Source of the DNA: Micavibrio sp.
GTDB lineage: Bacteria; Pseudomonadota; Alphaproteobacteria; Micavibrionales; UBA2020
Length of the DNA: 64,000 bases
Assembly (NCBI GenBank): GCA_028283745.1
Contig: JAPWJZ010000004.1
Coordinates: 491,512 to 555,511, forward strand
Direction of reading: 5' to 3'
Shown here: piece by piece, positions 1-64,000 of the stretch
Position numbering within the stretch: position 1 is the stretch's first letter
How the letters are laid out: each line of letters begins with the position of its first letter
Program-made: the position numbers and the translations under genes
Notes under the pieces: generated by a model
Seen by the model: only the letters and a program-made list of their open reading frames with translations
Databases searched by the model: none
Told to the model about the DNA's origin: nothing

Positions 1-1
1 A

Positions 2-2143
2 CAACTCGAACAGACTCCCGACAACGCTACACTTCTGGCAAGCGTTTTTCGTACCTTCCACACCATCAAGGGGACCTGTGGTTTCTTCGGGTTTTCTGTT
101 CTGGGCGGGCTGACGCATGTAGCAGAAAACATCTTGGATCAGATGCGCAGCGGCTCACGTACGCTAACCGCTGAAGTCTCCGCTCTCCTGCTCGAAACCG
201 TTGATGCCATCAAGGCCATCATGGCCTCCATCGAAACACAGGGCACGGAGAGCGACAACGACTATAGCAACCTTCGGGCACGTCTGGCAGCGGTGCTCGA
301 ATCCTCCTCTGCAGCAGCTCCCTCCCGCGCCGTCCTGCCTGCGGAGCCTCCCACCGCACCTTCGCCTGCGCCGCAGAGCTCGATCCCCTCGCCTTCCGAT
401 CCGCCACCATCGACGGAAGAGCTTCAGACACCCAAAAGCTCCGGCTTCATTGAATCCACTATCCGTGTTGACGTCGGCCTGCTCGATAAGCTGATGAACC
501 TGGTCGGCGAGCTCGTCCTTGCACGCAACCAGCTCTTACAGGGCGCTACCGGCCACGACTCCAGCCTTATCCGGACCATACAGCGCCTGAACGCCATCAC
601 CAGCGAGCTTCAGGAGGGTGTGCTCAAAACCCGTATGCAGCCCATCGGCGTGGTCTGGAACAAGCTTCCGCGCATCGTGCGCGATCTCGCAACCGAATGC
701 GGCAAGAAGATTCGCATCGAGATGGAAGGCGCAGAGACGGAGCTCGATAAGACCATCATCGAAGCCATCAAAGATCCTCTGACCCACATCGTGCGCAACT
801 CCTGCGATCACGGCATCGAAGCACCGCAGGATCGCCTTTCCTCCGGAAAGATCAGCGAAGGCACGGTTACTCTTCGGGCCTACCACGAAGGCGGACACGT
901 CAACATCGAAATCTCGGATGACGGTCGCGGGCTCAACCCCGAGCGTCTGAAAGCACGTGCTGTCGAGAAAGGCCTGATCACCGAAGCGCAGGCCGCAACC
1001 CTCAGCACCCGGGAAGCAATCCATCTTGTCTTTGCGCCCGGTTTCTCCACCGCGAACACGATTACGACCATCTCCGGCCGTGGCGTTGGCATGGACGTCG
1101 TCAAGACCAATATCCAAAAGATTGGCGGCATCGTCGACATTACCAATAACCCTCAAGGTGCCGGATCGGTGGTGAAAATCACCATCCCGCTCACGCTGGC
1201 CATCATTCCGGGCCTCGTGATTAGAGCGGTCACGAAGGACGATGAACATCGCTTCGTCATTCCTCAGGCGAATCTGCTGGAGCTTGTCCGGATCGATCGC
1301 AGCGAAGCACGCAACGGTATGGCTCCTGCAATCGAGTATGTGAACGGAGCGCCCGTTTACCGCCGTCGCGGGCAGCTTCTGCCCCTCACCTATCTCAACC
1401 GCGTGCTCGGCCTGCAACCGGAGATCTTTCCCTCTTCTTCAGTGATCAATATCGTTGTCCTGCAAGCAGAAGGAAGGCCCTTCGGTCTCGTGGTGGACGG
1501 GATCTCTGACACCCAGGAAATCGTGGTAAAACCTCTCGGCAAGCGCCTAAAGAACCTTAGCTCCTATCTAGGAGCCACCATCATGGGCGACGGCCACGTA
1601 GCGCTGATCCTCGACATTCCCGGCCTCGCAACCCTGGCAGGCATGGCTGCACAATCGCGAGAGCTGCGGAAAGACGATCTTCGTACCGGCAACGGGGAGC
1701 CAAGACAAAGCTTTCTTCTCTTCCGTGCCGGCCGCTTCGAACGGGTCGCGGTCCCCCTGCATCTTGTTTCGCGTCTTGAGCAGATCGACAGCTCCAGCGT
1801 TCGCTACGCCGCCGGCAAACCCGTGCTCCACTATCGCGGAGAAATTCTCCCGCTACTTGAGTTGGGCAGCTTCTTTGAGCAGAGCAGTACCACCGTGCTC
1901 GTCTCCCCGGGAACGAATCTGCAGGTCATCGTTCTCGGCAACAACGAACGCAGGCTTGGCGTTGTTGTTGACCAGATTCTCGACGTCGTGGAAGAAAGCG
2001 TGAGCTACAAACGGCCTGCGCAGCACACCGGGCTCTCCAGCTCCATCATCCTCGGCAACACCATCACCGATCTGCTGGACGCGGAAACGCTGCTTGCCCC
2101 CATACCGCACAACGATTCGCCCCTTCTTGAAAGGACCGCCTAA
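2..2143 (+). CDS. cheA: Chemotaxis histidine kinase CheA (5' truncated by window edge), Hpt domain and two tandem CheW-like domains at the C-terminus
   Basis: Frame is open from nt 2, upstream of the listed ATG at 134: QLEQTPDNATLLASVFRTFHTIKGTCGFF is an Hpt/P1 phosphorylation motif. H-box/N-box/G-box segments present (LMNLVGELVLARNQL, HIVRNSCDHGIE, ISDDGRGLN, GRGVGMDVV). Confidence 0.95.
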   Translation, partial: QLEQTPDNATLLASVFRTFHTIKGTCGFFGFSVLGGLTHVAENILDQMRSGSRTLTAEVSALLLETVDAIKAIMASIETQGTESDNDYSNLRARLAAVLESSSAAAPSRAVLPAEPPTAPSPAPQSSIPSPSDPPPSTEELQTPKSSGFIESTIRVDVGLLDKLMNLVGELVLARNQLLQGATGHDSSLIRTIQRLNAITSELQEGVLKTRMQPIGVVWNKLPRIVRDLATECGKKIRIEMEGAETELDKTIIEAIKDPLTHIVRNSCDHGIEAPQDRLSSGKISEGTVTLRAYHEGGHVNIEISDDGRGLNPERLKARAVEKGLITEAQAATLSTREAIHLVFAPGFSTANTITTISGRGVGMDVVKTNIQKIGGIVDITNNPQGAGSVVKITIPLTLAIIPGLVIRAVTKDDEHRFVIPQANLLELVRIDRSEARNGMAPAIEYVNGAPVYRRRGQLLPLTYLNRVLGLQPEIFPSSSVINIVVLQAEGRPFGLVVDGISDTQEIVVKPLGKRLKNLSSYLGATIMGDGHVALILDIPGLATLAGMAAQSRELRKDDLRTGNGEPRQSFLLFRAGRFERVAVPLHLVSRLEQIDSSSVRYAAGKPVLHYRGEILPLLELGSFFEQSSTTVLVSPGTNLQVIVLGNNERRLGVVVDQILDVVEESVSYKRPAQHTGLSSSIILGNTITDLLDAETLLAPIPHNDSPLLERTA

Positions 2144-2608
2144 ATGAGCCCGCAACCAGAGCGTCGACAACAGCGAGGAGACACCATTCAGTTCGCAACC
2201 TTCCAGGTCGGCGATCTCTTTTTCGGCATTCAGGCCGTTCGCGTGCAGGAGGTCATCCGTCAGCAGGAGATGACCCGCATTCCCCTCGCCGCACCCGCCA
2301 TCCAGGGGCTCATCAACCTTCGAGGGCAGATCGTAACCGCCATCGACACACGCCATACGCTCGGACTTCCCCCCGCTGCACCCGAGTCACAGCCCATGAA
2401 CATCATCATTCAGGCAGAGGACGGCGCGGTCAGCCTTTTGGTAGACAGCATCGGCGATGTTCTCGAAGTACCGCAGAACAGTTATGCTCCGATTCCCGAT
2501 AACGTTCCACCGCGTCAGCGCAATCTGATCTCCGGCGTCTTCAAACTGCGAGATCGCCTCATGCTTTTACTCAACACCGAACAGCTTCTCGCGCTTGCCT
2601 GCAACTAA
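2144..2608 (+). CDS. cheW: CheW chemotaxis coupling protein
   Basis: 154 aa; FQVGDLFFGIQAVRVQEVIR...INLRGQIVTAIDTR typical of CheW; directly follows cheA. Confidence 0.92.
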   Translation: MSPQPERRQQRGDTIQFATFQVGDLFFGIQAVRVQEVIRQQEMTRIPLAAPAIQGLINLRGQIVTAIDTRHTLGLPPAAPESQPMNIIIQAEDGAVSLLVDSIGDVLEVPQNSYAPIPDNVPPRQRNLISGVFKLRDRLMLLLNTEQLLALACN

Positions 2609-2629
2609 CGTTCACGACCAACCTTCCTC

Positions 2630-4463
2630 ATGGAGAACACCGCAATGGCCACCGCAACCCACATCCCTGATCTAACGACCTCCACTCCCATCAAGGTACG
2701 GACACGCGTAGCCTCGGTGCCGCCGCACAGCAAGCTTCACGAAGCGCAGGCCGCGCTCGAAGCCATCGGCCGCTCCCAAGGCGTCGTCGAGTTTGTAACT
2801 CGACGGCACAATCCTCAACGCCAACGAAAATTTCCTTCGGCTCAGCGGGTATCGTCTCGATGAGATTCAGGGCAAACACCATAGCCTCTTCGTTGATCCA
2901 CACGAAGCGCAAGGCTTGGAGTACCGTGCGCTCTGGACCGGCCTGCAGCGCGGGGATGCACGCACCGCGATCTTTCGTCGCATTGGGAAAAATGGACAGG
3001 AGTTCTGGCTGCAGGGATGCTACATGCCCATCCTCGACGCAGAAGGCAAGCCGTTCAAGGCAGTCAAGATTGCGCTGGATGTCACAGAGGACATGCGCCG
3101 CAACGTAGCCAACCGCGGACAGGTAGAAGCCGTCAGCCGCACGCAGGCCGTCATCGAGTTTGAACTCGATGGAACCATCGTGGCGGCGAATGAAAACTTT
3201 CTCAACACCATGGGCTACACTCTCGTGGAATTGCAGGGTCGCCATCACCGCACCTTCATGGAAAAGGACGAGGCTCAATCCCCCGCCTATCGGGAGTTCT
3301 GGGAGGCGCTCGCACGCGGCGAGTATCAGCATGGCGAGTACAAGCGTCTGGGCAAGGGTGCGCGTGAAGTCTGGATCTACGGCTCCTACAACCCTATCTT
3401 TGACGCCAATGGCAAGCCTGCGCGCGTGGTCAAGTTCGCAACCGACATTACCTCCACCGTCCGTGCGCGATTGGAGCATCAAGCCGCGCAGGAGGCAGAG
3501 CGTCTGCGCACACTGGAACTGCAGGAGAAAGTGCAGTCCATTCTCGAAGTCGTGCAACAGGCCAGCGAAGGCGACCTAACCCAGCAAATCACTGTCTCAG
3601 GTAAGGACTCCATCGGGCAGATGGGAGAAGCCCTGGCTCGCTTCTTTGCCGACCTTCGTCAACGGATTACCGCTATCACCACCGCCGCGCAGGCCCTTGG
3701 GTCCGCTTCGGAAGAGCTTTCCGTCATCAGTGAGCAAATGGCCTCCAACGCGGAAGAAACGGCAACGCAGGCCAAGGTCGTCTCCACAGCTAGCGATGAG
3801 GTCTCCAAAAACGTTACCGTGGTGGCGGCAGGCTCGGAAGAGATGCAAGCCTCTATCCGTGAGATATCCAAAAGCGCAAACGAAAGCGCGAACGTTGCCC
3901 ACAACGCCGTTGCTGCGGCCACAGCAACCAATCAGACCATCGCCAAACTTGGACAATCCAGTCTTGAGATCGGCAAGGTCGTAAAGGTCATCACCTCCAT
4001 CGCGCAGCAGACCAACCTCCTCGCGCTCAATGCCACCATCGAAGCTGCGCGTGCAGGAGAAGCCGGCAAAGGCTTCGCCGTAGTTGCCAATGAAGTCAAG
4101 GAGCTTGCAAAAGAAACGGCCAAGGCAACGGAAGAGATCGGTCAGAAGATCGAAGCCATTCAGAGCGATACCACCAGTGCCGTTCAGGCGATCGAAGAGA
4201 TCACCCAGATCATCAACCAGATCAACGATGTTTCGAACACCATCGCCTCTGCGGTTGAAGAACAGACCGCCACGACAAACGAAATCGGCCGCAACGTTTC
4301 GGATGCTTCGCATGGCGTGAGCGAAATCGCCGTCAATATTGCCGGCGTTGCCTCAGCAGCTCAAAGCACAACCACCGGCGCAGCAGGCACGCAAACCGCG
4401 GCGCGCAGCCTACATGCCATGGCGAGCGAGCTGCAGGGTCTCGTCGTTCGCTTCACCGTCTAA
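2630..4463 (+). CDS. Soluble methyl-accepting chemotaxis protein with two N-terminal PAS domains; one apparent +1 frameshift in PAS1 splits it into ORFs 2630-2863 and 2916-4463
   Basis: C-terminal MCP signalling hairpin ([37 protein letters not shown]). Removing one base near 2796 restores [51 protein letters not shown], matching the second PAS copy. No TM segment seen. Confidence 0.85.
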
Positions 4464-4532
4464 ACAAGGACTCTCCATGCAGGCCGGGTCTCCTGCCTGC
4501 ATATTTTCTTATCTCTTTGCTGAGGTCATACG

Positions 4533-5654
4533 ATGCCTGTTGCGTCATCACGCACCATCCCTTCTCCCACACGACGCCAGGCAGACAAGATCCGGGTTTT
4601 AGTCGTAGACGACTCTGTCGTCGTTCGCCGTCTTCTCACGCGCATGCTAAGCGAAGAACAGGGGTTTGAGGTAGTAGGCACCGCCGCTTCAGCCGAAAGC
4701 GCCCTGAGTAAGCTGCCCCTGCTCACGCCGGATGTCATGACACTCGACATCAACATGCCCGGCATGAGTGGACTGGAGTTGCTTCCGCTTCTCCGTGCTC
4801 GCTTCCCGAAGCTTCGTGTTCTGGTCTTCTCCGGCGGCTCCCTCTCCTCCGCTGCCAGCACAGTCGATGCGCTGATGAACGGCGCGGCCATGTTTCTGAT
4901 GAAGCCTGAAACCGACGTCTCTCTCCCTGATGCCTCGGCCCGTTTTCAGCTCGAGCTTTGCGAGAAGCTACGTCTTCTCTGCCATACGTCCACACAACTC
5001 CAACGCGGCTCGCCGCCCCCCCCGTCGCTGCACTCGCTTGCCTCCTCCAGGCCGCCCCGTATTCCGCCTTCGTTCAAAAACCGTGAGGTTCTTGCCATCG
5101 GTGTTTCTACCGGAGGCCCTACCGCTCTCGCGCAGTTGATCGCTGGCTTGCCGCATAACTTTTCTCTTCCCGTCGTCATCGTGCAGCACATGCCTCCCGT
5201 CTTCACCCGGCTCCTCGCAGAGCGCATTCAACACAGCACAGGCTTTCCCACCGTTGAGGCTGCTGACGGAATGAAACTGCAACCCGGCACAGCCTATCTC
5301 GCTCCCGGAGACTTCCACATGCGGCTCACCCGCGCCGGTACAGAGGTGCTCATTCGTCTCGATCAGGGACCGCAGGAGTGCTCCTGCAGACCTGCGGTGG
5401 ATGTCCTCTTCCGCTCTGTCGCTGAAGTCTATGGGGGCAACACCATCGCCACCATCCTCACCGGTATGGGGCAGGACGGCCTGCGCGGTTCTGAATCGCT
5501 CGTGCGTCAGGGAGCTCATCTCATCGCACAGGATGAAGCCACCAGCGTCGTGTGGGGAATGCCAGGCGCCGTCACGCAGGCCGGCCTCGTGCATGAGTCG
5601 TTACCACTTCAAGAAATAGCCGGAGCGATTCTTCGGCAAGTAAGGGGCCGCTAA
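4533..5654 (+). CDS. cheB: CheB protein-glutamate methylesterase (REC + CheB_methylest)
   Basis: REC domain (VLVVDDSVVVRRLL...DVMTLDINMPGMSGLELL) and esterase domain (AIGVSTGGPTAL, HMPPVFTRLLAERI, ILTGMGQDGLRG). Confidence 0.95.
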   Translation: MPVASSRTIPSPTRRQADKIRVLVVDDSVVVRRLLTRMLSEEQGFEVVGTAASAESALSKLPLLTPDVMTLDINMPGMSGLELLPLLRARFPKLRVLVFSGGSLSSAASTVDALMNGAAMFLMKPETDVSLPDASARFQLELCEKLRLLCHTSTQLQRGSPPPPSLHSLASSRPPRIPPSFKNREVLAIGVSTGGPTALAQLIAGLPHNFSLPVVIVQHMPPVFTRLLAERIQHSTGFPTVEAADGMKLQPGTAYLAPGDFHMRLTRAGTEVLIRLDQGPQECSCRPAVDVLFRSVAEVYGGNTIATILTGMGQDGLRGSESLVRQGAHLIAQDEATSVVWGMPGAVTQAGLVHESLPLQEIAGAILRQVRGR

Positions 5655-6493
5655 TGCCAAATTCATTCTTTGCCTCTACTCCAACCCACGCCGTCTCCCC
5701 GGAGTGCTTTCTCTTCCTCCAGCAGTGGATCCACCGCGCCTCTGGGCTTTCTCTCGAAGCGGAAAAAGTCTATCTACTCGAGTCACGACTTGGGCCAGTC
5801 GTGGAGCGCGAGCAGCTTGGCTCCATGGAGGCGCTCTGCCAGGCTCTCCGCAGCGGCCTGCCCGGCCTATCGCGCAAAGTGATCGAAGCCATGACCACGC
5901 ACGAGACTCTCTTCTTTCGGGATCATGCCCCGTTCTCTGCGCTTCGGTCGCACATCCTGCCACAACTCCTGCGCGACCGCTCCAGCGGCCAAAAGCTGCG
6001 TTTCTGGTCAGCGGCAGCTTCGTCCGGGCAGGAGGCCTACTCCCTGGCGATCACCCTACTCGAAGCAGGGCTCACCCCCAATGAGGTCTCGATCCTCGCA
6101 ACCGACATCTCCGAACGCGTGCTGGAAAAAGCCAGTGCCGGCGTCTACGGCACCTTTGAAGTAAGCCGTGGCCTTCCGGCTCCCTATCTTGCCCGCTACT
6201 TTCAACCTCATGGAGAAGAGTGGAAAGTCCGGCCGCATCTCCGCAACATGATTCAATTCGAACCGCTTGATCTCCGGCAAAGCCTCAGCGGCCGGGGTCC
6301 ATTTCACGTCGTCTTCTGCCGTAATGTCTTGATCTACTTCGACACGCCAACCAAAACCAACACCCTGAAAGAGCTGCACAGCGTTCTTTACCCCGGCGCT
6401 CCGCTCTTTTTAGGTGCCGCCGAAACCGTAGGCACAGCCCAACGATTCAAGCGCTCCAAAATCGCTGATGCAATCGCCTATCTTGCCGATTAA
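5654..6493 (+). CDS. cheR: CheR protein-glutamate methyltransferase
   Basis: TTHETLFFRD, FWSAAASSGQEAYSLAI, FCRNVLIYFD motifs; TAATG overlap with cheB. Confidence 0.95.
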   Translation: MPNSFFASTPTHAVSPECFLFLQQWIHRASGLSLEAEKVYLLESRLGPVVEREQLGSMEALCQALRSGLPGLSRKVIEAMTTHETLFFRDHAPFSALRSHILPQLLRDRSSGQKLRFWSAAASSGQEAYSLAITLLEAGLTPNEVSILATDISERVLEKASAGVYGTFEVSRGLPAPYLARYFQPHGEEWKVRPHLRNMIQFEPLDLRQSLSGRGPFHVVFCRNVLIYFDTPTKTNTLKELHSVLYPGAPLFLGAAETVGTAQRFKRSKIADAIAYLAD

Positions 6494-6534
6494 CTCCATA
6501 GCCCCACCGGGGCATCCCTTCCGAGGTAGCGTTT

Positions 6535-6906
6535 ATGCAGGTTCTCCTAGTAGATGACAGCAAGACTATGCGCATGCTCGTGCAGCGAGCCATCCGTCAG
6601 GCAGGCTTCAGCGGCTTCACCTTCATCGAAGCCGAGAACGGCGCCGATGCCTTGAACAAACTCGCCGCGCATCAACCGCAGCTGATTCTCTCCGACTGGA
6701 ATATGCCGGAGATGTCCGGCATCGACTTCCTGCGGCATGTTCGCTCCTCTTCAAACGCGACGCCCTTTGGCTTTATCACCTCGGAAGGCTCAAACGAAAT
6801 CTACGAAGCAGCGATGAAAGAAGGGGCTCAGTTTCTGATCACAAAACCCTTCACACCAGAGGACGTTCGTAGCTCCTTGCGGAACGTCTTCGGAGGCATC
6901 GCATGA
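6535..6906 (+). CDS. cheY: CheY-like single-domain response regulator
   Basis: 123 aa REC domain: MQVLLVDDSKTMRMLV...LILSDWNMPEMSGIDFL...KPFTPEDV. Confidence 0.93.
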   Translation: MQVLLVDDSKTMRMLVQRAIRQAGFSGFTFIEAENGADALNKLAAHQPQLILSDWNMPEMSGIDFLRHVRSSSNATPFGFITSEGSNEIYEAAMKEGAQFLITKPFTPEDVRSSLRNVFGGIA

Positions 6907-7379
6907 ACGCGGCCGCAGGCACCCCTTTTGCCTTTTCTCAGCTCTTTACCGATCTCACTGGACGGCGCGTTACCGTCGCCTCAGGCGATGACCTTTTCCT
7001 GAATCACGGCAGCAAGGCCTACGGGGTTTATGAAGTGGTGGGAACGCCCGACACCATCCTGCTGACGGTGGATCTTCCTCTGCTCGGCTCTCTCGGCGGT
7101 GTGCTGGTTGGGCTCCCCGATACCGTCGTCCGGCAGCAGCTCACGGAGCGGCCTATCGACGATGCACTTACAGACGCTATGCGCGAAGTGCTGAACATCG
7201 TCTCCTCCGTGCTGACGCGACACAAACGCGCCGTGCTCAAACAAATGGTGACAGACGCTTTCCTTGGAGACTCACTGACCAGTGAGTTCACGTTAGAGCC
7301 CCACACGCTGCGACGCTTTCACGTCACGATGACAGGCTATCCTTCCGGAGAGATCTCCATGCTCACGCGTCTGCGCTAA
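6903..7379 (+). CDS. Chemotaxis-associated protein, possibly CheX/CheC-like
   Basis: 158 aa ORF, ATGA overlap with cheY; ALTDAMREVLNIVSSVLT resembles the CheC/CheX/FliN helix motif. Family assignment is tentative. Confidence 0.55.
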   Translation: MNAAAGTPFAFSQLFTDLTGRRVTVASGDDLFLNHGSKAYGVYEVVGTPDTILLTVDLPLLGSLGGVLVGLPDTVVRQQLTERPIDDALTDAMREVLNIVSSVLTRHKRAVLKQMVTDAFLGDSLTSEFTLEPHTLRRFHVTMTGYPSGEISMLTRLR

Positions 7380-8052
7380 GCAGGCCTTCCGCAGCAGCGC
7401 CATGCGAGGCATGCCAGTGCCGCACAATCTCCAGATACTTGCGCGCCTGCTCGCTCACAAGCTCCGGCTGGCCTGCCTTAATCGCGTGCACGTTCACCAG
7501 ATCCGCTCCAATACCCAGCGCAAACGCTCCTGCATGAAGGAAGTCGTGCGCGGTGTGCAAGGTAACGCCGCCGGTTGGAATCAGCTCAATCTGCGGAAGC
7601 GGAGCCTTAAGGCTCCGCAGGTAGGCCGCTCCACCCATCGCGCTTGCCGGAAACACCTTCACCACATCAGCTCCGGCATCCCAGGCACGCAAAACCTCCG
7701 TAGGTGTCAGCGCCCCCGGCAAAATACCAATGCCCTGCTTTACGCAGAGCGCTACCGTTTCCTGATGAAATGCGGGGCTGACGACAAACTGTGCGCCAAC
7801 GTCGATGCAGGCCATTGCCTGCTCTGCATTCAGCACCGTGCCCGCTCCCACCAGAATGTCCGGACGCTCCCGCACCAGCCGAGCGATCAATCGTACGGCA
7901 TCCGGTACCGTCATCGTCACCTCAACCACGTCACAGCCGCCCGCTGCAATCGCCTCAGCCAGGCGAAACGCCTGCTCTGCGGATTCAGCACGCAGGACGG
8001 GAACCAATCCCGTGCGGTGAAGACGCGTCAGTACCTCTTGCTTGTTTGCCAT
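7363..8052 (-). CDS. eda: KDPG/KHG aldolase (bifunctional 4-hydroxy-2-oxoglutarate / 2-dehydro-3-deoxy-phosphogluconate aldolase)
   Basis: MANKQEVLTRLHRTGLVPVLRAES...DVVEVTMTVPDA...GAGTVLNAEQ...VKVFPAS...LIPTGGV; start chosen at 8052 rather than the longer ORF. Confidence 0.93.
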   Translation of the reverse strand: MANKQEVLTRLHRTGLVPVLRAESAEQAFRLAEAIAAGGCDVVEVTMTVPDAVRLIARLVRERPDILVGAGTVLNAEQAMACIDVGAQFVVSPAFHQETVALCVKQGIGILPGALTPTEVLRAWDAGADVVKVFPASAMGGAAYLRSLKAPLPQIELIPTGGVTLHTAHDFLHAGAFALGIGADLVNVHAIKAGQPELVSEQARKYLEIVRHWHASHGAAAEGLLSADA

Positions 8053-8066
8053 TGCCGCACTCCGCT

Positions 8067-9182
8067 CTACCGAATCGTGCCCTCTGTACCACCGGCCATC
8101 AGCCGTTCCACCTCTGGCAGCGTCGCCATGGACGTATCCCCCGGAGTCGTCATGCACAACGCCCCATGCGCGACACCGCAGTTCAACGCCCACGCAAGTC
8201 CACGCTCACACAGCAAGCCGTAGACCAGCCCCGCAGCAAAGGAGTCGCCACCGCCTACACGATCCAGAATCTCCAACGCGTCAAAGCAAATTCCCTCCAC
8301 CGCCTCACCGCACGCGTACCCAAAAGCGCTCCAGGCATTGCGGCTCGCCGTAACCGGCCTACGCACTGTGCTCGCAACCACGCGCAGTTGCGGCCACTCC
8401 TGCGTAACGCGCGCCGCCATCTCCGCAAAGCTTTCCAACGTATGCCACGCAGGCCCATGCGATGCCTTGTTTTCTCCACGAGCAACATCGCCCTCGTGAC
8501 CAAACAGAACATCCACCATCGGCATCAGCGAGCGGTTAACGGCAATCGATCTCTCTCGTCCACCGCGTGCCTTCCAAAGCGAAGGCCTGTAATTCGCATC
8601 AAAGCTCACGACTGTGCCGTGACGCCGGGCTGCAAGCATCGCCTCGCATACAACCTCGGTCGCCGTCTCGCTCAACGCGGCCATAATGCCACCCGTATGG
8701 AACCACCGCACCCCTTGCGCAAAGATTGCATCCCAATCGATCACGCCGGGCTGCAGCTGAGCGATCGCAGTATGCCCGCGATCCATCATGCCCATGCCAT
8801 GCCGCACACCGAAGCCTCGTTCCAAAAAATAGATTCCGTTGCGCGCCTCGCCACCTACACCATCAAAAGTCTCCCAGCGCACAGAGGACACATCCACGCC
8901 GCCCTGCAGCATCAGGTCTTCAATCAGCCGACCGACCGGGTTATCAACCAGTGCAGTCACGATTGCACTGCGTAAGCCGAAGCAGCGCCGCAGCCCTCGG
9001 GCCACGTTGTACTCGCCACCGCCCTCCCAGACACGAAAGTTGCGTGCTCCGACGATTCGTCCCTCTCCCGGATCGAAGCGCAGCATCACTTCTCCGAGGG
9101 AAACCTCGTCCCAGCGGCACGCCGCTGCCTCCTTCAAACACAAGCCTCCGGTCGCTGCTTCGGCGCTCAATCCGTTGCTCAC
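8067..9182 (-). CDS. kdgK: PfkB-family sugar kinase, probable 2-keto-3-deoxygluconate kinase
   Basis: SLGEVMLRFDPGEGRI...WEGGGEYNVARGL...VVSFDANYRPSLW...DRVGGGDSFAAGLVYGL; adjacent to KDPG aldolase. Confidence 0.9.
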   Translation of the reverse strand: MSNGLSAEAATGGLCLKEAAACRWDEVSLGEVMLRFDPGEGRIVGARNFRVWEGGGEYNVARGLRRCFGLRSAIVTALVDNPVGRLIEDLMLQGGVDVSSVRWETFDGVGGEARNGIYFLERGFGVRHGMGMMDRGHTAIAQLQPGVIDWDAIFAQGVRWFHTGGIMAALSETATEVVCEAMLAARRHGTVVSFDANYRPSLWKARGGRERSIAVNRSLMPMVDVLFGHEGDVARGENKASHGPAWHTLESFAEMAARVTQEWPQLRVVASTVRRPVTASRNAWSAFGYACGEAVEGICFDALEILDRVGGGDSFAAGLVYGLLCERGLAWALNCGVAHGALCMTTPGDTSMATLPEVERLMAGGTEGTIR

Positions 9183-9414
9183 AGAACCTCACCCGTATTT
9201 CTTGCACCGAAATCCTACACGCTGTGAGTCCACTTCGGCTTCCCGGCCGCCGTGCTTTTGGAAACCGGCATGGTAAACTCCTACCAAGTTCACAACCTGG
9301 TAAATCAGTTTTCCCGCGGCCTCAGAGAAGAAGCTGCGCAGAGCTTCGTTAAGATCAGCCTTCACGGCACCCTTAGCGGTGCTCTTTTTATTTCCATTTC
9401 AAGGCACTCTTCTT

Positions 9415-11169
9415 ATGCGCAACCTTCGCCGCCCATTCGTCTTCGCCGTTACCCCTCTACTTCTTCTTGCCTTCGCAGGATGCGGCGGAGGCAAGAGCTC
9501 CAGCGGAAGCACAAGCTGCTCCTCCTGCTCCAGCGAGCCACAGATTCTGCTCTCGGCCACGCAACTCAGTTTTTCTGATGTCTCGATCAATACATCGAGT
9601 GCCGCGCAAACCGTCACCGTAAAAAACTCCGGCGACGCCACCCTCACCCTCTCCAGCATCACGCTTTCTGACACAACGAATTACTCGTTGACCAACGGCT
9701 GCAGCACAACCCTTGCCGCCGGAGCCAGCTGTTCTCTTTCCCTCGCCTTCACTCCAAAGACCACCGGCAGCCACAGCGCAACCGTCACGCTGGTCAATAA
9801 CTCACAAAACATCCAAAACAATCAGCAGCAGATCACCCTTAGCGGCAACGGAGCGGCACAAGCCTCGCCACAGGCCTCTCTCTCTCTTTCGTCTCTCGCC
9901 TTTGCCAGCACGCTTGTCGGAAAGTCCAGCACCATGACAACCGTGCTTTCCAACACCGGCACCGGTGCTCTCACCCTTTCAAACGTCGCCGTATCGGGCA
10001 GCACCGTTTTCACCACCGCCAACACCTGCAACGGAACCGTGGCAGCCGGCAGCTCCTGCAATCTCACCGTAACCTTTACCCCGACCGCAGCCACCAGCTA
10101 CTCAGGCACACTCACCGTTACGGATAACTCCGGCGGCGTGACCGGGGCAACGCAAACAGCCAGCCTTTCCGGCAGCGGCACCAATACGTCCGCGGCAATT
10201 ACCTACAACCTCTATGCCATGCCAGACCCTGGGGCCGGACAACCTGGAGGCGGATTCTTGACCACGGCCTACGCCTTGCTCGATAACGCGAAGAGCACCA
10301 TCGACCTCACCATGTACGCCATGCAGGACTCCACCTTCCTGGCCAAACTGGTCTCCGCTTGCGGCCGTGGCGTAACAGTCCGCGCCGTCTTCGATCAGAA
10401 CAACGAACAAACAAACAACCAGACCGCCTTCACAACACTGAACGCAACGGCCAACTGCTCCGCTGTCTGGGCCAACAAAGCCTTCCAGGTAACGCACGAA
10501 AAATCCTTCATCGTGGATGGCACAACACTCGCGCTCATGAGCCTCAATCTGCAATCGCAGTACTACAGCACCACGCGCGATTACGCCATGCTCTACAACG
10601 ACCCCGTTGATGCAGCTGCCGTCGAGACCACGTTCAACATGGATTACGCAGCCGGCACCACATCCTCCGGAGTCGTCGGCGCAAGCGATTTTAGCTATAT
10701 CCCTGACACCGCCACCGATCTCATCTGGAGCCCTACCACCGCCAAGCAGTCCATGCTCGACATCATCAATAACGCCACAACCACTCTCGTCGTTGAGAAC
10801 GAAGAGATGACGACCACGGTGTCCTACATCATCAGTGCGCTCACCACAGCCTGCACGCGCGGCGTGGATGTCAAAGTGATGATTGAGAACGAAGGCGGCT
10901 CCTACACCAACCAGCTCAACCAGCTCAAATCGGGCGGCTGCACCAATGTTCGTGCCTACACCAGCTCCACCGGCTTTTACGTCCACGCCAAAGCCGTCGT
11001 GGCCGATTACGGTCTTCCGACTCAAAGCGCCTATATGGGCTCCATCAACTATTCCAACGCTTCGATGACGCAAAATCGCGAGCTTGGCATGCACATTACC
11101 GACCAGAACAGCGTCAGCCTTATCTACAACAACTTCATCACCGACTTCGCCGGGGCCACGCAGTATTAG
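9415..11169 (+). CDS. Lipoprotein with Ig-like (choice-of-anchor D/HYDIN-type) repeats and phospholipase D-like domain
   Basis: MRNLRRPFVFAVTPLLLLAFAGCGGG lipobox; two Ig-like repeats (TSSAAQTVTVKNSGDATLTLSSI..., VGKSSTMTTVLSNTGTGALTLSNV...); two HxKx4D motifs (HEKSFIVD, HAKAVVAD). Confidence 0.85.
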   Translation: MRNLRRPFVFAVTPLLLLAFAGCGGGKSSSGSTSCSSCSSEPQILLSATQLSFSDVSINTSSAAQTVTVKNSGDATLTLSSITLSDTTNYSLTNGCSTTLAAGASCSLSLAFTPKTTGSHSATVTLVNNSQNIQNNQQQITLSGNGAAQASPQASLSLSSLAFASTLVGKSSTMTTVLSNTGTGALTLSNVAVSGSTVFTTANTCNGTVAAGSSCNLTVTFTPTAATSYSGTLTVTDNSGGVTGATQTASLSGSGTNTSAAITYNLYAMPDPGAGQPGGGFLTTAYALLDNAKSTIDLTMYAMQDSTFLAKLVSACGRGVTVRAVFDQNNEQTNNQTAFTTLNATANCSAVWANKAFQVTHEKSFIVDGTTLALMSLNLQSQYYSTTRDYAMLYNDPVDAAAVETTFNMDYAAGTTSSGVVGASDFSYIPDTATDLIWSPTTAKQSMLDIINNATTTLVVENEEMTTTVSYIISALTTACTRGVDVKVMIENEGGSYTNQLNQLKSGGCTNVRAYTSSTGFYVHAKAVVADYGLPTQSAYMGSINYSNASMTQNRELGMHITDQNSVSLIYNNFITDFAGATQY

Positions 11170-11230
11170 GCCCCGGCTGGTATCCTTGTTCCGTTTGCAG
11201 TTTTGCAGTTCTAGAAGGAGTCGTTATCTC

Positions 11231-12007
11231 ATGATTGACATGAAGGGCAAAGTTGCCGTCATCTTCGGCGTCGCGAACAAGCGTTCGATCGCCTACGCTA
11301 TCGCGGAAAAGCTTGCCGCAGCAGGCGCAACCCTGGTACTCAGCTACCAGAGTGATCGCTTGAAGAAAGAGTCGGAGGAGCTGCTGGCATCGCTCGGGCA
11401 GTCAGACACCGGTCTCGCGGTTCAGTGCGACGTCTCGGTAGATGCTGAAATTGACGCAGCCTTTGCGCAAATCCAAGGCAAGTTCCCGGTCGTACACACC
11501 GTTGTACATTCCGTGGCCTTTGCTCCTGCCGATGCCATCAAGAACGACGTTTTGCTCACCAAGCGCGAAGACTTCCGCATCGCTCACGACATCAGCGTGT
11601 ACTCGCTGATTGCCGTAAGCCGTGGCGCCGCACCGCTTATGAGCGAAGGTGGATCCATCCTTACGCTTACCTACTACGGTTCGGATAAGGTCTTCCCGAA
11701 CTACAACGTTATGGGCGTAGCCAAGGCAGCTCTGGAAGCCACGGTTCGCTACCTCGCCGCATCACTCGGACCGAAGAACATCCGGGTCAACGCGGTCTCA
11801 GCAGGTCCCATCAAAACTCTGGCGGCCCGAGGTATCGGTGACTTCAGCACAATCCTCGATGCGGTCACCGAGCGTGCTCCTCTGCACCGGAACGTGGAGC
11901 AGAGCGAAGTGGGCAACACGGCTCTCTTCCTCGCCAGTGACCTGGCCAGCGGCATTACCGGCGAGATCACCTTCGTCGATTGCGGCTTTAACGTCACCGG
12001 CATCTAA
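11231..12007 (+). CDS. fabI: Enoyl-[acyl-carrier-protein] reductase (NADH) FabI
   Basis: MKGKVAVIFGVANKRSIAYAIAEKLA...TLTYYGSDKVFPNYNVMGVAKAALEATVRYLA...NAVSAGPIKTLAARGI. Confidence 0.95.
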   Translation: MIDMKGKVAVIFGVANKRSIAYAIAEKLAAAGATLVLSYQSDRLKKESEELLASLGQSDTGLAVQCDVSVDAEIDAAFAQIQGKFPVVHTVVHSVAFAPADAIKNDVLLTKREDFRIAHDISVYSLIAVSRGAAPLMSEGGSILTLTYYGSDKVFPNYNVMGVAKAALEATVRYLAASLGPKNIRVNAVSAGPIKTLAARGIGDFSTILDAVTERAPLHRNVEQSEVGNTALFLASDLASGITGEITFVDCGFNVTGI

Positions 12008-12024
12008 CTGCTATCAAATCAGCG

Positions 12025-12059
12025 CAGAAAGGCCGCAGCCCCGTGCTGCGGCCTTTCTG
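12025..12059. terminator. Hairpin terminator after fabI
   Basis: cagaaaggccgcagc-cccgt-gctgcggcctttctg, 15-bp perfect stem. Confidence 0.8.
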
Positions 12060-12100
12060 TATCGCAGGAGCATTACGCCGGAATGTTTTATGCTGCATCC

Positions 12101-13375
12101 ATGAAATCAAGGTTTGCCGCAGCGTTCCTCGCTCTTGCCGCTCCCGTCTTTGCCCAGCAATCGCATCCTGTCGTGTTACACGCCGCGCATCTGCTCGACG
12201 TTGCAAGCGGCAAGCTGCTCTCTCCCGGCGAAGTACTCGTTACCGGTGAACACATTCAGCAAGCAGGCACGCAGGTCACACACCCGGCCGATGCTCAGGT
12301 GATCGATCTCGGAAGCGCAACCCTGATGCCAGGGCTCATCGATGCCCATACACATCTCTTCCTTCACCTCGGCAACGAAGGCGCTCAGACCGTTGACGAA
12401 TCCGTGCCCGAGCGCACCCTGATCGCGGCCTCCGCGGCAAAGGCAGATCTCCTGGCGGGCTTTACCGCTGAGCGCGACATGGGAACCGAAGGCGCCAAGT
12501 GCGCCGACGTTGCCGTACGCAATGCGATTAACAACGGCCTCATTCCAGGACCACGCATGCGTGTCAGCTGCAACGCCATCGACATCCTCGGAGGCCATGA
12601 AGACGCACTCGGCTTCAACCCCGAGCAACACGTGCTCTCGAACGCGGACATCGCCAACAATACCGAAGAGCTAATCGCAACCATGCGTGAGCAGCGCAAA
12701 GAAGGCGCTGACTTCACAAAGATCTACGAAACCGGGCGCGACAAGCTCGTAGGCGACGAGTTCACCACGCCTTACCAGTACAACGAAGCCGAGCTTGCCG
12801 CAGCCGTAGCCGAATCCCATCGCTCCGGCAGTGCGCTCGGCATCGGCGTGCATTGCACCGGCGACCCCGGCGCCCTCTACGCCGCTCAGGCAGGCGTTGC
12901 TTCTATCGATCACGCCGACCATCTCTCGCCCGAAACCATGAAGATCATCCGCGACAAGCAGATCTTCGTCGTTCCAACCTTCGCCATCATGGAGTACTTC
13001 ATCGCGCACTCTGACAACAAAGAGCGCGCGCAGCGTCTCAATGACGAGAACACTTACCACATCGCGCAGTTCAAAAAGCAAATGGAAGCCGGCGTTCCCT
13101 TTGCGGTCGGCTCAGACGTTGGCCCGTTCCCGCACGGCACCCAGGCACGCGAGTATGAGTTGATGGTGAAGTTCGGCATGCCCCCGGCAGACGTTCTCCG
13201 CTCTGGCCTAATCAACGGCGCCCGGCTGCTTGGCTGGGCCGACAGCATCGGTCAGCTCAAGCCCGGCTTCTACGCGGACATCATCGCCGTCCCCGGGGAT
13301 CCGCTCACCGACATCCACGTCCTTACAGAACCGACCTTCGTCATGAAGAACGGCGAGATCATTCGCAAGAACTAA
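12101..13375 (+). CDS. Secreted amidohydrolase (imidazolonepropionase-like)
   Basis: Signal peptide MKSRFAAAFLALAAPVFAQQ; LMPGLIDAHTHLFLH, HCTGDPGALYAAQAGVASIDHADHL, GSDVGPF. Confidence 0.88.
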   Translation: MKSRFAAAFLALAAPVFAQQSHPVVLHAAHLLDVASGKLLSPGEVLVTGEHIQQAGTQVTHPADAQVIDLGSATLMPGLIDAHTHLFLHLGNEGAQTVDESVPERTLIAASAAKADLLAGFTAERDMGTEGAKCADVAVRNAINNGLIPGPRMRVSCNAIDILGGHEDALGFNPEQHVLSNADIANNTEELIATMREQRKEGADFTKIYETGRDKLVGDEFTTPYQYNEAELAAAVAESHRSGSALGIGVHCTGDPGALYAAQAGVASIDHADHLSPETMKIIRDKQIFVVPTFAIMEYFIAHSDNKERAQRLNDENTYHIAQFKKQMEAGVPFAVGSDVGPFPHGTQAREYELMVKFGMPPADVLRSGLINGARLLGWADSIGQLKPGFYADIIAVPGDPLTDIHVLTEPTFVMKNGEIIRKN

Positions 13376-13389
13376 CTCACCGTCTCCGG

Positions 13390-15189
13390 CTAACTCATCT
13401 TCTCTGTTAGCTCCATCCACCGCTCCATCAGGACGTCGTGCGCGGTCTGCGCGGCGTCCAACTCAGCCAGCGCCGCGGTTAACGCCGCGGCGTCTACGGC
13501 GATCACCGGATTCCCCACCTGCTCCTGCGCAAGCTGCAGTCGAGCTTCTGCCTCTGCAATTCGCTCTTCAATGCCGTCGAACTCACGCTGCTCCATGTAC
13601 GAGAGCTTCTTCTTCGCAGGAGCCGCAGCCGCTTCAGACTTCGGCTTCTCCACCACCGGTTTCTGCGAAGGCTCATCGAGCGAGCCTTTCCACTCTTCCC
13701 ACTGCGCATAGTCAGCAAAGAGCGCGGCCTTGCCTCGCCCATCCAGACCAAGCACCGTGTTCGCAACACGATCGAGCAGATAGCGATCATGCGTTACAAG
13801 CACCAGCGCTCCCGCGAACTCCAGCAACGCTTCCTCCAGAATCTCCAGCGTCGGGATATCCAGATCGTTCGTCGGTTCGTCGAGCACCAGAACATCTGCC
13901 GGCTCCAGCATCAACCGCGCCAAAAGCACACGAGCACGTTCCCCGCCGCTCAAACGCTCCACCGGCTGATTCAACTGCTCTCCGGTGAACAAGAACTTTG
14001 CGGCATAGCTTGCCACATGCACCACGCGGTCCTGATACACCACAGCATCGGAGTCTGGTGCCAGAGCGCGCTTCAACGTGAGCGACTCATCAATCTCACG
14101 GCGCTGCGAAAAGTACACGACGCGCAAGGTAGCCGCGCGCTTCACCGTACCGCTGGTTACCGGCAGCTCTCCGGTCATGGCGCGCAGAATCGTCGTCTTC
14201 CCTGATCCATTCGGACCCACCAGCCCCAGCTTCATCCCATTGGCCAGCATCGCGTTTAGATGACTCACCACCAGCTTTTCACCAAACACGATCGAAACAT
14301 CCTCAAGCTCAATTAACCGTTTGGTCTGTCGATCGGTGGCATCGAAGCTGATGCCGGCATTCGACGTTCGGGTACGCGCGTCCACCTCGGAGAGTTTGTC
14401 GATCATGGCATGCGCTGTATCGATGCGTGCCTTCGCCTTGGTACCACGAGCCTTTGGCCCACGGCGCAGCCACTCAATCTCCGTACGCACGCGATTTCGC
14501 AGACTTTCCTGCATCCTCGCCTGCGACTCCATATAGGTCGCACGCTCTTCCAGAAACCGCGAGTAGCCGCCTTTTACACGCAGCAGCCCTTCAGCATAGA
14601 CACGAGACAACTCAATCACATCGCGCGCTACGTTTTCGAGAAAGTAGCGGTCATGCGTAATCACAACAACCGCGATCGTTGTCGAACGCAACAAGCCCTC
14701 AAGCCACTCGATCCCTTCCAGGTCAAGATGATTGGTCGGCTCATCGAGTAACAACACATCCGGCGCGCTGACAACGGCTTCCACAATAGCCAGGCGCTTG
14801 CGCCAACCTCCGCTTAGGGTCGAGGCGTCGGCCTCAAACTCCTCAAAACCCGCGCGCCCAAGCGTTTCACGCAATCTCTGCTCGCGCTCCTCCGCCGGCA
14901 CCTGCGCCTCGGTCATCGCGCGCTCCACCACAGCGCGAATACTCATCCCTGTCGCGAACTCTGAGATCTGACGCACATAACCCACGCGCGCACGCTTGCG
15001 ACGCGACACCTCGCCCGCGTCCGGCTCCAACTCTCCGCTCAGTACCGCCAGCAGCGTGGACTTGCCCGCGCCGTTCGGTCCAATCAGGCCTATGCGGTCT
15101 CCTTCAGAGACCGTGAGAGAAACATCCGTGAACAGGGGGGTGGCCCCAAACTTCTTGCTTACGCTTTGAGCGCTCAAAATCGGCGGCAT
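13390..15189 (-). CDS. ABC-F family ATPase (Uup-like)
   Basis: Two ABC modules (GLIGPNGAGKSTLL, LSGGWRKRLAI; GLVGPNGSGKTTIL, LSGGERARVLLARL), no TM segments; start MPPILSAQSVSKKF at 15189. Confidence 0.92.
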   Translation of the reverse strand: MPPILSAQSVSKKFGATPLFTDVSLTVSEGDRIGLIGPNGAGKSTLLAVLSGELEPDAGEVSRRKRARVGYVRQISEFATGMSIRAVVERAMTEAQVPAEEREQRLRETLGRAGFEEFEADASTLSGGWRKRLAIVEAVVSAPDVLLLDEPTNHLDLEGIEWLEGLLRSTTIAVVVITHDRYFLENVARDVIELSRVYAEGLLRVKGGYSRFLEERATYMESQARMQESLRNRVRTEIEWLRRGPKARGTKAKARIDTAHAMIDKLSEVDARTRTSNAGISFDATDRQTKRLIELEDVSIVFGEKLVVSHLNAMLANGMKLGLVGPNGSGKTTILRAMTGELPVTSGTVKRAATLRVVYFSQRREIDESLTLKRALAPDSDAVVYQDRVVHVASYAAKFLFTGEQLNQPVERLSGGERARVLLARLMLEPADVLVLDEPTNDLDIPTLEILEEALLEFAGALVLVTHDRYLLDRVANTVLGLDGRGKAALFADYAQWEEWKGSLDEPSQKPVVEKPKSEAAAAPAKKKLSYMEQREFDGIEERIAEAEARLQLAQEQVGNPVIAVDAAALTAALAELDAAQTAHDVLMERWMELTEKMS

Positions 15190-15225
15190 AACCTTTCCAG
15201 TGTACCGGCGCGTATGCTCTGGAAT

Positions 15226-15807
15226 ATGCCCGAGAAAAAAACGCGCTGCCGCTGGGCAGAATCCAGCGAGCTCATGCGCCAGTATCACGATGAAGAATGG
15301 GGCGTGCCCCTGCGCGATGCCCGCGCTCTCTGGGAGCTGCTCATGCTCGAAGGCTTTCAGGCCGGACTCTCCTGGAGCGTCGTTCTGCACAAACGCGAAG
15401 CCTTCCAGGCAGCGTTCTACGGTTTTGATCCTGCACGCGTCGCGCGCATGAACGAGCACGACATCGAGCGCCTGCTTCAAGATCCACGCATCATCCGCTC
15501 TCGCGCAAAAATTCAGGCCACCATCCTCGGCGCGCAGCTTTTTCAACAAATGGAGCGCTCCGGGGAAAATTTTTCCGACTGGCTGTGGAGCTTCGTCGAT
15601 GACCGCCCCATTCAAACGGAGCCACCCTTCCCCACCGTCACCGATGAAGCGGTCGACATGTCAAAAGCGCTCAAAAAACGTGGCTTCAAGTTCGTGGGCC
15701 CCACCATCGTCTACGCATTCATGCAGGCCGCTGGCATGACCAATGATCACGCAGAGGAGTGCTTCCGCCGCACCCCATGCACCCGTCTCGCCACCAAACG
15801 CCGTTAG
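15226..15807 (+). CDS. tag: DNA-3-methyladenine glycosylase I
   Basis: MPEKKTRCRWAESSELMRQYHDEEWGVPLRD...LMLEGFQAGLSW...GFKFVGPTIVYAFMQAAGMTNDH. Confidence 0.93.
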   Translation: MPEKKTRCRWAESSELMRQYHDEEWGVPLRDARALWELLMLEGFQAGLSWSVVLHKREAFQAAFYGFDPARVARMNEHDIERLLQDPRIIRSRAKIQATILGAQLFQQMERSGENFSDWLWSFVDDRPIQTEPPFPTVTDEAVDMSKALKKRGFKFVGPTIVYAFMQAAGMTNDHAEECFRRTPCTRLATKRR

Positions 15808-15842
15808 CGCAAACGCACAGCCACCTGCGCGAAAATAGAGCT

Positions 15843-17126
15843 GTGGCTTCACCTCTTGCTCTCGGAATTGACTTCGGCACCACCAACAGCGCCATCGCCT
15901 ACCTGCAACCCAACGGCACCGTAGGCATGGTGCCGTTTGCAGACGGCGAGCTGACCTCGCGCTCCGTTCTCTTCGCGCTGCAACACCGCACGCGTCCGGG
16001 CCGCCCGGTCAATATCTGGACCGGCGGCGCCGCCATCGAGCAGTATCTCGCCACCGGCGACGACCCCGATCTTGAAGCCTCACGCCGCTTCATCCAATCG
16101 CTCAAAAGCCATCTCACCGCGCGCGAGCTCACCGGCACAGAGATCTTCGGACGCCAGTATCGCTTTGAAGATCTGGTCGCGCGCATTCTCACCGACCTGC
16201 GCACTCAGGCCAGCCAACACCTCGGCTACGAGGTCACCACCGCGCTCGTCGGTCGTCCCGTCCAGTTCGTCGGCGCGCAGCAGAGCGCCGACAACGACTT
16301 CGCCGAGCAGCGTCTGCGTGCCTCACTGGAACAAGCTGGTTTTCAAGACGTCCGCTTCGCCATGGAACCCATCGCCGCCGCCTACGCCGCCGAGCAGCAC
16401 ACACCGCAGGACGGGCTCCTGCTGATCGGGGACTTCGGTGGCGGTACGACTGACTTCTCCCTGCTGCGCATCCGCAGCGGCCAGCGCGAGGTTCTCGGCT
16501 CAACCGGCCTCGGCATTGCAGGCGATGCCTTCGACGCCAAAATCGTCCGTTATCTCATCGCTCCCGCGCTCGGCTCCGAGTCCATGGCGCGCGAACTAGG
16601 CAAAACGCTTCCTGCGCTTCCAGCATGGGTCTACGCCAACCTGGAGCGCTGGCACACGCTCTCCTTCCTCAAAACGCACGCCGTCACCAACCTTCTGCGC
16701 AACACACAGCGACGAGCCATGGAGCCGGAAAAGATCCAGGCGCTCTCTGCCGTCATCGATCATGACCTGGGTTTCCTGCTGCACCGCTCCGTGCGGCAGC
16801 TCAAAACAGATCTCACCGAACAGGACACCGCCGAGTTCGTACTTGATACCGAAGCCGTACAGCTTCGTCAGACCGTGCAGCGCAGCACCTTCGAAAGCTG
16901 GATCGCTCCGGAGCTGAGCCGCATGGAAGCTGCGCTCGAAGAGTTGCTCACGCAAACCGGCATGCCCGCCTCCGCGGTCGATCGCGTCTTTCTTACCGGT
17001 GGCACCTCTCTGGTTCCGGCCGTCCGTCGCCTCTTCACCACGCGCTTCCAGGAGGACCGCGTGCGTTCCGGCGGCGTGCTCACCTCCGTTGCGCACGGCC
17101 TCGCGCTCATGGCGGCGGAACGCTAA
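15843..17126 (+). CDS. Hsp70-family protein (YegD-like)
   Basis: GTG start; LGIDFGTTNSAIAY, IGDFGGGTTDFSLL, VFLTGGTSLVPAVRRLF. Confidence 0.9.
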   Translation: MASPLALGIDFGTTNSAIAYLQPNGTVGMVPFADGELTSRSVLFALQHRTRPGRPVNIWTGGAAIEQYLATGDDPDLEASRRFIQSLKSHLTARELTGTEIFGRQYRFEDLVARILTDLRTQASQHLGYEVTTALVGRPVQFVGAQQSADNDFAEQRLRASLEQAGFQDVRFAMEPIAAAYAAEQHTPQDGLLLIGDFGGGTTDFSLLRIRSGQREVLGSTGLGIAGDAFDAKIVRYLIAPALGSESMARELGKTLPALPAWVYANLERWHTLSFLKTHAVTNLLRNTQRRAMEPEKIQALSAVIDHDLGFLLHRSVRQLKTDLTEQDTAEFVLDTEAVQLRQTVQRSTFESWIAPELSRMEAALEELLTQTGMPASAVDRVFLTGGTSLVPAVRRLFTTRFQEDRVRSGGVLTSVAHGLALMAAER

Positions 17127-18682
17127 GCGTTCTGAGCGCGAACAAACTCAGCCAGCGAGCTCATCGACATCGGTTTAGCAAAGATCCACCCCTGCGCATA
17201 CTGCACACCCGCGTCGCGCAGAATCTCTTCCTGCTTTTTTGTCTCCACGCCTTCCGCAACGATTTTCAATCCCAGCGAATGCGCCAGGCCGATAATATGA
17301 AACGCTACCTGGCTGGTGGACTCGTCCTTGCCCAGAGCATCCACAAACGATTTATCGATCTTCAAAAAGTCCAGATCATACGTTCCCAGGTACGAGAGGC
17401 TGGAGTTGCCCGTGCCGAAGTCGTCGATACCGACACGCAACCCCTTTGCCCGGACTGAAATCAACGTATCGGCCACCTTCTCCGGAAAGAGCAGACCGCG
17501 CTCCGTTGCTTCAATCACAATATTGTTTGAAGCGCCCACGCTCCGGATCAGCCTCTGCAAACGTTCCTCCAGAAACACCGACTCCAGATCTTCCGGAGAA
17601 AAATTGATCGCGATATGCGTCTCCGGGTGATCCCGAATCAATGGCACCGCATCCTCGGCAACCATCTCCATCACCTGCGTGGTCACCTGTTCAATCAAGC
17701 CATGCTGCTCCGCAACAGGAATAAACTCCACCGGGCTCACCATCGAGCCGTCGCTTCGTTTCCAGCGAATCAAGGCTTCCGCCCCGACACAGGTGCCACG
17801 CTGCAGATCGATCACCGGTTGATACAGCAGATAGAACTCCCGCAACCGGAGCGCTGTCTTGATCTGCGAGCGGAGTGAGAGCTTCTCGCGTGCGATCAAT
17901 CCGATCAACACCAGCAGCAGCACCATCACCATCACGGCCAGCGGCAACGATCGCCAGAAAGCCTGCCAGAGAAAGCCCCGAACCTCCGAGAGCGGCATCG
18001 CGCCATAAATGGTCTGCCCCGTCTGCGGCACAGTGCGCGCAAAGAGTAACGCATCCTCCATCTGGCGGTCAGCCTCGCCCTGCGGTTTCCACTGCAACCA
18101 CTCGGGCTTGTAAACACCGCGCGCGCGAATCACGCGCCCGCCATAGCTGACCTGCACCAGCGAAACTCCGCTCGCAGGAAGCGGAACATCCAGCACCAGC
18201 TCAGGAAGAACGATGGCCACGTTCCCCTTCCCCTGGCGTCCGACAAAGTTGAACAGATGCCCCGGAATTCCAGGCAGCGGCCTCTGATACCACCCGCGAA
18301 ATCCGGAAAGCTGCACAGGCGAAGGCGCTCCAAGGTCCACCGTCTGCCCTGTTTCCGACACCGTCGAGCACATAAGCCGGTTGTCTTCGACATAGCCCAG
18401 TCCCTGCAGGTAATCCTTCACCGCAGCAACATCCCGCATCCTGCTCATCGCTTTGGCCGAGCACGGAGCCTCTTTACCGGCCGCCATCTCCTGCAGCGCT
18501 GAGTCCATCTGGTGCCGGCTCTCAGTGGCTCTCTGTACCACCTCCGCCGTGGTCGCACTCAGTGCCGCAACCGCGTTCAACCGCCCCTTGTACCAGGAGA
18601 AGCAAACACACAAAAAGAGAGAGAGCAGCACGCTGACCACCCCCCAAAGAATGGAGCGACGAAAGATCGTGTCCCTACGCAT
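17123..18682 (-). CDS. CSS-motif sensor with EAL phosphodiesterase domain
   Basis: CSAKAMSRM...LMCST periplasmic segment between TM helices; EAL signatures GAEALIRWK, INFSPEDLES, IDDFGTGNSSLSYL, KIVAEGVETKKQ. Confidence 0.9.
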   Translation of the reverse strand: MRRDTIFRRSILWGVVSVLLSLFLCVCFSWYKGRLNAVAALSATTAEVVQRATESRHQMDSALQEMAAGKEAPCSAKAMSRMRDVAAVKDYLQGLGYVEDNRLMCSTVSETGQTVDLGAPSPVQLSGFRGWYQRPLPGIPGHLFNFVGRQGKGNVAIVLPELVLDVPLPASGVSLVQVSYGGRVIRARGVYKPEWLQWKPQGEADRQMEDALLFARTVPQTGQTIYGAMPLSEVRGFLWQAFWRSLPLAVMVMVLLLVLIGLIAREKLSLRSQIKTALRLREFYLLYQPVIDLQRGTCVGAEALIRWKRSDGSMVSPVEFIPVAEQHGLIEQVTTQVMEMVAEDAVPLIRDHPETHIAINFSPEDLESVFLEERLQRLIRSVGASNNIVIEATERGLLFPEKVADTLISVRAKGLRVGIDDFGTGNSSLSYLGTYDLDFLKIDKSFVDALGKDESTSQVAFHIIGLAHSLGLKIVAEGVETKKQEEILRDAGVQYAQGWIFAKPMSMSSLAEFVRAQNA

Positions 18683-18837
18683 TACGGCTCACCTGCTCCC
18701 CCAGCGGGGGAGAGGAGTATAGCGCAGCGCAGCGACCTCGCTCCCGCACAGAGCAACCCCCCGTTTTCTCCGCCAAGGCCTCACTCTCCGGAGCCCTTTA
18801 GCAGCACAGCCCGGCAAACTGCTAAACTTAAGCTGTT

Positions 18838-20070
<1,233 letters not shown>

Positions 20071-20090
20071 ACACGATCCCGCATCAAACC

Positions 20091-20126
20091 ACCCCACGCA
20101 CGGCGCTTCAACGTCCTGCGTGGGGT
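20091..20126. terminator. Inverted repeat between convergent ispG and glycosyltransferase genes
   Basis: accccacgca...tgcgtggggt 10-bp arms; overlaps the 3' end of the minus-strand CDS. Confidence 0.6.
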
Positions 20127-21412
20127 TTCCCTTTGCGGCGGGCTTTGCGCGCATCCACCCAACGGCGCAGCGGAGAAGGTGTCTCGCGCCGTTGACGTGC
20201 ACGCATCGCTGCGGCCTCTTTTTCCCAGCGAAAGGGCCCATTCTCCCGCTGCAACGCCGCCAGAGGGTAGAACGTTCCCCGCCACAGAACACCCCGCTTC
20301 ACCATCACCACCACCATCGACCGCACCATCGCCCACAGGAGCAGGCCTGCTCCCAGCGGATAGGCAAAGAAGTTCCGTTCGTCAATGCCCGTCACCTCGC
20401 CCCACATGCGATAGCAGACAAAGATCGAGAGCAGCGTAAGCACGCACGGTAGCAACGTCGGCAGCCAAAAGAGCCCCGCCAGCGGCGCAAGACACAGCAT
20501 CACAATCGTCATGCAGCCTGCCAGCAGCAGGGCCGGGCGAAAGTTCACCGACGAAAAAAGATTCTTCGTCGTCACGCGCACAATCCCCCGCACCCCTGTA
20601 GCCCAGTGCACCAGCACCAGTCCCGGAGCGGTGCCGACCTGCGTGCGCATTCCTGCAGCTTTCATTCTGCGCCCCACCGTCAGATCTTCCAGAACCACCA
20701 TGCGCTGCGGAAACCATCCCCCCAGCTCCTCAAACGAGGATCGCCGCACCAGGTTGAACGCTCCCACCCCCATCACATCGCGCCGCGCGCGCGGATCGGC
20801 AACCTTCCACAACCGTGTCGCCCACAGGCTCATCAGCTGGCAGAATCCCAGCAAAACCCCTTCTCCCCACGTGCGCGCCAGCGGGGAGGGCAACACCACC
20901 ACATGATCGGCCCGCGACACCTCGGCCAGGGCCAATGCCCGCCACAGCACCGACGGCGAAAACAGAATATCGGCGTCCGTAAACAGAACGTACTCGGCCT
21001 CCGGACACTGCCGCATCCCCGCATCCATGGCCCACGTCTTGCCCAACCACCCCTCGGGAAGATCCGTAATGTGCAGCGCCTCAAAGCGCTCCGGATAGCG
21101 CTCCGCAAAGCTGTCTGCAATCGTTCCGGTCGCGTCCGTCGAGCGGTCATCTACCACCACGACCTGCAGGTACGGATACTCCTGCTGTCGTAGCGTCTCC
21201 AGCGTTGCTTCCAGACTTTCCGCTTCGTCCTTTGCCGGAACCACCACCGCGAGTCGCGGCATAAGCCCCGGCCCGATCTCCCAGTCAGGCCCGGTAAGGT
21301 CCGGCAACGCCGGCATTCCCCACACCATATTCGCCGCACGGTGCATCCACGCAGCCGCGACCAGCCACGCGCCCCCGATCAGGCCTGTCCGCCAGCCCTC
21401 GCTCAGCGGCAA
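20108..21412 (-). CDS. Glycosyltransferase family 2 (HpnB-like)
   Basis: LAVVVPAKDEAESLEATLETLRQQEYPYLQVVVVDDRSTDATG...LFTDADILFSP...LEDLTVGRRMKAAGM; C-terminal TM helices. Confidence 0.85.
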   Translation of the reverse strand: MPLSEGWRTGLIGGAWLVAAAWMHRAANMVWGMPALPDLTGPDWEIGPGLMPRLAVVVPAKDEAESLEATLETLRQQEYPYLQVVVVDDRSTDATGTIADSFAERYPERFEALHITDLPEGWLGKTWAMDAGMRQCPEAEYVLFTDADILFSPSVLWRALALAEVSRADHVVVLPSPLARTWGEGVLLGFCQLMSLWATRLWKVADPRARRDVMGVGAFNLVRRSSFEELGGWFPQRMVVLEDLTVGRRMKAAGMRTQVGTAPGLVLVHWATGVRGIVRVTTKNLFSSVNFRPALLLAGCMTIVMLCLAPLAGLFWLPTLLPCVLTLLSIFVCYRMWGEVTGIDERNFFAYPLGAGLLLWAMVRSMVVVMVKRGVLWRGTFYPLAALQRENGPFRWEKEAAAMRARQRRETPSPLRRWVDARKARRKGKPHAGR

Positions 21413-21414
21413 CG

Positions 21415-22662
21415 TTACGCCTCAATCGTATGGTGTAGCTTCGGGGCAAACTGCGAGCCGAAGCCAAAGATCGCCGCGGCCACGAGCATCGTCACCAGCG
21501 TCGCCGAAAGCCCATGCCGCAGGTCCGAGCGATCGCTGATCATCCCGATCAGCTTCGGCGAGAACATATCTCCCAGCACATGCAGCGCAAAGAGCTGTCC
21601 GGCCATCGCCGTCGCCCGCAGATTGGCAGGCACGGCATTCAGCGTCGCCGCATTCACCGGCCCGGTTCCCAGGAAGATCAGAAAGACCGCAACACCCAAC
21701 GCCGGCAGCATGCAGCTCTTGGGCCCAAAGAAACACAGCAGGCCAGGCACAAAAGCAAGGAGCGCGCTCAGCGCAGGCACAAGATACATCGCCTTCTCTG
21801 TCTTCTTCGACCACCACTGCGCGGTTACGCCGCCGACAACCGTTCCGCCCAGACCGCAGACCACCGTGATCGTGCCCATGATCGTCCCCGCAGCTTCAAT
21901 CGAGCGTCCGTCCATCCGATGCAGGAACGAAGGCATCCACCACGAAATGCCTCCCAGCGAGAACGTCACAGCCGCATAGCCCAGAATCGCGCACAAATAG
22001 GCTGGATTTTTCAGCAGCGACGTCACCGACCCGCGGCTCAACTCTGCGCTTTGGGCCTGCGCGCGCGGTGGCTCCTTCATCAGAAAAAGGATCAGCAGAC
22101 CGATCACCGCGCCCGGTACCGCGGACGCTATAAACGCCATCCGCCAGCCATGCGAAGCCGCAATATTGCCTCCGGCAAGAAAGCCCAGGGCCGCTCCCAC
22201 AGGGATGGCGACATTGAAGATCGTGAGCACGCGATTACGCTGATCTTCAGCATAGAAGTCAGCCAACAAAGCCGGGGCAAAGATCCCGAAGCTCGCCTCC
22301 CCCACGCCCAGCGCAGCATGTCGCCAATTCAGCTCGGCGTATCCCTGCACATGCGCGGTCAGAAAGTTCATACCGGCAATCAGCAGCGCCGCAATCACGA
22401 TCATCGGTTTGCGGGGAAACCGGTCGCCCAGCCAGCCCGTCACCGGCGAGGCCAGCACATACGCAACAAAGAACCACAGCGTCAGCGACCCGATCTGGTC
22501 ATCGGTCAGGCGAAACTCGCCCTTCACCTGTTCCTGTACCGCAGGCAGGATGTAGCGATCCAGGTAGTTGACGAAGTTCATTCCCGTCAACAACACAAGC
22601 GCAAGGGCTGCGCCTGCACGAGAGCTGCGTTCTGGCTTGGTGGCGGTCATCGCGTCGAGCAT
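21415..22662 (-). CDS. MFS transporter (spinster-like)
   Basis: 12-TM pattern; LTGMNFVNYLDRYILPAVQEQVKGEFRLTDDQIGSL...GWLGDRFPRKPMIV. Confidence 0.88.
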   Translation of the reverse strand: MLDAMTATKPERSSRAGAALALVLLTGMNFVNYLDRYILPAVQEQVKGEFRLTDDQIGSLTLWFFVAYVLASPVTGWLGDRFPRKPMIVIAALLIAGMNFLTAHVQGYAELNWRHAALGVGEASFGIFAPALLADFYAEDQRNRVLTIFNVAIPVGAALGFLAGGNIAASHGWRMAFIASAVPGAVIGLLILFLMKEPPRAQAQSAELSRGSVTSLLKNPAYLCAILGYAAVTFSLGGISWWMPSFLHRMDGRSIEAAGTIMGTITVVCGLGGTVVGGVTAQWWSKKTEKAMYLVPALSALLAFVPGLLCFFGPKSCMLPALGVAVFLIFLGTGPVNAATLNAVPANLRATAMAGQLFALHVLGDMFSPKLIGMISDRSDLRHGLSATLVTMLVAAAIFGFGSQFAPKLHHTIEA

Positions 22663-22692
22663 ATCAGCTTAGGATGCCGCCACCGTAAAGCG

Positions 22693-23118
22693 TTATCGCT
22701 TTGCGTCTTTCTCCGTACGCGGGTAGTACGCCGTCACGATCGTCGAAATCCCGCCGCGAGGGCGGAAGTCGGCCACGATCTCAACCCACACCGGATCCGT
22801 CGCCTTCACCACATCATCCAGCACCTGGTTCGCGATGTTTTCCTGAAAAATCCCCAGATTGCGATACACAAAGAGATATTCCTTCAGCGACTTCAGCTCC
22901 ATGCACTTTTCACGCGGCATATAGCGAATCGTCAGGCGGCCGAAGTCCGGCAACCCCGTCTTCGGGCACACGCTGGTGAACTCCGGATCGTCAATCAGGA
23001 TTTCGTAAGAGGGAAACTGGTTCCGCCACGTTTCAATCGGCGGAAACTGGACATCGAGACCGGACTTGGCGTGATCATCCGTGTAGCCGGTGGTGTAGGG
23101 TTTCTGTTCGTCTGCCAT
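22693..23118 (-). CDS. queF: NADPH-dependent 7-cyano-7-deazaguanine reductase QueF
   Basis: FTSVCPKTGLPDFGRLTIRYMPREKCMELKSLKEYLFVYRNLGIFQENIANQVLDD...FRPRGGIST. Confidence 0.92.
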   Translation of the reverse strand: MADEQKPYTTGYTDDHAKSGLDVQFPPIETWRNQFPSYEILIDDPEFTSVCPKTGLPDFGRLTIRYMPREKCMELKSLKEYLFVYRNLGIFQENIANQVLDDVVKATDPVWVEIVADFRPRGGISTIVTAYYPRTEKDAKR

Positions 23119-23133
23119 AGCTCTTTTATTCTC

Positions 23134-23169
23134 TCAAAAAATGCAACGGGCGCGGCCCAAGCCACGCCC
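23134..23169 (-). terminator. Intrinsic terminator downstream of the M48 peptidase gene, upstream of queF
   Basis: On the minus strand: gggcgtggc-ttgg-gccgcgccc (9 bp, one G-U) followed by gttgcatttttt. Confidence 0.75.
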
Positions 23170-23191
23170 CGCGAACAACCTTGCAGCCGTC

Positions 23192-24418
23192 CTAATCGCG
23201 ACGTCCCAGCGTTGGACGGTCATCCGTGCTGCTTCCCGAAGATGAGCTCGGATCGTTGTTGCTCGTGCTCGCACGGCGCAGTGTCGGCTTCCCCGGTTTG
23301 TCCTTGGAACCAAGCCCACGCTTATTCTGAATGCGCGCCAACCGTGCCTTCACCACATCGAACTCGCTGGTCGTCACGAGATAATCCGGCCGCGCGGGCA
23401 GAATGGTCGCAATCTCGTTCTCCGTGGCATCAATGCGGTCCGGCGTCGCCGGGTGATCGCTGAAGGCCTTGGACAGCGCGCCGGGCTTGTGCTTCTCAAG
23501 CGCGTCCAGCTTTTCAAAGATCGTGACCATGCCCTGCGGATCGTATCCCGCCTTATAGGCGTACTGCACCCCCAGATAATCCGCCTCTGCCTCGTAGATA
23601 CGCGAGAACTTGAGGAAGGTAATCGGAATCGCAAGCTGTGACGCTTCATAGATGCCATATCCCGTCCACGTTCCCTGCGTAAAGATCATCAGCGGAATCG
23701 AGCCGATCTGCATCATATTCATCTTCGTCATCTGACGCGCAGCATGGTGCGCCGCCACGTGCGCAATCTCATGCGCCATCACACCGGCCAGCTCGTCCTC
23801 CGAGTCGCAGGCAAGAATCAGCCCCGAGTTCACATAGAAAAACCCGCCCGGCAACGCCATCGCGTTGATCTCGTCGGTATCCAGCACCTTGATCGTGAAC
23901 GGCACTTTGGCATCGGAGTTCCGCACCAGATTCTGCCCCACACGGTTGACGTACTCCACCACAACCGGGTCCGTCACCAGGTGCGAGCTTCTCTCCAGCT
24001 CCACCGAGTACTGCTTGCCGACCCCGACCTCCCAATTCGTCGAATACCAGTTCCCAAAGCCGCGACCGCCGATATTGCGCTGCCCAACCGCATCGACATC
24101 TTCCTCTGACCCTTTCTTGATGTTCGGGTCATAGGCTTCGCCAGGGGAGGCCATCTCTTCAGGCTTGAGCGCAGTGCTTGCGTTCTTATCCTTCTTGTCA
24201 TTCTTCGCGCTCTTGTCGTCTTTCCCGTTCTTCTCCTGATCGGTAGAGGCGTTTACCGTCTTGGCATCGTCCTTCTGTGGAGCGGCTGAGCCTTCGCTCT
24301 GCGAGGACGGTGCAGCAGCCCCCGCCCCCGTCGCAGCAGGAACCGGCTGAGCGCTCTGCGCCTGAGTCTGCAGCGTGGCGGCCAACAACAACGCGGAGGC
24401 AATCGTCAGTGTGCGCAT
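23192..24418 (-). CDS. Exported M48-family metalloprotease
   Basis: Signal peptide; Ala/Lys/Asp-rich N-terminal linker; VMAHEIAHVAAHHAARQ (HExxH) and RIYEAEADYLGVQYA. Confidence 0.9.
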   Translation of the reverse strand: MRTLTIASALLLAATLQTQAQSAQPVPAATGAGAAAPSSQSEGSAAPQKDDAKTVNASTDQEKNGKDDKSAKNDKKDKNASTALKPEEMASPGEAYDPNIKKGSEEDVDAVGQRNIGGRGFGNWYSTNWEVGVGKQYSVELERSSHLVTDPVVVEYVNRVGQNLVRNSDAKVPFTIKVLDTDEINAMALPGGFFYVNSGLILACDSEDELAGVMAHEIAHVAAHHAARQMTKMNMMQIGSIPLMIFTQGTWTGYGIYEASQLAIPITFLKFSRIYEAEADYLGVQYAYKAGYDPQGMVTIFEKLDALEKHKPGALSKAFSDHPATPDRIDATENEIATILPARPDYLVTTSEFDVVKARLARIQNKRGLGSKDKPGKPTLRRASTSNNDPSSSSGSSTDDRPTLGRRD

Positions 24419-24544
24419 AACAGGAAGACCTCTGGCAAAGAGAGATAGCGCGCCCTGCAGGCGCGGCTCGCCTTACCATCTTAGACGTAGAGGCCGCACG
24501 TTCGGGTTCGCAAACCCGCGCTCGGCGCAGGAGCCCCAGCCCCC

Positions 24545-24988
24545 ATGAACGAGCCTGACGTTCTTGCCGACATGCTCGGCCACCCTCCCACGACTCCGCG
24601 AAGCCTTGCCGTCCTCGGTCTCTCAGACGATCCGGCCCGTCCCTCGCACTCCGTCTCCGCCTACATGCAACGCCACGGCTACCGGATTCTCCCGGTTAAC
24701 CCCGTACTTGCGGGCAAAACCGTGCTCGGAGAGCCGGTGTACGGCTCCCTTGCTGAGCTTCCCTTCAAACCCAGCGTCGTCAACGTTTTCCGGCTCCCAA
24801 AGTACATCCCCGCCATCGTGGAGGAGATGATTCAGCTCGGTTTCCGCGACCTTTGGGTACAGCTCGGCATCCGTAATCCCGAGGCCGCAGCCCGGGCAGA
24901 AAGCGCCGGCCTGCGCGTCGTCATGGATCGCTGCATTTTGATCGAGCACAAGCGGTTTCGACTGGGCGAAAGGCCCCCTACAATATGA
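24545..24988 (+). CDS. CoA-binding domain protein (YccU-like)
   Basis: SLAVLGLSDDPARPSHSVSAYMQRHGYRILPVNPVL...VNVFRLPKYIPAIVEEMIQLGFRDLWVQLGI. Confidence 0.88.
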   Translation: MNEPDVLADMLGHPPTTPRSLAVLGLSDDPARPSHSVSAYMQRHGYRILPVNPVLAGKTVLGEPVYGSLAELPFKPSVVNVFRLPKYIPAIVEEMIQLGFRDLWVQLGIRNPEAAARAESAGLRVVMDRCILIEHKRFRLGERPPTI

Positions 24989-27147
24989 CCATGCAACGCC
25001 TTCGCATGTCTGCGCTGTTCGGTTTCCTGTTCTCCGCTTTCCTCCTTTTTGGAAGCCCTCTTTTTGCCCAGATCTCTGAGGTCGGCGACGGCACAGCCGG
25101 CCCTTTCAAAGCCGAGCACCTTACCGCTGAGCTCGTCACGCTGAGCCCGCAGGTCGCCGTAGACGGTCACGTCACCGTCGGACTCCTGCTCACCATCGAA
25201 GAAGGTTGGCACGTTTACTGGATCAATGCCGGAGACTCCGGCCTTCCTCCACAGGTGAAGTGGACCCTGCCCAAAGGCATCACCGCGGGGCCTATGCAGT
25301 TTCCCCCACCGCAGCGCCTGCCGCTCGGGCCGTTCATGGACTATGGCTATGAGGATCAGGTCGGTCTGCCCATGCAGATCTCCGTGGCCAACACCGTCAA
25401 GCCCGGCAAAATCCACCTCGACGCACGCGTGAACTGGCTGGTCTGTGCCGAGCGCTGCCTTCCGGGCAAGGCGCACCTCGGCATCGACCTCAACGTCGTC
25501 AAAGGCCCGCTGGCCGATCCTCCTCTGGTCGGCGCTCTCGGCCAGGCGATTCAGTGGTTGCCCAAGCCTCTGGAAAGCAACCAGAAGATCACTGCCGTCG
25601 CGGACGCCAAGAACATCATGTTCACCCTCTCGGGCGATGACTCCGAGAAGAATGCCGAGTTCTACCCCTTCGACCAGAACATCATCGCCAACGCCGCCAA
25701 CCAGGTCGCCGAGGCCACCAGCGATGGCGTTCGCCTCCGTGTCGAGCGCGCAGCCGACCTCGACCACCCGGAGCAAACCGCCGCGCTGCCCGCAACCATT
25801 CACGGCCTGCTCAAGCTCGGCAAAGACGAAGACTCCACCACCTATGAGTTCACCGTCCCCGTCACAACCGGCACGCTGCCCGCGCTCTCGTCCGCCAGCA
25901 AGACCGCCCTGCCTGCGGACGTGAAGCCCGAAACCGCCGACGTCACCCTCTGGTCGGCTCTAGGTCTTGCCCTGCTCGGCGGCATCATCCTCAACCTCAT
26001 GCCCTGCGTCTTCCCCGTGCTCTTTCTCAAAGGGCTGGCGCTGGTGCACTCCTCCAAGGAAGAAAAATCCCGCCAGCGCACGCACGGGCTGGTTTACACC
26101 GCGGGCATTTTGGTTTCGTTCTGGATCATCGTTGCCCTTCTGCTGGCGCTTCGTTCCGGCGGCAAACAGCTTGGCTGGGGCTTCCAGCTGCAATCGCCCG
26201 GCTTCGTCGCCGTACTGGCGTTGCTGATGTTCTTCCTCGCGCTCTCGCTGGCTGGCCAGTTTGAGCTCGGCCTTTCGCTCACCTCCGCAGGGAACGACCT
26301 CACCCGCAAACAAGGCTTCACCGGATCGTTTTTTACCGGCATGCTCGCCGTACTGGCTGCCACCCCCTGCATGGGCCCGCTCATGGGTGCAGCCGTCGGC
26401 TTCGCACTTGCGGAACCGGCCTGGGTCACCTTCCTGATCTTTACGGTGCTGGCGCTCGGACTCGCCCTGCCCTACCTCATTCTCAGCATGAACCCGCAGT
26501 GGACTAAGGCGCTGCCGCGTCCCGGCGCCTGGATGGAGGTCCTCAAGCAGATCACGGCAGTTCCGCTTTTTGCCACCTCCATCTGGCTCACCTGGGTCTA
26601 TGGCCGCCTCTACCTCAGCGGCGACCCCGGAACCGGCGTGGACAAAATTGTCGACCTTCTGCTCGGCTTCCTCGTCCTGGCCATCGCCGGCTGGGCGCTC
26701 GGCCGCTGGCCGGCCAGGTGGGGTTCGGCTCTTGCAGCGCTCCTTCTGCTGGCGGTTGCGGTAGCCCTCCCGTTGCGCAAGCCCAAAGCACCTGCCCTTA
26801 GCTGGAAGCCGTACACGGCAGAGTCCCTGGCCGCAGCCCGAGCCAGCGGCAACCCGGTCTTTGTGGACTTCACCGCAGCCTGGTGCCTGAGCTGCCAGGT
26901 CAATGAACGCGCCGTACTTGAATCCAAGGAGATCTCCAGCGCTCTGGCAGCAAAGCACGTCCAGATGCTCAAAGCCGACTGGACCAACTACGACCCGGCC
27001 ATCACGCAGGCGCTCGCAGATGTCCATCGCTCCGGCATCCCAACCTACGTCATCTATCCGGCAGGCGAAAAGTCCAACCCGGACGTCCTGCCCGAACTGC
27101 TGACCAAGGACATCGTGCAAAAAGCGATTGAGCGCGACCTCAAGTAG
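24985..27147 (+). CDS. DsbD-like thiol:disulfide interchange protein (N-terminal DsbD-like, cytochrome c biogenesis-type TM domain, C-terminal thioredoxin domain)
   Basis: LALLGGIILNLMPCVFPVLFLKGLAL, AATPCMGPLMGAAVGFAL, VDFTAAWCLSCQVNE. Confidence 0.9.
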   Translation: MTMQRLRMSALFGFLFSAFLLFGSPLFAQISEVGDGTAGPFKAEHLTAELVTLSPQVAVDGHVTVGLLLTIEEGWHVYWINAGDSGLPPQVKWTLPKGITAGPMQFPPPQRLPLGPFMDYGYEDQVGLPMQISVANTVKPGKIHLDARVNWLVCAERCLPGKAHLGIDLNVVKGPLADPPLVGALGQAIQWLPKPLESNQKITAVADAKNIMFTLSGDDSEKNAEFYPFDQNIIANAANQVAEATSDGVRLRVERAADLDHPEQTAALPATIHGLLKLGKDEDSTTYEFTVPVTTGTLPALSSASKTALPADVKPETADVTLWSALGLALLGGIILNLMPCVFPVLFLKGLALVHSSKEEKSRQRTHGLVYTAGILVSFWIIVALLLALRSGGKQLGWGFQLQSPGFVAVLALLMFFLALSLAGQFELGLSLTSAGNDLTRKQGFTGSFFTGMLAVLAATPCMGPLMGAAVGFALAEPAWVTFLIFTVLALGLALPYLILSMNPQWTKALPRPGAWMEVLKQITAVPLFATSIWLTWVYGRLYLSGDPGTGVDKIVDLLLGFLVLAIAGWALGRWPARWGSALAALLLLAVAVALPLRKPKAPALSWKPYTAESLAAARASGNPVFVDFTAAWCLSCQVNERAVLESKEISSALAAKHVQMLKADWTNYDPAITQALADVHRSGIPTYVIYPAGEKSNPDVLPELLTKDIVQKAIERDLK

Positions 27148-27164
27148 AGCGCTCCATCCCATAC

Positions 27165-27203
27165 AAAAGCCGCCTGACGATGCATAATCGTCAGGCGGCT
27201 TTT
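27165..27203. terminator. Bidirectional hairpin terminator between convergent dsbD-like and rarA genes
   Basis: aaaagccgcctgacga-tgcataa-tcgtcaggcggctttt, 16-bp perfect stem with A-tract/T-tract ends. Confidence 0.88.
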
Positions 27204-27213
27204 CTCTTCTCCC

Positions 27214-28542
27214 CTATTGGCCCCGCCGCAGCCGTTCCACCTCGGCCAGCCGTTGCGCTAAAAGTTTTTCGCGGCCTTCCTGGGTGGGTCGGTAGTATCG
27301 CTTGCCGATCAGCGACTCCGGCAAGCACTCCATCTGCGCAACCTTGCCTTCAACATCGTGCGCATACTGGTAGCCCTTGCCATACTCCAGCTCCTTCATC
27401 AAACGCGTCGGCGCGTTGCGAATATGCAGCGGTACCGGTTCTGCCGGCCTCTGCTCAATATCTGCCACTACCTCATTCCACCCCTTGTACACCGCGTTCG
27501 ACTTCGGAGCGAGTGCCAGATACACCACCGCCTGCGCTAAGGCCAGCTCCCCTTCCGGGTGCCCCAGAAAATGCATCGCATCGCGCGCGCTCAGGCAAAG
27601 ATTCAGCGCCTCAGGAGCCGCCAGCCCTATATCCTCCACAGCCATCCGTACCACGCGCCGCGCCACAAACATCGGGTCTTCGCCACCCTGCAGCATCCTG
27701 CCCAGCCAGTAGATCGCCGCATCCGGATCGGAGTTCCGCACACTCTTGTGCAAGGCAGAGATCAGGTCGTAGTGCTGTTCCCCCTTCTTGTCATAGAGCA
27801 GCACACGCTGCTGCAGAGCCTCTGCCACCAGCGTCTTCGTCAGTACCGCCTCACCTCGGCCCTTCGCCAGACGAGCCGCCACTTCCAGCGCATTGAGGGA
27901 ATTGCGCGCATCGCCGCTGGAGTACGACGCAATGACCTCAAGCGCCCCCTCCTCCACCTGCAGCTCCCACGCGCCGAGCCCACGCTCACGGTCCTGCAAA
28001 GCGCGCTCCAGCAACGCAAGCACCTCCGCCTGCTCCAGAGCGCGCAGCGTATACACTCGGCACCGCGAAAGCAGCGCGGCGTTGATCTCAAACGACGGAT
28101 TCTCCGTCGTCGCGCCAATCAGACGGATGGTTCCCTTCTCCACGTACGGCAGAAACGCATCCTGCTGCGCTTTGTTGAAGCGATGAATCTCATCCACAAA
28201 GAGAATGGTGCGCGAGCCGAACTGTGAGGCCTTCTCCGCATCCACCATTACGGCTTTGATTTCTTTGATCCCGCTCAGCACAGCAGAAAACTCAATAAAG
28301 CTAGCCGAGGTCTCACGCGCAATAATCTTGGCTAACGTGGTCTTGCCCACGCCCGGCGGCCCCCAGAAGATCAGCGACGCAGCATCATCATTCTCAATCT
28401 GCAGACGCAACGGCTTTCCCGGTCCCAGCAGATGAGTCTGCCCGTAAAACTCCTCGAGCGAACGCGGACGCATCCGTTCTGCCAGCGGCGTGGTCTTCAC
28501 CGCGCCCTCCGCACCCGACATATCCGGAGCAAACAAACTCAT
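27214..28542 (-). CDS. rarA: Replication-associated recombination protein A (RarA/MgsA AAA+ ATPase)
   Basis: LAERMRPRSLEEFYGQTHLLGPGKPL...FWGPPGVGKTTLAKIIA...LFVDEIHRFNKAQQDAFLPYVEKG. Confidence 0.95.
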   Translation of the reverse strand: MSLFAPDMSGAEGAVKTTPLAERMRPRSLEEFYGQTHLLGPGKPLRLQIENDDAASLIFWGPPGVGKTTLAKIIARETSASFIEFSAVLSGIKEIKAVMVDAEKASQFGSRTILFVDEIHRFNKAQQDAFLPYVEKGTIRLIGATTENPSFEINAALLSRCRVYTLRALEQAEVLALLERALQDRERGLGAWELQVEEGALEVIASYSSGDARNSLNALEVAARLAKGRGEAVLTKTLVAEALQQRVLLYDKKGEQHYDLISALHKSVRNSDPDAAIYWLGRMLQGGEDPMFVARRVVRMAVEDIGLAAPEALNLCLSARDAMHFLGHPEGELALAQAVVYLALAPKSNAVYKGWNEVVADIEQRPAEPVPLHIRNAPTRLMKELEYGKGYQYAHDVEGKVAQMECLPESLIGKRYYRPTQEGREKLLAQRLAEVERLRRGQ

Positions 28543-29324
28543 CGCGCCACCGCCTTCTGCCGCATCGCTTCATATAACAGGACCGAGCCCGCCACCGCAG
28601 CATTCAGGCTCTCCACCGCACACGGAATCCAAACCCGCTCTGTTGCCATCGACAACGCCTCGCTCGACAAGCCTGCGCCTTCGTTGCCGATCAGGATCGC
28701 TGCCGGCCGCAGAAAATGCGTTGCCGTCACATCCGTCGCCCGCCCGCTCTGTGCCACCGCAGCGTACACCTGTACCCCCTCAGCCTGCACACGCTTGCGC
28801 ATCTCCGGCAGAATCATGCGCTCCACCGGCACGCGAAAAACGCTTCCCGCAGACGAACGAACAACCTTCGGATTCCAGGGATTTACCGTTGCCAGCGTCG
28901 TCAGCACCCGGCCGCCACCAAAGGCCTCCACAGAACGCAATAATGTTCCCAGATTGCCCGGGTCCTGCAGATCTTCAAGCAGCAGCACCACATCGCCACC
29001 GGCAACCGGCGCTGGAATCTTCACCGTCGCAGCAATGCCCTGCGGAGACTGTGTTTCCACGGCGCTGGCAAATACCTCCCGGCTCAACACCGCCCAGCTC
29101 TCCGCCTGCAAACGCCGCAGCGCATCGCGCTCCAGCAAATGCTCGCTGCCCTCCCGCAGGTACACCGTCTCCAGAGCGATGCCGGAACGCACCGCCTCCG
29201 TCACCAGATGCTCACCCTCCAGCCCAATCAACTCACCCGCGCGCGCGGCCTTGCCTTCAAACGCTGCACGCAGCTCTTTCACGCGACCGTTCGTTTTGCT
29301 GGTTATTGGAGAAGGTAACTGCAT
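28539..29324 (-). CDS. TrmH/SpoU-family RNA 2'-O-methyltransferase
   Basis: VVLLLEDLQDPGNLGTLLRSVEAFG...ILIGNEGAGLSSEAL...VWIPCAVESLNAAVAGSVLLYEAMRQ; ATGA overlap with rarA. Confidence 0.92.
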   Translation of the reverse strand: MQLPSPITSKTNGRVKELRAAFEGKAARAGELIGLEGEHLVTEAVRSGIALETVYLREGSEHLLERDALRRLQAESWAVLSREVFASAVETQSPQGIAATVKIPAPVAGGDVVLLLEDLQDPGNLGTLLRSVEAFGGGRVLTTLATVNPWNPKVVRSSAGSVFRVPVERMILPEMRKRVQAEGVQVYAAVAQSGRATDVTATHFLRPAAILIGNEGAGLSSEALSMATERVWIPCAVESLNAAVAGSVLLYEAMRQKAVAR

Positions 29325-29355
29325 CCCAACAGTTTACGCGCCCGTCCAGAGCCCG

Positions 29356-30036
29356 ATGCTGTACCCTCATCCGAAGAGAGGTTTCCCTGAGTTGACTGCC
29401 GAACTGCTTCGCATGGACCGGGATGAGCCGGAACCGCAACTGATTGAGCAGGTAGCCGATGCTCTAGCCAAGGGCAACGTCGCCGCCGTCCCGACAGACA
29501 CGTTCTACGGACTCGCCGTCGACCCCGTCAACCTGCGCGCCGTCGACCGCATCTATGAGCTGAAGTCCCGTGCGCGGCACAAGCCACTCTCCCTGCTACT
29601 TTCTGACATGGCGCAGTCCTATGAGCTCGCCCGCAACCTCGACGGAGCCTTCGACCGGCTCGCAGAACGCTTCTGGCCCGGGCCTCTGACGCTGGTCGTC
29701 CGCGCCGGCTCCAAACTCCCGTTGCGCGTCACCGCCAATACTGGCAACGTCGCCATCCGCGTACCGGAGGCCACCATCTGCCGCAGTATCGTCAGCCGCC
29801 TGGGCGTGCCCATCACCGCAACCTCCGCCAACCTCGCAGGCTTTCCCGAGTGCACCACCGCGAGCTGCGTGCGGGAGCAATTCGGCGACAAAATCCCCAT
29901 GATCGTCGACGGCGGCCCCACGCTTCGCACCCTTCCCACCACCATCGTCGACCTCTCCGGCGGAGGCAATTCGTGGATGATCCTGCGCGAAGGCGCCATT
30001 CCCACCCACGAAATCGCCCTTGCCCTGCAGCACTAA
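29356..30036 (+). CDS. L-threonylcarbamoyladenylate synthase (Sua5/YciO/YrdC family)
   Basis: VAAVPTDTFYGLAVDPVNLRAVDRIYELKSRARHKPLSLLLSD...RFWPGPLTLVV...SANLAGFPECTT. Start ambiguous (29356 ATG, 29392 TTG or 29413 ATG). Confidence 0.9.
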   Translation: MLYPHPKRGFPELTAELLRMDRDEPEPQLIEQVADALAKGNVAAVPTDTFYGLAVDPVNLRAVDRIYELKSRARHKPLSLLLSDMAQSYELARNLDGAFDRLAERFWPGPLTLVVRAGSKLPLRVTANTGNVAIRVPEATICRSIVSRLGVPITATSANLAGFPECTTASCVREQFGDKIPMIVDGGPTLRTLPTTIVDLSGGGNSWMILREGAIPTHEIALALQH

Positions 30037-30100
30037 TCTGCAATTCTGCAAACCCGACGCATCCGCCTGCAATTTGCAGCTATCCAATCCAAGCAGACGC

Positions 30101-30766
30101 ATGAGTGCACGACCAGACAACTCCAGGGCCACCACCGCCGCCATCGTATTGCGCTGGGCGGCGCTTGCTGTCCTGCTGCTCCTGCTCGGATGGTTCGGCT
30201 GGGTCTACCGCCAGATCGTCGCCACCGCTGCGGTCGATGACGCGCAGAACGCAGATGCTATCGCTGTCTTTGGCGCAGCCGAGTACGCAGGGCGGCCCTC
30301 CCCTGTGCTGCACGCCCGGCTCGATAAAGCCGTTTCGCTCTACCAGCACGGCATCGCTCCCGTCATCGTCACGCTCGGCGGAGGCCAGGACAAAGACTCC
30401 GGCAAAACCGAAGGCGGTGTCGGCCGTGACTACCTGCTCGCCAACGGCATCCCCTACGACCATATCGTCGCGGAGACAGAATCCATCGACACCGAGCAGC
30501 AGGTTCAGCTGCTCGCCGAAATGGCGCGGGAGCAGGGCTGGGACCGCGTCGTCGTCGTCTCCGACGGCACACACCTCTTCCGCATCGCGCTGCTCTGCCA
30601 ACGGGCCGGGCTCAAGATCTACACCTCGCCGCGCGCCCCGCTCGGTCACATCGATAAGGTCGACGCCGCCGAACGCATCCTCCACGAGATGCTCAGCTAC
30701 ACCTTCCTGCGCTTCGATCTTCACCTGAGCTGGATGCATCGCTGGATGGAAAGCCGGGCCAGCTAA
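30101..30766 (+). CDS. YdcF-family (DUF218) membrane-anchored protein
   Basis: N-terminal TM helix; AIAVFGAAEYAGRPSPVLHARLDKAVSLYQHGIAPVIVTLGGGQDKDSGKTEGGVGRDYLLANGIP. Confidence 0.88.
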   Translation: MSARPDNSRATTAAIVLRWAALAVLLLLLGWFGWVYRQIVATAAVDDAQNADAIAVFGAAEYAGRPSPVLHARLDKAVSLYQHGIAPVIVTLGGGQDKDSGKTEGGVGRDYLLANGIPYDHIVAETESIDTEQQVQLLAEMAREQGWDRVVVVSDGTHLFRIALLCQRAGLKIYTSPRAPLGHIDKVDAAERILHEMLSYTFLRFDLHLSWMHRWMESRAS

Positions 30767-30782
30767 AACCCACGGCAAACGC

Positions 30783-30818
30783 ACAACGGCCCGCGAAGAG
30801 CAACTCGCGGGCCGTTGT
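30783..30818. terminator. Bidirectional hairpin terminator
   Basis: acaacggcccgcga-agagcaac-tcgcgggccgttgt, 14-bp perfect stem between convergent genes. Confidence 0.85.
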
Positions 30819-30840
30819 ATTTTCGTTGCCGTTTATAGCA

Positions 30841-32226
30841 TTAGGCAGACGCCGCGCCGTCCGGCACACACTGTTCATCGGCCATATGCAGCCACTTATC
30901 CAGCGTATTGATGCCGAGCTCGATCTCGTCCTTGGTCGCAATCAGTGGCGGAGCAATCACGAAGTGGGAAACCCAGGCCTGAATCGTCACACCGTCGGCC
31001 AGCATCTTGCCGGCGATCTGGTCCACCAGCAACGGTTTGCCGGTCAGCTTGTCCGGGTAAGTGTTGAACGGCTCCTTGGTCTTCTGGTTCTTCACCAGAT
31101 CCACAGCCCAGAAGAGACCATGGCCGCGCACATCACCGATCGACGGATGCTTGGCCTTGAGCGCCATAAGCTTCTCCTTCACAAACGGCTCCAGCTCCTT
31201 GGCACGCTCCACCAGCTTCAGGCGCTTCATTTCGTTGATCGTCGCAACCGCGGGCAGCAGCGTCATCGGGTGCGCTTCATACGTATGGCCGTGGGCAAAG
31301 TAATTGTCCTGGAAGAAGTCGCCAATCTTCTCGCTCGTCGCACAGAGGCCCAGCGGAACATACGCGCTCGTAATGCCCTTCGCCGTTGTGAGGATATCCG
31401 GCGTCACGCCCCACAGGTTCATGGCAAACCACTCGCCCGTTCTTCCCCAGCCTGCCATCACCTCATCGGCAATCAGCAACACTCCGGTCTCATCGCAGAT
31501 CTTGCGCAGCTTCTGCATGTAGCCCTTCGGAGGAACGATAACGCCGTTCGTGCCCACAATCGGCTCCACCAGCACCGCCGCCACATCACTCTCGTTGCGG
31601 ATCATATGCTCCAGATAATCCGCGCACGCCAGCCCGCACTCCGGCGAGGTGTGCTTAAGCGGGCAACGATAGCAATGAGCCTCCGGCCCAAAGATCACCC
31701 CCTGCGCCTTGCCGCGCGGCTCCATCGGCCACCGGCGTGGGTCTCCCGTCGCCGCAATGGAGCTCGAGGTCGAGCCGTGGTAAGAACGGTAGCGCGCCAG
31801 AATCTTCGTCTTGCCCGTATACATACGGGCAATCTTGAACGCCGCTTCATTCGCGTCCGTACCGCTGGTCGTAAAGAAGAACTTGTTGATGCCCTTCGGC
31901 AGCACCTCCAGCAGCAACTTGGAAAGCTCGGCGCGCGCGTTGGTGGCGTAGCCCGGCATCGCGTACGCCAGATCCTCAGCCTGCTTCTTGATCGCGTCGA
32001 TCACGACCTTGTTCTTGTGCCCCAGGTTCGAGCACATCAGCTGCGAAGAGAAATCCAGATACCGCTTTCCCTTGGAGTCCACCAGGTAGCAGCCTTCCGC
32101 ATCGACGATATGCATCGGCGTCCAGCCCTTCTGGTAGCGCCAGGTGCCATAATTCGTCTCCTGCGTAATCTGAACCACTTCTTCCGAAGTCATGGGATTG
32201 CCGAACGGCAACGTTGAGGTGCTCAT
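30841..32226 (-). CDS. Class III aminotransferase; probable beta-alanine:alpha-keto acid aminotransferase from cluster context
   Basis: FFFTTSGTDANEAAFKIARMYTGK...VLLIADEVMAGWGRTGEWFA...TTAKGITSAYVPLG; start at 32226. Confidence 0.85.
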   Translation of the reverse strand: MSTSTLPFGNPMTSEEVVQITQETNYGTWRYQKGWTPMHIVDAEGCYLVDSKGKRYLDFSSQLMCSNLGHKNKVVIDAIKKQAEDLAYAMPGYATNARAELSKLLLEVLPKGINKFFFTTSGTDANEAAFKIARMYTGKTKILARYRSYHGSTSSSIAATGDPRRWPMEPRGKAQGVIFGPEAHCYRCPLKHTSPECGLACADYLEHMIRNESDVAAVLVEPIVGTNGVIVPPKGYMQKLRKICDETGVLLIADEVMAGWGRTGEWFAMNLWGVTPDILTTAKGITSAYVPLGLCATSEKIGDFFQDNYFAHGHTYEAHPMTLLPAVATINEMKRLKLVERAKELEPFVKEKLMALKAKHPSIGDVRGHGLFWAVDLVKNQKTKEPFNTYPDKLTGKPLLVDQIAGKMLADGVTIQAWVSHFVIAPPLIATKDEIELGINTLDKWLHMADEQCVPDGAASA

Positions 32227-32249
32227 GGAAACATTCAGCCTTTCTAGAG

Positions 32250-33704
32250 TTATGCCGATGCTGGGCGCGTTCCACGCTGGCCCAGCATCAGCAGGAAGTA
32301 AAGCGCGCCTGACAGGAAGAACCCGACAAACCACGCGTAGTCATAGAGAAATGCAAGCGAGGGAAGAAAGCGGCCAACCAGCGCCGCCGCCACCCCCGCT
32401 CCAAGAGCGATCAAAGCCGCGGGATTAAATCCGTTGCGGTACTCATACATGCCGCCGCGCCGGTACAGCGAATACGTATCCAGCTTCGTTCCGCGCACCA
32501 GAAAGTAATCCGCCACCATGATGCCGGCCACCGGCCCCAGCAAGCCGGAATACCCCACAAGCCAGCCAAAGACATACGAACCAAACGTGGCCATCAGCTT
32601 CCAGGGCATCATCGCAAGCCCCAGAAAACCGGTTATTAGGCCACCGGTACGAAAGCTGATCAGGCGTGGCGCAAGGTTCGAAAAATCATTGGAAGGCCCG
32701 ACAACATTTGCTCCGATGTTCACATTCAACGTAGCCACCAGCAGAGCAATCAGTCCCAGAAAAGCCAGCACCGGCTGGTGAAACTGCCCCAGTAACTCCA
32801 CAGGACTCCAGATCGGCCGGCCGAAAACCACCGTAGACGCGGACGTCACTGCGATGCCGAGAAACGAGTACAGCACCATCGCCACCGGTAACCCAAACGC
32901 CTGCCCCACCAGCTGCGACTCCTGGTTCTTCGCATACCGCGTGAAGTCAGGAATGTTCAGCGACAACGTCGCCCAGTAGCCAACCATCGCCGTCAACGAC
33001 GGAAAGAAGAAGCGCCAGAAGTCGTGCGAGTTCGTAAAGTGGCTCGGCGTTGAGAGCATCGGTCCAAAACCGCCAGCCTTCCTTAGCATGAACACCAACA
33101 GCAGCCCGCTCATAATCAGCATGAACGGCGCCGAGAAGCTCTGCAAAAAGCGAATCGACTCCACACCCTTCCAGATCACCAGCATATTCAGCGCCCAGAA
33201 GCCGAGAAAGCAGACCCACACCACCATCTGCGATCCAGCCGTTCCCGGCGCCAGCACATTCACCATCTGCGCAATTGCCTGCCCGCCGATCCACGATTGA
33301 ATCCCGAACCACCCGCAGGCCACAATCGCGCGCAGAACCGCAGGAATCTGCGCGCCGCGCGGCCCAAAGCTGGCACGAACAAACACCGGAAAGGGAATGC
33401 CGTACTTGGCTCCGGCATGCGCGTTCAGCAACATGGGGATCAGCACAATCAGATTGCCCAGCAGGATCGTCAAAATCGCCTGCTTCCAGTTCATCCCTCC
33501 GGCAATCAACGAACTGGCCAGCATGTACGTTGTGACCTCCATCGACATGGAGAACCACAGCGCCAGATAGTTGTAGGTGGACCATGTCCGGCGGACCGGC
33601 TCCGTTGGTGCCAGATCATCGTTGTACAGCCGGCTGTCGGGCGCGCTCTCCCAGCCCGCGTCGCGATGGGGCGTGCCCGGGTCGTTCGCAGCAGGAGCCA
33701 GCAT
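32250..33704 (-). CDS. NCS1-family nucleobase/hydantoin:cation symporter
   Basis: PVRRTWSTYNYLALWFSMSMEVTTYMLASSLIAGGMNWKQAI...GAKYGIPFPVFVRASFGPRGAQIPAVLRAIVACGWFGIQSWIGG; TGATG overlap with hydA. Confidence 0.92.
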   Translation of the reverse strand: MLAPAANDPGTPHRDAGWESAPDSRLYNDDLAPTEPVRRTWSTYNYLALWFSMSMEVTTYMLASSLIAGGMNWKQAILTILLGNLIVLIPMLLNAHAGAKYGIPFPVFVRASFGPRGAQIPAVLRAIVACGWFGIQSWIGGQAIAQMVNVLAPGTAGSQMVVWVCFLGFWALNMLVIWKGVESIRFLQSFSAPFMLIMSGLLLVFMLRKAGGFGPMLSTPSHFTNSHDFWRFFFPSLTAMVGYWATLSLNIPDFTRYAKNQESQLVGQAFGLPVAMVLYSFLGIAVTSASTVVFGRPIWSPVELLGQFHQPVLAFLGLIALLVATLNVNIGANVVGPSNDFSNLAPRLISFRTGGLITGFLGLAMMPWKLMATFGSYVFGWLVGYSGLLGPVAGIMVADYFLVRGTKLDTYSLYRRGGMYEYRNGFNPAALIALGAGVAAALVGRFLPSLAFLYDYAWFVGFFLSGALYFLLMLGQRGTRPASA

Positions 33705-35116
33705 CAGGCGAAGCCTCCTGCGTTGCACTCGCGCTTCACAAACCGCCCACGACCTGTGGCCCCCAAAAACGCGCCCGGCTGCGTCTCGTTATCCACCACC
33801 AGCTCGCCGCGCGAGAACACCTTGGCCGCATTACCCTTCACCGTCCAGCCCTCGAACAGGTTGTAGTCATTGCCCATGCGTTGCGTCGCTGCCTGCAGCG
33901 TGTACTCCTTGTTCGGATCCCACAGCACCACATCCGCGTCCAGCCCTGCGGCGATCCTACCCTTCTGTCCGCCCATGCCAAAGATTTTCGCCGGGTTCGT
34001 GCTGCTCAATGCGACAAACTGCTCCGGGGTAATCCGACCGGCGTTCACCCCGAAGTGCCACAGAATCTGCATCCTGTTTTCAACCCCCGGACCACCGTTC
34101 GGAATCTTGCGGAAGTCATCCCTGCCCAAAGCCTTCTGCTCCATCGTGAACGGGCAATGGTCGGTCGAAACCACCGTGATCGAACCATCGGCCAGAGCCT
34201 TCCACAAAGGTTCTTGATGGCGTTTCTCGCGCAGCGGAGGCGTAAACACGAACTTCGCTTCCTCCCAGCTCTTGCCCGGCATCTGCTCTTCGAGCGAGAG
34301 CACAAGGTACTGCGTACAGGTCTCAGCCAGGGCTCTGGCTCCGCGAGCCTGCATATGCTCCAGCGCATCCAGGGCGTACTCATTGGAAAGATGCACAATG
34401 TAGACCGCAGCCCCAGTCATATCGGCCAACGCAATCGCACGATGCGTCGCCTCCGCCTCCGCCTTCGGATCGCGGCTCAACGCATGCCAGTGCGGCTCGG
34501 TCTTCCCTTCTGCCGCCATGCGCGCGACAACCACGTCGATCGCGCTGCCGTTCTCCGCGTGAATGCAACAAAGCGCATTCAGCGAAGCGGCCTTCTCCAT
34601 CACACGAAACATCAGCTCATCGTTGATCATCAGCACGTTCGGATACGCCATGAAGAGCTTGAAGCTGGAGATACCCGCCTTGGTCATCTCCTCCATCTCG
34701 TTCAGCGTCTCTTCGCCGTTGGTGCCATGCAGATTGGTCACAGCCATGTGCAGAGAAAAGTCCACACATGCTTTACCGTCCGATTTTTTCAGCCAGATTT
34801 CGAGCGCCTCCTTCAAGGTGCTGCTCTGGTTCTGCAAGGCGAAATCGATCACCGTCGTCGTCCCGCCCACCGCGGCCGCCTGGGTTCCCGTCGTATAGTC
34901 GTCTGCCGACGTCGTTCCACCGAACGGCATATCCAGATGCGTATGCACGTCAATTCCACCCGGTATCACCAGCAACCCCGTAGCATCCACTACAGTGTGC
35001 CCGGCCTCGTTCAGCCCTTGTCCAACGGCTGCAATCGTCTCTCCTTCAATCAGCACATCGAGCTTTGCGGAAGACTCCGCACTTACCACGGTCCCGTTCT
35101 TAATCAGTGTTCCCAT
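33704..35116 (-). CDS. hydA: Dihydropyrimidinase / D-hydantoinase
   Basis: LLVIPGGIDVHTHLDMPFGGTTSADDYTTGT...GISSFKLFMAYPN...VVSTDHCPFTMEQK. Confidence 0.93.
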   Translation of the reverse strand: MGTLIKNGTVVSAESSAKLDVLIEGETIAAVGQGLNEAGHTVVDATGLLVIPGGIDVHTHLDMPFGGTTSADDYTTGTQAAAVGGTTTVIDFALQNQSSTLKEALEIWLKKSDGKACVDFSLHMAVTNLHGTNGEETLNEMEEMTKAGISSFKLFMAYPNVLMINDELMFRVMEKAASLNALCCIHAENGSAIDVVVARMAAEGKTEPHWHALSRDPKAEAEATHRAIALADMTGAAVYIVHLSNEYALDALEHMQARGARALAETCTQYLVLSLEEQMPGKSWEEAKFVFTPPLREKRHQEPLWKALADGSITVVSTDHCPFTMEQKALGRDDFRKIPNGGPGVENRMQILWHFGVNAGRITPEQFVALSSTNPAKIFGMGGQKGRIAAGLDADVVLWDPNKEYTLQAATQRMGNDYNLFEGWTVKGNAAKVFSRGELVVDNETQPGAFLGATGRGRFVKRECNAGGFA

Positions 35117-35169
35117 ACGTCTTCATTTACTCCAGAAAGGCGACAGGCATGACTGTCGCCATGCCTTGT

Positions 35170-36591
35170 CTACAAGTTGGGGTTGAAGTCGTTCGGCCCG
35201 GTCACACCCTGCGGAACATATCCGGCTGCCACACGTTCAGCCCAGGTAATCGGCGTTGTGTCTTTATCCATACGCTCCATCGTGATGCACTCCGGAACCG
35301 GGCATACCAGTGAGCAAAGATTACACCCAACACAGTGGTGTTCATCCACCCGCGGAATTCTGTTCAGCGGAGTTTTGTTCCCCCCCTCAACGCTGCCGCC
35401 ATCCAGATCCAGCTTCGGGATCGGCGTCATCGCAATCTTGGAGCGGCTCTGCGCCATGGCCATATCCGGCGTGAAGTAGGTGTTCGGCGTCTCCTCCGTA
35501 CGATCCAAATGGATGCACTGGTGAGCTCCATCCCAGCACGCCGTATAGCAAAGCTGGCAACCGATGCACTTGGACTCATTGATATGCGCCACCACGTGGT
35601 AGTTCATATTCAGGTTCTTCCACTCGTCCACATTCGGCAGGCTCTTGCCACGGAAGTCTTCAATCGTCTCGTAGCCCTTGCGGCTCATCCAGCTCAACAG
35701 GCCGTCGGCCATGTCTTCCACGATGCGGTAGCCGTAGTGCATCGCCGCCGTACACACCTGCACGGTCCCTGCGCCCAGCAGCATGAACTCCGCTGCATCC
35801 TGCCAGGAGCCGATGCCACCGATGCCCGACAACGGCAGGGCCGCCGCCGGATCGCTCATCACCTGCTGCACCATGTTCAGCGCAATCGGTTTCACCGCCG
35901 GTCCGCAGTAGCCGCCATGCGAGCTCTTGCCGTCCACCTTCGGACGTGGCTCCAGCGTATCCAGGTCAATGCCTGTAATGGAGTTGATCGTATTGATCGC
36001 GCTCAGCGCGTCCGCACCCGCGGCCTTGGCCGCGCGCGCAGGCATACGGATATCCGAAATGTTCGGCGTCAGTTTTACGATCACCGGCGTGCGTGCAACC
36101 TCTTTCACCCATTCGGTAATCTGGCCGCAGTACTCCGGCACCTGACCCACCGCCGAGCCCATACCGCGCTCACTCATACCGTGCGGACAGCCGAAGTTCA
36201 GCTCCAGGCCATCGCAGCCCGTGTCCTCCACACGCTTCACAATGTCGTGCCACGCCTCGCGCTTGGATTCCACCATCAGTGACGCAATCACCTGATGCTT
36301 CGGATAACGGCGCTTTACCTCTGCCATCTCACGCAGGTTCAGCTCCGTCGGACGATCGCTGATCAGCTCAATGTTGTTGAGCCCCATCATCCGCTGTCCA
36401 TTCCAATCAATCGAGCTATAGCGTGAGCTCACATTCGTTACTGGAGAGCCGATCGTCTTCCACACCGCCCCGCCCCAACCCGCGTCAAAGGCTCGCATAA
36501 TCTGCTCACCGCAGTTCGTCGGCGGTGCGCTCGCAAGCCAGAATGGGTTCAGGCACTTGATGCCTGCAAATGTTGTTTCAAGCGTTGGCAT
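35170..36591 (-). CDS. preA: NAD-dependent dihydropyrimidine dehydrogenase subunit PreA
   Basis: DHOD-like barrel (LELNFGCPHGMSERGMGSAVGQ) and two 4Fe-4S motifs (CIGCQLCYTAC, CVGCNLCSLVCPVPECI). Confidence 0.95.
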   Translation of the reverse strand: MPTLETTFAGIKCLNPFWLASAPPTNCGEQIMRAFDAGWGGAVWKTIGSPVTNVSSRYSSIDWNGQRMMGLNNIELISDRPTELNLREMAEVKRRYPKHQVIASLMVESKREAWHDIVKRVEDTGCDGLELNFGCPHGMSERGMGSAVGQVPEYCGQITEWVKEVARTPVIVKLTPNISDIRMPARAAKAAGADALSAINTINSITGIDLDTLEPRPKVDGKSSHGGYCGPAVKPIALNMVQQVMSDPAAALPLSGIGGIGSWQDAAEFMLLGAGTVQVCTAAMHYGYRIVEDMADGLLSWMSRKGYETIEDFRGKSLPNVDEWKNLNMNYHVVAHINESKCIGCQLCYTACWDGAHQCIHLDRTEETPNTYFTPDMAMAQSRSKIAMTPIPKLDLDGGSVEGGNKTPLNRIPRVDEHHCVGCNLCSLVCPVPECITMERMDKDTTPITWAERVAAGYVPQGVTGPNDFNPNL

Positions 36592-37942
36592 AGCTTCCTC
36601 CTGCGTGCACTCCGACCTCTAGATATGCAGCGATGCCAATACCGGCACGCTTGCCGTCGGCGACCGCATCCACCACTTCACGACCACCGTTGGTGCAATC
36701 GCCACCGGCAAAGTACTTCGGATTCGTCGTCTGCCCCGTAGCCCGGTCAATCACGACACGCCCGCGTTCCAGCTTCACCGTCGCGTGCTCGCCGGCAAGA
36801 AACTCCGTATGCGTTCCCTGACCGATCGACAGGATTACCAGATCCACCGGCAGAACCTTTGTCTCTCCGGTCGGCACCAACGAACCATCCGTCGCGGCTT
36901 CGTAGACGGCCATCTCCAGCGTCTCAACCTTGTCCAAGCCATCCACTTTCGTGGGCTGCACATGCCACAGGAACTTCACGCCCTCCTGCTTGGCGTGCTC
37001 ATACTCGAACGCGAACGCCGACATCTGCGCCGGTCCGCGACGGTAGACCATGTACACATCCTTGGCGCCCAAACGAACCGCGGCGTTTGCCGCATCGATC
37101 GCCGTATTGCCTGCTCCGATCACCGCCACACGCTCCGGTGCCGTGGTCAACTCGCCGCTCTTGTATCCGGCAATGTAATCGAGCGCGTTGGTTACGCCCT
37201 GCAGGCCTTCCCCCGCAACGCCCAACCTGTGAATCGTGCCGAGCCCAATGCCCAGGAAGACCGCGTCATGCGTTTCTTCCAGCTGCTTGAGCTTCTCTTC
37301 ATCAATCTGCGTGTTCGGAACAAACTCCACACCCAGCTGCGAGAGCAGGTCAATCTCTTCAAGGGAAGCACGCAGCGTCAACTTGTACTCTGCAATGCCA
37401 TACGTATTTAATCCACCCGGCAAAGCCCGTGCATCGTAGATTGTGGCGCGGATGCCGCGACGGCGAAGCTCAGCAGCACATGCCAGAGAAGCAGGTCCCG
37501 CGCCGATGAGCGCAACCGATTTGCCCGTCTCCGCACCCGGCTTAAACGGCAACGGTGCTCCGCTCTCGTGCAACGAGTCCATCGCAAAACGCTGCAGGCG
37601 GCCAATCTCAATCGGCTTCTTGTTGTAATGGTTCATCACGCAGGCGCCTTCGCAGAGCACATCCACCGGGCAGGCGCGTGAGCAGCTCGCTCCCAGAATG
37701 TTTGCGTCCAGAATCGTCCTCGCCGAGCCTTCCAGATTGCCGCTCGCAATCTTCTTGATGAACTTCGGTACATCGATATGCGTTGGACAGGCCTGCATAC
37801 ACGGCGCGTCAAAGCAGTAAAGACAACGGTTGGCTTCCGCAACCGCTGCCGCTGCTTCCAGCGGGGGATGCAGATCCGGGAATCGCGCCGCAATCTCCGG
37901 CGACGCGGGGGCCTGCGCCACAAAGCTCTTCAGCTCACTCAT
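36578..37942 (-). CDS. preT: NAD-dependent dihydropyrimidine dehydrogenase subunit PreT
   Basis: CLYCFDAPCMQACPTHIDVPKFIKKI...SCSRACPVDVLCEGAC...ALIGAGPASLACAAELRRRG; overlaps preA by 14 nt. Confidence 0.94.
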   Translation of the reverse strand: MSELKSFVAQAPASPEIAARFPDLHPPLEAAAAVAEANRCLYCFDAPCMQACPTHIDVPKFIKKIASGNLEGSARTILDANILGASCSRACPVDVLCEGACVMNHYNKKPIEIGRLQRFAMDSLHESGAPLPFKPGAETGKSVALIGAGPASLACAAELRRRGIRATIYDARALPGGLNTYGIAEYKLTLRASLEEIDLLSQLGVEFVPNTQIDEEKLKQLEETHDAVFLGIGLGTIHRLGVAGEGLQGVTNALDYIAGYKSGELTTAPERVAVIGAGNTAIDAANAAVRLGAKDVYMVYRRGPAQMSAFAFEYEHAKQEGVKFLWHVQPTKVDGLDKVETLEMAVYEAATDGSLVPTGETKVLPVDLVILSIGQGTHTEFLAGEHATVKLERGRVVIDRATGQTTNPKYFAGGDCTNGGREVVDAVADGKRAGIGIAAYLEVGVHAGGSYANA

Positions 37943-38114
37943 CGTGCCTCGGTTCCTCCGGGCCCAACCGCGCCCATGTAAAAAGAAAAAAACGAAGCCC
38001 CCGCACTCCAGAAGCAGGAACTACGGGAATGCCGGAAAAAGGGCGTTCGTCTTTTTCAGAAAAAACGATTATCCACGAAACAGCCCCAAGCGCAAAATCG
38101 GGGCTCAAAAGAAC

Positions 38115-39353
38115 CTATTTTTGCAATACCCACTGCATGGTTTTCTCCGTCAGCCGGCTCATCGCCTCTACAGCCTGCTCAAGGTGTTCGCGGCGCGTGT
38201 CCTCCAGCTTGTTGTGCGAAAGCCCGTTGAGCGACTGCACGAACATCATCACCGTCGGAATTCCAATCTTCGCCACCTCGGCTGCGTCATGCAGCGGCCC
38301 GGAGGGAAGATGTTCACTCTCACCCACCGTCTCCTTCACCGCCTCGTCGCACAGCGCGATCAGCTCAGGGTTGAACGGAATCGGCTCGATCGACCAGATC
38401 TTCGACCACTCCACAGTGCACTTCTCTTCGGCCGCAAAGCGTTCGCTTGCCGCCCTGGCCTCACGCAGCATCTCAGCCAGGACCTCCGCATCCAGATCGC
38501 GCATATCGAGCGTCGCCTCGCAACGGCCCACCACTGCGGTCACAATGCCCGGATAAGTCTTCACACTGCCCATCGTCGCTACAGACTGAGGATGCTTTCC
38601 GGCGATCGGCCGAATCTCCAGAGCCAGCTTGGCACACGCCGCCAAAGCATCCCGACGCACCTCCATCGGGGTCGACCCTGAATGCGCCTCCTGCCCGTGG
38701 AAGGTAATCGCCCAACGCTCCACACCCTTGGTGCCCTGCACCACCCCGAGAGACTTTCCAAGGCCTTCCAGAATCGGTCCCTGCTCGATATGCAACTCCA
38801 GGTAGGCACCCAGGTCTTTCTGTTCCTCGGCAGCCTTGCCAATGTCTTCCACCGCAATCCCGCAGCTCTTCAACGCCTCTTCAAGCGTCACGCCTTCGCG
38901 ATCCGTGCGTCCACGGTCGGCCTCGATCGTAGGATTGCCCGCAAACGCCGCTGAGCCGAAGAGTGAGCGCCCAAAGCGAGCGCCCTCCTCATCGGCCCAG
39001 TCCACCAGCTTCACCGTTACCGGCGGCTTTCCTTTGTATTTGCGAGCGACTCCGGAGAGCACCTCCAGCCCGCACACCACCCCCAGACAACCGTCCAGCC
39101 AGCCGCCGTTCGGCACCGAATCCAGATGGCTTCCCAGGACCACCGCCGTTGGACTCTCTCCCGGCAGCGTCACCCAGTGATTGCCCGCGGCATCGTAGTG
39201 ATGCTCCACCGGCAGATCCTTCAGCTTGTCTTCAAACCAGGTGCGCGCGCGTAACCACACCGGGGTCCACGCGACACGCTGTGCGCCGTCCGCATCCCCG
39301 GTCAGGGCGCGGAGTTCATCGAGATGCTGCAGGACTGCCTTGGGGTCGACCAT
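38115..39353 (-). CDS. hyuC: Zn-dependent M20-type hydrolase, probable N-carbamoyl-beta-alanine amidohydrolase (hydantoinase/carbamoylase family)
   Basis: VVLGSHLDSVPNGGWLDGCLGVVCGLEVL...DEEGARFGRSLFGSAAFAGN...ELHIEQGPILE...SGPLHDAAEVAKIGIPTVMMFV. Confidence 0.88.
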   Translation of the reverse strand: MVDPKAVLQHLDELRALTGDADGAQRVAWTPVWLRARTWFEDKLKDLPVEHHYDAAGNHWVTLPGESPTAVVLGSHLDSVPNGGWLDGCLGVVCGLEVLSGVARKYKGKPPVTVKLVDWADEEGARFGRSLFGSAAFAGNPTIEADRGRTDREGVTLEEALKSCGIAVEDIGKAAEEQKDLGAYLELHIEQGPILEGLGKSLGVVQGTKGVERWAITFHGQEAHSGSTPMEVRRDALAACAKLALEIRPIAGKHPQSVATMGSVKTYPGIVTAVVGRCEATLDMRDLDAEVLAEMLREARAASERFAAEEKCTVEWSKIWSIEPIPFNPELIALCDEAVKETVGESEHLPSGPLHDAAEVAKIGIPTVMMFVQSLNGLSHNKLEDTRREHLEQAVEAMSRLTEKTMQWVLQK

Positions 39354-39461
39354 GTGCTGTGTATGCCTCTGCGTTTCAGGATGGGCGCGTTAAGCGCCAA
39401 AGACACAGCATACTCAATTCCCGGCCGCACGCCGAAACTTCCCCGCAACCTCTTCCCTGCG

Positions 39462-40597
39462 CTACAGATCGTCGTCCGCAGCAACGGCCGACGGCACACC
39501 ACCCTCGCGCCGCATCTTCAGATAGCCCCGAATAAACGGCTCAAGAGCGCCATCCAGCACCTTGTCCACATCGCCGACCTCCACGCGAGTGCGCAGATCC
39601 TTGGCCATACGATACGGCTGCAGCACATACGAGCGAATCTGCGAGCCGAAGTTGATCTCCAGCTTCGAGTCCTCCAATTGCTTGGAGGCCGCCCGCTTCT
39701 TCTCCATCTCGAACTCATACAGGCGCGAACGCAGCATCTTCATCGCCTTCTCTTTGTTCTTATGCTGCGAGCGCTCATTCTGGCAGCCCGCCACAATCCC
39801 CGGTCGGAAGATGCGTAATACGCACCGCCGAGTCCGTCGTATTGACGTGCTGACCGCCCTTGCCGCCCGAGCGATACGTATCGATCCGCAGCTCATCCGG
39901 CTTGATGTCGATCACAATCGAGTCATCGATCTCCGGCGAAACAAAGACGCTTGCAAAGCTCGTATGGCGCCGCTTGGCCGAATCGAACGGCGAGATACGC
40001 ACCAGACGATGCACCCCTGTTTCTCCGCTCAGCAGCCCAAAGGCATACTCGCCGGTGATCGTAAAGGTGGCGGACTTAATACCGGCTTCGTCGCCATCCT
40101 GAATTTCATTGATCTCGGTCTTGAAGCCTTCGCGTTCCGCCCAGCGCAGGTACATTCGCATCAGCATCTCAGCCCAGTCCTGCGACTCCGTGCCGCCTGC
40201 TCCGGGATGCACCGTCACAATCGCGTTCAGAGGATCGCTCTCCTCGGACAGCATCGTGCGCGACTCCATCTGCTCGGCAAACTCGCTCAACGCACCGATC
40301 TCACGCTGCAGATCGGCCTCCACCGAGTTCTCTCCCTCGCGCAGCAGCTCGAAGTAGGCCTCGATATCCTCTCCCCTGCGCTGCAACTCTGCATCATCGG
40401 CAAGCTGCGACTCCAGCCGCTTACGCTCGCGCATCAACGGTTGCGACTTGGCAGCATCAGCCCAGATCGCCGGATCGGCAATCTGTTCTTCCACGCGAGA
40501 CAGTTCGGTTTTCAGTCGGGGCGAGTCAAAGATACTCCCGCAGGTCACGCACCTTCTCGCGCACCGGGGAGTAAGCAAATTCCAGATCACTCAGCAT
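39462..40597 (-). CDS. prfB: Peptide chain release factor 2 (programmed +1 frameshift near the N-terminus; additional apparent +1 indel after the GGQ motif)
   Basis: Minus strand from 40597: MLSDLEFAYSPVREKVRDLREYL-CTT-TGA-C, then DSPRLKTELSRVEEQ...GGKGGQHVNTTDSAVRITHLPTG; C-terminus [29 protein letters not shown] lies in the next frame (ORF 39462-39896). Confidence 0.93.
40525..40531 (-). promoter_or_regulatory. prfB: prfB autoregulatory programmed +1 frameshift site (CUU UGA C)
   Basis: Minus strand cgggagtatCTTTGActcg; in frame with the ATG at 40597; SD-like gcgggag just upstream of the slippery codon, as in classical prfB. Confidence 0.93.
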
Positions 40598-40603
40598 ACA
40601 GCG

Positions 40604-42175
40604 CTAGTGTACCGTCTCCTGCCCCCGCATGCCGAACCCAAGAAACCCAAACGACACAAAGACGCACAGCCAGCCGACCCAGTCACCGTTGCGCGTGTAG
40701 AAGGTCGTTCCTGAAACAAAGTCAAACCCCGCCTGCAGGGCGCCGCGCTCATGCCGCGGCAGCGTCGCTCCCTGCACTCCGTTCGGATCGATCACAGTCG
40801 TCACCCCGGTATTGGTCGCCCGCAGCACCCAACGATGATTTTCCATCGCGCGCATCCGCACCATGTTCAGGTGCTCCCACGGCGCGCTGGAGTCGCCATA
40901 CCATCCATCGTCAGAGAGGTTCACCAACACATCGGCGCCTTCCTGCGCATACTCCCGCACCTCATCGCCAAAGATCGACTCATAGCAGATGAAGACGCCA
41001 AACCGGTGCCCGCCTGTAGAGAAGGTCACCTTCTCTTCTCCAGGAGTAAACGTACCGGCGTTCTCCAGCAGATGCCCAGCAAAGAAGAACAGGTCCTTGT
41101 AAGGCACATACTCGCCAAAAGGCACCAGATGCATTTTGTCGTAGTGTCCCGCGTAACTTCCATCCGGCGCAAAAAAGCTGGCCGAGTTATAAAACCTGTT
41201 CGGCGCCTCGCTCGTCTTACCCTGCGCAATGCGAATACTGTCAGCAATCACCGGAGCATGTTGCGTCTTGGCTAACGTCCCGGCTGCGGCGCGAAAACCA
41301 GCATCGCCATCAAAAAAATCCGCAGGTGCCTCCGGCCACAAAATCACCGCAGGAGCTACGCTGGAAGCTCCCGCGCTCGGATGCTGCGAGTAACTCATCA
41401 GGCTGGCCAGTAGCTGATCCCGCGACTCGTGATTGTCCCCCTCGGCTCCCACCTTCAAGTTGTCCTGTACCAGAACCGCCTGCTGTGGAGCGGCCAACGC
41501 TGCAGGCTTCCACACAATCCCCAACGTAATCAGCAGGCACGCTACCAACGTCGCCCCCGCAAACGCCACACGACGCAAGCGTCCCGGTGCGAGCAGAAGG
41601 CCAGCGGCAAACAACGCATTGACCGTAGCAATCACCAGGGAAAGAGCCATCACCCCGCCCCAGGGAGCCAACCGCGTCAAGGCAAAATTATCCACCTGCG
41701 CGTAGCCCAGCAGATCCCACGGAAACCCTGTAATACGTGCCCGCGCTAACTCAGTCGCAACCCACAAAAAAGGCGCCGCCAGCAAAGCCGCCTCGCGGGA
41801 AACTTTTTCTCGTACCAGCCCCAGCAACCACGCAAAAAGCGCATGATACAAGCCGAGATAGAGGCTAAAAAGAATGAGAATGCCAAAGGAAACGATCTCT
41901 GGCAACGCTCCGTAGATATGCATCGTGGGGTAAATCCAGTAGCAATTGCCCAGATACCACAAGAAGCCGCAGAGATAGCCCAAAGAAACCGTTTCACGCA
42001 GTGTCGGCGCGGTTTCGCTTTTCTTACCGAGTAAAGCCACCAGCAATGGCACAAGACAAACCCAGCAAAAAATACTCCGCCAATACGCCACCGGCCCAGC
42101 AATCGGAAACGGAATAAGCTGCAAGCATGCAGAGAGAAGGATCAGCGTTCCATTGCGCGAAAACAGGGATGGCAT
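40604..42175 (-). CDS. lnt: Apolipoprotein N-acyltransferase
   Basis: Multiple TM helices; nitrilase domain with PEAPADFF, FGVFICYESIFGDEVREYAQEGADVLVNLSDDGWYGDSSAPWEHLNMVRMRAMENHRWVLRATNTG. Confidence 0.93.
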   Translation of the reverse strand: MPSLFSRNGTLILLSACLQLIPFPIAGPVAYWRSIFCWVCLVPLLVALLGKKSETAPTLRETVSLGYLCGFLWYLGNCYWIYPTMHIYGALPEIVSFGILILFSLYLGLYHALFAWLLGLVREKVSREAALLAAPFLWVATELARARITGFPWDLLGYAQVDNFALTRLAPWGGVMALSLVIATVNALFAAGLLLAPGRLRRVAFAGATLVACLLITLGIVWKPAALAAPQQAVLVQDNLKVGAEGDNHESRDQLLASLMSYSQHPSAGASSVAPAVILWPEAPADFFDGDAGFRAAAGTLAKTQHAPVIADSIRIAQGKTSEAPNRFYNSASFFAPDGSYAGHYDKMHLVPFGEYVPYKDLFFFAGHLLENAGTFTPGEEKVTFSTGGHRFGVFICYESIFGDEVREYAQEGADVLVNLSDDGWYGDSSAPWEHLNMVRMRAMENHRWVLRATNTGVTTVIDPNGVQGATLPRHERGALQAGFDFVSGTTFYTRNGDWVGWLCVFVSFGFLGFGMRGQETVH

Positions 42176-42275
42176 CGCAGTCGATGCTATCACTCAGCCT
42201 GAAAAATAAAGACGAAAGAAAGACGAAAACTAAACTCCGTCCCTATGAAAATCCGCGCATTTCTTTGCGGAAAAT

Positions 42276-42303
42276 TTGCGGCCACCCGTGCAATACCTAT
42301 AAC
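42276..42303 (+). promoter_or_regulatory. Putative sigma70-type promoter upstream of the AT-hook protein gene
   Basis: TTGCGG - 16 nt - TATAAC within an unusually AT-rich intergenic stretch. Confidence 0.4.
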
Positions 42304-42357
42304 CTGAATAAGTTGTTGAGAAGCAACGCAACTTAGATTTTTCACCGGGGAGAACCC

Positions 42358-42639
42358 ATGGACGTAACTCGTATTCTTTTGGAAATTGACGCGGAAATTG
42401 CACGCCTGCAGGAGGCCCGCATCGCCCTTATCAGCATCGGCGGTACTGGCACAGTGGCAGCGGCACCGGCGCGTCGTCGCGGCCGTCCCAAGGGAAGCAC
42501 CAACAAGCCGGCCGTCGCCGCGAAGGCAAAGGGCAAGCGCAACCTGACCCCCGAAGGCCGCAAGCGTATCGCAGAGGCCATGAAGCGCCGCTGGGCCGAG
42601 CATCGCTCCAAGGCCACCAAGGCCAAGTCCTCCAAGTAA
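42358..42639 (+). CDS. Small basic DNA-binding protein: N-terminal coiled-coil-like segment, AT-hook (RRRGRPKGSTNK), C-terminal basic helix
   Basis: 93 aa MDVTRILLEIDAEIARLQEARIAL...ARRRGRPKGSTNKP...LTPEGRKRIAEAMKRRWAEHRSK; RBS ggggag upstream. Confidence 0.8.
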   Translation: MDVTRILLEIDAEIARLQEARIALISIGGTGTVAAAPARRRGRPKGSTNKPAVAAKAKGKRNLTPEGRKRIAEAMKRRWAEHRSKATKAKSSK

Positions 42640-42649
42640 CTCACAGTCA

Positions 42650-42703
42650 ATGTACAAACAGGAGGAGCGCACCGACATCGGTGCGCTCCTCCTGTTTGTA
42701 CAT
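42650..42703. terminator. 26-bp perfect inverted repeat with 2-nt centre between convergent genes (candidate bidirectional terminator)
   Basis: ATGTACAAACAGGAGGAGCGCACCGA-CA-TCGGTGCGCTCCTCCTGTTTGTACAT, exact palindrome. Confidence 0.75.
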
Positions 42704-42715
42704 CCGTACTCTGCT

Positions 42716-43348
42716 TTAGCGAACCGCAATAATTTCGCGGGTGTTGTCTTTACCCAAATAAAAACGCACGTCGCTGTACCCGTTCAGAAAGCCTTCAATC
42801 TGCCGCGTCTGATACACGCCCTGCACCGGAAAATCCCCTACCGGCTGTAGCTCCACCTCAGAGCGGTCCGTAATGTGATACCGCGAAAACTGCGTCTCCG
42901 GACCAGCCTGCTTGCCATGGGAAAACGCCAGCAGACGTCCTCCCGGATGCAAGGCTTCTCGCAGCTTGGAAAACAGGATCGGCACCAGCGGCGGAGGCAG
43001 ATAATCTGCCGTATCCCACAGCAGCACCGCATCAAACTCGCGCCCGGCGAAGTCGAAGTTCGCTGCAGCGAACCGCTCAGCATCGAACGCCTGCTTGCCG
43101 TCCTCGCCGCTTGAAAACCAGTCCTGCTTTGTCGCCTCTTCCACGACATTCGCCATGTAGAAGCTGTGTCCCAGCTCTGTCAGGTAATTGATGTTGCCCG
43201 GAGAGGTTGCGCCGAAATCCAGCACGCGCAACCCCTCACGGTCCTTGAGAAACGTCAGCGTCTCTCCCCACCCGCGCGAAGAACGTATCGTTCGCTGATT
43301 CCCCTGGTTCTTGCCCGAGGAGTCGCTCTTACGACCGAACCAACCCAT
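42716..43348 (-). CDS. SAM-dependent methyltransferase-like protein
   Basis: LRVLDFGATSPGNINYLTELGHSFYMANV...FDAVLLWDTADYLPPPLVPILFSKLREALHPGGRLLAFSHG. Confidence 0.75.
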   Translation of the reverse strand: MGWFGRKSDSSGKNQGNQRTIRSSRGWGETLTFLKDREGLRVLDFGATSPGNINYLTELGHSFYMANVVEEATKQDWFSSGEDGKQAFDAERFAAANFDFAGREFDAVLLWDTADYLPPPLVPILFSKLREALHPGGRLLAFSHGKQAGPETQFSRYHITDRSEVELQPVGDFPVQGVYQTRQIEGFLNGYSDVRFYLGKDNTREIIAVR

Positions 43349-43363
43349 ATCATCTCCGGTTGT

Positions 43364-43906
43364 TTATGCCTCGTGGTTCTGCTCTTCCACCAACGCGTTC
43401 ACGCCGACCGGAACGCTCCCCTGTCCGAAGCTCCGTGCCGCCGCGGCCAATCCTGCAGGCATCGTTCCCTGCACCCGTGGCCCGCCAAAGAGGCTCGGCG
43501 TTCCGGCTTCGACTGCGGTCTCTGCTGCCGCCTGCGCCGGCTCTTCCGCCACCACGGGCTCAGCCGCTGCCGCGTCCCCTGCCGGGTCCACAAAACCACG
43601 CAGCGTTGCATCCGCTTCGATCGAAAGACGCTTGCTGTACAGGTTGCCGACAACGCTTGCCGTCGAGCGCAGCTCGATACGCTCTTCGGCCTGCAGCTTG
43701 CCTTCCACCTTACCCAGCACCACAATCTCTCGCGCTCTCAGGTCCGCACGCACCAGCGCTTCCCGGCCGATCGTCAACCGTCCGCCCTCTACGCTCACAC
43801 TTCCGTCGATCTGCCCTTCGATCAGCACATCTTCGCTCGAAATCAGCTCACCACGCAGCTTTGCAGAGCTTCCGATAATCGTTGCAGCGCTCTCGCCAAT
43901 CTTCAT
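43364..43906 (-). CDS. Bactofilin (polymer-forming cytoskeletal protein)
   Basis: TIIGSSAKLRGELISSEDVLIEGQIDGSVSVEGGRLTIGREALVRADLRAREIVVLGKVEGKLQAEERIELRSTASVVGNLYSKRLSIEADATLRG. Confidence 0.92.
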   Translation of the reverse strand: MKIGESAATIIGSSAKLRGELISSEDVLIEGQIDGSVSVEGGRLTIGREALVRADLRAREIVVLGKVEGKLQAEERIELRSTASVVGNLYSKRLSIEADATLRGFVDPAGDAAAAEPVVAEEPAQAAAETAVEAGTPSLFGGPRVQGTMPAGLAAAARSFGQGSVPVGVNALVEEQNHEA

Positions 43907-44083
43907 CCGGTCAATCCTCGTTTCCTAACGGTGCGTCCGTGTTACCGCCTCAGCAATACCGGTTGCCCTTTCCGGAACTATACTCAAGCGCCCTGACGCG
44001 GCACAATCACGAGAGGCACAGTTTCTGCGTCTAATGCTCGCAGCGGGGGAACACATCTTTTGTTTTCAGCAAAACAAACACGC

Positions 44084-44926
44084 GGAATGCGTTGCACTCT
44101 CATCGCCATTGGCACACTCTTCACATTTGGCGTGCGTGCGCAGGATCTCCCTCAGGAGCCTGCCGCCTCCTGGGTCAAAAGCGCTGCCGAGCGTGAACTC
44201 CACATCATCGACGACGACGGCACCTTCCCCGTCCGCTACCGCATGCGCCGCATCGACAACAAACGCGACGTCACGCGAGAGATCATCGAAAGTCGCGACG
44301 GCTCCGTCGCCCGCACCGTGCTCCTCAACGGCAAGCCTCTCAGCGCAGAGGACGATGCCGCCGAGCGCAATCGCCTGCAGGCGATTCTGGACGATCCCGC
44401 CGACTTCCTGAAGTCGCGCAAACGCAACTCAACCGCGCGCTCCTACGCCATGAACCTCGTGCGCCTGATGCCTCAGGCGATGCTCTACACCTACGTTCCC
44501 GGACAACCGCAGCCCCCCAACGCCACGGGACCGCAGATCGTGCTCGACTTCAAGCCCGACCCTAAGTTTCATCCTCCCACCACCATCTCCGAGCTGCTCA
44601 CCGGCCTGCAGGGCCGCATGTGGATCGACAAGCGCAGCGGAGTGCTCACCCGCATCGAAGGGCAGGTCATCAAGCCCGTCAACTTCGGCTGGGGCGTGCT
44701 CGCGCACATCTACCCGGGCGGAACGGTGGACTTCGAGCAAGCGCCCGCCGGCAATGGCCGTTGGGTCTACTCCCACCTGGAGGAGCACATCGTCATCCGC
44801 GAGGTTCTCGTCCATACCGCGCACGAAGACAACCGCATAATGGCAGCCGATATCCATCTGCTGGCCGCCCCGCTCTCCTACCGGGAAGCGATCAGGCAGC
44901 TACTCGAGATGCCTCTGCCTCGCTAG
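44084..44926 (+). CDS. Secreted protein of unknown function
   Basis: Signal-peptide-like MRCTLIAIGTLFTFGVRAQ; 281 aa open frame; no family recognised. Confidence 0.7.
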   Translation, partial: GMRCTLIAIGTLFTFGVRAQDLPQEPAASWVKSAAERELHIIDDDGTFPVRYRMRRIDNKRDVTREIIESRDGSVARTVLLNGKPLSAEDDAAERNRLQAILDDPADFLKSRKRNSTARSYAMNLVRLMPQAMLYTYVPGQPQPPNATGPQIVLDFKPDPKFHPPTTISELLTGLQGRMWIDKRSGVLTRIEGQVIKPVNFGWGVLAHIYPGGTVDFEQAPAGNGRWVYSHLEEHIVIREVLVHTAHEDNRIMAADIHLLAAPLSYREAIRQLLEMPLPR

Positions 44927-44951
44927 CAGGCTCCCCCTCCCGCGCACAGCC

Positions 44952-45797
44952 CTACGCACCCGCGCGCCGTTCTTTCTCTTGGTCCTTCGCCGCGCGCCAT
45001 AGCGCCTCCAGCTCTTCGACGTCCTTGCTTTCCAGTGCTTCGCTGCCCCCCGCCTCTGCTTCCATCGCGGCAAAGCGGCGGCGAAACTTCGCATTGGCGG
45101 CACGAAGCGCGCCTTCCGGGTCCACCTTCAGGTGTCGGCCCAGATTGACCGCGGTAAACATCAGGTCGCCAAACTCCTCTTCCACCTGCTCGCGCTTATG
45201 CGCTTCGACTTCAACCATCAGCTCGGCGATCTCTTCATCCAGCTTGGCAAACAGCCCGCTGGCGTCCGGCCAGTCAAACCCCACCTTGGCCGCTCGCGAG
45301 CCAAGCTTCTGCGCTTCCAGCAAGGCTGGCATGGCACGCGGCACATCGCTCAACAGCGACATCGGCTGCTCCGCACGGTCCTTCTTCTCCTGCTTCTTGA
45401 CCGCCTCCCAGGTTGTGACCACAGCGTCTGCGTCTGAGGCCACCGCCTCGCCAAACACGTGGGGATGACGGCGAAGCAGCTTCGCACTCAGCGCCTCCGC
45501 CACATCCTGAATCGTGAAGTAGCCGGCATCACGGGCCATCTGGGCATAGAACAGCACCTGCAGCAGCAGATCGCCCAGCTCGTCCTTCAGCTCCGGCCAT
45601 GCGCGTCTTTCGATGGCATCAAAGACTTCGTACGTTTCTTCCAGCGTATGCCGCTTGATCGAGTCAAAGGTCTGCTCCTGATCCCACGGACAACCATCCG
45701 GTCCCCGCAGGCGGGCCATAATGGCAGCGGCTTTGGCAAAGGCTTCCGCGGCTTGCGCCTGCGCATCCACGTCGTAAGGCTTCTTCGTAGCGTCCAT
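44952..45797 (-). CDS. mazG: Nucleoside triphosphate pyrophosphohydrolase MazG
   Basis: LRGPDGCPWDQEQTFDSIKRHTLEETYEVFDAIERRAWPELKDELGDLLLQVLFYAQMA; second MazG repeat EIAELMVEVEAHKREQVEEEFGDLMFTAVNLGRHL. Confidence 0.95.
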   Translation of the reverse strand: MDATKKPYDVDAQAQAAEAFAKAAAIMARLRGPDGCPWDQEQTFDSIKRHTLEETYEVFDAIERRAWPELKDELGDLLLQVLFYAQMARDAGYFTIQDVAEALSAKLLRRHPHVFGEAVASDADAVVTTWEAVKKQEKKDRAEQPMSLLSDVPRAMPALLEAQKLGSRAAKVGFDWPDASGLFAKLDEEIAELMVEVEAHKREQVEEEFGDLMFTAVNLGRHLKVDPEGALRAANAKFRRRFAAMEAEAGGSEALESKDVEELEALWRAAKDQEKERRAGA

Positions 45798-45871
45798 CGT
45801 TCCAACAGAGTACGCGTTCCTGCAGCCTGCGGCGTTTTCCTGCGTCCAATATGCTGGTTCTGAAAAGCAAA

Positions 45872-47896
45872 ATGGATCTGCTCGAAAAAATTCGCACGCT
45901 GCCCACCGGCCCCGGCTGCTACCTCTACAAAAACGCGGAGGGAGAGGTCATTTATGTGGGCAAGGCCAAGAACTTGCGCTCCCGCGTGCGCAGCTATTTC
46001 CTGGAAAAAAACCAGCTCGCCAACCGCAAGACCGGCTCGCTGATGCGCGAGGCTGTCGACCTCGAATACATCACCGTCGGCAACGAACGCGAAGCGCTCG
46101 CGCTGGAAAACAACCTCATCAAGCAGCGCAAGCCGCGCTTCAACATCCTGCTGCGCGACGACAAGACCTACCCCTACATCAAGCTCACACTCTCCGACCG
46201 CCACCCCAAAGTCTTCGTCACCCGCAAGCTGCGCAAAGACGGCTCCGCCTACTTTGGCCCCTACTTCCCCGGCAACCTCGCGCACCGGCTCGTGGACGTC
46301 ATCCACCGCGCCTTCCTGATCCCTTCCTGCAAGGTCGATCTCAATCGCTACCATCCGCGCGCCTGCCTGCAGTACTACATCAAGCGCTGCCTTGGCCCCT
46401 GCGTGCAGGACCTCATCTCCACCGAAGAGTATCGCCAGGTCATCCGGGACGTGCAGCTCTTCCTCGAAGGCCGTCCCAACGAGCTCGAAAGCCGCCTGAC
46501 CGAGCGCATGGAGCAAGCCGCCGAAAACATGCACTTCGAGCTCGCCGCGCGGCTCCGCGATCAGATCATCACCGTCCAGCAAGCACAGGACCGCCAGCGC
46601 ATCGCCTCTCCTGGCGACGAGGACGCCGACGTCTTCGGCTTCCACTTCGAAAAGGACATGCTCGCCGTCAATCTCTTCCACATGCGCGGAGGCAAGATCG
46701 TCGATCGCCGCGACATGTTCTGGGAAGACCTCCCGGACTTCGAAGAATCCCCGGCCGACGACGCCGACTCGCTCGACACAGGCGGCGATGCCGACTACAT
46801 CGCCGACGCCGCGCTCGAACCCGACCCTGCTCACCCTGCACCGCAGATCGCCGCAGCCAGCCCTCGCAGCGAAGAGCACTCCACGCTCTCTGCGCGCACC
46901 GACGGCCTGCGCGCGCAGTTCTCTCCCGCCACATTCTTCTCCGCTCTGCTCAAACAGCTCTACCTTGACCAGAGCTACGTCCCACGCCACATCTACGTTC
47001 CCGTGGACTTCCCCGACCGCCAGCTCCTCTCCGAGGAACTACGCGAGCGCTCCGGCCACAAAATCGATATCGCAGCCCCGCAGCGCGGGGACAAACGTTC
47101 TCTCGTCGACCTCGTCTGCCAGAACGCCAAGCAAAGCTACGATCAGCGCTTCCGTGTCCTGCAGCCCTCGCTGCGCAGCATGCAGGAGGCTCTGCAGGAC
47201 GCCCTCACCCTGCCCGAGCTTCCCGAACGCATCGAGTGCTTCGATATCTCCCACATTCAGGGCGCCGAAACCGTAGCCTCCATGGTCGTCTGGGAAAAGG
47301 ACGGCATGAAGAAGAGCGACTACCGCAAGTTCCAGGTCAAAACCGTCAGCGGTGTCGATGACTTCGCCTCCATGCGCGAGATCGTGCACCGCCGCTACTC
47401 GCGCCTGCAGGCCGAAAACAAGCCTATGCCTTCGCTTATCCTCATCGACGGCGGCCTCGGCCAGCTACATGCCGCCGCCGCCGCGCTTGAAGAGCTCGGC
47501 CTCACCACGCAGCCGCTCGCATCGATCGCCAAGAAGGAAGAGATCGTCTACGTCTACGGGCAGGAAGATGATCCCGTCGTGCTCGACCGCCGCAGCCCCG
47601 TACTCCATGTCATCCAAAAGATCCGCGACGAGAGCCACCGCTTCGCCATCACCTACCACCGCAAGCGCCGCCAGATTCGCGACCGCAGCAGCGAGCTCGA
47701 TGAGATTCCCGGCGTAGGCGCCATCACCCGGCAGCGCCTGCTCACTCACTTCGGCAGCGTCCGCGCGCTCAAGGAAGCCGCCGAGAAGAACCCCGACTCC
47801 CTGCTCGCTGTCGCCAACAAAACCACCGCAGAAAAAATCCGGCGCTTCTTCGTCGAAGAAACGCCGGAGGATCTCGTCCAGATTCAATCGAGCTAG
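45872..47896 (+). CDS. uvrC: Excinuclease ABC subunit UvrC with an acidic/Ala-rich insertion
   Basis: LPTGPGCYLYKNAEGEVIYVGKAKNLRSRVRSYF (GIY-YIG), RIECFDISHIQGAETVASMVVW, LIDGGLGQL, IPGVGAITRQRLLTHFGSV (HhH). Upstream ATG at 45851 also possible. Confidence 0.96.
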   Translation: MDLLEKIRTLPTGPGCYLYKNAEGEVIYVGKAKNLRSRVRSYFLEKNQLANRKTGSLMREAVDLEYITVGNEREALALENNLIKQRKPRFNILLRDDKTYPYIKLTLSDRHPKVFVTRKLRKDGSAYFGPYFPGNLAHRLVDVIHRAFLIPSCKVDLNRYHPRACLQYYIKRCLGPCVQDLISTEEYRQVIRDVQLFLEGRPNELESRLTERMEQAAENMHFELAARLRDQIITVQQAQDRQRIASPGDEDADVFGFHFEKDMLAVNLFHMRGGKIVDRRDMFWEDLPDFEESPADDADSLDTGGDADYIADAALEPDPAHPAPQIAAASPRSEEHSTLSARTDGLRAQFSPATFFSALLKQLYLDQSYVPRHIYVPVDFPDRQLLSEELRERSGHKIDIAAPQRGDKRSLVDLVCQNAKQSYDQRFRVLQPSLRSMQEALQDALTLPELPERIECFDISHIQGAETVASMVVWEKDGMKKSDYRKFQVKTVSGVDDFASMREIVHRRYSRLQAENKPMPSLILIDGGLGQLHAAAAALEELGLTTQPLASIAKKEEIVYVYGQEDDPVVLDRRSPVLHVIQKIRDESHRFAITYHRKRRQIRDRSSELDEIPGVGAITRQRLLTHFGSVRALKEAAEKNPDSLLAVANKTTAEKIRRFFVEETPEDLVQIQSS

Positions 47897-48771
47897 TTCG
47901 AAGAGCCGCCAAAGGTATTGCAGCTGGAAAGATCACCGCCTGTAAAGCCACGCTTGAACCACGTCTCGCGTTGCTGGCTGGAACCATGCGTCCAGCTTTC
48001 AGGGCTCACCGAGCGTCCGCTCATCTTCTGCAGATGATCGTCTCCCACCGCCGCCGCCGCGCTCAGCGCATCATGGATATCTGCATCGTGAATCACGCCG
48101 CGCTGCTGTGCCGAGTGCGCCCACACCCCCGCATAGCAATCCGCCTGCAGCTCAAGATCCACCGAAAGATGGTTCTTCTCAGAAGGCTCCGCGCGCATCA
48201 GCCGCTGTACCTTCTCCTCCGTCCCCAGCAGGTTCTGCACATGATGCCCCAGCTCATGAGCGATCACATACGCCTGCGCGAAATCCGCCGTGCTGCCGCC
48301 AAACTTCTTTAGTTCATCCCAGAAGCCCAGGTCGATGTACACCTTCTGATCCGCAGGGCAATAAAACGGACCAGTGGCCGACTCCGCCGTGCCGCAGCCA
48401 GAATATGTCTGGTTGCGGAAGAGCACCAGCTTCGCATGCGTATACTCGCGCCCATGCTGTTCGAAGTTCCCGGTCCAGAACTTCTGCACATCGTTCAGCG
48501 TCCAGGAGATCAGGTGCGCATCGCGATCCTCTTCCTGCGTCGACATCGAGCGCGGTACCTCCCGCTGCGTCTCCGCGCTCGGCGCTGTTTGCGCCCCACC
48601 GCCATGCAGGAACGCTCCAAGATAGTTGCGCCCTGTAATCAGGCTGACCACCAGCAACACCAGCACCCCGACAATCCCAACACCGCCCCCACCGAAGCCG
48701 CCGCCGCCACTCCCTGAGTCTTCGCGGCGGTCTTCAATGTCATTGCTCATCTGGCCAGATTGCCAATCCAT
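47893..48771 (-). CDS. Neutral zinc metallopeptidase (YpfJ family)
   Basis: MDWQSGQMSNDIEDRR...CPADQKVYIDLGFWDEL...AYVIAHELGHHVQNLLG (HExxH)...LQADCYAGVWAH. Confidence 0.92.
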   Translation of the reverse strand: MDWQSGQMSNDIEDRREDSGSGGGGFGGGGVGIVGVLVLLVVSLITGRNYLGAFLHGGGAQTAPSAETQREVPRSMSTQEEDRDAHLISWTLNDVQKFWTGNFEQHGREYTHAKLVLFRNQTYSGCGTAESATGPFYCPADQKVYIDLGFWDELKKFGGSTADFAQAYVIAHELGHHVQNLLGTEEKVQRLMRAEPSEKNHLSVDLELQADCYAGVWAHSAQQRGVIHDADIHDALSAAAAVGDDHLQKMSGRSVSPESWTHGSSQQRETWFKRGFTGGDLSSCNTFGGSSN

Positions 48772-48895
48772 AACGTCACCCTCCTCACAACAGAACCCCT
48801 GCACAACAGGACTCCCGTAAGATGCATCGCAGGAGCCAGCCGATTGGCTGTGGGAACAAATCAGCCTGCAACTGCGTATGCTCTCACACGCATTT

Positions 48896-50506
48896 ATGTC
48901 TACAGCAAAAGCACCCACCAGTACCGCCCTACCACCAGACCTCGTCCTTTACTCGGCGCTGCGTCTTGCTGCGTCCTTTGCTTTTCTCCGCCTGCTCTTT
49001 CAGTTTGCGCTCACGCTCTGGAGCTCGCACATCGGCTACGGCTACTTCCGCGACGAGTTCTACTACATCGCCTGCGGCCGCCACCTCGCCTGGGGATACG
49101 TCGACCACGGCCCCATCGTCGCCGTGCAGGCGCGTCTCGGCGAACTCCTCTTCGGCGACTCCGTCTTCGGCATTCGCGTGCTCTCCGCCACCGCGGGCGC
49201 GGTCATGATCTTCCTCACCGGCATGCTCGCATGGGCCTTCGGCGGCAAGCGCAGCGCGCAAGGGCTCGCCATGCTCGCCGTCTTCCTCGCGCCCGGCTTC
49301 ATCGGCATCGACGGCTTCCTCTCCATGAACTCCTGCGAAGCCATGTTCTGGATGACCTCGCTGCTCGCCATCGTGCTCGCGCTCAAAGGCTACAACCCAC
49401 GCCTGTGGTGGATCGTCTTCGGCGTCAGCTCCGGCATCGGCCTGCTCAACAAGCCGTCGATGACCTTCTTCCTCATCACGCTCGGCATCGGCCTGCTCTG
49501 CACACCGCAACGCCGCGTGCTCTTCACACGTTGGACCGCGCTCGGCATTGCGCTCGCAATCCTCATCGCCGCACCCAATGTCGTGTGGCAGATCCACAAC
49601 CACTGGCCCACACTCGAGTTCCTCCGCAACGGCCAGAAGCACGGCAAGAACATCGTCCTCCCGTTCCCGGGATTCCTGCTCGGGCAGTTCCTGCAACTCC
49701 ATCCGCTCAACGCCATCGTCTGGGTCGCTGGTCTCGTCGCGCTGCTGCGCGCGCGCTCCATCCAGAACATGCGCTGGCTTGGCATCGCCTTCCTCCTCTT
49801 CCTTCCGCTCATGTGGAAGCTCCACGCCAAGGACTACTACCTCGAGCCCTTCTACCCCGCGCTCTTCGCCGCCGGTGGCGTCGCCTGGGAGCACAGCCAC
49901 CGCACGCGTCGGCGCGTCGCCGAAGGCCGCATCTTCGCTCTGCCGATCACGGAAAGCATCCTTACGATCGTCCTCCTCTCCTCACTCCCCATGGCCTCGC
50001 CCATCCTGCGCCCCATGACCTGGGTACGTTACGCGGACTTCACGCACTTCCGTCCCAAAGAACAGGAGCGTGGCAAGCAAGCCATCCTCCCGCAGTTCTA
50101 CGCCGACCGCTTCGGCTGGGACAACGAAGTGAACCTCGTCCTCAACGCCTATCACTCGCTCACACCTGAAGAGCAGAAACACGTCTGCATCTTCACCAGC
50201 AACTACGGCGAAGCCGGAGCCATTGACTTCCTCGGCAAACAGCGCGAGCCGTCACTGCCGCCCGCCATCTCCGGCCAGAACAACTACTGGCTTTGGGGCA
50301 TGCACGGCTGCAGCGTCGAAACCTCCATCGCCGTGATCGACGACAGCCCTGAAGACATCGGCAAGAAGTACTCTGACGTTCGCATCATGGGCATGCTGAA
50401 CGATCCGCTCGCCATGCCGTTCGAGCAGACGCACTACGTCTACCTTCTCCGTCACCGGCTCCCAGGCCCCGCCTTCGACTGGCACGACGAACGCTACTAC
50501 TATTAA
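48896..50506 (+). CDS. Glycosyltransferase family 39 (ArnT-like) membrane protein
   Basis: YFRDEFYYIACGRHLAWGYVDHGPIVAVQARLGELLFGDSVFGIRVLSA...; multi-TM. Confidence 0.88.
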   Translation: MSTAKAPTSTALPPDLVLYSALRLAASFAFLRLLFQFALTLWSSHIGYGYFRDEFYYIACGRHLAWGYVDHGPIVAVQARLGELLFGDSVFGIRVLSATAGAVMIFLTGMLAWAFGGKRSAQGLAMLAVFLAPGFIGIDGFLSMNSCEAMFWMTSLLAIVLALKGYNPRLWWIVFGVSSGIGLLNKPSMTFFLITLGIGLLCTPQRRVLFTRWTALGIALAILIAAPNVVWQIHNHWPTLEFLRNGQKHGKNIVLPFPGFLLGQFLQLHPLNAIVWVAGLVALLRARSIQNMRWLGIAFLLFLPLMWKLHAKDYYLEPFYPALFAAGGVAWEHSHRTRRRVAEGRIFALPITESILTIVLLSSLPMASPILRPMTWVRYADFTHFRPKEQERGKQAILPQFYADRFGWDNEVNLVLNAYHSLTPEEQKHVCIFTSNYGEAGAIDFLGKQREPSLPPAISGQNNYWLWGMHGCSVETSIAVIDDSPEDIGKKYSDVRIMGMLNDPLAMPFEQTHYVYLLRHRLPGPAFDWHDERYYY

Positions 50507-50509
50507 CTC

Positions 50510-51304
50510 GTGAGCAAGAAACCCAAGCTAGGCCAGAACTTCCTCGTAGACAACAACGCCTGCCTCCGCATCGCCGACGCACTCGGCGACGTCAGCCAGC
50601 GCACCGTCGTCGAAATCGGCCCCGGCCACGGCGCCATCACCAAGCTGCTCGCGCCGCGCTGCGCCCGTCTTCACCTCATCGAGTTCGACCCCTCGCTCGT
50701 CAAGGAACTCACCTTCCACTTCCGCGACACGCCGCACGTCACCGTCCACCACGCTGACATCCTGCAGACTGACCTCGCGCCCCTGCGCACCAACGACGAA
50801 CCGCTCGACGTCGTCGGCAACCTGCCCTACTACATCACCTCAGACATCCTGCTACACCTCTACGCAGCCGCACGAGAGAACATCGTCCACCGCGCCGTCG
50901 TCATGATGCAGCGCGAGGTCGCCGACCGCATCGCCTCCGAGCCCGGTCACAGTGAGTACGGCGCACTCAGCGCCTTCACACAACTCCATGCGCACGTCGC
51001 CAACCTCTTCGTGCTTCCGCCCGAGGCCTTCAACCCGCCGCCCGATGTTTACTCCACCGTCCTGCGTCTCGAGTTTGCTCCACGCTTCGCCCAACTGCGA
51101 GTCGAACCCGAAGCCTTCAACAAGTTCCTCCGCGGCAGCTTCGCTCAAAAGCGCAAGACCCTGAGCAACAACCTGCGCAACGCAAACTACACCGCCGCGC
51201 AGCTCGACGCCGCATGGCCCGAAGATCTCAGCAAAACCATCCGCGCCGAAGCCGCCACACTCGAGCAGATGGCAGCGCTTTATCACGCCCTCACAACGGC
51301 TTAG
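50510..51304 (+). CDS. rsmA: 16S rRNA (adenine1518-N6/adenine1519-N6)-dimethyltransferase RsmA
   Basis: GTG start; KPKLGQNFLVDNNACLRIADALG...VVEIGPGHGAITKLLA...VVGNLPYYITSDILLHL. Confidence 0.95.
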   Translation: MSKKPKLGQNFLVDNNACLRIADALGDVSQRTVVEIGPGHGAITKLLAPRCARLHLIEFDPSLVKELTFHFRDTPHVTVHHADILQTDLAPLRTNDEPLDVVGNLPYYITSDILLHLYAAARENIVHRAVVMMQREVADRIASEPGHSEYGALSAFTQLHAHVANLFVLPPEAFNPPPDVYSTVLRLEFAPRFAQLRVEPEAFNKFLRGSFAQKRKTLSNNLRNANYTAAQLDAAWPEDLSKTIRAEAATLEQMAALYHALTTA

Positions 51305-51370
51305 CCTCCGCCGGCGTCACGCTTCCAGGCCACATGCAAAAGCGGCTTACCGCTCTCCAGGTAAGGAGTC

Positions 51371-51874
51371 TTACCTCCGCAGCGCTTCCTGCGTCTGCGC
51401 GTTATGAATGTGGCAAATCGCAATCGCCAGCGCATCGCACGCGTCGAACGGCGTCGGCGGCTCCGCTAACTCCAGCAACCGCGTCACCATAAACTGCACC
51501 TGCTCCTTGGCCGCGAGTCCGTAACCCACCACTGCGCTTTTAATGGCCAGCGGAGCATACTCGGCCACCGGCTTGCCGCAGTTCGCAGCCGCCAGCAGCG
51601 CCACGCCGCGCACCTGCCCCAGCTTTAGCGCAGACTTCGCGTTCGCCGAAAAAAACACTTCTTCGATCGCCACAATCTCCGGCTGCCATGCGTCCATCAG
51701 GGCCATCAGCTCGGCATAGACCTGCGCCAGACGGACCGGCGTCCTGTCCTTCTTGCTCAGCTTCACCGCTCCAGCCGTCAGGTAGCGCAGCCTCGGCGTC
51801 CGCGCCGCCGTGTCCACCTCCACCACGCCGTAACCGGTGAACTCCGTTCCGCAATCAATGCCAAAGACGCGCAT
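51371..51874 (-). CDS. ruvC: Crossover junction endodeoxyribonuclease RuvC
   Basis: MRVFGIDCGTEFTGYGVVEV...PEIVAIEEVFFSANAKSALKLGQVRGVALLAA...DACDALAIAICH. Confidence 0.95.
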   Translation of the reverse strand: MRVFGIDCGTEFTGYGVVEVDTAARTPRLRYLTAGAVKLSKKDRTPVRLAQVYAELMALMDAWQPEIVAIEEVFFSANAKSALKLGQVRGVALLAAANCGKPVAEYAPLAIKSAVVGYGLAAKEQVQFMVTRLLELAEPPTPFDACDALAIAICHIHNAQTQEALRR

Positions 51875-51964
51875 ACAGCCCGAGTGTACCGCCCGGCCCG
51901 GCGGAAAGCTCCTCCCGGAACCGGTACAATCAACCATCGAAAGCACCAGGAAGGCTCCGCTGCG

Positions 51965-53083
51965 TTGACCGTATCTCCTAAACTTGCCGCCGGGACACTT
52001 GCTCTGGCCGCCGCCGTAGCCATGGCGCAACAGTCTACCCAAACGCCCGAGCAGGTGCGCGAGCAGCATGCGCCTAAAGAGGCTGCGCCGCTCGTTCACC
52101 CCATCGGCGGCCTTAAGAAGCTCTTTCACCTCGGAAAAAAGAAAGACGATCAGAAGCCTGAGCCCCAAACGCCAGAGCCTGTCGCCACCCCGGCAAAAAG
52201 CCAGCCCGCCACCCCGGCGCCGTCCTCTACGGCTCATCCCGTAACGGCTCGCCCCCCGGCACCGGCGCACCCGGTCAGCCCGGCGGCTTCCGTAGCCGCG
52301 CCCGCGCGCACCTACTCTGCTCCGCCAGCCAAAGCCGTGGCACAGATCCCGCCCCATCCTGTTCCCATAGCTCCTCCGCCACCGCCCGCGGTCGCAGTCA
52401 ATCGCAACACCATCGTGCTCGACCCCGGCCACGGTGGCGCAGACCCCGGCGCCCGCATCAGCGACGGCCTCTACGAAAAAGACGTCACCCTGGCCCTCGC
52501 CTATCGTCTCCGCTCCCTGCTGCAGGCGCGCGGTTTTACCGTCGTGCTCACACGCGACTCCGACGCCGCCACCAACGGCAGCTCGTCCTCCCAGCTCACG
52601 CTCGATGACCGGGCTGGAATCGCCAATCACCAGCGCGCCGTCGCCTGCCTGCTTCTCCACGCAACCGGCGTCGGCGAAGGCGTTCACCTCTACCGCTCCG
52701 AGCTCACGCCCGCGCCCTATGAGGCCGCGACGCTTCCCTGGCTCACCGCGCAGTCCGCCTGGGTTGCGCAAAGCCAGGTGCTTGCCACCCGGCTCTCGCA
52801 ATCCATCACGCGCTCCGGTCTCCCGCTCGTCTCCTCCGCCGCCTCCGTCCGTCCCGTGGACTCTCTCACCTGCCCCGCCCTCGTCGTAGAGCTCGCGCCG
52901 CAAACCGTAGGGGATCCCGACACTGACAGCGACGGCCGTTACCAACAGCAGGCCGCCGAGGCCATCACCGCCGCGCTCGTCTTCTGGCGCAACGACATGA
53001 AGGCTCCGCAACGAGCCGACGAAGCCTCCGCCGCTGCCCCTGGCAGCGCTTCCATACCTTCTGCCTCGGCGGTGAAGCCATGA
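51965..53083 (+). CDS. N-acetylmuramoyl-L-alanine amidase with Pro/Ala-rich linker
   Basis: NTIVLDPGHGGADPGARISDGLYEKDVTLALAYRLRSLLQARGFTVVLTRD (Amidase_3); TTG start inferred. Confidence 0.88.
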   Translation: MTVSPKLAAGTLALAAAVAMAQQSTQTPEQVREQHAPKEAAPLVHPIGGLKKLFHLGKKKDDQKPEPQTPEPVATPAKSQPATPAPSSTAHPVTARPPAPAHPVSPAASVAAPARTYSAPPAKAVAQIPPHPVPIAPPPPPAVAVNRNTIVLDPGHGGADPGARISDGLYEKDVTLALAYRLRSLLQARGFTVVLTRDSDAATNGSSSSQLTLDDRAGIANHQRAVACLLLHATGVGEGVHLYRSELTPAPYEAATLPWLTAQSAWVAQSQVLATRLSQSITRSGLPLVSSAASVRPVDSLTCPALVVELAPQTVGDPDTDSDGRYQQQAAEAITAALVFWRNDMKAPQRADEASAAAPGSASIPSASAVKP

Positions 53084-53781
53084 TCTCGCGCCACCAACGC
53101 ATCCTCTTCTGGTGCCTCGTCGCCTGCATTCTCGGCATGGGCTTCTGGCTCTGGCACGTGCATCAGCGCGAGCGTCACCGCCTCCTCGCCCTGGCCGACA
53201 ACACCCCCATCGACGCCCCCTACACCGACAGCGAGCCCATTCCGCTCGAACTGGCCGATGATGACGACGGCTCCATCACGCTCGAAACCCGGCAGATCGC
53301 GCTCCCCACCGAGCGCACCGCACGCGCGCGCGCGCTGCTCGACCATCTCGTTACCGAGTACTCGCTCCCCGACTCCAAGCATCCCCTGCCCTCCGGCGCA
53401 GCCGTCGACGGCGTCTTCCTGCTTCCCTTGCCCGTCGTCGGCCACGCGCTCGACCCCAAAGCGCCTGCAGGCCCAAACGGGGAACGGCGCGCCACCCTTC
53501 TGGTGCCTCCCGCGCCCGACTCACCACAACCCGCCACACCCGGCGGCGAGCTTGCGGTCATCAACCTCCGTTCCAGCTTCGTCAATGCGCATCCTTCCGG
53601 CGTTGAGGTGGAAAACCTGACGATCCTCTCCATCCTCGGCACCCTGCACGCCAATCTGCCGCAGATCGAGCAGGTTCGCTTTCTCGTAGACGGTCAACCG
53701 CGTGAGACCCTCGCAGGACACATCGACCTGCTCCGCACCTACCCCACGCGCGACACCACCACAGCCCCGGCGCAGCCGTAA
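53080..53781 (+). CDS. GerMN (sporulation/spore germination M-like) domain membrane-anchored protein
   Basis: Single N-terminal TM; INLRSSFVNAHPSGVEVENLTILSILGTLHANLPQIEQVRFLVDGQPRETLAGHIDLLRTY; ATGA overlap with the amidase gene. Confidence 0.8.
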   Translation: MISRHQRILFWCLVACILGMGFWLWHVHQRERHRLLALADNTPIDAPYTDSEPIPLELADDDDGSITLETRQIALPTERTARARALLDHLVTEYSLPDSKHPLPSGAAVDGVFLLPLPVVGHALDPKAPAGPNGERRATLLVPPAPDSPQPATPGGELAVINLRSSFVNAHPSGVEVENLTILSILGTLHANLPQIEQVRFLVDGQPRETLAGHIDLLRTYPTRDTTTAPAQP

Positions 53782-53792
53782 CCGTTTCCGCA

Positions 53793-53835
53793 AGCAGAGC
53801 AAAGGCCCACCGTGAAGGTGGGCCTTTGCTCTGCT
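53793..53835. terminator. Bidirectional hairpin terminator
   Basis: agcagagcaaaggcccacc-gtgaa-ggtgggcctttgctctgct, 19-bp perfect stem between convergent genes. Confidence 0.88.
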
Positions 53836-53851
53836 GCCTTGGGTTCCGGAG

Positions 53852-55843
53852 TTAGTTCAGATACTCCGCCAGAGCCTTCATCCGCTTGGCGTCGGCAGGC
53901 TTGGCCTTCTCTGCCTGATGCAGCAGCCGCTCGCGAATCCGCTGCGTCTTGCGTGCGTCCTCTGCTCCCGGCGTATGGGCCTGATCCACAGCCGCCGTCA
54001 CGCGAGCCAGCTCCGCTCCGCTCAGCGCCTGCGAACGAGCCAGCTGATCCAGATACGCATGGGCCACCACCGGGGTCGAGGGCCACACCAACGGCTGCTG
54101 GTTCTGCACATTCAGCTCTTTGACCTGCACACTGGCCGCAGCGTCGATCTCATGCTGCGTCAGATACTTCGTCGGCTTCAGCTTCAGCACATCCAGACCA
54201 CGCGCAATCTCCGAGCCGTAGATGTAGCCGTTGTACCAGTAAGCCGACCAGTAACCGCCCAGCACCATCATCTTCGGGTTGATCGGTCCACGGTCAAAGT
54301 ACGCGATCTCGAACGGATGCTCGGGATCGGTAAAGTCCATCACCGAAATCCCGCCCTGATACCAGGACTGTACCTCGATATCCCGGCCCGGAACCGGCAC
54401 CAGGGAGCCATTATGCGCCACGCAGTTTTCCGTATCTCCCTGCGCCGCCGGCAGCTTGTAGTAGCTGGCCAGACTCAGCTTGTCGTCCTTCAAATGGAAG
54501 ATCGCATCCGCGCCCCACTTGTTCGGATCGTTCGGGCGGCAACGCGCTCCGATACCGCCGCCCCACTCATCGGTAAAGACCACCTTGCTGCCATCGTTGG
54601 AGAACGTAGCCGAGTGCCAGTACGCATAATTCGGATCGTTCACCGCATCCACACGCTTGGGATGGACCGGGTCCTTGATGTCCAGCAACAAGCCGTTGCC
54701 CGAGCATGCACCGGCCGCCAGCCCCAGCGCCGAGTACACCGTGATGTCATGGCACTGGTTCGTGTCCACATGCGCTCCCGGGTCCTTCTGCTCATGCGAG
54801 CCGCCGTTGTTCAGCCCGTTCAGCGCACCCGTGCGCGGGTCGATAAAGACGCGAGGGCTGGAAACAATCGCCGCCTGCTGCGGTGCCTTCAACGGCACCT
54901 TGATCACGTCAATGCGGAAGAGAGCCGTGTTCGGATCCTTGTCCGGAGACTCATCCGAACATCCTGCCAGCTCCTCGCTCTGGCGCACAAAACTTGTGCC
55001 CGAAACATACACATACACGTTGTCCGGGTCCTTCGGATCCACCACCAGCGTATGCGTATGCGATCCACGGCAGGTCTGCACCGCGGCTACCTGCTTCGGG
55101 TTCTGTATGTCGGAGATATCGAAGATGCGCACGCCGCGGAACCGCTCCTTCTCCGTCGGCGGATGATGCGTCTTCTTGCTCTCTTCCATCTGCGCTTCGG
55201 TCGGCGCCGGGAAGGCCTGCGTCCCGCAGTCCAGACGGCCGTTCGGCATCTCAACCGAGACGAACATTAGGTTGCCGTATACCGAAACATCTCCCTGTCC
55301 GCCGGGACAGACCATCGTCGTCAGCAGCTTCGTCTTCGCCGGATCGGCAATGTCATAGATGCTCACACCATAGAAGTTGCCCTGGAACAGATGTGTCCCC
55401 TGAAACGCAAAGTCCGAGTTGGCATAGGCCAGCTGCGCAATCACCGGGCGCAGCGAAGCAGGCATCTTCGACGGGTCGGATACGCCCAGCGTATGCAGCG
55501 TGCTCGTCACACGCGCATCGTCGGGCAAGGTCGCATCCAGACGAAACGCCTCCTGCTTTTTCAGAAACGCGACGTGCTCCATACCGAACGCGGCTTCGCC
55601 TGCGTCGTACATCCCCGGCTTCAGCGTATAGCGCGGGTCTTTGGTATCGGATCCCACCATCCCTGCGGGCAGCGGCGGAGCTGGCTTCGGGACAAACTCA
55701 TCCATCTCATCGGTCGGCGTCGGCTTTGCCGCCGCCTTCGCCTCCGGTTTGGACTCCGGCTGGCTGGCCGTTTGCGCAAACGCGCTCACTGAAGCCACAA
55801 GCAACGCCGCCCCTGCGAGGCGTGCATACGGACGAAGCGTCAT
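53852..55843 (-). CDS. Secreted LVIVD-repeat (beta-propeller-like) protein
   Basis: Signal peptide; repeats such as GVSIYDIADPAKTKLLTTMVCPGG, GVRIFDISDIQNPKQVAAVQTC, GLLLDIKDPVHPKRVDAV, GISVMDFTDPEHPFEIAYF. Confidence 0.85.
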   Translation of the reverse strand: MTLRPYARLAGAALLVASVSAFAQTASQPESKPEAKAAAKPTPTDEMDEFVPKPAPPLPAGMVGSDTKDPRYTLKPGMYDAGEAAFGMEHVAFLKKQEAFRLDATLPDDARVTSTLHTLGVSDPSKMPASLRPVIAQLAYANSDFAFQGTHLFQGNFYGVSIYDIADPAKTKLLTTMVCPGGQGDVSVYGNLMFVSVEMPNGRLDCGTQAFPAPTEAQMEESKKTHHPPTEKERFRGVRIFDISDIQNPKQVAAVQTCRGSHTHTLVVDPKDPDNVYVYVSGTSFVRQSEELAGCSDESPDKDPNTALFRIDVIKVPLKAPQQAAIVSSPRVFIDPRTGALNGLNNGGSHEQKDPGAHVDTNQCHDITVYSALGLAAGACSGNGLLLDIKDPVHPKRVDAVNDPNYAYWHSATFSNDGSKVVFTDEWGGGIGARCRPNDPNKWGADAIFHLKDDKLSLASYYKLPAAQGDTENCVAHNGSLVPVPGRDIEVQSWYQGGISVMDFTDPEHPFEIAYFDRGPINPKMMVLGGYWSAYWYNGYIYGSEIARGLDVLKLKPTKYLTQHEIDAAASVQVKELNVQNQQPLVWPSTPVVAHAYLDQLARSQALSGAELARVTAAVDQAHTPGAEDARKTQRIRERLLHQAEKAKPADAKRMKALAEYLN

Positions 55844-56502
55844 AGTTTCTCCTTCTTTTCCTCAGACAACATCTGCTGCATTAATCGAATCTCCGCTCGC
55901 TGCGTGTTATCGACATCCGTCGCGAAGTTGAAGACATCCGCGTCCTGCCCTGCACCCGGCGCAGCAAACAGATCCTTCACCATCACCAGCGCACCGGTGT
56001 GGTGCTGGATCATCCCACTCAGGAACAGCCGGTCGAACTCCGCACCGCGCGCCTTGCGCAGTGCGTCCATCTGCTCCGGCGTCAGCATCCCGGGCATCGG
56101 GGCCATCGGCTTGCCGCTCATATCCATCTCCGGCATTCCCGGCATCGCCATGGAAATCGGCTGCCCACGCGACCGCAGCCAACGCTTCATCATCTCGATC
56201 TCATCGCTCTGGGAGCTATGAATCCTCGCTCCCAGCTGACGAACCTGCTCGTTGGTCGTATGCGACGGAATCAGCTCCGTCATCTCCAGCGCCTGGCCAT
56301 GGTGCATCACCATTCCCTGCATAAATTCGATGTCCTGCTGTGTCGCCGGATGTGCCACCGGATGCGTATCGGCCGGCAGCACATGCGTCGGCTGTCCCGG
56401 AGCGCCGGGCTGCACAATCTCAGACGACACCGGGGCTTGCCCATAAGCAAAGACAAACGTTCCCAGCAAAAGAAGCGACCCTGTAAATGTACGAAAAACC
56501 AT
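55840..56502 (-). CDS. Secreted DUF305-domain protein
   Basis: QQDIEFMQGMVMHHGQALEMTELIPSHTTNEQVRQLGARIHSSQSDEIEMMKRWL...MIQHHTGALVMVKDLF; ATGA overlap with the downstream LVIVD gene. Confidence 0.9.
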   Translation of the reverse strand: MVFRTFTGSLLLLGTFVFAYGQAPVSSEIVQPGAPGQPTHVLPADTHPVAHPATQQDIEFMQGMVMHHGQALEMTELIPSHTTNEQVRQLGARIHSSQSDEIEMMKRWLRSRGQPISMAMPGMPEMDMSGKPMAPMPGMLTPEQMDALRKARGAEFDRLFLSGMIQHHTGALVMVKDLFAAPGAGQDADVFNFATDVDNTQRAEIRLMQQMLSEEKKEKL

Positions 56503-56551
56503 AAGTATTCCTCTTTGCGTTCAAACTATCACGTCGCCGTACAATGCTGAG

Positions 56552-57364
56552 GTGACCAGGAACACCATCGGCGTCTTCGACTCCGGGTTCGGCGGCCTCA
56601 CCGTCCTGCGAGCCCTCCTTCCCCTCTTCCCCGGCTCCCATTTCCTCTACCTCGGCGACACCGCCCGCCTGCCCTACGGAGCCAAGTCACAAGCCACCAT
56701 CGCTCGTTACGCCGTGGAAAGCGCGCGTTTTCTTGAGGACAAAGGCTGCCAGCGCCTGGTCATCGCCTGCAACACCGCCACCGCGCTCGCTCTGCCCGAT
56801 ATCCGCGACAACGTAGGCGTGCCGGTCACCGGCGTCATCCTTCCCGGAGCGCAGGCCGCCCGCGCCGCCGCCACCGGCGAAGACATCCTCGTGCTCGCCA
56901 CCGACGCCACCGTCTCCTCGCACGCCTACCGCGACAACGCCGCCTCGCTCGGCCTGCGTGCGCACGAGAAAGCCTGTCCCCTGCTCGTACCTCTGGTCGA
57001 AGAAGGATGGATCGAGCATCCCGTGCTCTATGACGTGCTGCGCATCTACCTGCGCGAAGCCCTGCATGAGATGGCCGAACAGGGTCGCGTGCCCTCCGCC
57101 GTTCTTCTCGGCTGCACGCACTACCCTCTGATCGCCGACCCCATTCGCCGCGTGCTGCGCGAGCTCGACTGCCCGGCCACCGTCGTCGACTCCGCCGAGG
57201 CCACCGCAGCCGAGGTAGCCGCCGCAGCCGGCCCGCAAAGCTCCCTGCACGCAGCCACCTTCGAGTGCTTCGCCACCGACTCCGTGCAGAAGTTCGCTCG
57301 CCTCGGTTCACTCTTTCTGCAACGTCCCATCCACAGCGTCAACCTGTTGGACCTCGGCGGCTGA
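56552..57364 (+). CDS. murI: Glutamate racemase
   Basis: GTG start; IGVFDSGFGGLTVLRALLPLFP...VIACNTATALAL...VLLGCTHYPLI. Confidence 0.95.
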   Translation: MTRNTIGVFDSGFGGLTVLRALLPLFPGSHFLYLGDTARLPYGAKSQATIARYAVESARFLEDKGCQRLVIACNTATALALPDIRDNVGVPVTGVILPGAQAARAAATGEDILVLATDATVSSHAYRDNAASLGLRAHEKACPLLVPLVEEGWIEHPVLYDVLRIYLREALHEMAEQGRVPSAVLLGCTHYPLIADPIRRVLRELDCPATVVDSAEATAAEVAAAAGPQSSLHAATFECFATDSVQKFARLGSLFLQRPIHSVNLLDLGG

Positions 57365-57390
57365 GCCACCGCGTTAGACTGAAGCAGACC

Positions 57391-57777
57391 ATGCACTACC
57401 TGCTGAAATCAGAACCCGACAAGTACTCCTACGACGATCTGCTGCGCGACGGCACCACCGTCTGGGACGGCATCAAGAACCCCCAGGCTCTGGCCACCCT
57501 GCGCAACATGAAAAAGGGCGAAACCGCCATCATCTACCACTCCAACATCGGTAAAGCGGCCATCGGTACCGCGACCGTTGTCCGCGTGGAGATCGACCCT
57601 GCCGACGGCAAGACACCCCTCGTCACGCTCAAAGCCGGCAAGCGCCTCAAACGCGAAAAGCCGCTGGCTGAGATTCGTGAAGCCGGTGTTTTTCAGGGCT
57701 CCATTCTGTTCCGGCAATTCCGCCTCTCCGTTGTTCCTCTCTCCGACGAGCAGTACGACTGGCTCGTTCACGGATAA
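57391..57777 (+). CDS. EVE-domain protein
   Basis: MHYLLKSEPDKYSYDDLLRDGTTVWDGIKNPQALATLRNMKKGETAIIYHSNIGKAAIGTATV. Confidence 0.92.
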   Translation: MHYLLKSEPDKYSYDDLLRDGTTVWDGIKNPQALATLRNMKKGETAIIYHSNIGKAAIGTATVVRVEIDPADGKTPLVTLKAGKRLKREKPLAEIREAGVFQGSILFRQFRLSVVPLSDEQYDWLVHG

Positions 57778-57786
57778 CGAAGCGGT

Positions 57787-59079
57787 CTACTTCTCCTGCA
57801 CCGTCTCTTCTACCTTCGCCGCCAGCGCTGCGGGCAGACGCTTGCCCACACCCGCACGCTGCGCGTGGTAGATCCCCGTCCGGCCTGAGAACAAATAACT
57901 GCCCACACACGCAATCGCGGCAAAGGCACCGGCCTCTGCGCCGAACAGCTCCACCGCCATCAGCGAAGAGGCGATCGGCGTATTCGCCGCACCGGCAAAG
58001 ACCGCGACAAACCCCATCCCCGCCAGCAGCGAGGCAGGCAGCGGCAGCACATGGCTCAGCGCGTTGCCCAGCGTCGCGCCAATGTAGAACAGCGGCGTCA
58101 CCTCTCCGCCCTTGAAGCCCGTCCCCAGCGTGACCGAGGTAAACAGCGACTTCACAAAGAAGTCCCACGGGTGCACCTGGTGCACAAACGACTCCTGGAT
58201 CACCGGCACTCCCAGGCCGATGTACCGCGTCGTGCCCAGCGCAAAGACCGCGCAGCTTACCAGCAGACCGCCGACCACCGGCCGCAGCTCAGGCCGTTTG
58301 ATCTTCGTCTTGGCCAGCGACGCCACCGCATGGGTCGTGCGCGCAAAGAACATGGCCATCAGCCCGAAGACCGCACCAGCAAGCATCGCAGTCAAAAGCC
58401 GCATCACGCTCAGCGCCGGCACCTCGGTCACGGTGTAAACCGTGTGGCCCATATGCACTGACTTCAACAGCGCATGCGTCACCATGTCCCCCGCAAACGC
58501 CGAGACAAAGCAGGGAGCGATCGCCTCGTAGCTCAGCGAGCCCACCGCCAGCACCTCCAGCCCAAAGACCGCACCGGCAAGCGGCGTGCCAAAGACCGAA
58601 GCAAACCCCGCCGAGATCCCTGCCATCAACAGAACGCGCCGCCCGGCCGCATTCAACCCCAGCGGCTTGGTCAACTGGTCTGCCAGCGACGCGCCCGTCT
58701 GGATCGCCGTCCCTTCACGGCCTGCGGAACCTCCGAACAGGTGCGTTAGAAACGTACCGATCAGAATGAACGGGGTCATCCTCAGCTTGATCGTCTTTTT
58801 CGGCTCATGCACCTCGTCGAGAATCAGGTTGTTGCCTGCCTCGACCTCTTTGCCGAAGTGCTTGTACAAGAGCCCGACGCATCCGCCTACCGGAGCCAGC
58901 AGCCAGATCATCCAGCGATGCGCCTCGCGCACCTCCGTAGCCACGTTGAGCGACCAAAGCAGCACCGCCGAAGCGGCCCCACCCATCACGCCCACAACCA
59001 CAGCCACCGGCGTCCAGCGCAGCAGCTCCCCCACCAGGGCAAACTGCGATCCATACTGCGTTTTCTGTGTTTGAGACAC
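57787..59079 (-). CDS. CLC-family channel/antiporter, probable fluoride exporter (CLC-F/EriC-F)
   Basis: GGSAGREGTAIQTGASLADQL; GTG start at 59079; preceded by a fluoride riboswitch-like element. Confidence 0.88.
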   Translation of the reverse strand: MSQTQKTQYGSQFALVGELLRWTPVAVVVGVMGGAASAVLLWSLNVATEVREAHRWMIWLLAPVGGCVGLLYKHFGKEVEAGNNLILDEVHEPKKTIKLRMTPFILIGTFLTHLFGGSAGREGTAIQTGASLADQLTKPLGLNAAGRRVLLMAGISAGFASVFGTPLAGAVFGLEVLAVGSLSYEAIAPCFVSAFAGDMVTHALLKSVHMGHTVYTVTEVPALSVMRLLTAMLAGAVFGLMAMFFARTTHAVASLAKTKIKRPELRPVVGGLLVSCAVFALGTTRYIGLGVPVIQESFVHQVHPWDFFVKSLFTSVTLGTGFKGGEVTPLFYIGATLGNALSHVLPLPASLLAGMGFVAVFAGAANTPIASSLMAVELFGAEAGAFAAIACVGSYLFSGRTGIYHAQRAGVGKRLPAALAAKVEETVQEK

Positions 59080-59084
59080 ACGTC

Positions 59085-59109
59085 CTCCTACGAGTGAATT
59101 TCGTAGGAG
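59085..59109 (-). promoter_or_regulatory. Putative SD-sequestering hairpin (riboswitch expression platform)
   Basis: Minus strand CTCCTACGA-AATTCAC-TCGTAGGAG; the right arm overlaps the SD AGGAGG just before the GTG start. Confidence 0.75.
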
Positions 59110-59172
59110 TCATCAGCACTCGCGTCCGTGTGTGGCGCGCGAGGCGGTTAGAGGCGGAACCCCATCGCCCTC
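59101..59172 (-). ncRNA. Fluoride riboswitch aptamer (crcB motif)
   Basis: Minus strand GGGCGATGGGGTTCCGCCTCTAACCGCCTCGCGCGCCACACACGGACGCGAGTGCTGATGACTCCTACGA: conserved GGCGAUGG...UUCCGCC...AACCGCC...GCUGAUGACUCCUAC blocks, CTCGCG/CGCGAG stem, upstream of a CLC gene. Confidence 0.92.
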
Positions 59173-59212
59173 TCGTTTGTAGCCTTAGCTTACCGCAACG
59201 ATTCTTCACGGC

Positions 59213-59244
59213 AAAGAGGCCACCCGTAACCGGATGGCCTCTTT
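59213..59244. terminator. Hairpin terminator downstream of mreB
   Basis: aaagaggcca...tggcctcttt, 10-bp stem with T-rich end. Confidence 0.75.
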
Positions 59245-59264
59245 CGTCTCTTCGGAGCCGTTTG

Positions 59265-60323
59265 TTAGTCGATCGAGATCTTGCGCAACAAGCGGAAGTC
59301 GCTCAGCATCTTGCCCGTTCCCAGCACCACCGAGGCCAAAGGATCGTCCGCGATAGAGACCGGCAGGCCCGTTTCCTCGCGAATGCGCTTGTCCAGGTTC
59401 TTGATCAACGCACCGCCACCCGTCAGCACAATGCCGCGGTCAGAGATATCCGCCGAAAGCTCCGGCGGAGTGCGCTCCAGCGCCACGCGAATCGCGTTCA
59501 TGATCGTCGCAATCGACTCACCCAGCGCTTCGCGAATCTCAGAGTCTTCAATGGTGATCGTCTTTGGCACGCCCTCAATCAGGTTGCGGCCCTTGATCTC
59601 CATCGTCAGCGGCTTCTCCAGCGGATACGCCGAGCCCAGCTCGATCTTGATCTGCTCAGCCGTGCGCTCGCCCACCAGCAGGTTGTACTTGCGCTTCAGG
59701 TAGGTCATCACGGCTTCGTCCATCTGGTTGCCGGCCATACGCACCGAGCGCGAGTACACGATACCCGCCAGAGAAATCACCGCAATATCGGTCGTTCCAC
59801 CACCGATATCGACCACCATGTTGCCGCCCGGCTCCGTAATCGGCAGACCGGCGCCGATGGCAGCCACCATCGCCTGCTCCACCAGATGCACTTCGCTTGC
59901 CTTGGCGCGGTACGCCGAGTCCATGACGGCACGCTTTTCTACCTGAGTAATCTCGGAAGGCACGCCGATCACGATGCGAGGATGCACCATCATCTTGCGG
60001 TTGTGCGCCTTCTGGATGAAGTAGTTCAGCATCTTCTCCGTCTGCTTGAAGTCGGCAATCACGCCATCCTTCATCGGCTTGATCGCGGCGATGTTGCCCG
60101 GCGTGCGACCCAGCATTTCCTTTGCTTCCTTACCAACCGCTTCCACCTCATTGGTCACCTTGTTGACCGCAATGATGGAAGGTTCGTTGACGATAATGCC
60201 CTTGCCGTGCGCGAAAACCAGCGTGTTGGCTGTACCGAGATCGATCGCCAGATCGCTCGAAAACAGCGAGAAGATGGACCGCATATTGCCGCGCCCGGGG
60301 CGCGAAGAAAAATTCGAAGACAT
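59265..60323 (-). CDS. mreB: Rod shape-determining protein MreB
   Basis: SDLAIDLGTANTLVFAHGKGIIVNEPSIIAVN...MLGRTPGNIAAIKPMKDGVIADF...VVDIGGGTTDIAVISLAGIV. Confidence 0.97.
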   Translation of the reverse strand: MSSNFSSRPGRGNMRSIFSLFSSDLAIDLGTANTLVFAHGKGIIVNEPSIIAVNKVTNEVEAVGKEAKEMLGRTPGNIAAIKPMKDGVIADFKQTEKMLNYFIQKAHNRKMMVHPRIVIGVPSEITQVEKRAVMDSAYRAKASEVHLVEQAMVAAIGAGLPITEPGGNMVVDIGGGTTDIAVISLAGIVYSRSVRMAGNQMDEAVMTYLKRKYNLLVGERTAEQIKIELGSAYPLEKPLTMEIKGRNLIEGVPKTITIEDSEIREALGESIATIMNAIRVALERTPPELSADISDRGIVLTGGGALIKNLDKRIREETGLPVSIADDPLASVVLGTGKMLSDFRLLRKISID

Positions 60324-60566
60324 AGTGCAAAGGATCCTGACCGCGAAGAAACAGTCTGAGAAGTGATGCCGAAGCGGTGGCTTCGTCTACGCAGTATTGT
60401 ACGGCTTATGTCTTCGCTCTGCTTCCCGCTGCAAGCGCTTTGCTATGCGCATTTTCCGCTTCTGCATCTCCGCGCTGGCATTTTAGGAAAAAGCTTCGAA
60501 TTTCATTCGCTCCTCCCCCTTTGCCCTGCATGAGCCTTGTCAGAAGAAAGCGCTACACTGGCCACC

Positions 60567-62755
60567 ATGGGGACCAGCACGCATCGCCGCCGCATCGTTC
60601 TTACGCTGGGCGTGAGCCTTGTTTTGCTCTTCCTTGCCCTGGCCACGCTGAACGCCTTCAACCTGCGCGTGCTGAATCCGGAGACCCCTGCGCAGACGCT
60701 GGTCTTCATCGCGCTCTCCACGCTGGCCTTTCTGCTCTTCGTCGGCGTACTCATCGCGCTCGTGCGCAACGTGCTCAAGCTCTACTCCGACCAGCGTTCC
60801 CGCGTGCTCGGAACACGTCTGCGCACCCGCATGCTCTGGGGAGCCGTACTGGTCTCCATCGCGCCTCTGGTCTTCATGTTCGCCTTCAGCTATCTGCTGC
60901 TGAACCGCGCCGTGGACCGCTGGTTCTCCCAGCCCGTCACCGAGATGCGCAACGACGCCAACTCGCTGACCGACGAGCTGCTCCGCTACGCCTCCGCCAA
61001 CGCACGTTCCGAGGCCGACTCCATCGCAGTGGAAATCGCCAGCGACCCACCGCAAAGTGCCGCGCATGCGTTGCAACGGCATGAGGTCACACTCCAGGGC
61101 GGCTTCGCCGTGCTCTACCGTGAAGGCAACGCCGTCACCTCGCTGCACCTGCCCGACTCGCCCGCCACCACGCCCGCCAGCCTGCTCCAGCTCGCCCGCC
61201 GCACCGACGACCCCTTTTTCTCGCTCGCCGGCACGGATTACACCCTGGCCACCGCCGCGCTCAGTGACGACCGCCTGATCATCGTTGGCCTGCCGATCCC
61301 CCAGAGCATCTCCACCACCAGCCAGCACCTGCGCGCCTCCGCCGAAGCCTACTGGACGCTCTTCCGGGAACGTCGCCAGGTACGCAACCTGTACATGTTT
61401 TTGCTGCTGCTCACCACCATGCTGGCGCTCTTTGCCTGCTGCTGGCTCGCGCTCAATCTCTCCAAACAGGTCACCCGGCCTATCGAGTCGCTCGCCGACG
61501 CCATGGAAGCCATCGCCTCCGGCAACTACGCTCACCGCGTCAGCGGCCCCGTCACGCAGGAGCTCGGCGAACTCGTGGACAGCTTCAACGCCATGGCGGC
61601 TGACCTTGAAAGCGCACGCGTCCTCGCCAACCAGTCCACCTCGCAGCTCTCCGAGCTGAACACCGCGCTGCAGGCCCGGCGGCGCGAGCTTGAAACAATC
61701 ATCGAAACCATCCCCAACGGCGTTGCCACCTTCAACGCCAACCGCCATCTCCTGCTCGCCAACCGCGCGTTCTCTGAGCTGCTCGACCCCGGCGGGCAGC
61801 TTCAGTTTCTCGGAATCGCGCTCGAACAGATGTTCCCGCCCGAAATCACCGAAGCCCTCGACCGGCTTCTGCGCCGCTCCCACCGCATGGGCTCGGCCTC
61901 AACCGAGCTCGAAATGGCGACAAGCTCCGGCCCGCGCCAGCTCTCCGCCACGGTCGCTCTGCTTGAAGATGGTCTGCGCAAGCAGCCCATCGGCTACGTT
62001 GTTGTGCTTGAGAATGCCACCGAACTGCTGCGCGCGCAGAAGCAGTCTGCGTGGAAAGAAGTGGCACGCCGCGTAGCGCACGAAATCAAGAATCCACTCA
62101 CGCCCATCTCGCTGAACGCCGAACAGATTCGTCGCCACATCGTCCGCCTGGCGACCGCTGCATGGCACGCCACGAATCTTGGAGTCACGTTCCCCCGGGG
62201 TCATTCAACGTTCCAGTGAGGTCATCAGCGCATCGGTTGAAAGTATGCGCGGGCTGGTGGATCAGTTCTCGTCGCTGGCGGAGTTCCCCAGTGCGCGCCC
62301 ACGTCCCGCTGACCTGAACACCATCGTGGAGAACACACTCAGCCTCTTCGCCGGACGTCTCGGCTGCATCCGCGTCACGCTGCAGGCTTGCCCGCAACCT
62401 GCCCCTGGTCATGGCCGATCCCGAAGCCATCAAGCGTGCTCTTTCAAACCTGATTGACAACGCAGCCGAGGCGATGATCGGTAGCCTATTGCGTGAGGTT
62501 CACATTGAGACGCGCCGCAGTGAACAGTCGCCCGGCATGATTGAGATGGTGGTGGCGGACACCGGTCCCGGCGTGACGGACGACATGCGTGAACGCCTCT
62601 TCCTGCCGTACTTCTCCACCAAGCAACGCGGCACGGGGCTGGGCCTGTCCATTGCCGCAAAGATCATGCAGGACCACCAGGGAACCATCCGCGCGGAAAA
62701 GAACATGCCCACCGGCGCGCGTTTCCTGCTGGAACTGCCGACAGCCGCACCATGA
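60567..62755 (+). CDS. NtrY-like membrane sensor histidine kinase (TM, HAMP, PAS, HisKA, HATPase), interrupted by two apparent +1 frameshifts
   Basis: ORF 60537-62219 carries HAMP/PAS and VARRVAHEIKNPLTPISLNAEQIRRHI; the kinase core continues in ORF 62179-62457 (VIQRSSEVISASVESMRGLVDQFSSLAEFP) then ORF 62411-62755 (MADPEAIKRALSNLIDNAAEAM...GTGLGLSIAAKIMQDHQG). Confidence 0.88.
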
Positions 62756-62826
62756 GGGAGCGGCGAACACGCAGGCAACGCAGGCGTCGCTGCGGCATCA
62801 GACGCAGAGGCCAGGAACACATCCGC

Positions 62827-64000
62827 ATGACGCACATCCTTGTAGTTGATGACGAAACAGAGATCCGCCAATCGCTGGAAACCATCCTGCGTGAGGAAGG
62901 CTATGCCGTAGCCTCCAGCGGGACCGCCACGGAAGGGCTGGAGCTGATCCGCGACGTGGAGTACGACGTCGTGCTGCTGGATATCTGGCTACCCGATGGC
63001 GACGGCCTTGAGGTGCTGGCACGCATCCGCGATCTCGCGCTGGCAGCGCCGCCAGAGGTGGTCATCATCTCCGGCCACGGCACCATTGAGTCTGCTGTTC
63101 GAGCCACCAAGCTGGGCGCGTATGACTTTCTGGAAAAGCCGCTCTCGCTGGATCGCACACTGCTCTTGTTGAAGAACGCAACCGAAGCGCGTCGCCTGCG
63201 TCGTGACAACTCAGAGTTTCAGCAGCAGCTTGCGCAGAAGGCCTATCTCACCGGCGAAAGCGTGCCCATGAAGGCGCTGCGTCAGCAGATTCGCCTGATG
63301 GCTCCCACCAACGGCCGCGTGCTCATCTACGGTGAATCCGGCAGCGGCAAGGAACGCATTGCGCGCACCATGCATGCGGAAAGCCTGCGTGCGGATAGGC
63401 CATTCATTGAGTTGAACTGTGCTGCGATCCCCGAGGACTACATCGAAAGCGAACTCTTTGGCTATCGTCACAGCGCTGTTCCCGGTGGGCCAGCGGAGAA
63501 GCGCGGCACCTTCGAACGCGCGGATGGCGGCACGCTCTTTCTGGATGAAGTGGGCGACATGAGCCTGAAGACGCAGGCCAAGGTGTTGCGCACGCTGGAT
63601 GAACAGCGCTTCTATCCTGTGGGCGCGTCGCAACCCGTGCATGTGGATGTGCGCGTGATCGCCGCCACCAACAAGGACCTGGAAGACGAGATCATCAAGG
63701 GCAACTTCCGCGAAGACCTGTTTTATCGTCTGAACGTCATTCCGTTTTATGTGCCACCGCTGCGCGATCGACTGGAAGATGTGCCATCGCTGGTGCAGGA
63801 GTTTCTCAGCGAATTTGGCCGCCAGTATGGACGGCCGCGCGTGGAGATTTCGCCTGACGCCATCACCGCGCTGAAGCAATATGCACTGGCCGGGCAATGT
63901 GCGCGAGCTGCGCAACGTGGTGGAGCGCGTGCTGATCCTCAACCCCAAGGCCACACGCGTCTCGAAGCCAAAGCACCTTCCCATGCTCGTGCAACGCACC
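62827..64000 (+). CDS. NtrC-like response regulator (REC + AAA+ domain), 3' truncated by window edge; apparent +1 frameshift near 63886; GAFTGA motif degenerate
   Basis: Open frame not in the ORF list because it has no stop before the window end: MTHILVVDDETEIRQSLETILREEGYAV...LIYGESGSGKERIARTMH...ELFGYRHSAVPGGPAEKRGTFERADGGTLFLDEVGD; WPGNVRELRNVVERVLILNPKATRV appears in the +1 frame. Confidence 0.9.
   Translation, partial: MTHILVVDDETEIRQSLETILREEGYAVASSGTATEGLELIRDVEYDVVLLDIWLPDGDGLEVLARIRDLALAAPPEVVIISGHGTIESAVRATKLGAYDFLEKPLSLDRTLLLLKNATEARRLRRDNSEFQQQLAQKAYLTGESVPMKALRQQIRLMAPTNGRVLIYGESGSGKERIARTMHAESLRADRPFIELNCAAIPEDYIESELFGYRHSAVPGGPAEKRGTFERADGGTLFLDEVGDMSLKTQAKVLRTLDEQRFYPVGASQPVHVDVRVIAATNKDLEDEIIKGNFREDLFYRLNVIPFYVPPLRDRLEDVPSLVQEFLSEFGRQYGRPRVEISPDAITALKQYALAGQCARAAQRGGARADPQPQGHTRLEAKAPSHARATH

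Follow-up and report, generated by a model that had tools for sequence, protein, structure and literature searches.

The leader of a predicted CLC-F fluoride/proton antiporter gene on the minus strand of the window (the whole 64-kb stretch of DNA analysed here) carries a fluoride riboswitch aptamer whose 3' end is also complementary to the Shine-Dalgarno (SD) region of that gene. We propose, with a probability of roughly 0.88, that this leader is a translational fluoride ON switch, in which F- would hold CUCC in the aptamer pseudoknot and leave the SD free. The features on which the analysis is based are the following.

59265-60323, mreB
59213-59244, minus strand, perfect 14-bp hairpin between mreB and the riboswitch, resembling an mreB terminator with a weak U-run (fold -26.2 kcal/mol)
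59187-59214, minus strand, candidate weak promoter TTGCCG-N16-TAAGCT (by eye, in a position analogous to TTGACG-N-TATCTT in related leaders)
59097-59178, minus strand, fluoride riboswitch aptamer RF01734 (cmscan)
59169-59162, minus strand, conserved block GGCGATGG (sequence)
59159-59153, minus strand, conserved block TTCCGCC (sequence)
59149-59143, minus strand, conserved block AACCGCC (sequence)
59117-59103, minus strand, conserved block GCTGATGACTCCTAC (sequence)
59153-59169, minus strand, P1 stem-loop GGCGATGGGGTTCCGCC (Rfam alignment and pairing read from the sequence)
59163-59158, minus strand, 5' pseudoknot strand GGGGTT in the P1 loop (sequence)
59116-59145, minus strand, P3 stem GC-CTCGCG / CGCGAG-(T)-GC with a long loop (Rfam alignment and MFE fold)
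59101-59111, minus strand, dual-use strand GACTCCTACGA (sequence and helix search)
59109-59101, minus strand, helix arm CTCCTACGA, the aptamer 3' end (sequence)
59100-59094, minus strand, 7-nt helix loop AATTCAC (sequence)
59093-59085, minus strand, SD-containing helix arm TCGTAGGAG (fold and helix search)
59089-59084, minus strand, SD AGGAGG (sequence, and homologous leaders with similar spacing)
59083-59080, minus strand, 4-nt spacer ACGT between the SD and GTG (sequence)
57787-59079, minus strand, CLC-F fluoride/proton antiporter gene, 430 aa, GTG start at 59079-59077 (PF00654, PDB 6d0j, GNN and GREGT)
55840-56502, minus strand, gene for a DUF305 / CopM-like metallochaperone-type protein, a few genes beyond the CLC-F gene

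The aptamer, the gene that it precedes and their origin

When all Rfam families were searched with Infernal cmscan, the only match in the 64-kb window was the fluoride riboswitch RF01734, at 59178-59097 of the minus strand (51.4 bits, E 2.6e-11, against a gathering score of 34); the match spans the full model (1-64/64), and this element is also the only fluoride riboswitch counted across the assembly. The covariance model therefore bears out the sequence-only reading, which had placed a fluoride riboswitch at 59085-59172 of the minus strand and had quoted conserved crcB-motif blocks that are all found there on direct reading; as to the interval, the element is present, and the aptamer proper runs slightly past those limits. 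The class pseudoknot pattern, GGaGUU in the P1 loop with GACUCC in the 3' strand, is present, and a pseudoknot of six pairs is predicted from the sequence between GGGGTT (59163-59158) and GACTCC (59111-59106), two of the pairs being G.U, one internal and one terminal. In the Rfam alignment the invariant blocks UAACCGC and GCUGAUGA flank P3. The CLC-F start codon lies 18 nt past the end of the aptamer match.

The gene product matches PF00654 with an E value of 1.4e-71, and three CLC-type fluoride/proton antiporter chains head its PDB matches (E about 1e-60). Among solved structures the closest in sequence is the F-/H+ antiporter 6d0j (E 2.1e-60, residues 23-410 of 430), which scores 208 bits, while the highest-scoring CLC outside this group, 3nd0, reaches 34 bits (E about 1e-7), and the NCBIfam Cl- channel equivalogs match the protein solely far below their cut-offs. 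The protein contains AGNNLI and GREGTAIQ; GNN and GREGT, which we take to be the signature residues of CLC-F, are invariant across six aligned proteins. Given the PDB ranking and these motifs, the gene product is by homology a CLC-F fluoride/proton antiporter. It had been described as a CLC-type fluoride channel; the CLC-F identity stands, and antiporter is more exact than channel in view of 6d0j. The homology to the CLC-F antiporters 6d0j, 6d0k and 6d0n is near full-length (E 2e-60), whereas the window protein belongs to a different branch; almost all of the proteins closest to it, at 63-70% identity, carry Acidobacteriaceae labels (Granulicella, Terriglobus, Acidipila). The next CLC-F relatives, at 45-57% identity, come from Burkholderiales, Xanthomonadales and Acetobacteraceae.

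The MreB encoded in the window is 90-97% identical to Acidobacteriaceae MreB, versus 54-58% to the MreBs of genomes classed as close kin of the assembly; the assembly holds two other mreB genes and has a stated contamination of 6.83%. These identities and the extra mreB genes indicate that the assembly is probably mixed and that this contig of it is very probably of acidobacterial origin. The 14-bp hairpin on the mreB side of the riboswitch suggests that mreB and the riboswitch-CLC-F unit are transcribed separately. A consensus scan found no sigma-70 promoter, and we infer that TTGCCG-N16-TAAGCT may act as a weak one.

A helix between the aptamer end and the Shine-Dalgarno sequence

The arms CTCCTACGA and TCGTAGGAG form a helix of 9 bp with a 7-nt loop (-12.7 kcal/mol on its own). 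The minimum free energy fold of the 119-nt leader includes this hairpin, the leader is more stable than its own shuffles (z -2.25), and a helix as good as that of the window was obtained in 0 of 200 dinucleotide-shuffled downstream regions. Some of this complementarity is to be expected in any case, because the invariant CUCC of the aptamer pairs with any GGAG SD; independent evidence comes only from the inner UACGA/UCGUA part. The helix that buries the SD is unlikely to be due to chance. GACUCC (59111-59106) overlaps CUCCUACGA (59109-59101), the partner of which is UCGUAGGAG (59093-59085); CUCC is thus common to the pseudoknot and the SD helix, and the two helices are mutually exclusive.

Twelve other acidobacterial genomes have the same arrangement ahead of CLC-F, which together with the window gives a set of 13 leaders (the window and L007-L018, with riboswitches assigned by Rfam except in L010, where this was done by eye). 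An aptamer-end/SD helix of 5-9 bp with a loop of 3-9 nt is found in 13 of 13, each with p <=0.05 against shuffles. For a broader comparison, 126 leaders were anchored on the first GGAG-like core and their 3' arms were permuted among them 2000 times; the mean contiguous Watson-Crick extension was 1.82 in the observed set versus 1.46 in the permuted ones, the maximum of the 2000 permutations being 1.62. The first position past the invariant CUAC shows A-T, G-C, C-G and G.U types in the 126 leaders (permutation p 0.008), and in the 13 acidobacterial CLC-F leaders alone the first non-invariant position is the sole departure from permutation (p 0.027), values that are indicative and not strict probabilities because the sampled leaders are mutually related. 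In Gluconobacter leaders the helix is rewritten whole as TTCCTGTCA/TGACAGGAG, with the SD still inside. The varied non-invariant pairs and the Gluconobacter rewrite indicate that the helix is conserved as pairing and not as sequence alone.

From these data, what the sequence-only reading had seen in this leader can be upheld: the exact 9-nt complement 7 nt downstream, its overlap with the SD and the 4 nt to GTG are as it described, and the SD-sequestering switch that it proposed is predicted by folding, kept in all 13 acidobacterial CLC-F leaders and accompanied by compensatory variation at non-invariant positions.

Proposed mechanism and rival explanations

During transcription, the CLC-F mRNA leader would adopt the fluoride aptamer fold. 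With F- (and Mg2+) bound, the 3'-end GACUCC would be kept paired with GGGGUU of the P1 loop as a pseudoknot, so that the downstream SD AGGAGG would remain open and the antiporter would be translated. Without F-, the SD strand UCGUAGGAG would oust the P1 loop from CUCCUACGA, and the 9-bp hairpin formed by these two strands would hide the SD. Translation is the likely controlled step because the hairpin contains the SD and no U-run follows it, and F- binding should free the SD because both the pseudoknot and the SD helix need CUCC to form. Strand exchange in which the pseudoknot strand becomes part of the expression platform has been reported for fluoride riboswitches (PMC11077080), and translational fluoride riboswitches are named as recognised members of the class (PMC13273304). 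For the window RNA, we infer F- binding, the direction of control, strand displacement and the kinetics.

In the fluoride riboswitch family the same aptamer strand forms the base of terminator hairpins (PMC2864571; PMC11077080), and the window hairpin could be read, by analogy with Bacillus cereus, as a terminator or attenuator of transcription instead of a structure that hides the SD. This design does seem to exist among relatives: in L022, a more distant CLC-F relative, the aptamer strand lies in a terminator-like hairpin, GCCTACG/CGTAGGC, followed by TTTTTTT, and attenuation seems likely in some proteobacterial CLC-F relatives. In contrast, the window hairpin has the SD inside it and is followed by GACGTGTGTCTC, without a U-run, and directly afterwards by the start codon. 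Reading of the sequence together with a terminator scan revealed no intrinsic terminator between the aptamer and the start codon on the minus strand, nor was any terminator-like site found at the leader on that strand. The candidate terminator was ruled out for this hairpin on the absence of the U-run, and we regard attenuation of this gene as most unlikely. The stability of the hairpin (9 bp, -12.7 kcal/mol) and the internal G.U of the pseudoknot would both be expected if the helix were a static translational damper, over-stable and attached to an aptamer that no longer switches because the wobble has weakened its pseudoknot. However, the aptamer scores high over the whole length of the Rfam model, the intact relatives L008, L009, L014, L016 and L017 also have a GATGGGGTT loop with this wobble, and in B. 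cereus a pseudoknot wobble was reported to matter for switching (PMC11077080), so that a frozen leader is very unlikely; within a working ON switch, the strong hairpin and the G.U pair could bias the balance towards OFF. As for control in the reverse direction, with fluoride stabilising SD sequestration, no supporting point was found; the CUCC shared by both helices predicts that binding frees the SD, and fluoride riboswitches are reported to raise the expression of resistance genes (PMC9495176), which leaves this reading a practically negligible chance.

The translational ON switch proposed here resembles the fluoride riboswitches of Pseudomonas syringae and Burkholderia pseudomallei (translational in PMC13273304) in combining the RF01734 aptamer with control of translation and no intrinsic termination. 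It appears to differ from them in being acidobacterial and in its very short platform, in which 7 nt separate the aptamer arm from the SD arm and 4 nt the SD from the start codon. The transcriptional fluoride riboswitches of B. cereus and Thermotoga petrophila have the same aptamer, and their 3' pseudoknot strand likewise switches over to a hairpin downstream (PMC11077080), whereas the window hairpin would hide the SD and, without a U-run, is not a terminator. The window protein also shares with the known CLC-F antiporters its place in the riboswitch-controlled EriC class (PMC7266159). Translational fluoride riboswitches are already known (PMC13273304), and the window adds an acidobacterial example of a very short one, about 100 nt from the aptamer start to the start codon; the invariant end of its aptamer also serves as an anti-SD. 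SD-type fluoride platforms are less studied than terminator-type ones; in whole-riboswitch covariation work, the fluoride model was built on terminator-type platforms (PMC13273304).

Fluoride riboswitches in related genomes

The related leaders, more than 100 in number, offer a natural series on how helix length tunes ligand-gated strand displacement. In L129, L131, L133, L146 and L147 there is no SD near the aptamer end, and a separate hairpin, TTCCAGC...GCTGGA, follows the aptamer; these leaders likely use another expression platform.

RF01734 matches are present in 213 of 250 genomes from the family to which the genome of L007 belongs. A second fluoride riboswitch is located at 4210-4275 of L007, on the minus strand, ahead of a crcB-like gene that faces the CLC-F gene from about 1 kb downstream, and both CLC-F and crcB-like systems are found in the genome of Granulicella sp. 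S190. The crcB leaders of Acidobacteriaceae often carry, between the SD and the start codon, the sequence GAACTCCATCG, the exact complement of the aptamer sequence CGATGGAGTTC; examples in which it lies between the SD and GTG are L123, L130, L136, L153, L175, L190 and L205. At least 8 nt complementary to the aptamer 5' strand were found in 29 of 69 crcB leaders (including L132, L140 and L150, where the 8-nt match is another one and falls within the coding start) versus 0 of 20 CLC-F leaders and 0 of 33 others; in the window leader this second anti-aptamer strand is absent, the longest match being 3 nt. The exact pattern searched with a longer gap was present in 21 of the 250 family genomes, and a reversed control pattern in none. 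With a shorter gap it was found in 0 of 396 genomes of the phylum, a search in which the gap was too short for some and the right clade thinly sampled. No description of such a strand was found in the open-licence papers searched.

Unconstrained folds of L130, L136, L175 and L205 are nested, the second strand pairing with the aptamer 5' strand and the SD with CUCC; GAACTCCATCG would therefore allow an OFF state by nested double strand exchange in crcB leaders. We slightly favour the view that the fluoride regulon of Acidobacteriaceae is mainly translational and builds two kinds of OFF state around a single aptamer: the short hairpin between aptamer end and SD seen in the window, for CLC-F and other leaders, and in crcB leaders of relatives a nested double exchange in which GAACUCCAUCG, between the SD and the start codon, would also capture the 5' strand CGAUGGAGUUC and dismantle P1 and the pseudoknot.

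Fluoride riboswitches also occur in clusters (L211-L213, L214, L215), in genomes with up to 18 matches. On one contig of one genome (L211-L213), 14 of them lie within 57 kb and precede genes for a pyrophosphatase, CLC-F, an outer-membrane efflux protein, an NADH-dehydrogenase-like subunit, an MFS protein and others; in a second genome (L215) they are placed before enolase, MutS-like and pyrophosphatase-like genes. Cyclopropane-synthase-like and transporter genes are also found downstream of clustered riboswitches.
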